Program-made: the position numbers and the translations under genes
In this document: positions 1-35,613 of the stretch, in pieces
Layout of the letters: every line of letters starts with the position of its first letter
Numbering within the stretch: the stretch's first letter is position 1
The notes under the pieces: generated by a model
Database searches by the model: none
Told to the model about the DNA's origin: nothing
What the model saw: the letters and a program-made list of their open reading frames with translations, nothing else
Assembly: GCA_023143375.1 (NCBI GenBank)
Contig: JAGLHQ010000130.1
Span: forward strand, 1-35,613
Source: Planctomycetota bacterium
Lineage (GTDB): Bacteria; Planctomycetota; Phycisphaerae; Sedimentisphaerales; Anaerohalosphaeraceae
Length of the DNA: 35,613 nucleotides
Direction of reading: 5' to 3'

Positions 1-155
<155 letters not shown>

Positions 156-287
156 CTATCGAATCCTTATGCTGGTTACTTTTAGCCTGAAAATATCTGC
201 CTGAGATTGAACGCCCACGGCGAAGTACTAATTCTATATGCTTTGCCTCAAAAATCAAGGTTAAACAGATTTGTGCAGCTGGCGCAA

Positions 288-320
288 TAAAAAAGGACTC
301 ACAAAACGTAAGTCCTTTTA
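288..320 (-). terminator. Intrinsic terminator of the tRNA-His transcript
   Basis: Read on the minus strand, the nine-base arm AAAAGGACT and its complement AGTCCTTTT enclose an 11-12 base loop and are followed by a T-run. It lies 9 bases past the tRNA 3' end. Confidence 0.8.
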
Positions 321-328
321 AATAAAAG

Positions 329-403
329 GGTGGATGACGGGAGTCGAACCCGCGACACCCAGGATCACAACCTGGTACTCTAGCCAGCTGAGCTACATCC
401 ACC
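329..403 (-). tRNA. tRNA-His (GTG anticodon)
   Basis: The minus strand folds as a full cloverleaf. The acceptor arm GTGGATG pairs with CATCCAC, the D arm contains AGCTCAGCTGG, the anticodon stem CCAGG/CCTGG carries loop TTGTGAT (anticodon GTG), and the T arm contains GGTTCGACTCC. An extra G at position -1 (base 403) faces C73 (base 329), the identity element of tRNA-His. CCA is not encoded. A promoter lies upstream and an intrinsic terminator downstream, so it is a single-gene transcript. Confidence 0.97.
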
Positions 404-448
404 ATAATAACGATCAAGGGCCACAACAGGCCCCCGAACAAGACAAGC

Positions 449-477
449 ATTCTATAAACTTACCACCCCAATGTCAA
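449..477 (-). promoter_or_regulatory. Sigma-70-type promoter for tRNA-His
   Basis: On the minus strand TTGACA (472-477) is followed after exactly 17 bases by TAGAAT (449-454). The expected transcription start near 442 lies about 40 bases before the tRNA. The same hexamers at the same spacing recur upstream of the c-di-AMP operon. Confidence 0.8.
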
Positions 478-678
478 TACTAAACGCCGATTTAGACCCA
501 AAACCACAATAATAACGCCAAAAACGGCCAATTTCTGTTATGTTGTCATTCCAGTGAAAGCTGGGGTTTACGTATTGCAATTTGCCGCCTGCCCTGCATA
601 TCGTCACTCCGGGTTGACCCGGAATCCAAACATAACGAAATAGCTTGTCTAACTTTTGATCATTAGAATCTGTTGTTT

Positions 679-706
679 TGTCATTCCTGCGAAAGCAGGA
701 ATCCAT
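679..706. repeat. 28-bp hairpin repeat, family 1, copy A
   Basis: TGTCATTCCTGC-GAAA-GCAGGAATCCAT: a perfect stem around a GAAA tetraloop. It is identical over 28 bases to the copies at 1662-1689 and 6641-6668. Confidence 0.9.
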
Positions 707-885
707 ATCGTACAATTAAAACTTGCTTTGCATAGCCAACTAATGAATCAAGTGGTTATCTGCCTTAAGGCAGTTTGAATTTAGTATTTGGTTCGGATTT
801 AGAGTTTAGGATTTCGTATTTATCTGGCCTCATTCGTGCCCATTTGTGTTAATTCGTGGCTAAAGACTTTTCTCCGAATTACACC

Positions 886-1626
886 CTATTGCCCCTGCCT
901 CTTAAGGTCGTCCGTTTTAGGCAGATCCTTCAGCGTATTTAGCCCGAACACATCCAAAAACTTTTTCGTCGTCCCATACAGCATTGGCCTCCCGATCACC
1001 TCGGCCCTGCCAGTGATCTTCGCAAGCCCCTTATACATCAAGTTCCGTATCATCTCCCCAGCCGCCACGCCGCGTATCGACTCGATGTCCGCACGGATGA
1101 TCGGCTGTTTGTAAGCGATGATAGCAAGCGTCTCAAGCGCCGCAGGGCTAAGCTTATTTTCCGTACGAACCTTCACCAGCTTTTTCAGCCAGTGGTTATA
1201 GACATCAAGCGTCATCATCTGGTACCCGCCGGCGATCTGTTCGATACGAAACGCCCTGCCATTGGCTTCATACTGCTCGTTAAGGCTATCGACACTCTCG
1301 CGTATCTGCTTAACGCTTCCGACCTCTGCAATATTCACCAGCCGCTGCGCCCCCAGGGGCTCGTCGCTGGCAAACAGTATCGCCTCGATCGCCGATTCCA
1401 GCGTCGCATCTATCGCATCCGGATTATCGTCGTCATCAGGATCGGGCTTTTCAAAATCATCGGGCTGCTCCTTTGCCTCAGCTTCCCCAACCACATCTTC
1501 ATCGGGCAGCGCATCCGCAAGCTCTTCTGCAAGCTCGGTGTTTATATCGTCAAGCTCTTCGCCAAGCGCATCTTCGTTAAGCTCTTCTTCAAGCTGATCG
1601 TCTTTTACTTCCTTGTCATCACTCAT
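886..1626 (-). CDS. scpB: Segregation and condensation protein B
   Basis: ScpB is the winged-helix partner of ScpA in the SMC condensin complex that compacts and segregates the chromosome. The body (about residues 70-235) has the two winged-helix units: ATLESAIEAILFASDEPL opens the first, and LSPAALETLAIIAYKQPI with RGVAAGEMIRNLMYKGL and GRPMLYGTT in the second are family hallmarks. The first 65 or so residues are an unusual highly acidic extension rich in Glu and Asp. The ATG at 1626 is preferred because GGA lies 7 bases upstream. The longer frame to 1689 begins inside a hairpin repeat copy (MDSCFRRND) and is rejected; ATG 1632 is the alternative. scpA is not in the window. Confidence 0.93.
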   Translation of the reverse strand: MSDDKEVKDDQLEEELNEDALGEELDDINTELAEELADALPDEDVVGEAEAKEQPDDFEKPDPDDDDNPDAIDATLESAIEAILFASDEPLGAQRLVNIAEVGSVKQIRESVDSLNEQYEANGRAFRIEQIAGGYQMMTLDVYNHWLKKLVKVRTENKLSPAALETLAIIAYKQPIIRADIESIRGVAAGEMIRNLMYKGLAKITGRAEVIGRPMLYGTTKKFLDVFGLNTLKDLPKTDDLKRQGQ

Positions 1627-1661
1627 ATACATATCCGGAACAATTAAATATTCTCGCTTGT

Positions 1662-1689
1662 TGTCATTCCTGCGAAAGCAGGAATCCAT
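1662..1689. repeat. 28-bp hairpin repeat, family 1, copy B
   Basis: Identical to copy A at 679-706. It sits immediately upstream of scpB and creates a false N-terminal extension of that frame. Confidence 0.9.
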
Positions 1690-1717
1690 TTCTTACAAAT
1701 ACAACTTGATTCACCAT

Positions 1718-1790
1718 AGGGTGCCACGGTCAAGCTCTGCTTGGCCGTGTTTTAAAAAGCCCCAGCCGAAGGCTGGCTCCGTGGACTAAA
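1718..1790. repeat. Palindromic repeats, family 2 (AGGGTG...) and a GCCGAAGGC hairpin
   Basis: CATAGGGTGCCACGGTCAAG, then CTCTGCTTGGCCGTG, forms an imperfect stem. It is followed by CCAGCC-GAA-GGCTGG (about 1762-1776). Similar structures occur at 2981-3015, 4049-4080, 6683-6713 and 8451-8484. Confidence 0.6.
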
Positions 1791-1805
1791 TACTGCCTGG
1801 CAAGC

Positions 1806-2915
1806 TTAGGCTCGCCATACAAAAGGATCCGCATCTTTCGTACTGACCGCTATTGTTACATCTTTCAGCCCTTTTTTCAACTGCTTTGCAAGTTTTTTCA
1901 GCGCAAACCGCTCAGAAACCGTATGCGACAGGCAAATACACGTTACACCCGCCTCCTGTGCAGCTATCGCCTGATGATGTTTAAGTTCGCCGGTAAGGTA
2001 TAAGTCGCACTCTTGCGAAATAACCTCATTCAATATCTTCCCGCAGGACCCTGCACACACGGCCCCGGTTCTAACCGTCCTGTTTTGCTTGCCAACAATG
2101 CCTACCGCTTTCGCTCCCGTCACCTTTTTTATATTTGCGATAATATTTTTCAGCGCCGCCGCTTTTCCAAGCTTTCCGATCCTGCCTAAGCCGAATTTCT
2201 TCTCAACATCATAATGCCGCACAACATCAAACGCCGGAGTCTCATACGGATGCGCATTTCTTATCGCATCGACCACTGCCTTTACGTTTTCTTTTTTAAC
2301 CACCGATTCCAGCTTCACCTCGATAACACTTTTAACCTCTCCTTTTTTCCCGATCGTAGGATTCGACCCTTCCAATGGCTTAAACGTCCCCTCCCCTTCT
2401 GTCTGGAAGCCGCAGTGCGAATAGTTACCGATTTGCCCTGCTCCCGCTGCGAACATAGCGTTAGCAACCTCACCCGCATTTTCCGTCGGCACAAAAACAA
2501 TAACCTTAAACCCCACCCCATCCGGGTTTTCCACATAATCGCCGATAGGCTCTGCGTTTTTAAGCCCGATGATCTCTGCAAGCTGATCGTTCACTCCCCC
2601 GAGCGCTACATCGTAGGCAGTGTGTATCGAGAACACATTTATCCCCGCCCGTATCAATTCATACACCGGCCCAGACTCGCCGTCTGCCGTCACTTTTTTA
2701 AGCCCATCCCAGATGATCGGATGATAACTTAAGATCAGATCGATCTTTTTGGCCTTAGCCTCTTTGACAACATCCATAGTAACGTCGATAGCCATAAGAA
2801 TTTTCTTAATATTCTTGTTCTTATCACCGACCAGCAACCCAACATTATCCCAGTCCTGCGCAAGCGACAGCGGCGCGATCGCCTCAACCTGCTCTGCTAT
2901 TCTTTCAATTTTCAT
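1806..2915 (-). CDS. NIF3-family dinuclear metal-centre protein (YqfO type)
   Basis: This 369-residue protein has the long YqfO-type architecture: two halves of the NIF3 metal-binding domain with a PII-like inserted domain (about residues 130-245). Metal-ligand motifs are visible: SYHPIIW near 63, HTAYD near 97, and the C-terminal LSHTVSERFAL. The family is often labelled GTP cyclohydrolase I type 2, but its reaction is not firmly established, so no enzymatic name is given. ATG at 2915 has AGAGG 6 bases upstream. It lies between scpB and the aminotransferase, separated on both sides by repeat-filled spacers, so operon membership is doubtful. Confidence 0.92.
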   Translation of the reverse strand: MKIERIAEQVEAIAPLSLAQDWDNVGLLVGDKNKNIKKILMAIDVTMDVVKEAKAKKIDLILSYHPIIWDGLKKVTADGESGPVYELIRAGINVFSIHTAYDVALGGVNDQLAEIIGLKNAEPIGDYVENPDGVGFKVIVFVPTENAGEVANAMFAAGAGQIGNYSHCGFQTEGEGTFKPLEGSNPTIGKKGEVKSVIEVKLESVVKKENVKAVVDAIRNAHPYETPAFDVVRHYDVEKKFGLGRIGKLGKAAALKNIIANIKKVTGAKAVGIVGKQNRTVRTGAVCAGSCGKILNEVISQECDLYLTGELKHHQAIAAQEAGVTCICLSHTVSERFALKKLAKQLKKGLKDVTIAVSTKDADPFVWRA

Positions 2916-2930
2916 TCTCTACCTCTTAAT

Positions 2931-2958
2931 TGTCATCCCAGCGAAAGCTGGGATCCAT
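2931..2958. repeat. 28-bp hairpin repeat, family 1, AGCGAAAGCT variant
   Basis: TGTCATCCCAGC-GAAA-GCTGGGATCCAT. Stem bases differ from copies A and B on both arms, so pairing is kept. The 35394-35421 copy is the same sequence in the opposite orientation. Confidence 0.88.
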
Positions 2959-2980
2959 TTTCACAATCATAACTTGCTCC

Positions 2981-3183
2981 ACCGTAGGATGGGCAGCTTG
3001 TCTGCCCATGCTGCCGACTCGTCCATTTCAAAACTTGGTTTTTAAAATCTCTGTGTCCTCGGTGCTCTCTTTTTTTCTCTGTGGCAAAAATAACCTTTTA
3101 TTCAGCCAACCTGTCGCGTCGAAGCTTTAGCGAAGACGGAAGGCTGAAAACAATTCGTGCTCATTCGTGCAATTCGTGGCTAA
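2981..3183. repeat. Repeat-filled spacer between the aminotransferase and NIF3 genes
   Basis: It begins with a family 2 hairpin (GATGGGCAGCTTGTCTGCCCATG, 2988-3010). Then comes a family 3 word run: CTCTGTGTCC, GTGCTCTC, CTCTGTGGCAAAAATAACC and TTTATTCAGCC, followed by the ending AATTCGTGCTCATTCG. The same series recurs almost verbatim at 4280-4370. Confidence 0.65.
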
Positions 3184-3185
3184 CA

Positions 3186-4022
3186 TTATTTCCCCATCAA
3201 TTCATTAATTTTCCCTGAAAGCTTCTTCGTTATCTCACCCGGCTTGCCGTCACCGATAGCCTTCGCCTCCACCCCCGTCACCGGCAGCACGCCCATTATA
3301 ACATTCGTTAAGAACACCTCGTCGGCCCCTAACAGATCACTTATCACAAGCGGACCTTCCTCGACCGTCATCTTTTCTTTTACCGCCGCCTCTATCACCG
3401 TCCCCCGCATTATCCCCGGCAATACCGGCGTGTCCAGCCCCGGCGTTTGTACAACCCCGTCCTTAACAACAAACACATTGCTTATGCACCCCTCTGCCAA
3501 AAAGTTCTCCGTAGAAAACCACAACGCCTCACCGGCCTTTTTCTTTCGTGCTTCGTTCAGCGCCAACAGCCGAGCAAAATAATTCGTCGTCTTATGCCTG
3601 TTCAAAGAGTCATGTGCATTCTGCCTGCGATCGGTCAATACGACCGTCACTCCCTTTTGATAATACTCCTGGGGATACGGAACAAACTCCGTCGCCGTTA
3701 TAAGCAGCGTAGACTCCGGCACCTCGTTACCCATCGGCCCGCCCGTTAATGTAAGCCTAAGTCGCGCGTCTGTCAGTTCGTTAGCTTCTAACGTTTTCCC
3801 GATGGCATCTTTAACATACTCTTTAGTATAAGTGTTATCCATCTCAAGCTCTTTAGCGCTATTGAACAACCGCTCCATATGCGCATCGACAGCAAACACC
3901 TTACCATTGTTGCACCGCATAGTCTCAAACAGCCCCATCCCATACAAAAATCCGCTGTCATTAGCGCTAACCTTAGCATCCGCCGTGTCTATTACTTTAT
4001 CATTTAAAAATACTTTATCCAT
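3186..4022 (-). CDS. pabC: Class IV PLP aminotransferase, probable aminodeoxychorismate lyase
   Basis: This 278-residue fold-type IV PLP enzyme could be 4-amino-4-deoxychorismate lyase (releasing p-aminobenzoate and pyruvate) or a branched-chain or D-amino-acid aminotransferase. The PLP lysine is K144 in RHKTTNYFA, and E177 in LAEGCISNVF is the usual pyridine-nitrogen contact. LPGIMRGTVIEAA is the family phosphate-binding segment. The closeness of pabB upstream on the same strand favours the lyase role, but the 455-base spacer between them is full of repeats and sequence alone does not separate the subfamilies. ATG at 4022 has AAGGTG about 10 bases upstream. Confidence 0.85.
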   Translation of the reverse strand: MDKVFLNDKVIDTADAKVSANDSGFLYGMGLFETMRCNNGKVFAVDAHMERLFNSAKELEMDNTYTKEYVKDAIGKTLEANELTDARLRLTLTGGPMGNEVPESTLLITATEFVPYPQEYYQKGVTVVLTDRRQNAHDSLNRHKTTNYFARLLALNEARKKKAGEALWFSTENFLAEGCISNVFVVKDGVVQTPGLDTPVLPGIMRGTVIEAAVKEKMTVEEGPLVISDLLGADEVFLTNVIMGVLPVTGVEAKAIGDGKPGEITKKLSGKINELMGK

Positions 4023-4477
4023 TTATACAAACACCTTACAATTATCATTGTGCCGTAGGGTGTGCTTCAGCACACGCGTTTTCTTTATCTTTCCTCTGTA
4101 CCAAAAACAACACTTTATCCAGCCGAAGGCTGGAATAATTCGTGCCTATTCGTACTACAATCGTTCAACTTCTTGTTTTTTGTGCACGTTTTTGAAAACT
4201 TGACATTATCATTCTTTGTTTTACAACAGCTTATACCGAAAACCCAACAGGCCCAACTTTACTTGAATCAGAACTTTATTTTAAAAAACTCTGTGTTCTC
4301 TGTGCTCTCTTTTTCCTCTGTGGCAAAAATAACCTTTTATTCAGCCGAAGGCTGAAACAATTCGTGCTTTCTCCGTCCTTAAAAACTTATGGAGTCTTGA
4401 ACACGGCATTGCTCAGACAACCAAAGTAATAGATTGATTATCTGCCTATTAGGCAGTTCGTGGCTAAATAATTTTCT
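4023..4477. repeat. Spacer made almost wholly of dispersed repeats, pabC to pabB
   Basis: No gene seen. A family 2 hairpin lies at 4049-4080 (GTGTGCTTCAGCACAC core, shared with 6683-6713). CTTTATCCAGCCGAAGGCTG follows near 4110, and a family 3 word run at 4280-4370 nearly duplicates 3043-3165. The palindrome CTGCCTATTAGGCAG (4441-4455) matches a related one near 761. The right edge (4483-4512) reads into the end of pabB. Confidence 0.65.
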
Positions 4478-5935
4478 TTATATTTCCTCTGCGTTCTTCG
4501 CGTTCTCTGCGGTAAAAGTTTTATTCACAGATGTTATCCCTGCCAGCAGTGCCCGTGCTTTCGTTATCGTCTCGTCCCATTCCGATTTAGCCACAGAGTC
4601 CGCTACTATCCCGCCGCCGGTCTGGGCATAAGCTTTTCCGCCAGTGATGATAATCGTTCGTATCGCAATATTCAAGCACACGTTTTTATCGATACCGATA
4701 AACCCGATGCTGCCTGTATACACGCTCCGCTGCGTCGGCTCAAGCTCGTCGATGATCTCCATCGCCCGTATCTTCGGTGCCCCGGTTATCGATCCACCGG
4801 GGAACATCGCTTTTAAAACATCACACACCACCGACCGCGAGTCCGGATCTTTCAACTCCCCCTCAACCGTCGCCACCGCATGGAACACCGTCGGAAACTC
4901 TTCGATAGTCCGTCGCTGCGATACCCGTCGAGTCCCTGCTTTACATATCCGCGCCATATCGTTCCGCTCAAGGTCAACGATCATATTAAGCTCCGCCTGG
5001 TCCTTTTCGCTTTGCACAAGCTCTGCAAAGTTCGCTTCGTTTATCTGTCTCGCATTACCGGCCCCGCTAACCCGAGGCCGCGTCCCCTTGATCGGCTTGG
5101 TCGATATCCGCCCGTCCTGTATCCGTATAAACAGCTCCGGCGATGCGCTCACGATTGAATAATCCTCGCCGCTGATAAACGCCGCGTACGGGCTTGCGTT
5201 ATGCTCGTTTTGCCACTGATAAAGCGATGTCGCATCACCGCTAAACTCACAGTTAAACCGCTGCGAAAAATTGATCTGATAAACGTCCCCGTCATAGATA
5301 TATCGTTTCGTTTTCTCCAGCGCCTCGTAATAATCACCCTCACTCATATTGCATTGAAATTCTGAAAGATCGATCTGCCCAAGCCCCCCCGCATCCCCCG
5401 CCCCCGCAACCTCGATTTGTTTCCCTTCCGCTTCTTTCAACATATCCTCAAGCTCTGCAAGCTTTTCATCTGCGCTTTCATTTTCCATTTCCAACGCCAC
5501 CAGCCGCCACACTTTTTCTTTATGATCATAGCAGATAGCCCTATCATAGAACGCAAGCTCGATCAAAGGCAGCCCAAGATCGTCCGCCGCCGTCTCGGGT
5601 ATCTTTTCAATGTACTGCCCAAGGTCATAACTAAAATATCCCATCCATCCGCACTTAAACATCTCACCCGGCAGCTCGTTCGTATTATCTTCAAGCTCAT
5701 ACTTATTAAGCACCGCCTCCAGTTTTACAAATGGATGCTTTTCGCCCGCGCAAAACTTAAACGTCTCCCTCGGCCCGCACGCCCACACGCTAAACCGGTT
5801 TGATTTCGCTTTGGAATGGTTACCGCCAAGAATTGTAGGCCGCTTTCGTTCGCTGACCGTCTGCGTCACCGACGCAAGCTTAGCCGAAGATTTGATTTGT
5901 TTATAACACAGCCGGCACTTTACAGACGAACTCAT
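4478..5935 (-). CDS. pabB: Aminodeoxychorismate synthase component I
   Basis: PabB uses ammonia supplied by PabA to convert chorismate to 4-amino-4-deoxychorismate, the folate precursor. The N-terminal domain carries GWMGYFSYDLGQYIE. The C-terminal chorismate-binding domain carries SASPELF, the diagnostic PIKGT (281-285; the lysine K283 marks PabB, whereas TrpE has alanine here), DLERNDMARIC, MFPGGSITGAPKIRAMEII and YTGSIGF. The start ATG overlaps the deoC stop as ATGA (5932-5935), implying coupled translation. The last twelve residues (FTAENAKNAEEI) are encoded by a dispersed intergenic repeat, so the original stop was probably lost. No pabA is seen nearby. Confidence 0.93.
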   Translation of the reverse strand: MSSSVKCRLCYKQIKSSAKLASVTQTVSERKRPTILGGNHSKAKSNRFSVWACGPRETFKFCAGEKHPFVKLEAVLNKYELEDNTNELPGEMFKCGWMGYFSYDLGQYIEKIPETAADDLGLPLIELAFYDRAICYDHKEKVWRLVALEMENESADEKLAELEDMLKEAEGKQIEVAGAGDAGGLGQIDLSEFQCNMSEGDYYEALEKTKRYIYDGDVYQINFSQRFNCEFSGDATSLYQWQNEHNASPYAAFISGEDYSIVSASPELFIRIQDGRISTKPIKGTRPRVSGAGNARQINEANFAELVQSEKDQAELNMIVDLERNDMARICKAGTRRVSQRRTIEEFPTVFHAVATVEGELKDPDSRSVVCDVLKAMFPGGSITGAPKIRAMEIIDELEPTQRSVYTGSIGFIGIDKNVCLNIAIRTIIITGGKAYAQTGGGIVADSVAKSEWDETITKARALLAGITSVNKTFTAENAKNAEEI

Positions 5936-6618
5936 TGTTCGCTAACCTCACCGAGATCCCGTTTATGCTCTTCGATTATGGCGACCCCTGCCGACGTACC
6001 GATCCTGCTCGCCCCAGCCTCGATCATTGCAATAGCTTCCGACGCCGTCCGTATCCCCCCAGCCGCCTTCACCTCGCACCCCGCCGCACTCTGTTTCATT
6101 AGCGTCACCGCCTCTGTGCTTGCTCCGCCAGCCGCGTTTAGCCCCGTGCTGGTTTTTACAAAATCCGCCCCAACCTCGCTCGCTGTCTCGCATACAAATA
6201 CGATCTGCTCGTCGGTAAGCGCCGCCGATTCGATAATAACCTTCAGCGTAACCGCCGGCCGAACGCTCCTGCAAACATCGAGCACTGCCTTCATATCGTT
6301 GTAAAGATACTTCTTATCCCCGTCGATCACCGACGCAAGGTCGGCAACCATATCTATCTCGTCGGCGCCCGCGGTAACCATCTCTCTCGCCTGCCCCGCT
6401 TTTATCTTCGTAACCTCCGCCCCGAACGGAAACCCAACAACCGCGTCAACCTTGACGCCCGACCCATGCACGATGTCCGCCGCAAGCGAAACCCAACGCG
6501 GCAGCACACAAACACTGCAAAACTTATGCGCCATCGCTTCGGCACAATGCCTCTCGATATCCTCTCGCGTCGCCGTCGCACTAAGCAAGGTATGATCTAT
6601 ATAAGATGATAATTCCAA
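5932..6618 (-). CDS. deoC: Deoxyribose-phosphate aldolase
   Basis: DeoC cleaves 2-deoxyribose 5-phosphate to glyceraldehyde 3-phosphate and acetaldehyde in deoxynucleoside salvage. The 228-residue TIM barrel shows YIDHTLL at the start, VVGFPFG, EIDMV (D89), LKVIIE (K126), the Schiff-base lysine K155 in DFVKTSTG, and VKAAGGIRT. The start is TTG at 6618 because the family N-terminus (ELSSYIDHTLL) begins there; the ribosome site is weak. It overlaps pabB by four bases, an odd partnership of nucleoside catabolism with folate synthesis. Confidence 0.93.
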   Translation of the reverse strand: MELSSYIDHTLLSATATREDIERHCAEAMAHKFCSVCVLPRWVSLAADIVHGSGVKVDAVVGFPFGAEVTKIKAGQAREMVTAGADEIDMVADLASVIDGDKKYLYNDMKAVLDVCRSVRPAVTLKVIIESAALTDEQIVFVCETASEVGADFVKTSTGLNAAGGASTEAVTLMKQSAAGCEVKAAGGIRTASEAIAMIEAGASRIGTSAGVAIIEEHKRDLGEVSEQ

Positions 6619-6993
6619 AATAATTAACCCGTCTTAAGTTTGTCATTCCTGCGAAAGCAGGAATCCATTTTACGATTGTCATTGTGCTGTAGGGTGTGCT
6701 TCAGCACACGCGTCAACTTTGCTGTCTATAGCCCTTCTCCTTTTCCTCTGTGGCAAAAAAGGAAAACAAGCAGGATTCACAAAAGTTGCAAGCAAAATTC
6801 CACAATCCAAGCACCGTTGTTTTTTGATTCATTATTCGATATTCCTTGTTGGATATTGGATATTCGCTTTTAATAATATTGGTCACAGCCATGCTGCTCC
6901 AAGTCCTCTGTGGCCAAAAAAACCTTAATTCGGCGTAAGCCGAAATTTATGCCTTAGGTATCTGCGGTTTCTTTTTCTGTCCTCCGTCTTCTG
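6619..6993. repeat. Repeat-filled spacer between deoC and the small membrane protein
   Basis: Family 1 hairpin copy C at 6641-6668 (identical to copies A and B), then a family 2 hairpin at 6683-6713 with AGGGTGTGCTTCAGCACACG. Family 3 fragments follow (CCTCTGTGGCAAAAAAGG near 6743, CTCTGTGGCCAAAAAAACC near 6908), with GGATATTGGATATTCG-type AT words near 6850. TTCGGCGTAAGCCGAA (about 6929-6944) is a further hairpin. No gene. Confidence 0.65.
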
Positions 6994-7197
6994 TTAACCG
7001 TTCTCATTAAATCCTTTAACGATCCACCAGAGAATAAGGTACACCGCGATAACAACAACGGGCCCGCCGACCATCGTCAAAAAACCCGTCTGCGCCTGTG
7101 CGTCTACACTCGCCGTTATCAATCGCACAAAACCCCCCGTCGCTGTCAGCAGCGACAGTACAGCTGCGATCCTGAAACATCCCTTTTTAGCATTCAT
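6994..7197 (-). CDS. Small two-helix membrane protein, unknown function
   Basis: A 67-residue protein with two hydrophobic helices, about residues 8-26 (FRIAAVLSLLTATGGFVRL) and 40-61 (FLTMVGGPVVVIAVYLILWW). A basic N-terminus suggests both ends are cytoplasmic. ATG at 7197 has AGGATGGA eight bases upstream, which is good support for a real gene. It starts 60 bases after the stop of the P-loop-like protein on the same strand and is probably cotranscribed with it. I do not recognise a family. Confidence 0.6.
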   Translation of the reverse strand: MNAKKGCFRIAAVLSLLTATGGFVRLITASVDAQAQTGFLTMVGGPVVVIAVYLILWWIVKGFNENG

Positions 7198-7256
7198 TAA
7201 AATATTCCATCCTAAGGCGAGTTACCTTGAAATTCTGCTTTTACCAGCGAGTCGGA

Positions 7257-8330
7257 TTATACCTTGTCAGCAAAGAATATCAAAGCTTCTTCTATGTTTT
7301 TGAACACTTTTGTCGCCGTCTGCGTCACAAACACCGACGGCTCCGCCGCCGCCGCCCACACCACAAAAACTTCTTTCCCAGCCTCATAGGCATGTTGCAG
7401 TTCCCTCTCGACACCGCTCGATATCGCCGCTCGCCCGTCAGCCATCGCAGGAATAAAACTGATTATCATATCCGCCTGATCGATCAACGCAAAGTCACGT
7501 GCATATATCTGGCTGTTAATATCAGCCTCGATCTGCTCGATCTCCCCGACCCCAAACGCAACCTTTTCACCAAGCGACGTGATCGTTATTTCTTTTTCAC
7601 CCTTATCCTTCGCTCGTTTCGCACGGCCCGGCAGATACGCCTCCTCAAGGTTCGCCGGATCGAAGCACGTAAACTTCTCCTTCATCACATTACGAAACCC
7701 CTCGATCTCCTTCATCACATCGTCAAGCTCCATCACATGCGTCATCGGGAAGCTAAGATACGCCTTCTTCCTCTCCGCCTCGAACATCAAACGATAAAAC
7801 GTTTCCACCGTCCCTTTTCCCTCCCCCCGCGAGAGGCTGTACACCTCGGCCGTTTCATTCGTCCCACTCCTCATCATCTCCGTCGCAAGCATCTCCTCTT
7901 CACGCCACACAAGCAGATCCTTCAGCGAATGTCGTATCGGATGCTCGCTCGTCAGCCGAACATGCAGCGCGTCAACGCCGTCGATCATACATATATATTT
8001 GTCCGCGCCCAGTTCACGCATCTGGTCGAAATCAAACGCCCTAAACAATCCATGCCTCCAGCGGAACGTCGCGTGCGTATTTACAATAAGGTTCTCTGCC
8101 GATTTGGCTTTAGCGATGATGTCCTTGATAACGCTTCGACGAAGCGTCTCAAGCCGTTTCAGCGGGATGTCGAGTATGTGACCATCGGCAATATCAGGAG
8201 CCTCCGCGTACATCTCGTCGCCAACATTGCACAGGCTGACGCTTTTGCCCCTGCTCTTAGCCAGCGCGACAACGTCTTGAAGATAACGCTTCTTATCGAT
8301 CCCAACCATTCCAGTTACTACTACGATCAT
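7257..8330 (-). CDS. AdkA-like P-loop-fold protein with nucleoside-deoxyribosyltransferase-like C-terminus
   Basis: The N-terminal half (1-150) looks like archaeal-type adenylate kinase or an AAA-type nucleoside kinase: IVVVTGMVGIDKKRYLQ at the start, SVSLCNVGDEMY, then IVNTHATFRW. The Walker A loop is GMVGIDKKR, without the usual GK[ST], so catalysis is uncertain. The C-terminal part (about 280-357) resembles the end of nucleoside 2-deoxyribosyltransferase/TIR-like folds: a DQADMIISFIP strand, then SSGVERELQHAYEAGKEVFV with a glutamate where the transferases place their nucleophile. ATG at 8330 has GGGAG eight bases upstream. A role in nucleotide metabolism is likely but the substrate is unknown; a fusion is an inference. 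Confidence 0.75.
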   Translation of the reverse strand: MIVVVTGMVGIDKKRYLQDVVALAKSRGKSVSLCNVGDEMYAEAPDIADGHILDIPLKRLETLRRSVIKDIIAKAKSAENLIVNTHATFRWRHGLFRAFDFDQMRELGADKYICMIDGVDALHVRLTSEHPIRHSLKDLLVWREEEMLATEMMRSGTNETAEVYSLSRGEGKGTVETFYRLMFEAERKKAYLSFPMTHVMELDDVMKEIEGFRNVMKEKFTCFDPANLEEAYLPGRAKRAKDKGEKEITITSLGEKVAFGVGEIEQIEADINSQIYARDFALIDQADMIISFIPAMADGRAAISSGVERELQHAYEAGKEVFVVWAAAAEPSVFVTQTATKVFKNIEEALIFFADKV

Positions 8331-8450
8331 ACCAACTCCCGCTAAAATAGAATAACGGTATTGTCCGTATTAATCGCAATTTTGCAAGCATGTTTTACAA
8401 TTACAACTATCCAGGCTCATAGTTATGCCCGTAGCCCCTCATGATCACAG

Positions 8451-8484
8451 CAGGGTGCCAGGGCCAAGCAAGCTTGGCCGTGTG
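8451..8484. repeat. Family 2 hairpin repeat
   Basis: CAGGGTGCCAGGGCCAAGCA followed by AGCTTGGCCGTGTG. The inner GGCCAAGC-AA-GCTTGGCC is a near-perfect palindrome. It lies in the 210-base spacer upstream of the HEAT-like gene stop; a second, weaker AGGGTGGCAGCCTGTCCGCC copy lies at about 8509-8528. Confidence 0.6.
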
Positions 8485-8540
8485 GCTACGATACCGTATG
8501 TTCAATCGAAGGGTGGCAGCCTGTCCGCCCACGCTCCACG

Positions 8541-8990
8541 CTATCTATTGTAGTTTATCTCGTCAGGTTTAGGTTTGCTTTTTGGTTTGTAGCTGCTTTT
8601 GGTGCTGGTTACTCTGCGTTTGCTCCCGCCTCCGCTTTTCTTCGGGACTTCACCCTTCATGATCGCAAGGCATTTTATACACGCTGCCTTGGTCGTTTTG
8701 TCCCTGTGCTTGAGTCCCTGTTCGATCGTCTCGGTCGCCAGCTTAAACATCCGCCCCTTCATGCTCCGCATCCCGTACGCCGCTGCCTTTTTAGTCGTAC
8801 GCTCATAGTCTCCGAACAGGGCCTCTTTAAGGATCAAAAGCCCGTCCTCCTGACGCCACGACAACTGATACGCAGCAAGCCGAGCCGTAGATATATTGCG
8901 CGAATGAAGCTTCTCACGCAGCTCACGCAACAGCTTAATGGTTCGCTCGTCACGCTCATACTCACCCGAATTGTCCTTCTCACTGCTCAT
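8541..8990 (-). CDS. HEAT-repeat-like small basic protein, unknown function
   Basis: A 149-residue protein. Residues 30-115 form alternating helices with the alanine-rich spacing of HEAT/PBS-lyase repeats (ARLAAYQLS, TKKAAAYGMRSMKG, TTKAACIKCLAIMKG). From about 118 the tail is a low-complexity Lys/Ser/Arg/Pro region (KKSGGGSKRRVTSTKSSYKP) likely to contact nucleic acid or another acidic partner. ATG at 8990 has GGAG seven bases upstream. It marks the last normal-composition gene before the AT-rich island. Confidence 0.75.
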   Translation of the reverse strand: MSSEKDNSGEYERDERTIKLLRELREKLHSRNISTARLAAYQLSWRQEDGLLILKEALFGDYERTTKKAAAYGMRSMKGRMFKLATETIEQGLKHRDKTTKAACIKCLAIMKGEVPKKSGGGSKRRVTSTKSSYKPKSKPKPDEINYNR

Positions 8991-9160
8991 AACCGGCTCC
9001 GTTTAAAACTCTAACCATCACCATAATACCACATATCCTAAACAATTCCAGAATAAAATAGGCTTTTTTTCACTGGCTTTACAGACAAAACAAACGGATA
9101 AAGGGGTTCTCGCCCTACAAGGGAGCGTTGCCCAAATGCGAATATCGTCCGGCAGCAGCT

Positions 9161-9290
9161 TGTGCCTTTATGTCCGGGGCTTGGCACGTTGCTACAATGG
9201 TCACTACAAAGCGACGCGAGACCGCGAGGTGGAGCAAATCGCAAAAAAGTGGCCTCAGTTCGGATTGCAGGCTGACAACTCAGCCAGAAT
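9161..9290 (+). pseudogene. Degenerate fragment of a 16S rRNA gene
   Basis: The stretch corresponds to the region around E. coli 16S positions 1195-1310. Landmarks in order are GCCTTTATGTCC, GGGCTTGGCACGTTGCTACA, ACAAAGCGACGCGAGACCGC, GAGGTGGAGCAAATCGCAAA and CTCAGTTCGGATTGCAGGCT, then an eroded GACAACTCAGCC. The GGTCACT/AGTGGCC helix arms are still complementary. The ACAAAGCGACGCGAGACC form is typical of planctomycete 16S. The sequence before 9160 and after 9290 no longer matches, so this is an isolated fragment rather than an rRNA operon. It overlaps the 3' end of the opposite-strand 87-residue gene. Confidence 0.85.
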
Positions 9291-9543
9291 GCCCGAATGC
9301 CGATTTGTATTGTATTTCTTCATCCTCCCATCTAATGATAGACTTTAGAGTCTGGAGGTCTTTAAGTTGAGACTGATCCTTATTTGCTATTTTGACAAGT
9401 TTATTGGTTAAAATTTCTGCTACCTGAGAAGAAATATAAAGATCCATTCTTTCATCAGCCAAATACTCTTGGATTAAATTTCCTTCTATTCCTATTTCTT
9501 TGGGCCAAACTAAAACATTACCATTTAACCTGTTTTCTATCAT
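9280..9543 (-). CDS. Unknown 87-residue protein, last gene of the island operon
   Basis: ATG at 9543 has GAGGA about 8 bases upstream. The protein is acidic and soluble-looking, with a helical middle (EILTNKLVKIANKDQSQLKD, then LQTLKSII) that may form a short coiled coil. No family is recognised. It follows the membrane protein by 15 bases. Its last three codons overlap the 16S fragment on the other strand (stop TGA at 9280-9282), so the original C-terminus may have been altered by whatever event brought the two together. Confidence 0.55.
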   Translation of the reverse strand: MIENRLNGNVLVWPKEIGIEGNLIQEYLADERMDLYISSQVAEILTNKLVKIANKDQSQLKDLQTLKSIIRWEDEEIQYKSAFGHSG

Positions 9544-9558
9544 ATTAGTTTTCCTCTA

Positions 9559-10119
9559 TCAGTCATTATCTTTTCTATACTTAAGCATTCGGAATATGGG
9601 CTTTGTCAAAATGAAAACGATGGTTATCGCCACAATAATTCCAAGAACAATTAAAACAAAATTCTGGCCGTAATCGCTTGCCTTATAGAAAACCTCAAAA
9701 GATATTCCTATCACACTTGAAATCAATATACCAGATACAACATAAAGTTCTCGCATTCTTACTTGCGATAATTTCATGTTATCGTTTGGCTTTCCCGAGG
9801 CATCTAATTCAGGCTCTCCTGGTATTTCTAAAACCTTTTTACGAAATCTTATGTCACCATAGCGTGCCCTTATTTGCCACCATACTCTTTTTGAGATATC
9901 ATTTATAATAAAGCCGACAATGTAGCAAAAAAGCACGAAAACAACAAGGCTGAATGTAGAAATAAAACTTCCCAGCGACTTGAGAATCTCGAGATTATTC
10001 TTATCATGATAAAAAGAATACGAAGTTAATATTCCTAAGGCCCTTAATGTACAAACAACCCCAAGTGGGACACCTTGCAAAATAATCCACCAAAACCGTT
10101 CAGTTATTTCTTTGAGCAT
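9559..10119 (-). CDS. Four-helix membrane protein, unknown function (island)
   Basis: The 186-residue protein has four predicted transmembrane segments, about residues 9-30, 48-72, 124-143 and 149-173. A basic loop of roughly 45 residues between helices 2 and 3 (SKRVWWQIRARYGDIRFRKK) is probably cytoplasmic. ATG at 10119 has AGGAGA five bases upstream, and the preceding gene ends 13 bases away, so it is cotranscribed. Codons are A/T-rich like the rest of the island. In such an operon it could be a membrane effector or anchor, but nothing in the sequence proves this. Confidence 0.75.
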   Translation of the reverse strand: MLKEITERFWWIILQGVPLGVVCTLRALGILTSYSFYHDKNNLEILKSLGSFISTFSLVVFVLFCYIVGFIINDISKRVWWQIRARYGDIRFRKKVLEIPGEPELDASGKPNDNMKLSQVRMRELYVVSGILISSVIGISFEVFYKASDYGQNFVLIVLGIIVAITIVFILTKPIFRMLKYRKDND

Positions 10120-10132
10120 TCCATTCTCCTAA

Positions 10133-10825
10133 TTATTTACTTTGTTCATCCATATCAAAAAATTCTTTTTCTCCAATATTTCTCCCTTTTGCATTTTCCT
10201 TTGGGCCAACGCCCACTCTGAGATTTTCAAGGATTGTTGAAATTATATTTACAATTGTATCCAAGGACGGCTTGACACAAGACATTACAGGGTGGCCAAC
10301 ATGTAATAGCTTTTCGTCGTCAACTTTTATACCCGAAATAATATGAGTGCCCTCTGCACAACTCGCAAATTCTTTAATTGATTTCATAATAATCTCGTCA
10401 ATCTCATCGTTATTGTGATCTTCTTTAGATTTAGAGGTCAACCTCAAACATGAGATAAAAAGTTGTGACTTCCCAAACGAGATTCCCTTTTTTTTTGCGT
10501 TTTCACACTCTCTTATAGTTTCTTTAAATATTGGCATCTGTTTAAAAAGCGAAGCTATTATATTCGAATGCCAGCATGTTTGATTAGCTCCGTAGATAAT
10601 TACCATAGCGTTGCAGTTGATATAATCAGTTATCTCGTTTTCCTTAAGAAAAAATGTATCATTAGGAGATGAGGAATACCTAAGACCTGTAGCGTCATCT
10701 GATTCTAATATCACATCTTTATTCAAACATCGAATCCATTTACTTATACCTTCTTTGATATAATCTACTTCATGAGATGATGTAAACATGCCGAAATGAG
10801 GAATAAAAATGCTTGTCTCAGACAT
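10133..10825 (-). CDS. Unknown island protein, possible Rossmann/TIR-like N-terminal half
   Basis: A 230-residue protein starting at ATG 10825, with GGAG nine bases upstream and only two bases after the stop of the synthetase-like gene; a GTG at 10840 would add five residues and overlap the upstream gene. Residues 5-100 have the rhythm of a TIR/deoxyribosyltransferase-like alpha/beta fold: a SIFIPHFGMFTSS strand and loop, a helix, a VILESDD strand, then EITDYINCNAMVIIYGAN followed by CWHSNIIASLF. The C-terminal part (105-215) contains LLHVGHPVMSCVKPS and a Lys/Glu-rich tail. No catalytic motif is certain and the fold call is weak. Confidence 0.7.
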   Translation of the reverse strand: MSETSIFIPHFGMFTSSHEVDYIKEGISKWIRCLNKDVILESDDATGLRYSSSPNDTFFLKENEITDYINCNAMVIIYGANQTCWHSNIIASLFKQMPIFKETIRECENAKKKGISFGKSQLFISCLRLTSKSKEDHNNDEIDEIIMKSIKEFASCAEGTHIISGIKVDDEKLLHVGHPVMSCVKPSLDTIVNIISTILENLRVGVGPKENAKGRNIGEKEFFDMDEQSK

Positions 10826-10827
10826 AA

Positions 10828-11697
10828 CTATATACTCCACTGTTGGAATAAATCATGTATTGTTTCTGATAGAATATTTATATCCTTATCTAAATCAGAG
10901 ATGAAATCTTTCTCATCAAATGAATATGACAGAAAACGCCTAGACATATCTTCATCACAGAGAGATGCAGCCACTACACTTATATGTAAACAATATTCCC
11001 ATATAGATCGATATCGTTGGTCACGAGATTTTTTTAGCAAAGTATAAACCATATCTTTTGATGAATTTGAAAGGTATAATTCACTTCCAGCAAAAAGCCA
11101 TAGCTCAGGCAAATATATTGGACAAATATCAAGAGGTGATTTTTTCATGCTGATTCTTTCAAGCCAATATTGAATATAATATGCCTCGACTTGGCCAATC
11201 AGTAAAAATTGTGCTTTGGAATTATGTGCTTCTAGCAATAGAGCCAGAGCATCTTTGCGACATCCTTTTATCTCATCATCTTGTTCTTCCATTGGCGACA
11301 TAGCTGAAGAGATGGCCTGCTCGTATTTACTGAGAGCACTTGTAAGACAAGTTTCTGATATAGATTCTTTATAATCAGCAAAATGCTCCTGTGTAATCGC
11401 ACGCAAAAAACCCTTGTCTTCCTCGGAAGAATCATTGTCTCTTAAAAAGAAAATGACTTCGACACCTATTTTGAGTAATTGCTCTACTCTTGCAAACAAT
11501 AATATCTGGATGAGTACAGGATCATTGCTTGGTGTTATTGGAACTATCACACATGTTTGTGTTGGTGAAAGTTCCATTATACGATTTCTTGTCCTTGACG
11601 CCTGATCGTGAAAATGAAAATTGACAAAATATGGAAAATATTTTTTGTCATATACCGTCCCCTGAAGCAAGAGATCACTACTGTTTGTTTCACTCAT
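10828..11697 (-). CDS. Class Ic aminoacyl-tRNA-synthetase-like protein lacking HIGH and KMSKS (island)
   Basis: The 289-residue protein aligns by eye with archaeal-type Tyr/Trp-tRNA synthetases. CVIVPITPSNDP (49-60) sits where the PTGxLHxGH strand would be, but the histidines are absent. EQLLKIGVEVIFFLRDND (72-89) matches the following helix-strand. AQFLLIGQVEAYYIQYW (162-178) matches the vGxDQxxHI segment, and YLPELWLFAG (195-204) the pocket before KMSKS. The KMSKS loop is missing: the frame resumes at ELYLSNSSKDMVYTLLKK (206-223). FDEKDFISDLDKDINIL (260-276) fits the C-terminal helices. Cyclodipeptide synthases, also derived from this fold, are an alternative. ATG 11697 has AGGAAGG seven bases upstream. 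Confidence 0.7.
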   Translation of the reverse strand: MSETNSSDLLLQGTVYDKKYFPYFVNFHFHDQASRTRNRIMELSPTQTCVIVPITPSNDPVLIQILLFARVEQLLKIGVEVIFFLRDNDSSEEDKGFLRAITQEHFADYKESISETCLTSALSKYEQAISSAMSPMEEQDDEIKGCRKDALALLLEAHNSKAQFLLIGQVEAYYIQYWLERISMKKSPLDICPIYLPELWLFAGSELYLSNSSKDMVYTLLKKSRDQRYRSIWEYCLHISVVAASLCDEDMSRRFLSYSFDEKDFISDLDKDINILSETIHDLFQQWSI

Positions 11698-11729
11698 TAT
11701 ACGGCCTTCCTATCATGAGGAATTTGTAA

Positions 11730-12707
11730 TTATTTATGTTTTTTGATAACTCTAGCAACCTTACGAGATATTGTTTTTTCAGAGATTGCGCATGGGGGAT
11801 CAGTGTCGGTCACAGGTACCTTAAATGTCATTCCAAATTTCTTCATTAGAACTCGATTGCTGTCTAATCCATATACAATTTTAGTCACAGGAAAACCTGC
11901 TTGGTCAACAGGCACGTGAAATTCCGAAATCTCAATCATATCACTATAAAATGCCACTGTATAATATCGGCACACTGCCCCAGATACTATAGCCGATGAT
12001 AAGGGGTCTTGCAAATTATCATTCATGAAAGTTAACAGTGAACCCGCATTGAGACAAGGGGTTCCCTCAACAATGTCAACCCCGGCACCTTCATGAATAT
12101 GCCCACAAATTAGAATATTAGGTTTTTTCTTTATATTTCTTAGAAAATCGCGGATACCAATACTGCCAATATGATTTGTTGTTTCCGAATGTATATCTAG
12201 ATAACATTTTTGAGGCGGAGAATGTGTAAGCAATATTCGAGTTTGCGCCTTATTCCACTTTGACAGAGCACGAGGCGGAATAGTTACACGATCACTTTTC
12301 CACTCATATGGCCATAAACCCATTCCAGGACTACCGCCAATGCCTAAAAATGAAATTCCATTGGATGAAAAAGGTGCACTTCCTAAAAGGACATCAACAT
12401 TACGCAACTTACCTTTTAGGTGCCGTTCCTTGCGGAAAAATTCTTTTCTGTCATGATTGCCAGGCACAAACAAGAGAGGTTTTTTAAGTTTAGCAATTGC
12501 TGAGAGAATTGCATTTGTCTGTATTTCATATAGTTGCTTGCGAAGTTTATTTGTCATTTCAATGTCACCCATGACATCTGGGCCGATATCACCTGTGCAA
12601 ACCATAAAATCAACATCATGGTTAGATGCATGACAAATAGTATTTAAAAGAACAATACTATCTCCATGTATGTCCCCGAAAACCAGAATTTTTGTTATTG
12701 GTTTCAT
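11730..12707 (-). CDS. Calcineurin-like metallophosphoesterase (island)
   Basis: All five metal-binding motifs are present: FGDIHGD (D12, H14), CTGDIG (D40), VPGNHDR (N84, H85), LLTHSPP (H162) and CGHIHEG (H203, H205). The protein should hydrolyse a phosphomono- or diester using two metal ions. The THSPP...GHIHEG pattern is common in archaeal phosphoesterases. The C-terminal 80 residues form a beta-rich then basic tail (SRKVARVIKKHK). ATG at 12707 is chosen because AGGTGGA lies five bases upstream; the frame extends to 12731 into the preceding gene but without a ribosome site. Only ten bases separate it from the nucleotidyltransferase, so it may reverse or process that enzyme's product. Confidence 0.9.
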   Translation of the reverse strand: MKPITKILVFGDIHGDSIVLLNTICHASNHDVDFMVCTGDIGPDVMGDIEMTNKLRKQLYEIQTNAILSAIAKLKKPLLFVPGNHDRKEFFRKERHLKGKLRNVDVLLGSAPFSSNGISFLGIGGSPGMGLWPYEWKSDRVTIPPRALSKWNKAQTRILLTHSPPQKCYLDIHSETTNHIGSIGIRDFLRNIKKKPNILICGHIHEGAGVDIVEGTPCLNAGSLLTFMNDNLQDPLSSAIVSGAVCRYYTVAFYSDMIEISEFHVPVDQAGFPVTKIVYGLDSNRVLMKKFGMTFKVPVTDTDPPCAISEKTISRKVARVIKKHK

Positions 12708-12717
12708 GCTAATCCAC

Positions 12718-14514
12718 CTAAACATTACCATTTGTTACTATATTCATTAGGTTTTGATGTATGAAATCAAAATCTTTTGTTATAGACATTTGGCTTTTTC
12801 CTTCAAGCCTATATGAATCGCTACAAATTAATAAGTCGTGAACATCAATTTCGACTGGATTTTTAGAAAATTTCCCGTTTTTAAGTTTGTCAAAACGAAG
12901 CATAGTTTGATTTGTTTTATATTGCAAAGGTAAAACCACAGCGCCATTATTGCCAATGGATACTAACCATTTGTGGTCAGTATGTTTAAATTCAAATAAT
13001 TGAGAGTTAGAGATAGTTAATATTTCTACAATACGCTCGATGGCTTTAATAGCCTTGATAGAATATAGTTCTATTTCAAATAGATGTTTCTTTGTAGAAT
13101 ATTTGCCTTCCTTCGCCTTGTTTTCTAAGTCTGACAAATGTGATAACAATTCAGAAATTGTTTTGTTAGGCACAGGGAGTTGCGACAAAAACAAATTGAT
13201 TTCTGCTCTTTTCAGTCTACCTTTAAAGGTGACACTGAGAGCATTTACATAGCCATTGAAGTTAGACAAGACAAACTCCATAAGTTGCCTCAGTTTTGCT
13301 TCCCTATTTTCTTTCTGAATCTGTTTATGGAATTTGGAAAACACCTTCTGAGCTTCTTGCACCTCTTTATAAAGAGTGGAGATTTCATTTGGAGATAACC
13401 GTTTCCGTTCTCCATACTCAAGCTTTTTGCGAATAAGTACAACTTTCGATAGAGTCTTAAACGCTGTTCGCGAAAATGAATATGGTTTCTTAAGGAAATC
13501 ATTCTTGAACGTTTGGACCGTTTCCTGTGGTGTTAAAGGAGGATGTCCTTTTATTAACAGGATCGCCTGAGCATAATTCAATAGAGAATAGTACAATTGC
13601 TCTGGCCCGACTTTCGATATAAGCCAGCCAGCATCATTAAAAGCGGAATTTGCTCCCTCTATCAAAGCTTCGTCGGATTCTAAAGAAGGTTTTATACGGC
13701 CAGTGCGAAGCATCTTCTTCCATGGAGTTATTAGTCCTTTATCGTAAAGAGGGACTGCATCGCGAAGCAAGGTGTAGATTACAGGGCTACCGTTCTTCAA
13801 TGATTCCCAAAAATGTGTAAGCACATAAAGTTGCGAATTAATGTTCAGTTCAATATCAAATTGTGCTGCAAGTTCATCGCCCATTTTAATGATAATATTA
13901 TGCAACTTATCCCTTAATTCAGCCAAAGGCATTCTTTTAACATCAGTGTCATCTAAAATACAGAAAACATCAAGGTCGCTTTTGGAAGTACTAGTCCCCC
14001 GGACGCTGGAGCCCGAAAAGCAGTAACATACAACATATTTTTCAAATTTTTTCATGACCTTTTTTTTGTGATGAAGTGCAAGAATGAATGTAACTAAAAA
14101 ATTACTATCTGCAACTAATACCCCCCCCATAAATCGAATTATCATACTTGGTTGAACTGTACTATCAACACATATTTCCCACAAAGCCGAAACATGAATG
14201 ATTTCAGGATGTTTTTTCCCTAAGTTGCATTTTTTGAAAGATTTGCCAATAACTTCTTCACGTTTTTTTGCTATCTTCCCAACATTTTTAGAAGTTATGT
14301 CGGAAACAATAACAGCTACTTCACAAGATTGCTTTCGCTTTTTAGTCTTTCCCCCATCATCATCTTCTTCTTCTGGCAGCAAGACTAAAACACCCACTAA
14401 ATCGTCGCCTAATTTGGTTTTTATTTCGGCTGCAAATTTTTCTAATTTGACCTTATGACGACGAAAAAAATTGAGCGGTTCTTTAGCCGCAAATGGATTT
14501 TGCTTTGTCAACAT
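12718..14514 (-). CDS. Large nucleotidyltransferase with Pol-beta fold, archaeal-like (first gene of island)
   Basis: The 598-residue protein contains a Pol-beta-type nucleotidyltransferase core at about 155-260: FSGSSVRGTSTSKSDLDVFC holds the GS loop (G168, S169) and the two metal carboxylates D180 and D182, with D220 or E222 the probable third. HFWESLKNGSPVIYTLLRD and VPLYDKGLITPWKKML are the family continuation I associate with archaeal nucleotidyltransferases, followed by a HEPN-like helical region (270-400). Residues 20-150 look like a second, eroded domain (LVGVLVLLPEEE...CEVAVIVSD). The tail (400-598) is unrecognised. It transfers a nucleotide to RNA, protein or a small molecule; the target is unknown. 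It heads the six-gene operon. Confidence 0.85.
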   Translation of the reverse strand: MLTKQNPFAAKEPLNFFRRHKVKLEKFAAEIKTKLGDDLVGVLVLLPEEEDDDGGKTKKRKQSCEVAVIVSDITSKNVGKIAKKREEVIGKSFKKCNLGKKHPEIIHVSALWEICVDSTVQPSMIIRFMGGVLVADSNFLVTFILALHHKKKVMKKFEKYVVCYCFSGSSVRGTSTSKSDLDVFCILDDTDVKRMPLAELRDKLHNIIIKMGDELAAQFDIELNINSQLYVLTHFWESLKNGSPVIYTLLRDAVPLYDKGLITPWKKMLRTGRIKPSLESDEALIEGANSAFNDAGWLISKVGPEQLYYSLLNYAQAILLIKGHPPLTPQETVQTFKNDFLKKPYSFSRTAFKTLSKVVLIRKKLEYGERKRLSPNEISTLYKEVQEAQKVFSKFHKQIQKENREAKLRQLMEFVLSNFNGYVNALSVTFKGRLKRAEINLFLSQLPVPNKTISELLSHLSDLENKAKEGKYSTKKHLFEIELYSIKAIKAIERIVEILTISNSQLFEFKHTDHKWLVSIGNNGAVVLPLQYKTNQTMLRFDKLKNGKFSKNPVEIDVHDLLICSDSYRLEGKSQMSITKDFDFIHQNLMNIVTNGNV

Positions 14515-14871
14515 TATTAATGCTTTCTCAAATTTAATCTCTAATGTTTAGTCAACAAGATATTTCTCACGTGCAATACAAACTCGTCTTGCCACTAATA
14601 GGAAGTGAAACAAATACTACAGTAGCGTATATGCTATACAGGATATATTTCTACGTCAAGAGTTTTTTTGACTAAAAACTCGTCTATACGGACAAATAAC
14701 TACCTGCAAGCAGGAAATCACCTGTTCCAATTTTTGTCACTCTCTTTTTTTACTTAGGTTGCATCCTTTTTTTATGGCAGTCAGAATTGAGGCATGAGCA
14801 AAGATGACAAAATAATACAGACGGATTTTGTGCTTCAGATTTCGTATTTGAGCAGCAAGCCCCAAAGGCTG
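14515..14871. other. AT-rich spacer at the right edge of the island
   Basis: No gene seen. It holds a candidate island promoter (14631-14659), an inverted pair TTTAGTCAA (14548-14556) and TTGACTAAA (14668-14676), and a direct repeat AAACTCGTCT at 14580-14589 and 14676-14685. Composition returns to normal after about 14860, which makes this the likely right boundary of the transferred block. Confidence 0.5.
14631..14659 (-). promoter_or_regulatory. Candidate promoter for the island operon
   Basis: On the minus strand TTGACG (14654-14659) is followed after 17 bases by TAGCAT (14631-14636). It would start transcription about 110 bases before the nucleotidyltransferase ATG. The -10 match is only moderate. 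Confidence 0.4.
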
Positions 14872-15723
14872 TTAGCCCACAGCATAGTCTTTTTGTACTT
14901 TAACAACTTTAAGCAAGCCGAGCTTTGCCACCTCGTCCAGAAGCTTATCGCCCATGCCCGACTTGGTCACGTATGCTTCACAGCCCTGCCTAAACGCCTT
15001 GAAGATCTGCTTCGAGTCGTCCTCGCTCGTCGTCATCACGATCTTAATCCCGTCAAGTCCGCTTACGCCGTGGTCCTCTTCGTACTGTCGTATCGCCGCC
15101 AGCGTCTCATGTCCGTTCATCCGCGGCATGTTAATATCCAGCGTTATCAGGTCATAAGGCTCACCACCCTCGGCGGTTTTGATATACTCTTCAAGACCGG
15201 CCTGCCCGTCTTCTGCGAAGCTGACATCGAAAAACTCGTTCAGTATCGATTTCAGACGTGTTCTGCAAACGGTGTCATCGTCGATGACGAGCACACGCAG
15301 TTTGTTCTTTTCTTCGACTTGCTGCTGTTGTTTTTCCTCGACGATATCGCCGGTTTCGATGAAATTGATAACCGCTTCGATCCAGTCCTTAACCCGCAGC
15401 ACCATGTCCGCTGCCTCTACGTTATCGGTAAGCTCCTCGAAGACGCTCTCTGCGGCGTGGCACATATCGTGTACGTCCGGCAGACCGCTCATGCCCGAAT
15501 CGCCTTTGATCGAGTGCAGCAAGCGCCGTATCAACGCAGCGTTGTCGTCAGCATCGGTCCCAGCCTCGACCGCCATCGCCGCCGCCTCAAGCTCGCTTAG
15601 CAGGGAGCCAACCGCATCGCGGTACGTTCCCCACATATCTTCAAGAACATCCTTAACCGAAACTCTGGAAGGATCCGGCAAAGGAGTCCTGCTTTTCAAG
15701 TCTGAAGTCAACTGTTTATCCAT
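14872..15723 (-). CDS. HPt domain fused to a response-regulator receiver
   Basis: The N-terminal 120 residues form a histidine phosphotransfer domain with the phosphoacceptor H70 in LLHSIKGDSGMSG. After a glutamine-rich linker (130-140) comes a receiver domain (142-275) with the acidic trio in VIDDD, the phosphoacceptor D196 in LITLDINMP, MTTSED and the conserved lysine in YVTKSG. There is no output domain, so it acts as a phosphorelay intermediate or protein-interaction switch. ATG 15723 has GAGGA close upstream. It is the last of three signalling genes on this strand; the PAS histidine kinase upstream is the plausible phosphate source. Confidence 0.92.
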   Translation of the reverse strand: MDKQLTSDLKSRTPLPDPSRVSVKDVLEDMWGTYRDAVGSLLSELEAAAMAVEAGTDADDNAALIRRLLHSIKGDSGMSGLPDVHDMCHAAESVFEELTDNVEAADMVLRVKDWIEAVINFIETGDIVEEKQQQQVEEKNKLRVLVIDDDTVCRTRLKSILNEFFDVSFAEDGQAGLEEYIKTAEGGEPYDLITLDINMPRMNGHETLAAIRQYEEDHGVSGLDGIKIVMTTSEDDSKQIFKAFRQGCEAYVTKSGMGDKLLDEVAKLGLLKVVKVQKDYAVG

Positions 15724-15897
15724 GGATAGATCCTCGCCTCAAATAATGCCCACGGTTTACGTTTCGTGTTCAAAATCCCCAAAATAAGAAGCTTTTGACA
15801 TATCTTCATCGGCAACAAATAGACGGTGATTAACTAAAAAAAGGGGATCCAACAGCGGTTTATCTGAAAATTGCAGTTTTGCGGCATGTCTGACGTG

Positions 15898-15928
15898 CCC
15901 TAACACCTTGCTATTATTGATGTTAGGG
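15898..15928 (-). terminator. Hairpin downstream of the single-domain receiver gene
   Basis: CCCTAACA and TGTTAGGG (eight-base arms) enclose a 15-base loop just past the stop at 15941. There is no T-run on the minus strand, so termination may be inefficient or factor-assisted. Confidence 0.45.
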
Positions 15929-15940
15929 TATAAACAGCTT

Positions 15941-16345
15941 TTAGCTCTGTGCGTTCGCTTCCTGGATTACGTTTTCTAGTTTTGCTCTTATTACCCGGCC
16001 AAGATCGTCTGGCTCGGTTGCTTTTGAGATATAATCGTCGGCCCCGGTCGAGATCGCTTCTTCGACATCTTTCATAAGTGATTTGGCTGAGAACATAAAG
16101 ACGGGCAGGTCCTTTGTCTTTTTGTCTGCTTTTAGCTCTCTCAGGACGTCATGCCCATCCATCACCGGCATCATTATGTCCAGCAGGATCACTGACGGCT
16201 GTTTCTTTTTTGCCAGATCCACCGCTTCGATGCCGTTGAATGCCTGAAACACGCGGAACCCGTCATTTTTGAGGTTGCACGTGACCAGTTGATTGAACTC
16301 AATGTCGTCGTCGACAATAAGCACCGTATGATAGTTGTTTGCCAT
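15941..16345 (-). CDS. Single-domain response regulator (CheY-like receiver)
   Basis: The 134-residue protein is a receiver domain only: LIVDDDIEF near the N-terminus, phosphoacceptor D56 in VILLDIMMPVMDGHD, MFSAKS as the switch Ser/Thr position, and K in DYISKATEP. Without an output domain it must act by binding a partner. ATG 16345 has AGGGA six to seven bases upstream. The PAS kinase ends 446 bases upstream and the HPt-receiver gene begins 217 bases downstream; the spacers argue for separate transcripts. Confidence 0.93.
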   Translation of the reverse strand: MANNYHTVLIVDDDIEFNQLVTCNLKNDGFRVFQAFNGIEAVDLAKKKQPSVILLDIMMPVMDGHDVLRELKADKKTKDLPVFMFSAKSLMKDVEEAISTGADDYISKATEPDDLGRVIRAKLENVIQEANAQS

Positions 16346-16791
16346 GATCGTTCCCTAATTAAAAACTATACTTATACCGTTTACGCATAAAAACCGTGCG
16401 TCAAGGCGTTATCTATGGATATTTCGACAATTACAGGGGCGGACTTAACTGTTTTATTGCAAAATTGTGGAGGCAGTCATTCTCGCGTACAGCGGATAGG
16501 ATGCCTGCGGCATCGCCAGCCGAGGGCTGGTTTGGGTTTTGCCGGGGGGGGGGCAGATCACGTTGTGATCTGAGATAATAGGTTTTAGATATTAGATAGT
16601 AGAGGTTGGACTTTTTCTTATTAAATCGGTCCTTCGGCTGCGCTCAGGATGACAATCGTGTTTTTTACGTTAGGCAAATTGTTATTGTTACGCGTGGATT
16701 CGGAAGCATGGGAACCCGCCTCAATGAATTGAGGGGGTTAACTGATTTTGAGGCGGGCTTATCTAAGGCACAGGTTACGGTCGTTTTTTTA
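16346..16791. other. Spacer with G10 tract and several small hairpins
   Basis: No gene seen. It contains CCAGCCGAGGGCTGG (about 16516-16530), a run of ten G (16544-16553), a perfect AGATCAC-GTT-GTGATCT hairpin (about 16555-16571), the dispersed repeat word CCTTCGGCTGCGCTCAGGAT (16631-16650), and a long-arm inverted repeat CCCGCCTCAA...TTGAGGCGGG (about 16712-16758) that may end the kinase transcript. Confidence 0.5.
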
Positions 16792-18315
16792 TCAGGATGG
16801 CGTTTGGTCGGATTGTGCTGTGATACTGGCGGCGGTGAGGTTTTTTGGTATTGAGAAGCAGAAGTTTGCTCCTCCCTGGGGTGTGTTCTCTACCCATATT
16901 TGTCCGCCGTGCATTTCTATTAGTTCTTTACTGATGGCGAGGCCGAGGCCTGTGCCGTGCGATCCTGGGCCGACCTGTTTTTTTACCTGAACGAATCTGT
17001 TGAACACTTTGCTGATGTCGTCTGATTCTATACCGTATCCGTTGTCCTCTACGTCGATCTCAATATCATCGCCTAAGTCCTTTATGCGGACAGCTACGGC
17101 TCCGCCGCAGTCCGGTACGAACTTGATGGCATTATCGAGGAGGTTTTTCATTATCTGGATCATCTTATCGTAATCGACATTTACCAACAGCTCTTTTTCC
17201 GGCATGTCTATGTTCAGTGTGACGTTCTTTTCCGATGCGAGATGCTGTAACAGGTCCACCGCATCGCCGATGACCATCTGTATGTCTATCTCGCGTGCGT
17301 ACAGGCTTACCTTTCCGGCTTCGAGCTTGGATATGTCGAGGAAGTCGCTTATGATTGTGGCGAGGCGGTCGACTTCTTTGTTTGCGGTTGCGAGGGCTTC
17401 CTGCTGTTTATTTTTCACGGGGCCCATGACGCCGGCGAGAATGTTCGATATGATATTCTTAAATATTGTAAGGGGCGTTCTAAGCTCGTGCGAAACCGTA
17501 ATAATAAAATCGTTCTTTAGCCTTGTATACTCTCTAAGCTCCTGATTGGTTCTGCGTAATGTGTCTTCTGCTTTTTTTCGCTCGGTGATCTCATGAGCGA
17601 ACGCAAAGCTGTATTCCTGTCCATTGTAGTTTACATAGTTAATGGCTATCTCGGCAGGAAACGTGGTTCCTTCTTTTGTTTTGAACTCGGCTTCTATTAT
17701 GTCCGATTTGTTCCGCTTCAGCTCTTCCCAATGTTTCGCCCAGTACTCTTTAGGGAAATTGGGGTCGACATCGGGGACCGACAAGCCGAGCAATTCATCC
17801 CTTGTATACCCAAGAGTATCGCATGCGGCCTGATTGACGTCGACGAATCTGCCGTCGGGGTTTATCCAGAAGATGGACTCTGCTGTTTTGTCGAGCGAGA
17901 ACTGTTTCAGCAGCAATGTTTCTTCGGCTTTAATTCTATCGGATATTTCTTTTTTAAGTCGGACGTTCGCTGTCGAGAGGTCCTGTGTTCTTTCCAGTAC
18001 TCTGCGTTCAAGCTGGCTGTGCGCTTTCTTAAGTTCGTTTTCTGCCTTTTGACGCACGTTAAGGTTTCTGCTAAGCAGGCAGCTTGTTATGCCGAGCATC
18101 ATAACTATCACTGCGGTTCCATATCCTGTAAGCAGACCAAGCGTACCCTCGGTATCGAAATGATCGCCGACGTTGGCGTTGTAAGCCTGAGCCGTGGATT
18201 CACGCTGCTGGTGCTGTCGATAGTCAAGCAGTGTGATCGCAGACAGAGCTATAGCTACAGTGATACTGCCCCACTGAAGGAATCTGCTAAACCCTTTTTT
18301 GCTTCTTTTTGTCAT
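16792..18315 (-). CDS. PAS-domain sensor histidine kinase
   Basis: The 507-residue protein from ATG 18315 has two membrane helices (13-30 and 57-78) around a short external loop, and a coiled coil (87-135). A PAS domain follows (about 138-245: ESIFWINPDGRFVDVNQAAC), then HisKA with phospho-acceptor H276 in VSHELRTPL. The ATPase domain has the N box (MKNLLDNAIKF), G1 (VEDNGYGI), F box (VFNRFVQV) and G2 (GSHGTGLGLAIS). The frame continues 47 codons further to GTG 18456, but that stretch coincides with a structured RNA and a terminator hairpin, so I take 18315. The partner is probably one of the two receivers downstream. Confidence 0.9.
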   Translation of the reverse strand: MTKRSKKGFSRFLQWGSITVAIALSAITLLDYRQHQQRESTAQAYNANVGDHFDTEGTLGLLTGYGTAVIVMMLGITSCLLSRNLNVRQKAENELKKAHSQLERRVLERTQDLSTANVRLKKEISDRIKAEETLLLKQFSLDKTAESIFWINPDGRFVDVNQAACDTLGYTRDELLGLSVPDVDPNFPKEYWAKHWEELKRNKSDIIEAEFKTKEGTTFPAEIAINYVNYNGQEYSFAFAHEITERKKAEDTLRRTNQELREYTRLKNDFIITVSHELRTPLTIFKNIISNILAGVMGPVKNKQQEALATANKEVDRLATIISDFLDISKLEAGKVSLYAREIDIQMVIGDAVDLLQHLASEKNVTLNIDMPEKELLVNVDYDKMIQIMKNLLDNAIKFVPDCGGAVAVRIKDLGDDIEIDVEDNGYGIESDDISKVFNRFVQVKKQVGPGSHGTGLGLAISKELIEMHGGQIWVENTPQGGANFCFSIPKNLTAASITAQSDQTPS

Positions 18316-18330
18316 AAATCCATGTTCCGA

Positions 18331-18353
18331 TAAAACCGCCCTTAGAAGGGCGG
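18331..18353 (-). terminator. Terminator-like hairpin in the histidine kinase leader
   Basis: CCGCCCTT-CT-AAGGGCGG followed on the minus strand by TTTTAT, 16-20 bases before the ATG at 18315. Its position, ahead of a gene rather than after one, suggests attenuation. Confidence 0.6.
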
Positions 18354-18435
18354 TAAGCCCGGCTGCGTCGCCTTTGCCCGACGACCGATAAAAACCTTGT
18401 TTACGGAGACTCCGCAAGGAGTCCGCGTTTTCCTT
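18331..18435 (-). ncRNA. Structured leader RNA, candidate c-di-GMP-I (GEMM)-like riboswitch
   Basis: In transcript order: GGAAAAC, a hairpin GACTCC-TTGC-GGAGTC (18408-18423), CCGTAAACAAGG, a second hairpin CGTCG-GGCAAAGG-CGACG (18366-18383), then CAGCCGGGCTTACCG (ending at about 18350) and the terminator-like hairpin. The two-hairpin core closing with AGCCGGG...ACCG resembles GEMM RNAs, but the canonical GGCAAACC and ACGCAAAGCC joints are altered. The class is uncertain; the presence of a structured leader is better supported. Confidence 0.4.
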
Positions 18436-18666
18436 TTTTCGACGTTTACCGATCACCGATTAATCGAAAATACCTCTTTGGAAAAATCACGGTGGTTTTG
18501 CTATCAAAACAAGCTGTTTTTTTTAGGGATTTCTTGTATGTTCCGATAAGTCATCTGCGTTTTGCGTTTTTCCCGGCGGCCTTAAGGGCTTGATGAATTC
18601 GGGGGATCCTCCGGCTAGGCCGGATAACCGGTTGATTCGTTAGTTTGCTAAGAATAGGGGTATGAT

Positions 18667-19032
18667 ATGCTGATACGACGATTTGACGATTGCCAAGAGT
18701 TTACGGCTGGGGATGGGTGCGCATTGCGGGAGTTTTTGCATCCGGACAAACAGGACGTCGATCTTAGGTACAGCTTTGCGCATGCGCGGGTAAAGGCGCA
18801 GACCAAAACTACGCCGCACAAGCTTACGACGTCGGAAGTCTATTATATACTAAAGGGCACCGGCGTAATGCACATAGACGACGAGACGTCTGCGGTTGGG
18901 GCCGGCGATACGATCTACATCCCGCCGAATGCTGTGCAGTTCATTGAGAACGGTGGTGAGATGGATCTGGAGTTTGTGTGTATCGTCGATCCTGCGTGGC
19001 GGGTGGAAGATGAAACCATTCTAAATAGCTAG
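18667..19032 (+). CDS. Single-domain cupin protein
   Basis: The 121-residue beta-barrel protein has the cupin motifs in weakened form: TTPHKLTTSEVYYILKGTG keeps one histidine and the glutamate, and GDTIYIPPNAVQFIEN lacks the usual histidine after the proline turn. Metal binding may therefore be partial. ATG 18667 has AGGGG seven bases upstream. Its stop overlaps, tail to tail, the stop of the STAS gene (CTAG shared at 19029-19032). Cupins of this size often bind sugars or small acids; the substrate here is not evident. Confidence 0.88.
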   Translation: MLIRRFDDCQEFTAGDGCALREFLHPDKQDVDLRYSFAHARVKAQTKTTPHKLTTSEVYYILKGTGVMHIDDETSAVGAGDTIYIPPNAVQFIENGGEMDLEFVCIVDPAWRVEDETILNS

Positions 19033-19418
19033 CTTCCGAGTGAAGTCCCGTCCTCTGTGATCCTGTGCTGTATCTTATCGAGGTACTCGTCGAGTTCCTG
19101 GTCATCGTTGAAGACGTTCATCGTAGGGAGCAGGCTCATTATATCGAAAACTTTTTTGATCTGCGGCTGGAGGTTGACCATGGCAAAGTGACCGCCCTGT
19201 TCCTTGATCCTGTTTTTGGTCCTGTTAACAAGCCCAACACCGACACTGGACATGAACTTTAAGTCCTCCATGTCAAGAACAATGGTGCTTGCCTTGAGTT
19301 TGAATAGCTGTTCGATCTGATCGTCAAGCGAAGGACGGGTCGAATTGTCGATCGATCCTGTGAGCGAAACGACATAAACTCCATTTTCTTTCTGGTTTAA
19401 ACTGATATCCAAACTCAT
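19029..19418 (-). CDS. STAS-domain anti-sigma-factor antagonist
   Basis: The 129-residue SpoIIAA/RsbV-like protein contains the core VLDMEDLKFMSSVGVGLVNR, in which S57 or S58 is the serine normally phosphorylated by a cognate anti-sigma kinase. It would control partner switching of an alternative sigma factor or another regulator. ATG 19418 has AAAGG seven bases upstream; TTG 19433 would add five residues but lacks a ribosome site. No anti-sigma kinase is seen nearby. Confidence 0.92.
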   Translation of the reverse strand: MSLDISLNQKENGVYVVSLTGSIDNSTRPSLDDQIEQLFKLKASTIVLDMEDLKFMSSVGVGLVNRTKNRIKEQGGHFAMVNLQPQIKKVFDIMSLLPTMNVFNDDQELDEYLDKIQHRITEDGTSLGS

Positions 19419-19510
19419 TGGACGACCTTTCAAGGCTGATTAATATTTCTTCAATACTACCCTTTATCGGCAGAAACGCAAGGTTGCTTTGAAAAACCTG
19501 CCTTTATTCC

Positions 19511-20302
19511 CTAAAGTCCTATTTCGATCTCTGGGCCCGGATGTTTAAGCGGTGCTGCTGAGAGGTTGAAATCGACTTTTAAACCATGTTTTTTAAAGGC
19601 CCTTTTGGTCTCTTTGATGGCTATCGCCGAGGTGTTCCGCTGATCGCTGATGTGGCCGAGCATCACTGCCTTTGGCGGGAAACCGCTCTTTTTCCTTGCC
19701 TGGCACAGCAGCTCTGCGGTTTGTGGGTTGGACATGTGGAATTGGCTGTTGGGGTTGTAATATTTTCTTAGCAGTTCCGGGTCATGGTTGGATTCTACAA
19801 AAATGAAGTCGGCATCGACGAGGTGTTCGATTATGTCTCGGCCGTCGTTGAAGTCTGTGGCGATGACCGCTTTTTTGCCATTGCAGACGATCGCAAACCC
19901 GAAGGTCGGCAACAGGGGGTGGTGGCTTAGTCTGATGGGTGTTATTTCTATGCTGCCGATATTAAAACTTTCATCGCCAAACGTCGTCATCTGCAAGTCA
20001 TTGAATCCATATCCCTTGAAGTGCTTGCTTTGAAGCTGCTCTATGCAATCGGCGTGCATCATCACCTTGCACCCTTGCTGTTCGAGAACCTTTAGCGGGT
20101 AGTACGAAATGTGGTCGGTGTGAGCGTGTGTGAGCAGCACGGCGTCTGGCTGTCGGTCTTGGTCGAAATGTTCCTCTAGTACCTGCCTTGTTCTTTTCAT
20201 GGAGCTTAGGCCGCAATCGAAAAGGATGGTTGTGTCTTCTGCTCTTAGCAGAAGGCAATTTCCGCCGCTGCTGCTGCGTATCGATCTGAAACGAAAACTC
20301 AT
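19511..20302 (-). CDS. MBL-fold metallo-hydrolase (YycJ/WalJ-like)
   Basis: The 263-residue metallo-beta-lactamase-fold enzyme opens with FRSIRSSSGGNCLLL, typical of the YycJ/WalJ group. It carries the metal motif THAHTDH (H59, H61, D63, H64), then LSHHPLLPTFGF, the ATDFNDG aspartate and LGHISDQRN near the end. Homologues act as hydrolases on nucleic acids or cyclic nucleotides; the exact substrate is not predictable. ATG 20302 has AGGAG seven bases upstream; the longer frame to 20380 is repeat-derived. Confidence 0.92.
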   Translation of the reverse strand: MSFRFRSIRSSSGGNCLLLRAEDTTILFDCGLSSMKRTRQVLEEHFDQDRQPDAVLLTHAHTDHISYYPLKVLEQQGCKVMMHADCIEQLQSKHFKGYGFNDLQMTTFGDESFNIGSIEITPIRLSHHPLLPTFGFAIVCNGKKAVIATDFNDGRDIIEHLVDADFIFVESNHDPELLRKYYNPNSQFHMSNPQTAELLCQARKKSGFPPKAVMLGHISDQRNTSAIAIKETKRAFKKHGLKVDFNLSAAPLKHPGPEIEIGL

Positions 20303-20311
20303 CCGGCCGCT

Positions 20312-20410
20312 CCTATTAATAAAATAAATTCTAAGCACTAAGCACGAAATTCTAAACAAGCACCAATAGCCAAAATTCAAATGATCAAAACAGTTCTGGC
20401 TGCGCCAGAA
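20312..20410. repeat. AT-rich word repeat plus hairpin upstream of the MBL gene
   Basis: AATTCTAAGCACTAAGCACG, then AAATTCTAAACAAGC and AAATTCAAATGATCAAAACA, are the reverse-complement style of the word run at 775-826. They end in the hairpin TTCTGGC-TGC-GCCAGAA (20394-20410). Confidence 0.6.
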
Positions 20411-20516
20411 TTGGGTTTAAACTTTTGGACACTACTGTTTCGTGTTTATGCAACGGGTCCATAGATACTCTGAAATGGCTATCGCTGTCAAGGATGTTTT
20501 TGCTTAAACGGATCGT

Positions 20517-21332
20517 TTAGTTCAGTATTGGCGTAAACTGAAGATGAACGGCTTTCATAACCTTTCGAAAGCTCGGTATTGCCCTTGCGAATCTCATCCA
20601 TCTCCATCGCTTCGGGTGTCTGTCGAGGTAATGCCATTCTGTTAGGAACCTGATCCCTTTGCTCCATTTTTCCAGCGTCTTTCCGGTGTTAAGTCCCCAC
20701 TTGAACATTGAGAAAGCGTTTCTGATATGCGGGTGCCTGTGCCACGATCCTGTGATCATAGGCGAATATATTTCGAATACGAATTCGGAATTGGGGAAGT
20801 TGCTCTGCAGTTCTACCATGAGATCTTTTACATCACTTTCTTCAAGATAGTGCAAAAGCCCCTCGGCGATGAAGAGTACGGGTCTGTTTTTTTCTATCAT
20901 ATCCATCCATGAGAAATCCAGGACGCTCTTTGATATGAACCTGATCCTGTCAGTCTCTTTGAAGAATTTTTTTCTAAGCTCGATGCATTCGTCGAGATCG
21001 AGATCGTACCATAGCATCGATCCGTTATCGACGCGATGTCCCCTGGCGTCTAACCCGCTTCCCAGGTTTACGATCACTCCGTTGGGATTTTTTTCGAGAA
21101 ATTTATTTGCGGCCTGGTCGAATATTTCTGTTCGCGTAGAAATCATGATCTGGCTATCCCACGGCAAATCGTTTTCAGCAAAATCATGCTCTATGGCATC
21201 AATTATCTCGACGGCTTTCGGGTCGGATATGATGCCTCCTTTGCGTTTTGTCTCAAGATACCTGCCTCTAAGGGGTATCAAGAGCGTTTGCGGGACACCT
21301 TTTATTTTTTCAAGTGACAGCTTATCGGCCAT
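20517..21332 (-). CDS. Class I SAM methyltransferase, leucine carboxyl methyltransferase/TcmP family
   Basis: The 271-residue protein has the family signature VNLGSGLDARGHRV (SAM loop with LD.R), then WYDLDLDECIELRKKFF and LFIAEGLLHYLEESDV, as in the PPM1/TcmP group of O-methyltransferases. The substrate is probably a carboxyl or phenolic oxygen but cannot be deduced. ATG 21332 is preceded by GGAGG four to five bases upstream. It is flanked by long spacers and appears monocistronic. Confidence 0.9.
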   Translation of the reverse strand: MADKLSLEKIKGVPQTLLIPLRGRYLETKRKGGIISDPKAVEIIDAIEHDFAENDLPWDSQIMISTRTEIFDQAANKFLEKNPNGVIVNLGSGLDARGHRVDNGSMLWYDLDLDECIELRKKFFKETDRIRFISKSVLDFSWMDMIEKNRPVLFIAEGLLHYLEESDVKDLMVELQSNFPNSEFVFEIYSPMITGSWHRHPHIRNAFSMFKWGLNTGKTLEKWSKGIRFLTEWHYLDRHPKRWRWMRFARAIPSFRKVMKAVHLQFTPILN

Positions 21333-21821
21333 CGTTCCTCCATGCTATATTTGCCTATTACAACCGGTTGACTTACCATGTCTACACAGTTATCGGTAGT
21401 TTGTGCGATTTTTCTTTGAAATAAGCCAAATTATACATTGCCTCGTGTGAAAACCAATGGTTTTCTTTAAATAACGCCCTGCGGCTTGAAGATCTTTTTT
21501 ATTTTTGTCACTCATCTAAAAGTGTTTATAGGAGATTTAGGCATGGAACATCGTCGGCGTTTTGTATCGCGTCCTTTTTTTTATCCAAAACCGCCTTATA
21601 CGCTCTCGACATTTCCTTTTTTGGCGGATCCAACGGTTTGACGTCAGGCAGGGCGATGAAAAAGCTGCTTCCCCTGGCGTATCCCGATTGAGTAATTTAG
21701 CGAATCCTCGATTTTGCTTTGCTGTACTATCGTGCTCTGCGTAAAAAGTTTGTTTTAAATATTGGGGAATTATGTTACATATTTACTGTTGAAAGTTGAT
21801 TTTTTTAGTGTGAGGCCGGAC
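21333..21821. other. Spacer between divergent methyltransferase and arsenate reductase genes
   Basis: 489 bases with no recognised long gene. AAAACCAATGGTTTT (about 21451-21465) is a short palindrome. A short candidate frame with a good ribosome site is listed separately at 21543-21641. It must also contain promoters for both flanking genes, which I could not place with confidence. Confidence 0.4.
21543..21641 (+). CDS. Possible 32-residue small protein
   Basis: ATG at 21543 follows TAGGAGATTTAGGC, a strong ribosome site, and runs to TGA at 21641. The product begins MEHRRRFVSRPFFYPKPP and is basic and aromatic-rich. No family is recognised. It may be a leader peptide, a small gene or chance. 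Confidence 0.25.
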   Translation: MEHRRRFVSRPFFYPKPPYTLSTFPFLADPTV

Positions 21822-22259
21822 ATGTCAGATCGTTTGAAGATTTTATTTCTTTGTACCGGCAATTCCTGCCGCAGCCAGATGGCAGAAGGCTGGACGAAAT
21901 ACTTGAAAAGTGACAGCATTGAGGCATACTCGGCAGGTGTAGAAACCCACGGCCTAAACGAAATCGCCGTAAAGGTCATGGCAGAGGCCGGGGTGGATAT
22001 TTCCAGCCATCGATCACAACACATCGACGAGTTCAAGGACGTCCATCTCGACTACGTTATAACCGTATGCGGCCACGCCAACGAGTACTGCCCCGTCTTC
22101 GCCGGCAAGACAAAGGTCGTCCACGTCGGATTCGCCGATCCGCCGGCGCTCGCCGAAAACGCCGCGACCGAGCAGGAAACCTTCGATTGCTACCGCAAAG
22201 TCAGGGGCCAGATCAAAGAATTCTTCGAAAAACTCCCCGAATTGCTCAAAAACGAATAA
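21822..22259 (+). CDS. arsC: Arsenate reductase, thioredoxin-coupled (LMW-phosphatase fold)
   Basis: The 145-residue protein has the phosphatase loop CTGNSCRSQMAEG (C11 to R17) and the two further redox cysteines C83 and C90 in VCGHANEYCP. This triple-cysteine arrangement marks the pI258 ArsC type, which reduces arsenate to arsenite using thioredoxin, rather than a plain tyrosine phosphatase. ATG 21822 has GAGG five to six bases upstream; the frame extends 20 codons further without a ribosome site. No arsR or arsenite pump is seen in the window, so it stands alone. Confidence 0.9.
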   Translation: MSDRLKILFLCTGNSCRSQMAEGWTKYLKSDSIEAYSAGVETHGLNEIAVKVMAEAGVDISSHRSQHIDEFKDVHLDYVITVCGHANEYCPVFAGKTKVVHVGFADPPALAENAATEQETFDCYRKVRGQIKEFFEKLPELLKNE

Positions 22260-22388
22260 CCCTCAATTAAAACGATCTTTTTGCTCATTGGTGCGTACTA
22301 TACGCTCTATCGGCAGGGGGGTTTCATTTTGGGGGTAATTTGTTATAATGGTTTTTTTAATAAACAGTTATAGTTAGCAGAGGATATT

Positions 22389-23723
22389 GTGGCACTACCG
22401 ACAGTAGCGATCATAGGCAGACCAAACGTAGGCAAAAGCAGCTTGCTGAACGCATTGGCAGGGGAGATGATAAGCATCGTCGAGCCGACGGCGGGGGTTA
22501 CGCGCGACCGCGTTACAGCGCTGGTTGAGCACAACGACAGCTTTTTCGAGCTGGTAGACACCGGCGGATACGGGATCGTCGACAGCGACGACCTGACCGA
22601 GCACGTGGAAAACCAAATACACAAAGCAATCGCAACGGCCGATCTTGTCCTGTTTATCGTCGATAACAGGGAAGGGGTAACCATTCTCGATAAAACAATC
22701 GCAAGGCTGCTCCGTAAAGCCGATCTGGAAGTGCTGCTCGTCGCTAACAAAGCCGACAGCGCCCGAATGTTCCCGGCGGCTGGGGAGTTCGCCCGATTGG
22801 GATTTGGCGATGCGTTATGCGTCTCTGCAACCAATAACCTCAACCAGTCCGTACTGATGGAAACCATCATCGATAAGCTCGAACATATGCCGATGGACCA
22901 CCCAGGCAAAACGGAAATGAAAATCGCGCTGGTGGGAAAACGCAACGCCGGCAAAAGCACTTTCATAAACGCTATCGTCGGCGATGACCGCGTGATAGTT
23001 AGCGAGGTTCCCGGCACCACGCGTGACGCCGTGGATGTTCGCTTCGAACGCAACGGCCAGCAGTTTGTCGCCATCGATACGGCAGGAGTCCGAAAGAAAA
23101 ATAAAATGAGCGACGACATTGAGTTTTACAGCTACACCCGCGCGACAAGAAGCATCAAACGCGCAGACGTCGTGCTTTTCCTGATCGACGCGACGCTGAA
23201 AGTCTCGCAAGTCGATAAGAAGCTGGCCCACTTTATCACCGACGAACACAAGACGTGTATCTTCGTGATAAACAAATGGGACCTTGCAAGAGACAGGGCC
23301 GATGCCGACGACTACGGGGACTATCTAACAGAGATGCTGCCCGGACTTCGCTACGCACCGATCGCGTTTACCACGGCTTCGGAAGGAAAGAATATTCAAA
23401 CCGTGCTGGACCTGACCACCGAGATATACAAACAGGCAAACACCAAGGTCTCGACAGGAAAGCTTAACAAAGCTATCGAAACGATCTCCGAGCAAAAGGT
23501 TAGCGGTTCGAAAAAGAGAGCGGGCTTCCCGAAAATATACTACGGTACGCAGGTTGCGACGAGCCCTATATCTATTTTATTGTTCGTTAACAGGCCCGAG
23601 CTGTTCGACGATAACTTCATACGATTTGCGACCAACCAACTTCGAGACATCCTGGACATCCAGGAAGTGCCGATCCGGCTAATGCTTAGAAGGCGATCAG
23701 CAGACCGCCACAAAACGCGATAA
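22389..23723 (+). CDS. der: Ribosome-assembly GTPase Der (EngA)
   Basis: Der has two GTPase domains and a C-terminal KH-like domain and is needed for 50S subunit maturation. The 444 residues show the first P-loop GRPNVGKSS with DTGGYG and NKAD, and the second GKRNAGKST with DTAGVRKK and NKWD. The end VPIRLMLRRRS is the KH domain tail. The start is GTG at 22389 with AGAGGA four to five bases upstream. TATAAT at 22344-22349 is a likely -10 box. The cstA gene follows after 25 bases. Confidence 0.97.
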   Translation: MALPTVAIIGRPNVGKSSLLNALAGEMISIVEPTAGVTRDRVTALVEHNDSFFELVDTGGYGIVDSDDLTEHVENQIHKAIATADLVLFIVDNREGVTILDKTIARLLRKADLEVLLVANKADSARMFPAAGEFARLGFGDALCVSATNNLNQSVLMETIIDKLEHMPMDHPGKTEMKIALVGKRNAGKSTFINAIVGDDRVIVSEVPGTTRDAVDVRFERNGQQFVAIDTAGVRKKNKMSDDIEFYSYTRATRSIKRADVVLFLIDATLKVSQVDKKLAHFITDEHKTCIFVINKWDLARDRADADDYGDYLTEMLPGLRYAPIAFTTASEGKNIQTVLDLTTEIYKQANTKVSTGKLNKAIETISEQKVSGSKKRAGFPKIYYGTQVATSPISILLFVNRPELFDDNFIRFATNQLRDILDIQEVPIRLMLRRRSADRHKTR

Positions 23724-23748
23724 CTTTTGGCCAATCTGGAGAAGTGAT

Positions 23749-25506
23749 ATGGAAACACTTTTACTAACGCTGGGCTGCGGCGTTGGTTTTATCGTCGCCT
23801 ACAACACTTACGGGAAATTTATCGCCTCTAATATCTTCAAGCTCGACGAAAACGCAGCGGTCCCAAGCAAGGAACTTGCCGACGGCGTCGATTATGTGCC
23901 GACCAGAAAGGGCATCATCTTCGGCCATCACTTTACATCCATCGCCGGTACCGGACCGATCGTTGGTCCTGCCATAGGCATCATCTGGGGATGGGTTCCA
24001 GCGATTCTTTGGGTAATGCTCGGAAGCATATTTATGGGTGCGGTCCACGATTTCGGCGCAATGGTCATCTCACTGCGTAACGAGGGCAAAAGCATCTCCG
24101 AGATCGCCTCCCGCTACATCAACGGCAGGGTTCGCTTTATATTTTTCGCGATCGTTTTCCTGTCACTACTAATCGTCATCGCTGTCTTCGGCCTGGTTAT
24201 CGCCGTGGTCTTTGCTCGTTTTCCAAGCTCGGTGGTTCCCGTCTGGCTTCAGATACCGATAGCTATCGCGCTCGGTCATGCGGTTTATAAAAGGGGTGCT
24301 TCGGTCGCCCTGGCAACAGCGATAAGCGTTTTGGTTATGTACTTTACAATCTTCATCGGCGCCTACATCGAGCAGCAATCTCCGGGTGCATGGTCGATGA
24401 CGGGCCTGGGCGCAATACCTGCGACCGGCCTCTGGACGATAGTTCTGCTGGTGTATGCGTGGGTTGCTTCGACGCTTCCGGTAACGATGCTTCTTCAGCC
24501 TCGGGATTACATTAACGCCTGGCAGCTTTTTATTATGATGGGCCTGCTGGTCCTTGGCATCGCGGCCTCTTCGGTCAGCGGCAAGCTTGAGATGGTAGCG
24601 CCTGCGATAAACACCTCCGGTGACATTCCTTCGATGTGGCCGCTTATGTTCGTAACCATCGCGTGCGGTGCAATAAGCGGTTTCCACTCTCTGGTCGCCA
24701 GCGGAACAAGCCCCAAGCAGATCGCCAACGAAAAGGATTCGCTGATGGTCGGATACGGATCGATGCTCGTCGAAGGGTTTCTTGCGGTTCTCGTTATCGT
24801 CTGCGTTGGCGCCGGTATCGGCATGGCGTACAGGACCTCGTCAGGATCGATGCTCACAGGCACCGCCGCATGGCAGGAGCATTACGCATCGTTTTCCGGT
24901 GCGGCTGGGATGGGTGCCAAGCTTACCGCGGTGGTCGTTGGCGCAGCTAATATGATGGGCGCGTTGGGCCTGCCGGAAATTGTCGGCGTAACACTAATGG
25001 GTGTTTTCATCGCATCGTTCGCAGGAACAACGCTCGACACGTCGGTAAGGATACAGCGATACGTCATAAGCGAGCTTGCGTCGGACCTTAACATAAAACC
25101 CCTGACAAACAAATGGGCGGCAACGACGTTTGCCGTCATAACCGCAGCGGTGCTGGCGTTTATCACAGGAGCCGACGGAACTGGCGCGATGAAGCTTTGG
25201 CCATTGTTCGGAGGCGCCAATCAATTGCTGGCGGCGTTGGCGTTTCTGGTGATAACGATGTACCTGAAAAAACAGGGCGGCTTGAAGTTTATCGTAACCG
25301 CCATACCGTGCGTTATCATGCTGACGATCACATGCTGTGCGATGATAAAGAATGAAACGATCTTTTTCGCCGAGCAGAACTGGCTGCTGGTAGTAATAGG
25401 CGGTATCGTGTTTTTGCTGGCAATATGGATGGTGATCGAAACGCTGATAATATTCGCAGGTTCTTTTAAGGCGATGCCTGAGGAGCAGCTATCGGAACAA
25501 GCTTAA
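23749..25506 (+). CDS. cstA: Carbon starvation protein CstA, peptide/pyruvate transporter family
   Basis: The 585-residue integral membrane protein has the family blocks VPTRKGIIFGHHFTSIAGTG, GPIVGPAIGIIWGW, AVHDFGAMV, SGFHSLVASGTSPKQ and FAGTTLDTSVRIQRY, with about fifteen hydrophobic helices. CstA proteins import peptides or pyruvate during starvation. ATG 23749 has GGAGAAG six bases upstream. Its last 41 bases overlap the opposite-strand ybbR-like gene, so the two transcripts converge without a terminator between them. Confidence 0.95.
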   Translation: METLLLTLGCGVGFIVAYNTYGKFIASNIFKLDENAAVPSKELADGVDYVPTRKGIIFGHHFTSIAGTGPIVGPAIGIIWGWVPAILWVMLGSIFMGAVHDFGAMVISLRNEGKSISEIASRYINGRVRFIFFAIVFLSLLIVIAVFGLVIAVVFARFPSSVVPVWLQIPIAIALGHAVYKRGASVALATAISVLVMYFTIFIGAYIEQQSPGAWSMTGLGAIPATGLWTIVLLVYAWVASTLPVTMLLQPRDYINAWQLFIMMGLLVLGIAASSVSGKLEMVAPAINTSGDIPSMWPLMFVTIACGAISGFHSLVASGTSPKQIANEKDSLMVGYGSMLVEGFLAVLVIVCVGAGIGMAYRTSSGSMLTGTAAWQEHYASFSGAAGMGAKLTAVVVGAANMMGALGLPEIVGVTLMGVFIASFAGTTLDTSVRIQRYVISELASDLNIKPLTNKWAATTFAVITAAVLAFITGADGTGAMKLWPLFGGANQLLAALAFLVITMYLKKQGGLKFIVTAIPCVIMLTITCCAMIKNETIFFAEQNWLLVVIGGIVFLLAIWMVIETLIIFAGSFKAMPEEQLSEQA

Positions 25507-26488
25507 ACTTTGCTCTTCGCGGCGGGTCGATCAGCTTTATTTCTTTCTTGCGGACGGACTCTGCCGGGAAGTTATAGAACACCTCGCGTGTTATAACGAC
25601 CCCGGATGTTTCGTCTCCGCTTTGTGCTTCTATAAGTATCTGGTACGGTGTCCGCTTGTATTCGGCCCATGCGCTATCGCTCGCCTTAATGGCTGTTCTG
25701 CTTGTAAGCTCGCTTTCGTTAAGTAATTCGATCCTGTATTTCCCCTGCAAATTCGGGCTCAGCAAGAAACCGATCTTCGCCTGAAGCGGCCTTTCGCTAA
25801 GCGGCTCTTCGGTTGAAGGAAGGTTGATCTCAACGTTAACATCGGCATATCTTCTTTTGCTCGCGGAAAATTCGACATAGGGTTTTTCTATAATCGACGA
25901 TTTGCGTGCCTGTTCGATCTGCAACTGGGTAAGCTTAACTGTCGCAATAAGCGATTCCTTCGGCCAGTCCGGGCGAACGAACATCCTTACCTGTGGCGGC
26001 TTGATGCTTGAATGCCGCACTATCTCGCCGCGTTCGTCAACACACTGAACGGTCGGCCATTCTTCGACAAGTTTTTCAACGGCCACTTCTATAGTCTCGA
26101 CATCACAGGATTCGACGGTCAGGCCCAGCCCCTTTAGTCGCTCATCCTTTTCCAAAAACTGTAAAACATTAAGCTTATAAGTGTCAGGCGTTGCCATGTC
26201 TTCCTTTTCGGCATTGAAGTAAAAGTCAAGCTTTTCTTTTTCAGCCTCGTCGCCTCGCCCAAACAGCTTGCTTCTAAATTCCGTCACTTTCGAAGGCGAT
26301 CCTTTCAGCTTAAGCTTTAGCCGGACAGGCGCGTCCCGATCAAACTGCACATAAATATCCGGACTTGACGGTGCAACATTAAGAGTACCGGTCTCGCTGA
26401 TCGTCTGCTCCAGGGCCATGTATGCCCACGTCCATATCAGCAGTGTAAGAAAGACTGCTACCGCGATTTTTTTTAGCTTTTCTTTCAT
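25466..26488 (-). CDS. YbbR-like protein (CdaR analogue)
   Basis: The 340-residue protein has one N-terminal membrane helix (KKIAVAVFLTLLIWTWAYMA) followed by extracytoplasmic beta-rich YbbR-type repeats (for example IYVQFDRDAPVRLKLKLKG near residue 45). It lies three bases after the diadenylate cyclase, the usual cdaA-ybbR order; in Firmicutes the YbbR protein CdaR modulates the cyclase. Sequence similarity in the repeats is weak, so context carries part of the call. ATG 26488 is likely translated by coupling. The 3' end overlaps cstA. Confidence 0.8.
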   Translation of the reverse strand: MKEKLKKIAVAVFLTLLIWTWAYMALEQTISETGTLNVAPSSPDIYVQFDRDAPVRLKLKLKGSPSKVTEFRSKLFGRGDEAEKEKLDFYFNAEKEDMATPDTYKLNVLQFLEKDERLKGLGLTVESCDVETIEVAVEKLVEEWPTVQCVDERGEIVRHSSIKPPQVRMFVRPDWPKESLIATVKLTQLQIEQARKSSIIEKPYVEFSASKRRYADVNVEINLPSTEEPLSERPLQAKIGFLLSPNLQGKYRIELLNESELTSRTAIKASDSAWAEYKRTPYQILIEAQSGDETSGVVITREVFYNFPAESVRKKEIKLIDPPRRAKFKLVPIAAPQASP

Positions 26489-26491
26489 AGT

Positions 26492-27358
26492 TTATGCGTC
26501 TGTCCTGGCAGATTTCGGCCTTGGTTTTTCTTTTCTTTTGTCTACATCTACGTCTACAAGCGGCGACGTTTCGGCGACGGCTGTCGTCAACTGTCTTCTA
26601 AGCTGCGCCTCCGATACGTTTCTGGTAAGGCTTCCATTGATCGCCAGCGAAACTATTCCCGTCTCCTCGCTAACGACGATCACGGTTGCATCGGCGCTGG
26701 AAGTAACTCCGATCGCCGCGCGGTGCCGGGAACCAAGCTGTTTGCCCATAAGCGATCCGCTTTCTGCCAGCGGAAGCTGAACACGAGCTGCCACAATGCG
26801 ATCTCCCCGGATGATAACCGCCATATCATGCAGCGCGGTGCCGGGATAGAAGATCGTTTTTAGCAGCTCTGCATTTACCTTCGAGTCGATCTTTACCCCT
26901 GTATCGATAAACTCACCCAACGGCACCTGCTGTTCGATAACAATGATCGCGCCCATCCTGACGGTCGCCATCTGTGTAACTGCATTTATGATCTCCTCGA
27001 CGCTTCGCGAAAGCTGCTGCGGGGAGCTGACGGACAGAAACTTTGCCTGGCCGATACGTATTAGCGCCCGCCTGATCTCCGGCTGGAACGCCGCGATCGC
27101 AATGATAGAGATCGCGATCATAAAGCCCTTGTACAGGTATGCCACGCGGGGAAGGTCGAATTGTTTTACGACCAGAAAGAGGATGGCTGTGCCAACAACG
27201 ATAATGGATATAACACCGCGGAAGAGCCTTTCGCCCCTGGTCCCTTCAAGGAAACTAAGTACTACATAGACGACGATGCCGATAAGCAGAAGCTCAAACA
27301 AGAACTTCAGCCCTTCGTGGAAACCGATACGATAAATATAATCGAAGATAGCGTTCAA
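26492..27358 (-). CDS. cdaA: Membrane diadenylate cyclase, CdaA type
   Basis: Three N-terminal membrane helices (about 15-38, 45-65 and 75-95) precede the DAC domain, which joins two ATP into c-di-AMP. The ATP-contacting RHR motif is intact (SRHRAAIG, 211-213), followed by VIVVSEETG. The other signature, normally DGA, reads DMA (178-180, in LHDMAVIIRGD), keeping the catalytic aspartate but not the glycine. TTG at 27358 is chosen for AAAGGA six bases upstream; GTG 27400 would add 14 residues without a good ribosome site. It heads ybbR and follows a small lipoprotein gene. Confidence 0.93.
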   Translation of the reverse strand: MNAIFDYIYRIGFHEGLKFLFELLLIGIVVYVVLSFLEGTRGERLFRGVISIIVVGTAILFLVVKQFDLPRVAYLYKGFMIAISIIAIAAFQPEIRRALIRIGQAKFLSVSSPQQLSRSVEEIINAVTQMATVRMGAIIVIEQQVPLGEFIDTGVKIDSKVNAELLKTIFYPGTALHDMAVIIRGDRIVAARVQLPLAESGSLMGKQLGSRHRAAIGVTSSADATVIVVSEETGIVSLAINGSLTRNVSEAQLRRQLTTAVAETSPLVDVDVDKRKEKPRPKSARTDA

Positions 27359-27445
27359 CGGATTCCTTTCCGTCAGCGTTGGATTTCTAAACGCAAACAC
27401 AGCCCGCCGCCGTATATGCTCAGCCGATTTTTATGGAATCGGCTG

Positions 27446-27688
27446 TTATCTTACATATTTATCGGAAAGTCGGGTTGATTTGTTCAATAAAAAAACTGCG
27501 TCCCAGTCGTCCTGAATCTGTTTTTTCTGGGTTTGGACAATAACTTTGTGCCTTTGCTGGACTTGACTCTTGGTTTCACCCGGCGCTCCGTTAAACCACG
27601 AACAGCCGCTCTGCAGTGAAGCCGCTACGAAAAGTACACACAAAAGGCGAACAGCCCGCTTGATATCGGTCTTTGATCTATTTCTCAT
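27446..27688 (-). CDS. Small lipoprotein at the head of the c-di-AMP operon
   Basis: An 80-residue protein with a basic N-terminus, a hydrophobic core (LLCVLFVAASL) and lipobox LQSGC, so it is probably processed at Cys29. The rest is charged and short (VQQRHKVIVQTQKKQI). ATG 27688 has GAGGAAAG five to six bases upstream, and a strong promoter lies 70-100 bases further up. The gap to cdaA is under 100 bases with no terminator seen, so all three genes may share the transcript. No family recognised. Confidence 0.7.
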   Translation of the reverse strand: MRNRSKTDIKRAVRLLCVLFVAASLQSGCSWFNGAPGETKSQVQQRHKVIVQTQKKQIQDDWDAVFLLNKSTRLSDKYVR

Positions 27689-27760
27689 ATCTTTCCTCGA
27701 AAGTTAGGTTCTTTGTGATAAATACGCACAAGGTGCTCTTTTTGTTTTCGGCAAAAGTCC

Positions 27761-27789
27761 ATTCTAAGTATTAATTTTAGAAATGTCAA
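27761..27789 (-). promoter_or_regulatory. Sigma-70-type promoter for lipoprotein-cdaA-ybbR
   Basis: Minus strand: TTGACA (27784-27789), 17 bases, TAGAAT (27761-27766). It is identical in hexamers and spacing to the tRNA-His promoter. Confidence 0.75.
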
Positions 27790-27837
27790 TGTTAAAACGG
27801 GTAAAAAGGGTTATTTGGACTAAAAATACGAGGCTTA

Positions 27838-27865
27838 TTGACATGTTGCATCCAAGCCCTATAAT
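27838..27865 (+). promoter_or_regulatory. Sigma-70-type promoter for the WYL regulator
   Basis: Plus strand: TTGACA (27838-27843), 16 bases, TATAAT (27860-27865), 44 bases before the start codon. It diverges from the lipoprotein promoter about 50 bases away, so the two may share control. Confidence 0.75.
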
Positions 27866-27909
27866 GATCCGCATCGCAAAATAGGTGTTTTTATGGAGTT
27901 TATTGCCCT

Positions 27910-28875
27910 ATGAAGCTTAGCAGGACAAGCAGACTGATACGGATCTTAACAATGCTTCAATCCGCCCGGCACTACTCAGCCGGCCAACTGGCGGATATTC
28001 TCGGCATCAGCAAGCGCACCGTCTATCGGGATCTAAACGAACTCGAAGCGGCAGGAATACCATACCAATTCGACACCCTCGTCGGCGGATACGCCATTGA
28101 GCCGGAATATTTCCTGCCGTCGGTCGATTTCAATATGCAGGAAGCGCTTGCCTTACTGATGCTGATACAAAAGACCAGCGGCCACCTGCCGCTGCCGTTT
28201 AAGAATGCGGCGCTGATGGCAGGGCTAAAGATCGAGAATAATCTGCCGGCGGAGCTTAAACGGTATTGCAACGCAACGCTGGAAAATGTTTCGATCCGGC
28301 CGGACTCACACGCACCGATGGAGATGCTGGACAAGGTGTTCGCAAAGCTGCAAATGGCCATCCGAAAAAAACGTAAGGTAAAGCTCCATTACGCTTCGGT
28401 CTTCGACGGCAAAGATATTAGCACGACGCTAAGCCCGTATCACCTGACATATAACAACCGCGCGTGGTACATCATCGGCCATTCCAGTGTGCATAAGGAG
28501 ATGCGAACATTTAAGCTGAACCGCATCAAGAAGCTTAATGTTCTGGACAAGTGTTTTGTAGTAGATAAAAAGTTCGAGTACCAGGACTACTTCGGCAAGG
28601 CGTGGTCCATGATCCCGGAAGGAAAGCTCTATCACGTAAAGCTAAAGTTCACTAAAAGAGTTGCCCGCAACGTAGCAGAGGTGACATGGCACAGCTCGCA
28701 AAAAACAACCCGCCACAGCGACAGGTCGGTAACCCTTGAGTTCGTCGTTGACGGCATCGGCGAGATCGGATGGTGGATCCTCGGCTACGGAGATCAGGTA
28801 GAGGTCATCACACCGAAAAAACTAAGAAGCAAGATCGCAAAAAAAGCAAAGAACATGGCAAAAATAAATTCATAA
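27910..28875 (+). CDS. HTH-WYL transcriptional regulator
   Basis: The 321-residue protein begins with a helix-turn-helix (residues 5-58: YSAGQLADILGISKRTVYRD, LNELEAAGIP), followed by a WYL domain at about 140-215 (ISTTLSPYHLTYNNRAWYII, FKLNRIKKL) and the C-terminal extension GEIGWWILGYGDQVEVI. WYL proteins sense ligands, in some cases nucleic acids, and regulate many stress and defence genes. It is transcribed away from the c-di-AMP operon and may regulate it; this is an inference from position only. Confidence 0.92.
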   Translation: MKLSRTSRLIRILTMLQSARHYSAGQLADILGISKRTVYRDLNELEAAGIPYQFDTLVGGYAIEPEYFLPSVDFNMQEALALLMLIQKTSGHLPLPFKNAALMAGLKIENNLPAELKRYCNATLENVSIRPDSHAPMEMLDKVFAKLQMAIRKKRKVKLHYASVFDGKDISTTLSPYHLTYNNRAWYIIGHSSVHKEMRTFKLNRIKKLNVLDKCFVVDKKFEYQDYFGKAWSMIPEGKLYHVKLKFTKRVARNVAEVTWHSSQKTTRHSDRSVTLEFVVDGIGEIGWWILGYGDQVEVITPKKLRSKIAKKAKNMAKINS

Positions 28876-29031
28876 AATCTAATTTAAGGTTCCTGACACC
28901 TAGTTTTCCCGGTGTGCAAAAAAATTCCAGAGCTTTTATTACGCCAAGTTTGACTTTTTGCAATCTATAGAATACCATGCCGTACATAAGAATATTAATG
29001 GGTTACATTAAAAACGCAGGAGAAAGCCTCA

Positions 29032-29676
29032 ATGATCAGGAAAATTTCACTTCTTTTATTTGTATGTGCCGTAGTCTTAGCAACAACAGGATGCAGCAGT
29101 ATTAATATTAGCGAAGAATATGCCCTTGATGAACTGTCAGGAAAAGGTGTGGTTATTCTTTCCACCACAGAAACAGGAAATCATTGGTCCCCAATAACAT
29201 CGCTATTATTCAGGAAGGTCGGAAGCAATCGCAGTACGTCAATCATGATGTGGCACAGGGATTTTCTCGATTCTGAAGGATCAATGGATATGGTATGGTT
29301 TGGCTGGTTTGGCGATATGATCCCAGAGGATAAATCTGTAGGCCTTCTGAATGCCTTGGAGTTGCCGGCAGGCGAATATGAGTTCCATACCTACCGTTCA
29401 AACGCATCTGCTCCGGGTGTAGTGGTTAGCTTTACGATACCAAAGGACTTTTCATGGAAATTTACTGTCGAATCGGGTGTAGCAAAATATCTCGGTAATA
29501 TTAATTACCATTTTTTTGATCGGAAGACTTTTCTCGACCACCTCATCACCTTTAACGACGACAGGTCCCGAGATTTAAGACTTGCGGGGCAGAAATACCC
29601 GAATATTTCGATAGACGATATTAAGATCGAACTTCTAAAGAAGAGCCCTGGAGATGCAATGCCAAGGGATGATTAA
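29032..29676 (+). CDS. Predicted lipoprotein, unknown function
   Basis: The 214-residue protein has a signal peptide (ISLLLFVCAVVLATTGC) with the lipobox TTGC, placing the lipidated cysteine at about residue 21. The mature part is rich in beta strands, with an aromatic stretch (MDMVWFGWFGDMI near 82-94). ATG 29032 has AGGAG nine to ten bases upstream. It converges with the sulfatase gene, whose stop is 35 bases away. Not recognised beyond the signal. Confidence 0.8.
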   Translation: MIRKISLLLFVCAVVLATTGCSSINISEEYALDELSGKGVVILSTTETGNHWSPITSLLFRKVGSNRSTSIMMWHRDFLDSEGSMDMVWFGWFGDMIPEDKSVGLLNALELPAGEYEFHTYRSNASAPGVVVSFTIPKDFSWKFTVESGVAKYLGNINYHFFDRKTFLDHLITFNDDRSRDLRLAGQKYPNISIDDIKIELLKKSPGDAMPRDD

Positions 29677-29710
29677 CGAATAAGGTTATCCTGTCAAAAA
29701 CCATGCGTCC

Positions 29711-31351
29711 CTATTGTACGCTTGCTTTTTTCTTTACGCCCCAGCTCCTGGCGTCAAGCGGATACACATTATTTTCCACCGCCCACTGGTGCCACATCTC
29801 TTTTAGTTTTTTTACGATCTCCGGTTTCTTTTTAGAAAGGTCGTTAAGTTCGGTCCTGTCTTTTTCCAGATCGTAAAGCTGCCACCGCCCGGCGTATGGT
29901 TTTTCCCGTACACTGCTCGAAACGAGCTTCCACTTGCCAGCGCGCACAGCCCTGTTTGCCTGGTGCTCAAAATATAATGCTTCCCTGGAAACATCGCCTC
30001 CCGAAAGAACAGGGGCAAGGCTTTTGCCCGGTAACGGATTGATTTTCCTGCCATTGAAGACTGTCGGATATTTCGCAGCGCCAAGTTCGGCGCAGGTCGG
30101 CATAATATCTATCACGTGCCCGACGGTATCTACGAGTGAACCTTTCGGAACCTTTAAGCCCTTTGGCCAATGAACGATAAGCGGCGTTGCGATGCCCCCT
30201 TCATGCACCTCCTGTTTGTATCGTCTAAAAGGTGTATCGCTTGCGTTGGCCCATGCGGTGCGATAGCTTTCGTCGGTTGCTGCGGTGCCTATAGTGCTAA
30301 TGTCGCCATCGCCTGCACCTTCGGCGCATCCGCCGTTGTCTGATAAGAACATTACAACCGTGTTATCAAGCTCGCCTCTTTTCTTTAATACATCGAGTAT
30401 CCTGCCGACACCCTGATCCATGCAGTCTACCATGGCTGCATAGGTCGCCATCCGCATATCCCACAATGGTTTTTCATTTTCTGGAACATCTTTCCACGCA
30501 GGCACTTTCTTATCCCTGCCGGACAGTTTCCACTCGTCCTTGATAAGCCCCATCTCAAGCTGTCGCTTATAACGATCCGCTCTTATCTTATCCCAGCCGA
30601 CCATATACTTGCCCTTATACTTTGCAATATCTTTCGGTTTGGCATGCAGCGGACGATGCGGCGCATAGAACGGAACATACATAAAGAACGGCTCATCGCT
30701 ATGTTCGGCATAATGATCTTTAAGGAACGTAACCGCGTTGTCCGTCGTCGCGTCCGTATAATAAAAATCTTCCGGAACATCTATCCTTGTATTATCGCGC
30801 GCAAGAGCTCTAGGTTTATAATAGCTGCCGCCGCCCGTCAGCGCTCCGAAATACTTGTCGAACCCTCTTTGCAAAGGCCAGTTGTGTTTTGGCCCGTCGG
30901 CACCCATATACTTATCGAAAGTAACGTGCCACTTACCGCTTGCGTAACAGCGATACCCCGCAGGCTTTAGTGCCTGTGCGATAGTGATGCAGTTTTCGTT
31001 AAGATCACCGGTGTATCCCGGATGCCCAAGATTAGACACCGTCATCCACCCCATCCCCGTCTTATGTGCATAAAGCCCCGTAAGCAGCGATGCCCGCGTC
31101 GGACAACACCTGCCCGTGTTATAAAACTGCGTAAACCGAACGCCGCCCTCAGCGAGACCGTCGATGTTAGGAGTCTCGATCTCGCCGCCGTAACAACCAA
31201 TATCAGAAAACCCCATATCGTCAACCATAATAAGCAGCACGTTAGGGGAAGAAGTTTTTTGGGCAGATATGTTTTGCGACTCAACACAACCGCCCAATGC
31301 TAACGATGCCGCTGTAACAGATACCGCTTTCAAAAAATCACGTCGTTTCAT
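29711..31351 (-). CDS. Secreted arylsulfatase-type sulfatase
   Basis: The 546-residue sulfatase has a twin-arginine leader (KRRDFLKAVSVTAASLALGG) ending in a lipobox-like GGC. It has the metal aspartates in LLIMVDDMG (D44, D45), and the formylglycine motif CCPTRASLLTG, where C82 is the residue to be modified in C-x-P-x-R. SDNGG near 340 supplies further metal ligands. Substrates are usually sulfated polysaccharides; no carbohydrate-lyase neighbours help to define them, and no sulfatase-modifying enzyme is seen. ATG 31351 has GGGAG five bases upstream; GTG 31366 is rejected. Confidence 0.95.
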   Translation of the reverse strand: MKRRDFLKAVSVTAASLALGGCVESQNISAQKTSSPNVLLIMVDDMGFSDIGCYGGEIETPNIDGLAEGGVRFTQFYNTGRCCPTRASLLTGLYAHKTGMGWMTVSNLGHPGYTGDLNENCITIAQALKPAGYRCYASGKWHVTFDKYMGADGPKHNWPLQRGFDKYFGALTGGGSYYKPRALARDNTRIDVPEDFYYTDATTDNAVTFLKDHYAEHSDEPFFMYVPFYAPHRPLHAKPKDIAKYKGKYMVGWDKIRADRYKRQLEMGLIKDEWKLSGRDKKVPAWKDVPENEKPLWDMRMATYAAMVDCMDQGVGRILDVLKKRGELDNTVVMFLSDNGGCAEGAGDGDISTIGTAATDESYRTAWANASDTPFRRYKQEVHEGGIATPLIVHWPKGLKVPKGSLVDTVGHVIDIMPTCAELGAAKYPTVFNGRKINPLPGKSLAPVLSGGDVSREALYFEHQANRAVRAGKWKLVSSSVREKPYAGRWQLYDLEKDRTELNDLSKKKPEIVKKLKEMWHQWAVENNVYPLDARSWGVKKKASVQ

Positions 31352-31372
31352 AGAACTCCCTTTCACTCCGTC

Positions 31373-31936
31373 TCAACTCTTGTCGCTAACTTTACACCAT
31401 TGATCTAAAAGATCGTATTCGGCAACTCTTTGGCTTATTATTGTTTTGTCGATAACATCAGCTGAGAATTCAAGCATCTTTTCTATATCACGAAGATGCT
31501 TATCGCTTTGCCCTTCTTTATAGTATTGCAATTTTTTTATTATTACATACTCCGGCGGCGCGATCCATATATCCGATCCTTCTATTTTAATCTGATGCCT
31601 GTTGGCCATGGCCCATTTGTGCAACTCCTCCTGCCCCATAGGATACACATCCGCCTTAAATCCTGTCGCATGGTGAATTATATTGAAATGACCTTCTTTT
31701 TCTCTGGCGATCTGTGCATTAATAGTTTCCTTCGATGGACAATAAAACTCCTCGATAGGAAATAACTCAACAAAGACAGATACTTCTTCTGCGCGAAGCT
31801 CTAGCACAAGATCGACATCATGCGTTAGGCGAGGTTCACCGTATATAACGCTGGCAACAGAGCCGGTAACCATATAAGGTAAACCGCCTTGGTTTAAACG
31901 TTTCAGAAACACTAAAAATAGACTAGCTTCTTGCAT
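31373..31936 (-). CDS. Nucleotidyltransferase of a two-gene cassette
   Basis: The 187-residue protein has the minimal nucleotidyltransferase motif MVTGSVASVIYGEPRLTHDV with GS at 25-26 and the metal aspartates D40 and D42, then PPEYVIIKKLQYYKEG, a conserved helix of AbiEii/DUF6036-like enzymes. It overlaps the preceding 63-residue gene by 14 bases, so translation is coupled; ATG 31936 itself has a poor ribosome site. Such enzymes include toxins that modify tRNA 3' ends, but a metabolic role is also possible. Confidence 0.85.
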   Translation of the reverse strand: MQEASLFLVFLKRLNQGGLPYMVTGSVASVIYGEPRLTHDVDLVLELRAEEVSVFVELFPIEEFYCPSKETINAQIAREKEGHFNIIHHATGFKADVYPMGQEELHKWAMANRHQIKIEGSDIWIAPPEYVIIKKLQYYKEGQSDKHLRDIEKMLEFSADVIDKTIISQRVAEYDLLDQWCKVSDKS

Positions 31937-32114
31937 GTGCAAATATATCCGTTACTGCTTTTTGAACTTGCTCCTCCGACCAATCGCTGTGCAGATGTCT
32001 AAGCCATGCGGCCTTGAGATTTCTGGCAGAGTAATAAAGACGCATTGACATCTGAAGCTTTTTCTCCGGCGTCATCTTTCGTATGATATCATTTTGTATT
32101 TCCTGTGCATCCAT
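31923..32114 (-). CDS. Small helical partner of the nucleotidyltransferase
   Basis: A 63-residue protein, all helical in appearance and rich in Lys, Arg and Ala (KKLQMSMRLYYSARNLKAAW, LRHLHSDWSEEQVQKAVTDI). It overlaps and precedes the nucleotidyltransferase, as an antitoxin or folding partner would. ATG 32114 lacks a clear ribosome site. The stop is inside the next gene. It diverges from the ABC-F gene 45-60 bases away. Confidence 0.75.
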   Translation of the reverse strand: MDAQEIQNDIIRKMTPEKKLQMSMRLYYSARNLKAAWLRHLHSDWSEEQVQKAVTDIFAHARS

Positions 32115-32173
32115 GCCCCGATTATATGTTATTTAGCTTGTAATGCAACACTGTTACAATGTATTATATTCGA

Positions 32174-34126
32174 ATGCCATTAGTAACTCTAACAGATATT
32201 CATAAGTCGTTCGGCTCAGAGGTCATTTTTAAGGGGCTTAGCGAACGTTTTTTTGCCGGCGAGAAAGTCGGTCTCATCGGAGATAACGGTTCCGGGAAAA
32301 CGACGCTATTTAAGCTTATCCTCGGCCGGCACGAACCTGAGATCGGCGCAGTGATCAAACGCAAAGGCCTGCGCATCGGCTACCTGCCGCAGGAGCCTCG
32401 CTTCGACGGCGAGCTTACCGTCCTCGAACAGATGCACGCCGGCCTGGAAGAAATATTAAGTATTCAAAAAAAACTCGATCGTCTTTCCCACAGCCTGGGC
32501 GAACTCCACAGCGACGCCCTGGAAAAAGCAATGGAAGAATACCAGCGCATATCCACCCAGTTCGAGCTTGCGGGCGGATACGAATATGAAACGCGCGTTC
32601 ATACCGTTCTGGCTGGGCTGGGCTTTGGCACAGAGGGTTACGAAGTAAAGACCTCGGCGCTTAGCGGAGGGCAGCTATCCCGGCTGGGCCTGGCACTAAC
32701 GCTGATGACAGATGCAGACTTGCTGCTGTTGGATGAACCGACAAACCACCTCGATCTGGAAGCGACGATATGGCTGGAAAAATTCCTTAAACGAACCGCC
32801 GCCGGGGTGATCGTTATAAGCCATGACAGGTTCCTGCTCGACAGCATCACGGGCCGCATCGTCGAGCTCGACCAATACAAATGCAGATCATGGAAAGGCA
32901 ACTACAGCAAGTTCCTCATAGACAAAGAAAAGGCCGCCCTCCAACAGCAGCGCCAATACCAAAAGCGAGTCGAGATGGTCGATAAGACACGCGACTTCGT
33001 CGCCCGCAACAAGAACAAAGAGGGAATGCGAGGCACAGCACTGGGCAGACAAAAACGTCTGGATAAACTGTTAGATAATGATAAGGATTTCCTGACAACC
33101 GCCGCCGGCAAAAAAAAGGTTAGATTCTCTTTCACCAAAGGCAAGAGCAAAAGCGATATTGTATTGCGGAGCGAAGAACTGTCAAAATCGTTCGATGAGC
33201 TGTTGTTGTTTAAAGGTCTTACATTCGACCTTTTGGACGGCGAGCGGCTTGGCGTCACCGGGCCCAACGGTACCGGAAAAAGCACGCTGCTGAAGATGGC
33301 GCTGGGACAAATAGAACCCTCGGGTGGGACGATCAGGATAGGGGCAAGCCTGAAAATCGGATACCTCGATCAACATGCCAACGAACTGGACCCGGAAAGC
33401 ACCGTCCTGGAAGAGGGTTGCAGGGTTCGGCTGGACCTGACGCCGGAAAAGGTTCGCGGCCTCCTCGGAGCGTTCCTGTTTACCGGTGACGACGTGTTTA
33501 AGAAAGTCAGCCAGCTTAGCGGCGGACAGCAGAATCGCCTAATGCTGTGTAAGCTGGTCCTAAGCGAGCCGGACGTGCTTGTCCTCGACGAACCGACGAA
33601 CCATCTCGACATCGCCAGCCGAGAAATGCTCGAAAACGCGCTGGGCGAATATCCCGGCGCGATCATCGCTGTTAGCCATGATCGGTACTTTCTGGATAAG
33701 GTTGTGGATAAGTTGTTGATAATTGGTGCAGACGAGATCGGAGCCAGGGAAACGGGTCGATTTGAGTTCATCGCAGCTCACAAAAAGGTCTATTCAAGGT
33801 ACGCTGAACTGCTCGAAAAGCGGACTTACGACCGTGTAAAGGCACAAACTGAGGCAAAGGCCGCCAGGAAAGCGAAGAAGGCGGCGGCAGTGCAGCATAA
33901 GCGTGCCGTGCCAAAGGGGTTAAAGAGATTTAACAGGTTATCCACAGAACAGATCGAAGAATCGATCATAGAGATGGAGGATAAAGTGGCCCGGCTAAAG
34001 GAGCGATTCGGCGACGAAGAGGTCTACAAACAGCAGGTGCTGCTGGAGCAGCTTCAGGGAGAGTTCGACGAGGCCCAGGCAGAACTAGAGCTGCTGTATA
34101 AAGCCTACGAACTCCGAGAAGCATAA
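32174..34126 (+). CDS. ABC-F family ATPase (Uup/EttA-like translation factor)
   Basis: Two fused ABC domains without membrane segments. The first has GDNGSGKTT, LSGGQLSRLGLA and LLLLDEPTNHLD; the second has GPNGTGKST, LSGGQQNRLMLC and LVLDEPTNHLD. The inter-domain linker (about 235-310) is the basic P-site tRNA-interacting arm of ribosome-binding ABC-F proteins, and the C-terminal 90 residues are a charged coiled coil as in Uup. ATG 32174 fits the family N-terminus (PLVTLTDIHKSFG); ATG 32159 is five codons upstream and equally lacks a ribosome site. A perfect DnaA box (33938-33946) lies inside the gene. Confidence 0.93.
   Translation: MPLVTLTDIHKSFGSEVIFKGLSERFFAGEKVGLIGDNGSGKTTLFKLILGRHEPEIGAVIKRKGLRIGYLPQEPRFDGELTVLEQMHAGLEEILSIQKKLDRLSHSLGELHSDALEKAMEEYQRISTQFELAGGYEYETRVHTVLAGLGFGTEGYEVKTSALSGGQLSRLGLALTLMTDADLLLLDEPTNHLDLEATIWLEKFLKRTAAGVIVISHDRFLLDSITGRIVELDQYKCRSWKGNYSKFLIDKEKAALQQQRQYQKRVEMVDKTRDFVARNKNKEGMRGTALGRQKRLDKLLDNDKDFLTTAAGKKKVRFSFTKGKSKSDIVLRSEELSKSFDELLLFKGLTFDLLDGERLGVTGPNGTGKSTLLKMALGQIEPSGGTIRIGASLKIGYLDQHANELDPESTVLEEGCRVRLDLTPEKVRGLLGAFLFTGDDVFKKVSQLSGGQQNRLMLCKLVLSEPDVLVLDEPTNHLDIASREMLENALGEYPGAIIAVSHDRYFLDKVVDKLLIIGADEIGARETGRFEFIAAHKKVYSRYAELLEKRTYDRVKAQTEAKAARKAKKAAAVQHKRAVPKGLKRFNRLSTEQIEESIIEMEDKVARLKERFGDEEVYKQQVLLEQLQGEFDEAQAELELLYKAYELREA
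33938..33946. promoter_or_regulatory. Perfect DnaA-box sequence inside the ABC-F gene
   Basis: TTATCCACA on the plus strand. With one more perfect box at 34941 it adds to the evidence for a nearby origin, though a single box in coding DNA can arise by chance. Confidence 0.35.
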
Positions 34127-34130
34127 AGGT

Positions 34131-34163
34131 ATACCAAAACTATACCGTTTCTATACCGCTTAT
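34131..34163. repeat. Three ATACC iterons at exact 11-bp spacing
   Basis: ATACCAAAACT, ATACCGTTTCT and ATACCGCTTAT start at 34131, 34142 and 34153. The 11-base period is close to one helical turn, so a bound protein would see all three on one face. Confidence 0.5.
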
Positions 34164-34220
34164 AACTTTACGTTGGGGTTTTGTGAGTTTTTTTGCTCAC
34201 CCTTTGCCCGCTGGCATTGC

Positions 34221-34249
34221 TTGACATTGCTCAAGAGTTGTTATATAGT
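34221..34249 (+). promoter_or_regulatory. Sigma-70-type promoter for the membrane protein gene
   Basis: TTGACA (34221-34226), 17 bases, TATAGT (34244-34249). It lies 37 bases before the ATG at 34286, which supports that start over the longer frame. Confidence 0.75.
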
Positions 34250-34285
34250 TCCGGCGTAAAGGATTATGTAAAAAAGGAGTTTTCG

Positions 34286-34894
34286 ATGGTTGACGGAACG
34301 ACCGGTTGTAAGTGTCATAATGACAGCGACAAAAAATGTTTATGCAGATGGTGGCCCTTGATCATGGGCCCGGCGGCGATGGCAATGGTTTATATCGCCC
34401 AGGCTGTAAGCCCAGAGCAAATAGCCTGGCGAGGAGCCAATGAAAGCATGGCTTTGATATTGGTAGGCATCTCTATCGTCGGCTTCGGCGCTCAAGCAAT
34501 AAGATATAAGCAGGAATTCCAATTCTTTATGCTCACGCTTTGCATAGCTTTCTTTTGCAGGGAGTGGCATTTCGCAGGGACAAGCAACGGGATCTATGTC
34601 GCGCTGGCATGTCTTGCGGCCTGGTTCTTCAAACGCCAGCGTCAGATCGACGGTTTTTTCAAGGGCAATGCAGTTGAGCCATGGTTCTGGGCGACGTTTA
34701 GCTGTTATGTGCTAAGTCAGATCATCGCAAGACGGGTCTTTAGATACGTCGGCTTGCCCGGCGAAGAGGAGATGCATATTTACCTGGAAGAGACTGTCGA
34801 GACAATGGCGCACGTAGTTATGATCGTAACCTGCCTCGTGTCGTGGATAAGAGCGGCTGGCATGAAACATCAAGGTGAGGAAATTAAACCTTAA
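34286..34894 (+). CDS. Multi-helix membrane protein with Cys-rich N-terminus, unknown function
   Basis: The 202-residue protein begins with CKCHNDSDKKCLC (residues 7-19), four cysteines that could bind a metal. About six hydrophobic helices follow (for example LIMGPAAMAMVYIAQAV, ALILVGISIVGFGAQAI, FFMLTLCIAFFC). HIYLEETVETMAHVVMIV near 165-182 puts His and Glu residues close together beside a helix. ATG 34286 has AGGAG seven bases upstream and a promoter directly before it. No family recognised. Confidence 0.8.
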   Translation: MVDGTTGCKCHNDSDKKCLCRWWPLIMGPAAMAMVYIAQAVSPEQIAWRGANESMALILVGISIVGFGAQAIRYKQEFQFFMLTLCIAFFCREWHFAGTSNGIYVALACLAAWFFKRQRQIDGFFKGNAVEPWFWATFSCYVLSQIIARRVFRYVGLPGEEEMHIYLEETVETMAHVVMIVTCLVSWIRAAGMKHQGEEIKP

Positions 34895-35349
34895 ATCTAG
34901 AAAAATTTTTATAATTTTGGGTTTTTTCTGTTACTTCTTCTGTGGATAAGCTGTTATATGTGCTGTTGGTGATGTTGGTAGATTCGGGGTTAAACGGGGT
35001 TATCAGTATAGATGACGGGGTTTTTGAAATAGCTTTACATTTGTAACACAAGAACTCACAGGCAACTCACAAGTGCTTTTGGAAAGTAATCGTTCATAAC
35101 CCCCGTGTTTTACGTGGTTTATGTCGGTTGGAGGTTTGGGGTTTCACAAATTCACTGTCTATAAGAATAATAATAATATTTTTTATTCTTTTATATATAA
35201 TTAAAAAACACCTGCTCGGGTGTTGTTAAAACTTCCCTAAAAAACTTCACTTTTAGAGCATCAAAAAGCTTTCCATTCCACCTATTTTCGTGTAATATAT
35301 CTGACTAATACCAGTTCGCATTTTAAATTGCGCGTCAGTGAATACAGTT

Positions 35350-35378
35350 TGTCATCCCAAACTTGATTTGGGATCCAT
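35350..35378. repeat. Family 1 hairpin repeat, AACTTGATT variant
   Basis: TGTCATCCCAAA-CTTGA-TTTGGGATCCAT. Same ends as the other copies but with a different loop. Confidence 0.85.
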
Positions 35379-35393
35379 TTCTACGCCGTAATA

Positions 35394-35421
35394 ATGGATC
35401 CCAGCTTTCGCTGGGATGACA
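35394..35421. repeat. Family 1 hairpin repeat, opposite orientation
   Basis: ATGGATCCCAGC-TTTC-GCTGGGATGACA, the reverse complement of the 2931-2958 copy. With its neighbour at 35350 it makes a larger inverted pair, GGGATCCATT/AATGGATCCC. Confidence 0.88.
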
Positions 35422-35504
35422 ATTGTGATTTGGTAAAGCGCATTTTTTTATTAGGATTGGTATAAGAATTAAATGGAGAAAATAGAAAATTATAAGGGAT
35501 TGCT

Positions 35505-35613
35505 ATGAAAGTTAAATTCAATAGATTGGCACTACAAGAAGCTCTTAACCTTGTAACCAGTATCGTACCGAGCAGGACGCCCAAGCCGATCTTGCAGTGT
35601 CTGAAACTAACTG
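35505..35613 (+). CDS. dnaN: DNA polymerase III beta sliding clamp, N-terminus, cut by window edge
   Basis: Only 36 residues are visible: VKFNRLALQEALNLVTSIV then PSRTPKPILQCLKL, the usual beginning of the beta clamp, in which the xxxRxxxPILxxxxL segment is conserved. The clamp encircles DNA and tethers the replicative polymerase. ATG 35505 has AGGG seven bases upstream. It is normally next to dnaA at the origin; here the upstream neighbour is a spacer and a membrane protein. Confidence 0.93.
   Translation, partial: MKVKFNRLALQEALNLVTSIVPSRTPKPILQCLKLT

Follow-up and report, generated by a model that had tools for sequence, protein, structure and literature searches.

Within the 35,613-nucleotide window analysed here (contig JAGLHQ010000130.1, from a member of the Planctomycetota) lies an island of foreign composition bearing six genes, the first of which, on the evidence of its sequence, very probably belongs to a nucleotidyltransferase family with its root in the DPANN archaea. 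The best explanation for the whole, put forward tentatively, is that this is a transferred island whose one operon may be a nucleotidyl write-and-erase control module built around the DPANN-derived gene 1 and serving in stress or defence. The features of the island are as follows.

9164 to 9291, plus strand: decayed 16S rRNA fragment of 128 nt, antisense to the operon, at the low-coordinate edge of the island
9280 to 9543, minus strand: gene 6, a small orphan of 87 aa (open reading frame)
9559 to 10119, minus strand: gene 5, a membrane protein of 186 aa (hydropathy)
10133 to 10825, minus strand: gene 4, a soluble orphan of ~230 aa; its open frame begins with a GTG at 10840
10828 to 11697, minus strand: gene 3, a soluble orphan of 289 aa without a family or PDB match
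11730 to 12707, minus strand: gene 2, a calcineurin-type metallophosphoesterase of ~325 aa from its likely start (profile and motifs); its open frame begins at 12731
12718 to 14514, minus strand: gene 1, 598 aa, probably a divergent member of the DPANN long-form family (profile, fold and tree)
14515 to 14860, no strand: AT-rich upstream region of the operon, ending at the composition change that forms the high-coordinate edge (fine GC profile)

The open reading frames of the six minus-strand genes at 9280-14514 are all intact and collinear, and none has an internal stop. With the likely starts read from the sequence (for gene 2 the ATG at 12707, which has AGGTGG upstream, and for gene 4 the ATG at 10825) the intergenic gaps are 10, 32, 2, 13 and 15 bases. 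The GC content of the operon is 0.34-0.38, compared to ~0.49 in the flanks, and the ranges of GC3 are disjoint: the six genes span 0.27-0.34, and the 20 flanking bacterial genes span 0.42-0.65 (exact rank probability ~4e-6). The original prediction of a six-gene, AT-rich operon with gaps of 2-32 bases is thus confirmed by open frames, spacing and GC3. The good ribosome sites that it also described were found for genes 2, 3, 5 and 6, each preceded by a Shine-Dalgarno-like sequence, whereas that of gene 1 is weak and gene 4 is coupled to gene 3 across the 2-base gap. In the fine GC profile the AT-rich stretch extends upstream of the operon to ~14850; shuffled sequence contains promoter-like sites at least as frequently as this region does. 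A foreign origin for the operon is supported both by the shift in GC and GC3 and by its rarity among the host's relatives.

Gene 1 begins with a degenerate nucleotidyltransferase (NTase) domain (residues ~20-150) lacking GS and DXD, followed by an NTase domain with the motif GSX10DXD, a HEPN-like helical domain (~300-400) and a helical and beta C-terminus; the tandem NTase architecture was found with an hhalign probability of 99.1. GSX10DXD is the motif of MntA, in which it transfers AMP (PMC7641770), and it is exact in gene 1 (G168 and S169, ten residues, then D180-L-D182). A third catalytic carboxylate is not evident; N226 and Q228 are invariant. The HEPN-like domain finds its match in AF0298, at E 0.0027 in the profile search and at TMt 0.77 with an rmsd of 2.4 Å in the fold search, the latter on a moderate-confidence model. 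Its motif reads R362-KKLE-Y367-G-E369 rather than RX4HXY, and the R of the archaeal HEPN motif is itself not universal; it is therefore doubtful that gene 1 has RNase activity.

The structure model of gene 1 is of moderate quality. Its best solved-fold matches are NTase and helical-domain folds, with AAD(9), kanamycin nucleotidyltransferase and ANT enzymes at the top (10-13% identity, TMt ~0.5), and HalB is also among the matches. Three curated NCBIfam models score far under their cut-offs: MntA at 15.3 of 60 bits, HalB at 13.4 of 190 and ANT(4')-I at 14 of 350. Hailong membership was rejected on the HalB score. No CD-NTase family in Pfam, PADLOC or NCBIfam matches the protein, and CBASS membership was rejected for this reason; profile and fold searches alike support the earlier view that gene 1 is a nucleotidyltransferase of Pol-beta type and lies outside the CD-NTases.

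An archaeal-only profile matches gene 1 with 326.7 bits over residues 18-499. The best 80 of 378 relatives are from DPANN, the nearest all being from Woesearchaeota/Nanoarchaeota, and in the sampled genomes of this phylum the long-form family is present by profile in 277 of 279. In the host's own order it occurs in one genome of 161, namely the host itself. A genome-contigs scan was seeded with an alignment that included hand-written motif variants, not real sequences, in order to steer the pattern; each of its matches was borne out in a tblastn comparison with the genuine gene 1. A putative bacterial relative from 'Aminicenantes' (L060) was discarded, since its place in the tree is inside Woesearchaeota, to whose phylum it belongs.

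In trimmed trees that included the short paralogues, gene 1 falls with the archaeal long form, apart from those paralogues (support 100/99); these trees superseded a first, full-length tree in which it stood on an extreme branch of length 10. The branch is long, many otherwise invariant family positions are altered, and an alternative topology that places gene 1 immediately outside the archaeal members narrowly escapes rejection (p-AU 0.06). Given its grouping with the long form, gene 1 is best read as the product of a transfer between domains and of rapid change thereafter. The protein shares with the DPANN long form its full-length similarity, the degenerate first NTase domain, GSX10DXD and the HEPN-like domain; it differs in its bacterial host, its long branch and the R-x4-Y that takes the place of the archaeal R-x4-H. 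A DPANN-specific MNT-HEPN fusion (cls.004259 / NEQ050) is described as widely conserved in DPANN and of no known function (Makarova et al. 2019, PMC6393860). Compared by description, it has the same MNT-HEPN fusion as gene 1, and it may be either the long form or the short paralogue.

For gene 2, the assignment as a calcineurin-type phosphoesterase was upheld by profile and motifs together: it matches Metallophos with E 4.3e-16, and the metal-binding motifs GDIHGD, GD, GNHD, THSPP and CGHIH are all intact. Hydropathy likewise agrees with a multi-pass membrane protein for gene 5, which has about four hydrophobic spans (12-31, 45-77, 125-145 and 149-180) and a weak match, below cut-off, to NCBIfam BA5345_fam. 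The description of gene 3 as synthetase-like and RNA-binding found no such backing. Pfam gave nothing at E up to 10 and the PDB nothing either, so that neither search linked the protein to class I aminoacyl-tRNA synthetases, and the fold is not predictable from the single sequence, for which the AlphaFold2 model is unusable (pLDDT 38). Gene 4 has sub-threshold family matches only, and the idea that genes 3 and 4 are paralogues was rejected on comparison.

The operon was then sought elsewhere, in several searches with its proteins joined by X linkers into a single query. The searches made turned up no second copy, either of the operon or of its gene 1-gene 2 pair. Gene 1 is absent from the 98 nearest genomes; genes 1, 3 and 4 are absent from 392 genomes of the host phylum and have no relatives among the plasmids searched; and for genes 2, 5 and 6 the 248 genomes searched from the class gave no close relatives. 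Phage records gave no match to gene 1, nor did IMG/VR viral contigs to genes 1-4. Co-occurrence of the genes in other genomes, whose lack was to count against the original reading, was not seen anywhere searched, bacteria beyond the host phylum being poorly sampled. No homologues of genes 2-6 lie beside 80 archaeal copies of the long form, so that no phosphoesterase is adjacent there and an origin of the whole operon from a known DPANN context was rejected; a CBS-domain gene is instead the common neighbour. In 40 DPANN genomes there were generic phosphoesterases only, and nothing for genes 3 and 4.

In the preferred reading, a DPANN-archaeal long-form nucleotidyltransferase would have entered the bacterium and then altered rapidly. 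Gene 1 may transfer AMP, or else a short oligo-AMP, onto a target that could be a protein, an RNA or a nucleotide, in the manner of MntA-type enzymes; gene 2 would remove this mark or degrade the gene 1 product; and target, sensor or effector could come from the two orphans, genes 3 and 4, and from the membrane protein of gene 5. Of the mark made and erased that was originally proposed, the two enzyme families stand, while the role itself is one that we infer. The family, the domain order, the intact motif, the adjacency of gene 2, the tight spacing and the common composition all argue for such a module. Counted against it are the lack of a second copy of the pair, of a phosphoesterase beside the archaeal family and of an evident third carboxylate, as well as the moderate model quality, the p-AU value, a possibly chimeric contig and the absence of any functional hint from genes 3-6. 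It is distinctly improbable that the operon goes further and forms a new bacterial signalling or defence module on a captured DPANN-archaeal MNT-HEPN enzyme, with gene 1 marking, gene 2 erasing and genes 3-5 leading to a membrane response. The archaeal long form is a near-core gene of a hard-to-culture phylum for which the literature found gives no function; a bacterial copy beside a phosphoesterase, perhaps with the same chemistry, offers a testable handle on it. If the pair does write and erase, it would add a new nucleotidyl-signalling system, archaeal in its root, to those of bacteria.

Alternatively, gene 1 could derive from an MNT-HEPN toxin-antitoxin: as a fusion that controls itself, it would have its HEPN portion governed by its NTase portion and would be reset by the phosphoesterase. 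The type VII system MntA/HepT also pairs a GSX10DXD NTase with a HEPN domain (PMC7641770), both are recognisable in gene 1, and MNT-HEPN fusions are described in DPANN (PMC6393860). We nevertheless regard this as unlikely: gene 1 is one fused protein, its R-x4-Y-x-E makes RNase activity doubtful, its MntA score is far under the cut-off, and its family is near-universal in the archaea, unlike toxin-antitoxin genes, which are patchy. The solved folds would favour an enzyme that adenylylates a drug or metabolite, like the aminoglycoside or spectinomycin adenylyltransferases, with the other genes as loosely linked cargo. AAD(9), ANT and AadA share the NTase and helical domain, but at so low an identity and TMt, and without the tandem NTase domain; together with the negligible ANT(4')-I score and a family near-universal in a reduced-genome archaeal phylum, unlike a resistance gene, this makes small-molecule modification very unlikely.

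An anti-phage system of Hailong-like logic, in which gene 1 would make the signal, gene 5 would be the effector in the membrane and gene 2 would switch the response off, is quite unlikely. The island is foreign and rare, HalB is a fold match, and an NTase and a membrane protein share the operon; the operon has four further genes, however, the HalB and MntA scores are far under their cut-offs, no defence island or system was identified among the flanking proteins scanned, and no copy was found on the phages, plasmids or viral contigs searched. The anti-phage role suggested originally has as its sole pointer a match of gene 2 to the PADLOC candidate PDC-S10 (E 4e-17), which is possibly generic. 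A minor but real possibility is that there is no joint function, the genes being unrelated acquisitions or the contig being chimeric and containing part of another genome. The genes were not found together elsewhere, three of them (3, 4 and 6) are orphans, the island is in a single genome, and a 16S fragment lies at one edge. Against unrelated genes are the tight spacing, the common composition and the intact frames. Against a chimera, the 16S fragment shows decay and is bordered on either side by non-rRNA sequence, and both flanks are chromosome of similar composition, so that a chimera would need two joins. In an empty-site comparison, flanking gene order proved not to be conserved across the host family, and the search for terminal repeats gave only a 9-base chance match.

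The 16S fragment is 87-91% identical to 16S-like sequence of same-family genomes and matches Rfam SSU_rRNA_bacteria with E 2e-10, below the gathering score. The last codons of gene 6 (9280-9291) sit within it, and therefore the C-terminus of this protein may not be original. Gene 6 also has a weak match to phrog_35945 (function unknown; E 8e-4).

The stretch 9280-14514 on the minus strand contains six genes, all intact, numbered here 1 to 6 from the 14514 end. With the likely starts of genes 2 and 4, as read from the sequence, at 12707 and 10825, the intergenic gaps are 10, 32, 2, 13 and 15 bases, and the coordinates, starts and gaps (2-32 bases) bear out the six-gene operon of the original prediction. 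It had also been predicted that the codons would be richer in A/T than those of the flanks; indeed the GC content of the operon stretch is 34-38% compared with ~49% around it, and GC3 is 0.27-0.34 in the six genes against 0.42-0.65 in 20 flanking genes, ranges which do not overlap. On both sides lies bacterial chromosome (ScpB, anthranilate synthase, EngA-type GTPase, CstA, histidine kinase and sulfatase), from which the island differs in GC and GC3, and it is therefore foreign in composition. It is clear that the operon is real and foreign. Features beside the operon are as follows.

7257-8330, minus strand: flanking gene, kinase-like AAA_17 part with a weak nucleoside deoxyribosyltransferase-like C-terminus; found across the host family at 60-72% identity
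8541-8990, minus strand: flanking gene, small HEAT-repeat-like protein; present across the host family
9164-9291, plus strand: decayed 16S rRNA fragment, 128 nt, E. coli-like model positions ~1229-1310
27910-28875, plus strand: WYL/WCX-domain transcriptional regulator, of a kind listed by PADLOC as CRISPR-associated

The first two genes are not adjacent to each other in host-family genomes, and CRISPR genes were not recognised next to the regulator. The 16S rRNA fragment sits alone exactly at the composition change; it runs antisense to the operon and covers the final codons of gene 6. The other edge of the island lies near 14850. The host genome is a draft (409 contigs, completeness 85.6%). 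The rRNA match stops on both sides of the fragment, which also carries an indel where the relatives compared are conserved; this argues for an old scar and against an assembly bridge. A chimeric contig is unlikely. There are no terminal repeats at the island edges, and no empty site is available for comparison, since relatives do not preserve the order of genes around the island.

Gene 1 is recognised in Pfam solely by a nucleotidyltransferase (NTase) domain (E 1.7e-5). One NTase domain occurs twice in tandem, at residues 20-150 and 148-290 (hhalign probability 99.1). The GS and DXD residues are missing from the first copy; the second reads G168 S169, then ten residues, then D180 L D182, an exact GSX10DXD, the motif with which MntA puts three AMPs on HepT (PMC7641770). 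Residues ~300-400 match the HEPN protein AF0298 (profile E 0.0027; fold TMt 0.77, 2.4 Å). Confidence in the structure model is moderate (pLDDT 66, pTM 0.50); among solved structures the nearest to it are aminoglycoside adenylyltransferases, followed by Hailong HalB and MNT antitoxins. At the HEPN-like site, most long Woesearchaeota members have R-x4-H (each residue in 78/79) and other DPANN lineages Y-x4-H or R-x4-Y. Since gene 1 has R-x4-Y (AF0298 has REESDY at the aligned place) and the archaeal site varies, RNase activity is not claimed.

Single-sequence searches with gene 1 found nothing in relatives of the host, plasmids, phages or viral contigs. A scan of 84,980 species, steered by hand-written motif variants which are not themselves evidence, gave 378 relatives confirmed with the real gene 1 protein. 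The best 80 (E 1e-66 to 1e-74, identity 31-38%) are Woesearchaeota, Nanoarchaeota and other DPANN records; weaker bacterial members may lie among the lower-ranked 298. One record, locus L060, labelled Candidatus Aminicenantes bacterium (AB_1215_Bin_51), was rejected as a bacterial relative: it nests inside Woesearchaeota and groups with the DPANN phylum, and so is mislabelled. The family profile, A2, matches 277 of 279 sampled genomes of the Nanoarchaeota/Woesearchaeota phylum; ~240, counted from the table, match strongly (E below 1e-100, the long form), the remainder more weakly, mostly through a short paralogue of ~255-380 aa (loci of both forms: L006-L085, L140-L151, L167-L172). In the host order A2 matches one genome of 161, the window's own, and in the host phylum the sole full-length match among 392 genomes is again that of the window.

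A profile from 22 archaeal members alone matches gene 1 residues 18-499 with 326.7 bits, and a tree of the NTase-HEPN region joins it to the archaeal long form (support 100/99). Both trees place it inside the long form, adjoining the Woesearchaeota core (95/77 and 90/55), on a long branch of 1.9-2.2; a topology that puts gene 1 immediately outside the archaeal members narrowly escapes rejection (p-AU 0.06). Gene 1 differs at many positions whose conservation among the archaeal sequences is 99% or more, and thus departs from an ordinary archaeal copy. The best reading is that it was transferred from a DPANN archaeon and then changed rapidly: gene 1 is an offshoot, in a bacterium, of an uncharacterised, near-universal DPANN enzyme of the MNT-HEPN kind.

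Gene 2 encodes a metallophosphoesterase in which the family motifs are present. Its relatives in DPANN (E 5e-16) and in the host class (E 5e-15) stand at the same distance, pointing to neither group as its source. Its match to the PADLOC candidate PDC-S10 could be a mere generic phosphoesterase signal. For genes 3 and 4 no recognisable relatives turned up in searches that included 392 host-phylum genomes, plasmids and IMG/VR; gene 5 encodes a protein with some four membrane spans, and gene 6 weakly matches a phage protein family without known function.

An NTase bearing an intact adenylyltransferase-type motif thus stands in a tight operon arrangement together with a phosphoesterase, a membrane protein and three orphans, two of them soluble and one small. 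The most likely reading, of low confidence, is that the operon writes and erases a mark: gene 1 would attach AMP, or else a short oligo-AMP, to some target, gene 2 would reverse this, and genes 3-5 may sense or respond to it. This agrees in part with the make/erase module first proposed, but a second copy of the NTase-phosphoesterase pair, the key comparative support, was not found in the genomes searched. An anti-phage role is possible; scanning of flanking proteins identified no defence system, the searches made found no mobile copy, and the named NCBIfam defence models scored below their cut-offs.

The archaeal loci fetched around family members encode no homologue of genes 2-6. Neither the long form nor the short paralogue, both near-universal in their phylum, has a known function. 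Makarova and colleagues listed an unsolved, unusually conserved and DPANN-specific MNT-HEPN fusion in housekeeping context, cls.004259 / NEQ050 (PMC6393860), which may be either the long or the short form. In 35 of 80 loci the long-form gene is followed by a gene of one cluster, a tested member of which has two CBS domains. Such domains often bind adenosine nucleotides.

Follow-up and report, generated by a model that had tools for sequence, protein, structure and literature searches.

The window analysed here, the whole 35,613-nucleotide stretch of contig JAGLHQ010000130.1 from a member of the Planctomycetota (assembly GCA_023143375.1), contains a tight operon of six genes at 9280–14514. The operon is read from right to left in the order NTase598, MPE333, ORF289, ORF235, TM186 and s87. 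ORF289, its third gene, is the subject of this analysis. The features are as follows:

12718–14514, minus strand: NTase598, the head of the operon, with two nucleotidyltransferase-like domains and a putative helical HEPN/UPF0332-like domain.
11730–12731, minus strand: MPE333, a calcineurin-like metallophosphoesterase with intact DIH, GDIG, GNHD, THSPP and GHIH motifs.
10828–11697, minus strand: ORF289, an orphan acidic protein of 289 aa.
11368–11568, minus strand: residues 44–110 of ORF289, the sole part of the protein that matches archaeal TyrRS/TrpRS, weakly and in their first Rossmann half.
10133–10825, minus strand: ORF235, an orphan acidic protein of no family.
9559–10119, minus strand: TM186, a membrane protein; its match to the BA5345 family (E 6.5e-5, 23 bits) stays below the cut-off of 40 bits.
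9280–9543, minus strand: s87, a small orphan ORF and the last gene of the operon.
9280–14514, no strand: a low-GC island; GC is about 34–38% here and about 50% in the flanks, and GC3 about 0.3 and about 0.6, respectively.

The first-pass annotation had placed ORF289 inside a nucleotidyltransferase operon, and the genes are closely packed. NTase598 and MPE333 overlap by 14 bp, 32 bp separate MPE333 from the start of ORF289, and the likely ATG of ORF235 (10825) directly follows the ORF289 stop codon, so that ORF235 is probably translationally coupled to ORF289. The ORF289 reading frame opens with the ATG at 11697, preceded by a purine-rich GGAAGG, and ends with the stop codon at 10828. Its codon usage matches that of the island neighbours in the correct frame only (+0.11 bits per codon, compared with −0.28 and −0.36 for the alternative frames), and it is therefore a genuine bacterial gene. 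The ORF289 protein has a net charge of −15 and a pI of 4.8. The net charge of ORF235 is −8, and those of NTase598 and MPE333 are +23 and +11, respectively.

The codon usage of the island is foreign to its surroundings. The genes flanking the island have good homologues in genomes of the same family, and neither NTase598 nor ORF289 has a homologue in the approximately 390 phylum genomes searched with each. The low GC content, the homologues of the flanking genes in the family and the absence of NTase598 and ORF289 from the phylum together indicate that the operon was probably acquired horizontally. A clean empty site was not recovered from the relatives, where the flanking homologues lie on different contigs, and no repeats framing the island stood out. 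Outside the island, the ORF at 7257–8330 encodes an AAA_17 kinase-like domain (E 1e-6) fused to a weak nucleoside 2-deoxyribosyltransferase-like domain (E 0.002). A further nucleotidyltransferase-like ORF was recognised by eye at 31373–31942 (VTGSVASVIYGEPRLTHDVDLV), with no link to the island.

NTase598 carries the GSxxRG...SDxD motif as FSGSSVRGTSTSKSDLDVF and matches the Pfam NTP_transf_2 model with 25.6 bits (cut-off 21). The GS...SDLD motif of its second nucleotidyltransferase domain is intact, and G168, S169, G173, S179, D180 and D182 are invariant in the family alignment. Relatives were sought by scanning about 85,000 species genomes with a degenerate pattern, and were confirmed by tblastn with the true sequence. 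Ten were found, all of them in DPANN archaea (Woesearchaeota, Nanoarchaeia, Aenigmatarchaeota and unplaced DPANN), with E-values down to 3e-74. These proteins are ~620 aa long, and the alignment spans almost the entire length for all but one of the ten. NTase598 was absent from the 392 phylum genomes sampled, and its presence in a bacterial contig is likely the result of an inter-domain transfer. The archaeal relatives lie in unrelated neighbourhoods, with neither the phosphoesterase nor ORF289 beside them; the composition of the operon has thus been seen only once.

Of note, the archaeal relatives often adjoin a second, shorter nucleotidyltransferase of ~290 aa, which suggests that the two form a conserved pair. 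The shorter genes are located at:

L061, 5382–6320: ~290-aa nucleotidyltransferase beside a DPANN relative.
L062, 864–1727: the same.
L064, 7920–8792: the same.
L066, 7889–8761: the same.
L067, 8505–9353: the same.

The NTase598 profile gave weak matches to MNT antitoxins, kanamycin nucleotidyltransferase and the UPF0332 protein AF0298 (E 0.018 for AF0298). In a structure model built from 11 sequences (pLDDT 71), a long helical part (helices at 278–425) accompanies two nucleotidyltransferase-like units. In Foldseek searches, this model was closest, at modest significance, to ANT/MNT enzymes and Hailong HalB, with kanamycin nucleotidyltransferase as the best match (E 1.7e-3). Motifs, profiles and model point to an MNT/ANT-type nucleotidyltransferase with a putative HEPN-like helical domain. 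It shares the GS..SDxD motif with ANT-type nucleotidyltransferases and with MNT-HEPN (type VII) modules, and probably also a HEPN/UPF0332-like helical domain. However, MNT-HEPN modules are two-gene toxin-antitoxin pairs, whereas NTase598 is a single multi-domain protein of 598 aa from a DPANN family, and is coupled to a phosphoesterase and orphan genes.

The intact motifs of MPE333 mark it as an active-looking phosphoesterase. MPE333 matched the PADLOC PDC-S10 (phosphoesterase) model with an E-value of 4e-17, and NTase598 weakly matched PDC-S09 (nucleotidyltransferase; E 1e-3); both matches probably stem from the generic enzyme domains. ORF289, ORF235, TM186 and s87 matched none of the PADLOC models. 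Homologues of MPE333 in the phylum proved to be generic phosphoesterases without the other island genes and were discarded as a guide to context. A TIR-type alpha/beta domain suspected by eye in ORF235 (NAMVIIYGANQTCWHSN) was likewise rejected, as it found no family or PDB support.

ORF289 matched no entry in Pfam, NCBIfam or the PDB, and its matches to PHROGs were all sub-significant. Neither the overlapping sets of 392 genomes from the phylum and 397 from the class nor the genomes of the family yielded a relative, and tblastn against plasmids and phages found none either. Viral and genome contigs, scanned with patterns, gave nothing usable. These scans were widened with degenerate variants of our own making (rows added to alignments A1–A3 and A5), which served that purpose only; every relative reported here was verified by a tblastn search in which the window protein was left unaltered. 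No convincing relative was present in 157 DPANN genomes. The few weak matches there (E 0.007–0.05) were short and partial, and either the proteins concerned were unrelated or the frames were interrupted by stops, as is expected when so many genomes are searched. A conflict gene that evolves fast would be expected to lack relatives in this way. AlphaFold2 on the single sequence gave an unusable model (pLDDT 37.8, pTM 0.26), and the best Foldseek match of this low-confidence model was noise (E 0.13).

The first-pass annotation had read ORF289 as resembling archaeal TyrRS/TrpRS in four segments, with both ATP-handling signatures missing. The loss of the signatures was confirmed, as a pattern search found neither HxGH/N nor KxSxS. 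The four quoted peptides do occur in order, at residues 49, 168, 206 and 260. Only the first, however, lies in a region with a detectable, weak likeness to these synthetases (residues 44–110), whereas the other three score at chance level. Against an archaeal class Ic profile (30 DPANN TyrRS/TrpRS plus the Methanocaldococcus jannaschii TyrRS, its sequence verified against 1J1U), full-length ORF289 scored 7.0 bits over residues 50–103 only, a score equalled by 1 of 2000 shuffled sequences. Residues 44–110 alone scored 9.6 bits (equalled by 0 of 1000 shuffles) and aligned to the HIGH-containing half of the profile. ORF289 was also the top non-synthetase among ~358 real proteins, with a score of 6.9 (runner-up 4.1), and class Ic was the best of 16 family profiles. 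The best local alignment with the M. jannaschii TyrRS is nearly ungapped over residues 43–115 and was equalled by 37 of 500 shuffles. In this alignment, FEPSGKIHLGHY and ITPSNDPVLIQI stand opposite each other, and VLIQ occupies the place of HIGH.

The remainder of the protein was silent. Residues 105–289 (185 residues), which contain three of the four quoted segments, did not match the archaeal profile and scored −1.1 bits against a combined profile (equalled by 151 of 1000 shuffles). The proposed deletion of the KMSKS loop is thus no more than a reading of the alignment. By hhalign, the probability of a match between ORF289 and class Ic was 5.8%. Profiles built from the bacterial TyrRS and TrpRS of related genomes gave nothing above shuffles, and the 44–110 fragment found nothing relevant in Pfam, NCBIfam or the PDB. 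The Pfam tRNA-synt_1b model did not detect ORF289; the same model found the TyrRS and TrpRS of this genome (E 1.7e-71 and 6.4e-64), the genes for which are located elsewhere and have no internal stops.

The weak signal is confined to one beta-alpha-beta unit and is compatible with a distant class Ic ancestry and likewise with a generic alpha/beta fold. Its strength is insufficient for homology, because any of thousands of conceivable families could have drawn a reader's eye, and an equal match to some family is expected by chance. It is quite possible, although short of probable, that the stretch belongs to a different, nucleotide- or NAD-binding alpha/beta family unrelated to synthetases and represents its generic beta-alpha-beta unit, and that ORF289 may itself be an enzyme. 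The matched stretch corresponds to about one such unit, the commonest element of alpha/beta folds, and it retains no synthetase-specific residue. The lower scores of the other control families speak against this explanation, though the control set was small.

We consider it unlikely that ORF289 derives from a class Ic (TyrRS/TrpRS-like) Rossmann protein by degeneration, with loss of HIGH and KMSKS, and now binds tRNA, aminoacyl-tRNA, aminoacyl-adenylate or a nucleotide without activating an amino acid. The behaviour of residues 44–110 against shuffles, decoys and the 15 other family profiles is in its favour, as are the identical ungapped register in the M. jannaschii alignment and a length similar to that of class Ic synthetases (PF00579; 1J1U), the first catalytic-domain beta-alpha-beta unit of which these residues weakly fit. 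Unlike these enzymes, ORF289 shows no signal for the second Rossmann half or the C-terminal part, and it is more acidic than any of 31 TyrRS/TrpRS, in which net charge ranges from −9 to +28. This charge would argue against the use of aminoacyl-tRNA. The suggested binding of tRNA or aminoacyl-tRNA found no independent support near the operon either: an Rfam scan of the window returned a single tRNA (tRNA-His, 328–402), far from the operon, and no RNA family nearby. An extended form of this proposal, in which a synthetase-derived Rossmann protein without ATP signatures was recruited into a mobile nucleotidyltransferase-phosphoesterase operon and senses or presents an aminoacyl-tRNA, aminoacyl-adenylate or nucleotide signal, is in our judgement distinctly improbable.

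The comparison with cyclodipeptide synthases (AlbC, PDB 3OQV), which would share with ORF289 the loss of HIGH and KMSKS on a class Ic-like Rossmann fold, fails. A profile of four synthases of known structure scored −1.0 bits, a value equalled by 341 of 2000 shuffles. These enzymes use a Ser after the first strand, together with a Tyr and a Glu in the pocket (PMC7566563). When the first strands were matched by eye, ORF289 had no Ser at the catalytic position but a hydroxyl residue (T55) near it, and the Tyr and Glu could not be located without a significant alignment. Despite the idea of a shared superfamily and the position of T55, it is thus highly improbable that ORF289 acts on aminoacyl-tRNAs as a cyclodipeptide synthase or as an enzyme of closely similar function, the more so as no obvious tailoring genes lie nearby.

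The explanation that we tentatively prefer, at a little less than even probability, is that ORF289 is a soluble, fast-evolving, acidic accessory protein of an imported operon. The tight packing of the genes, the low GC content and foreign codon usage of the island, the homology of NTase598 to DPANN proteins and the complete motifs of MPE333 are all consistent with this explanation. It also accommodates the lack in ORF289 of any signature required for amino acid activation and, as weak evidence, the opposite charges of the acidic ORF289 and ORF235 and the basic NTase598 and MPE333. On the other hand, the searches returned no relative of ORF289, so that conservation speaks neither for its fold nor for a partnership with the nucleotidyltransferase. 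The readings discussed are not strictly exclusive of one another.

A function in conflict or stress is the most likely one for the six-gene operon as a whole. The nucleotidyltransferase may attach a nucleotide to a partner or make a nucleotide for it, and the phosphoesterase may reverse or trim that modification or product. A precedent for a nucleotidyltransferase acting on its partner is the modification of HepT by MntA, as stated in PMC7641770. Sensing or execution would fall to the membrane protein and the small partner genes, with the orphan acidic proteins as candidate partners, sensors or substrates. As an accessory protein, ORF289 would probably have an alpha/beta, Rossmann-like fold in its N-terminal half and be mostly helical in its C-terminal half, and would probably bind the basic nucleotidyltransferase, the phosphoesterase or the nucleotide product rather than activate an amino acid.

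Should ORF289 nevertheless prove to be a gutted class Ic synthetase, it would be a further case like the cyclodipeptide synthases, here in a nucleotide-modification operon; if recruited as proposed, it would represent a new route of class Ic synthetases into biological conflict systems. The firmer interest of the locus lies less in the synthetase idea than in a bacterial genome that carries a complete double nucleotidyltransferase of DPANN-archaeal type, wired to a phosphoesterase and orphan genes in what may be an unrecognised conflict or defence module.
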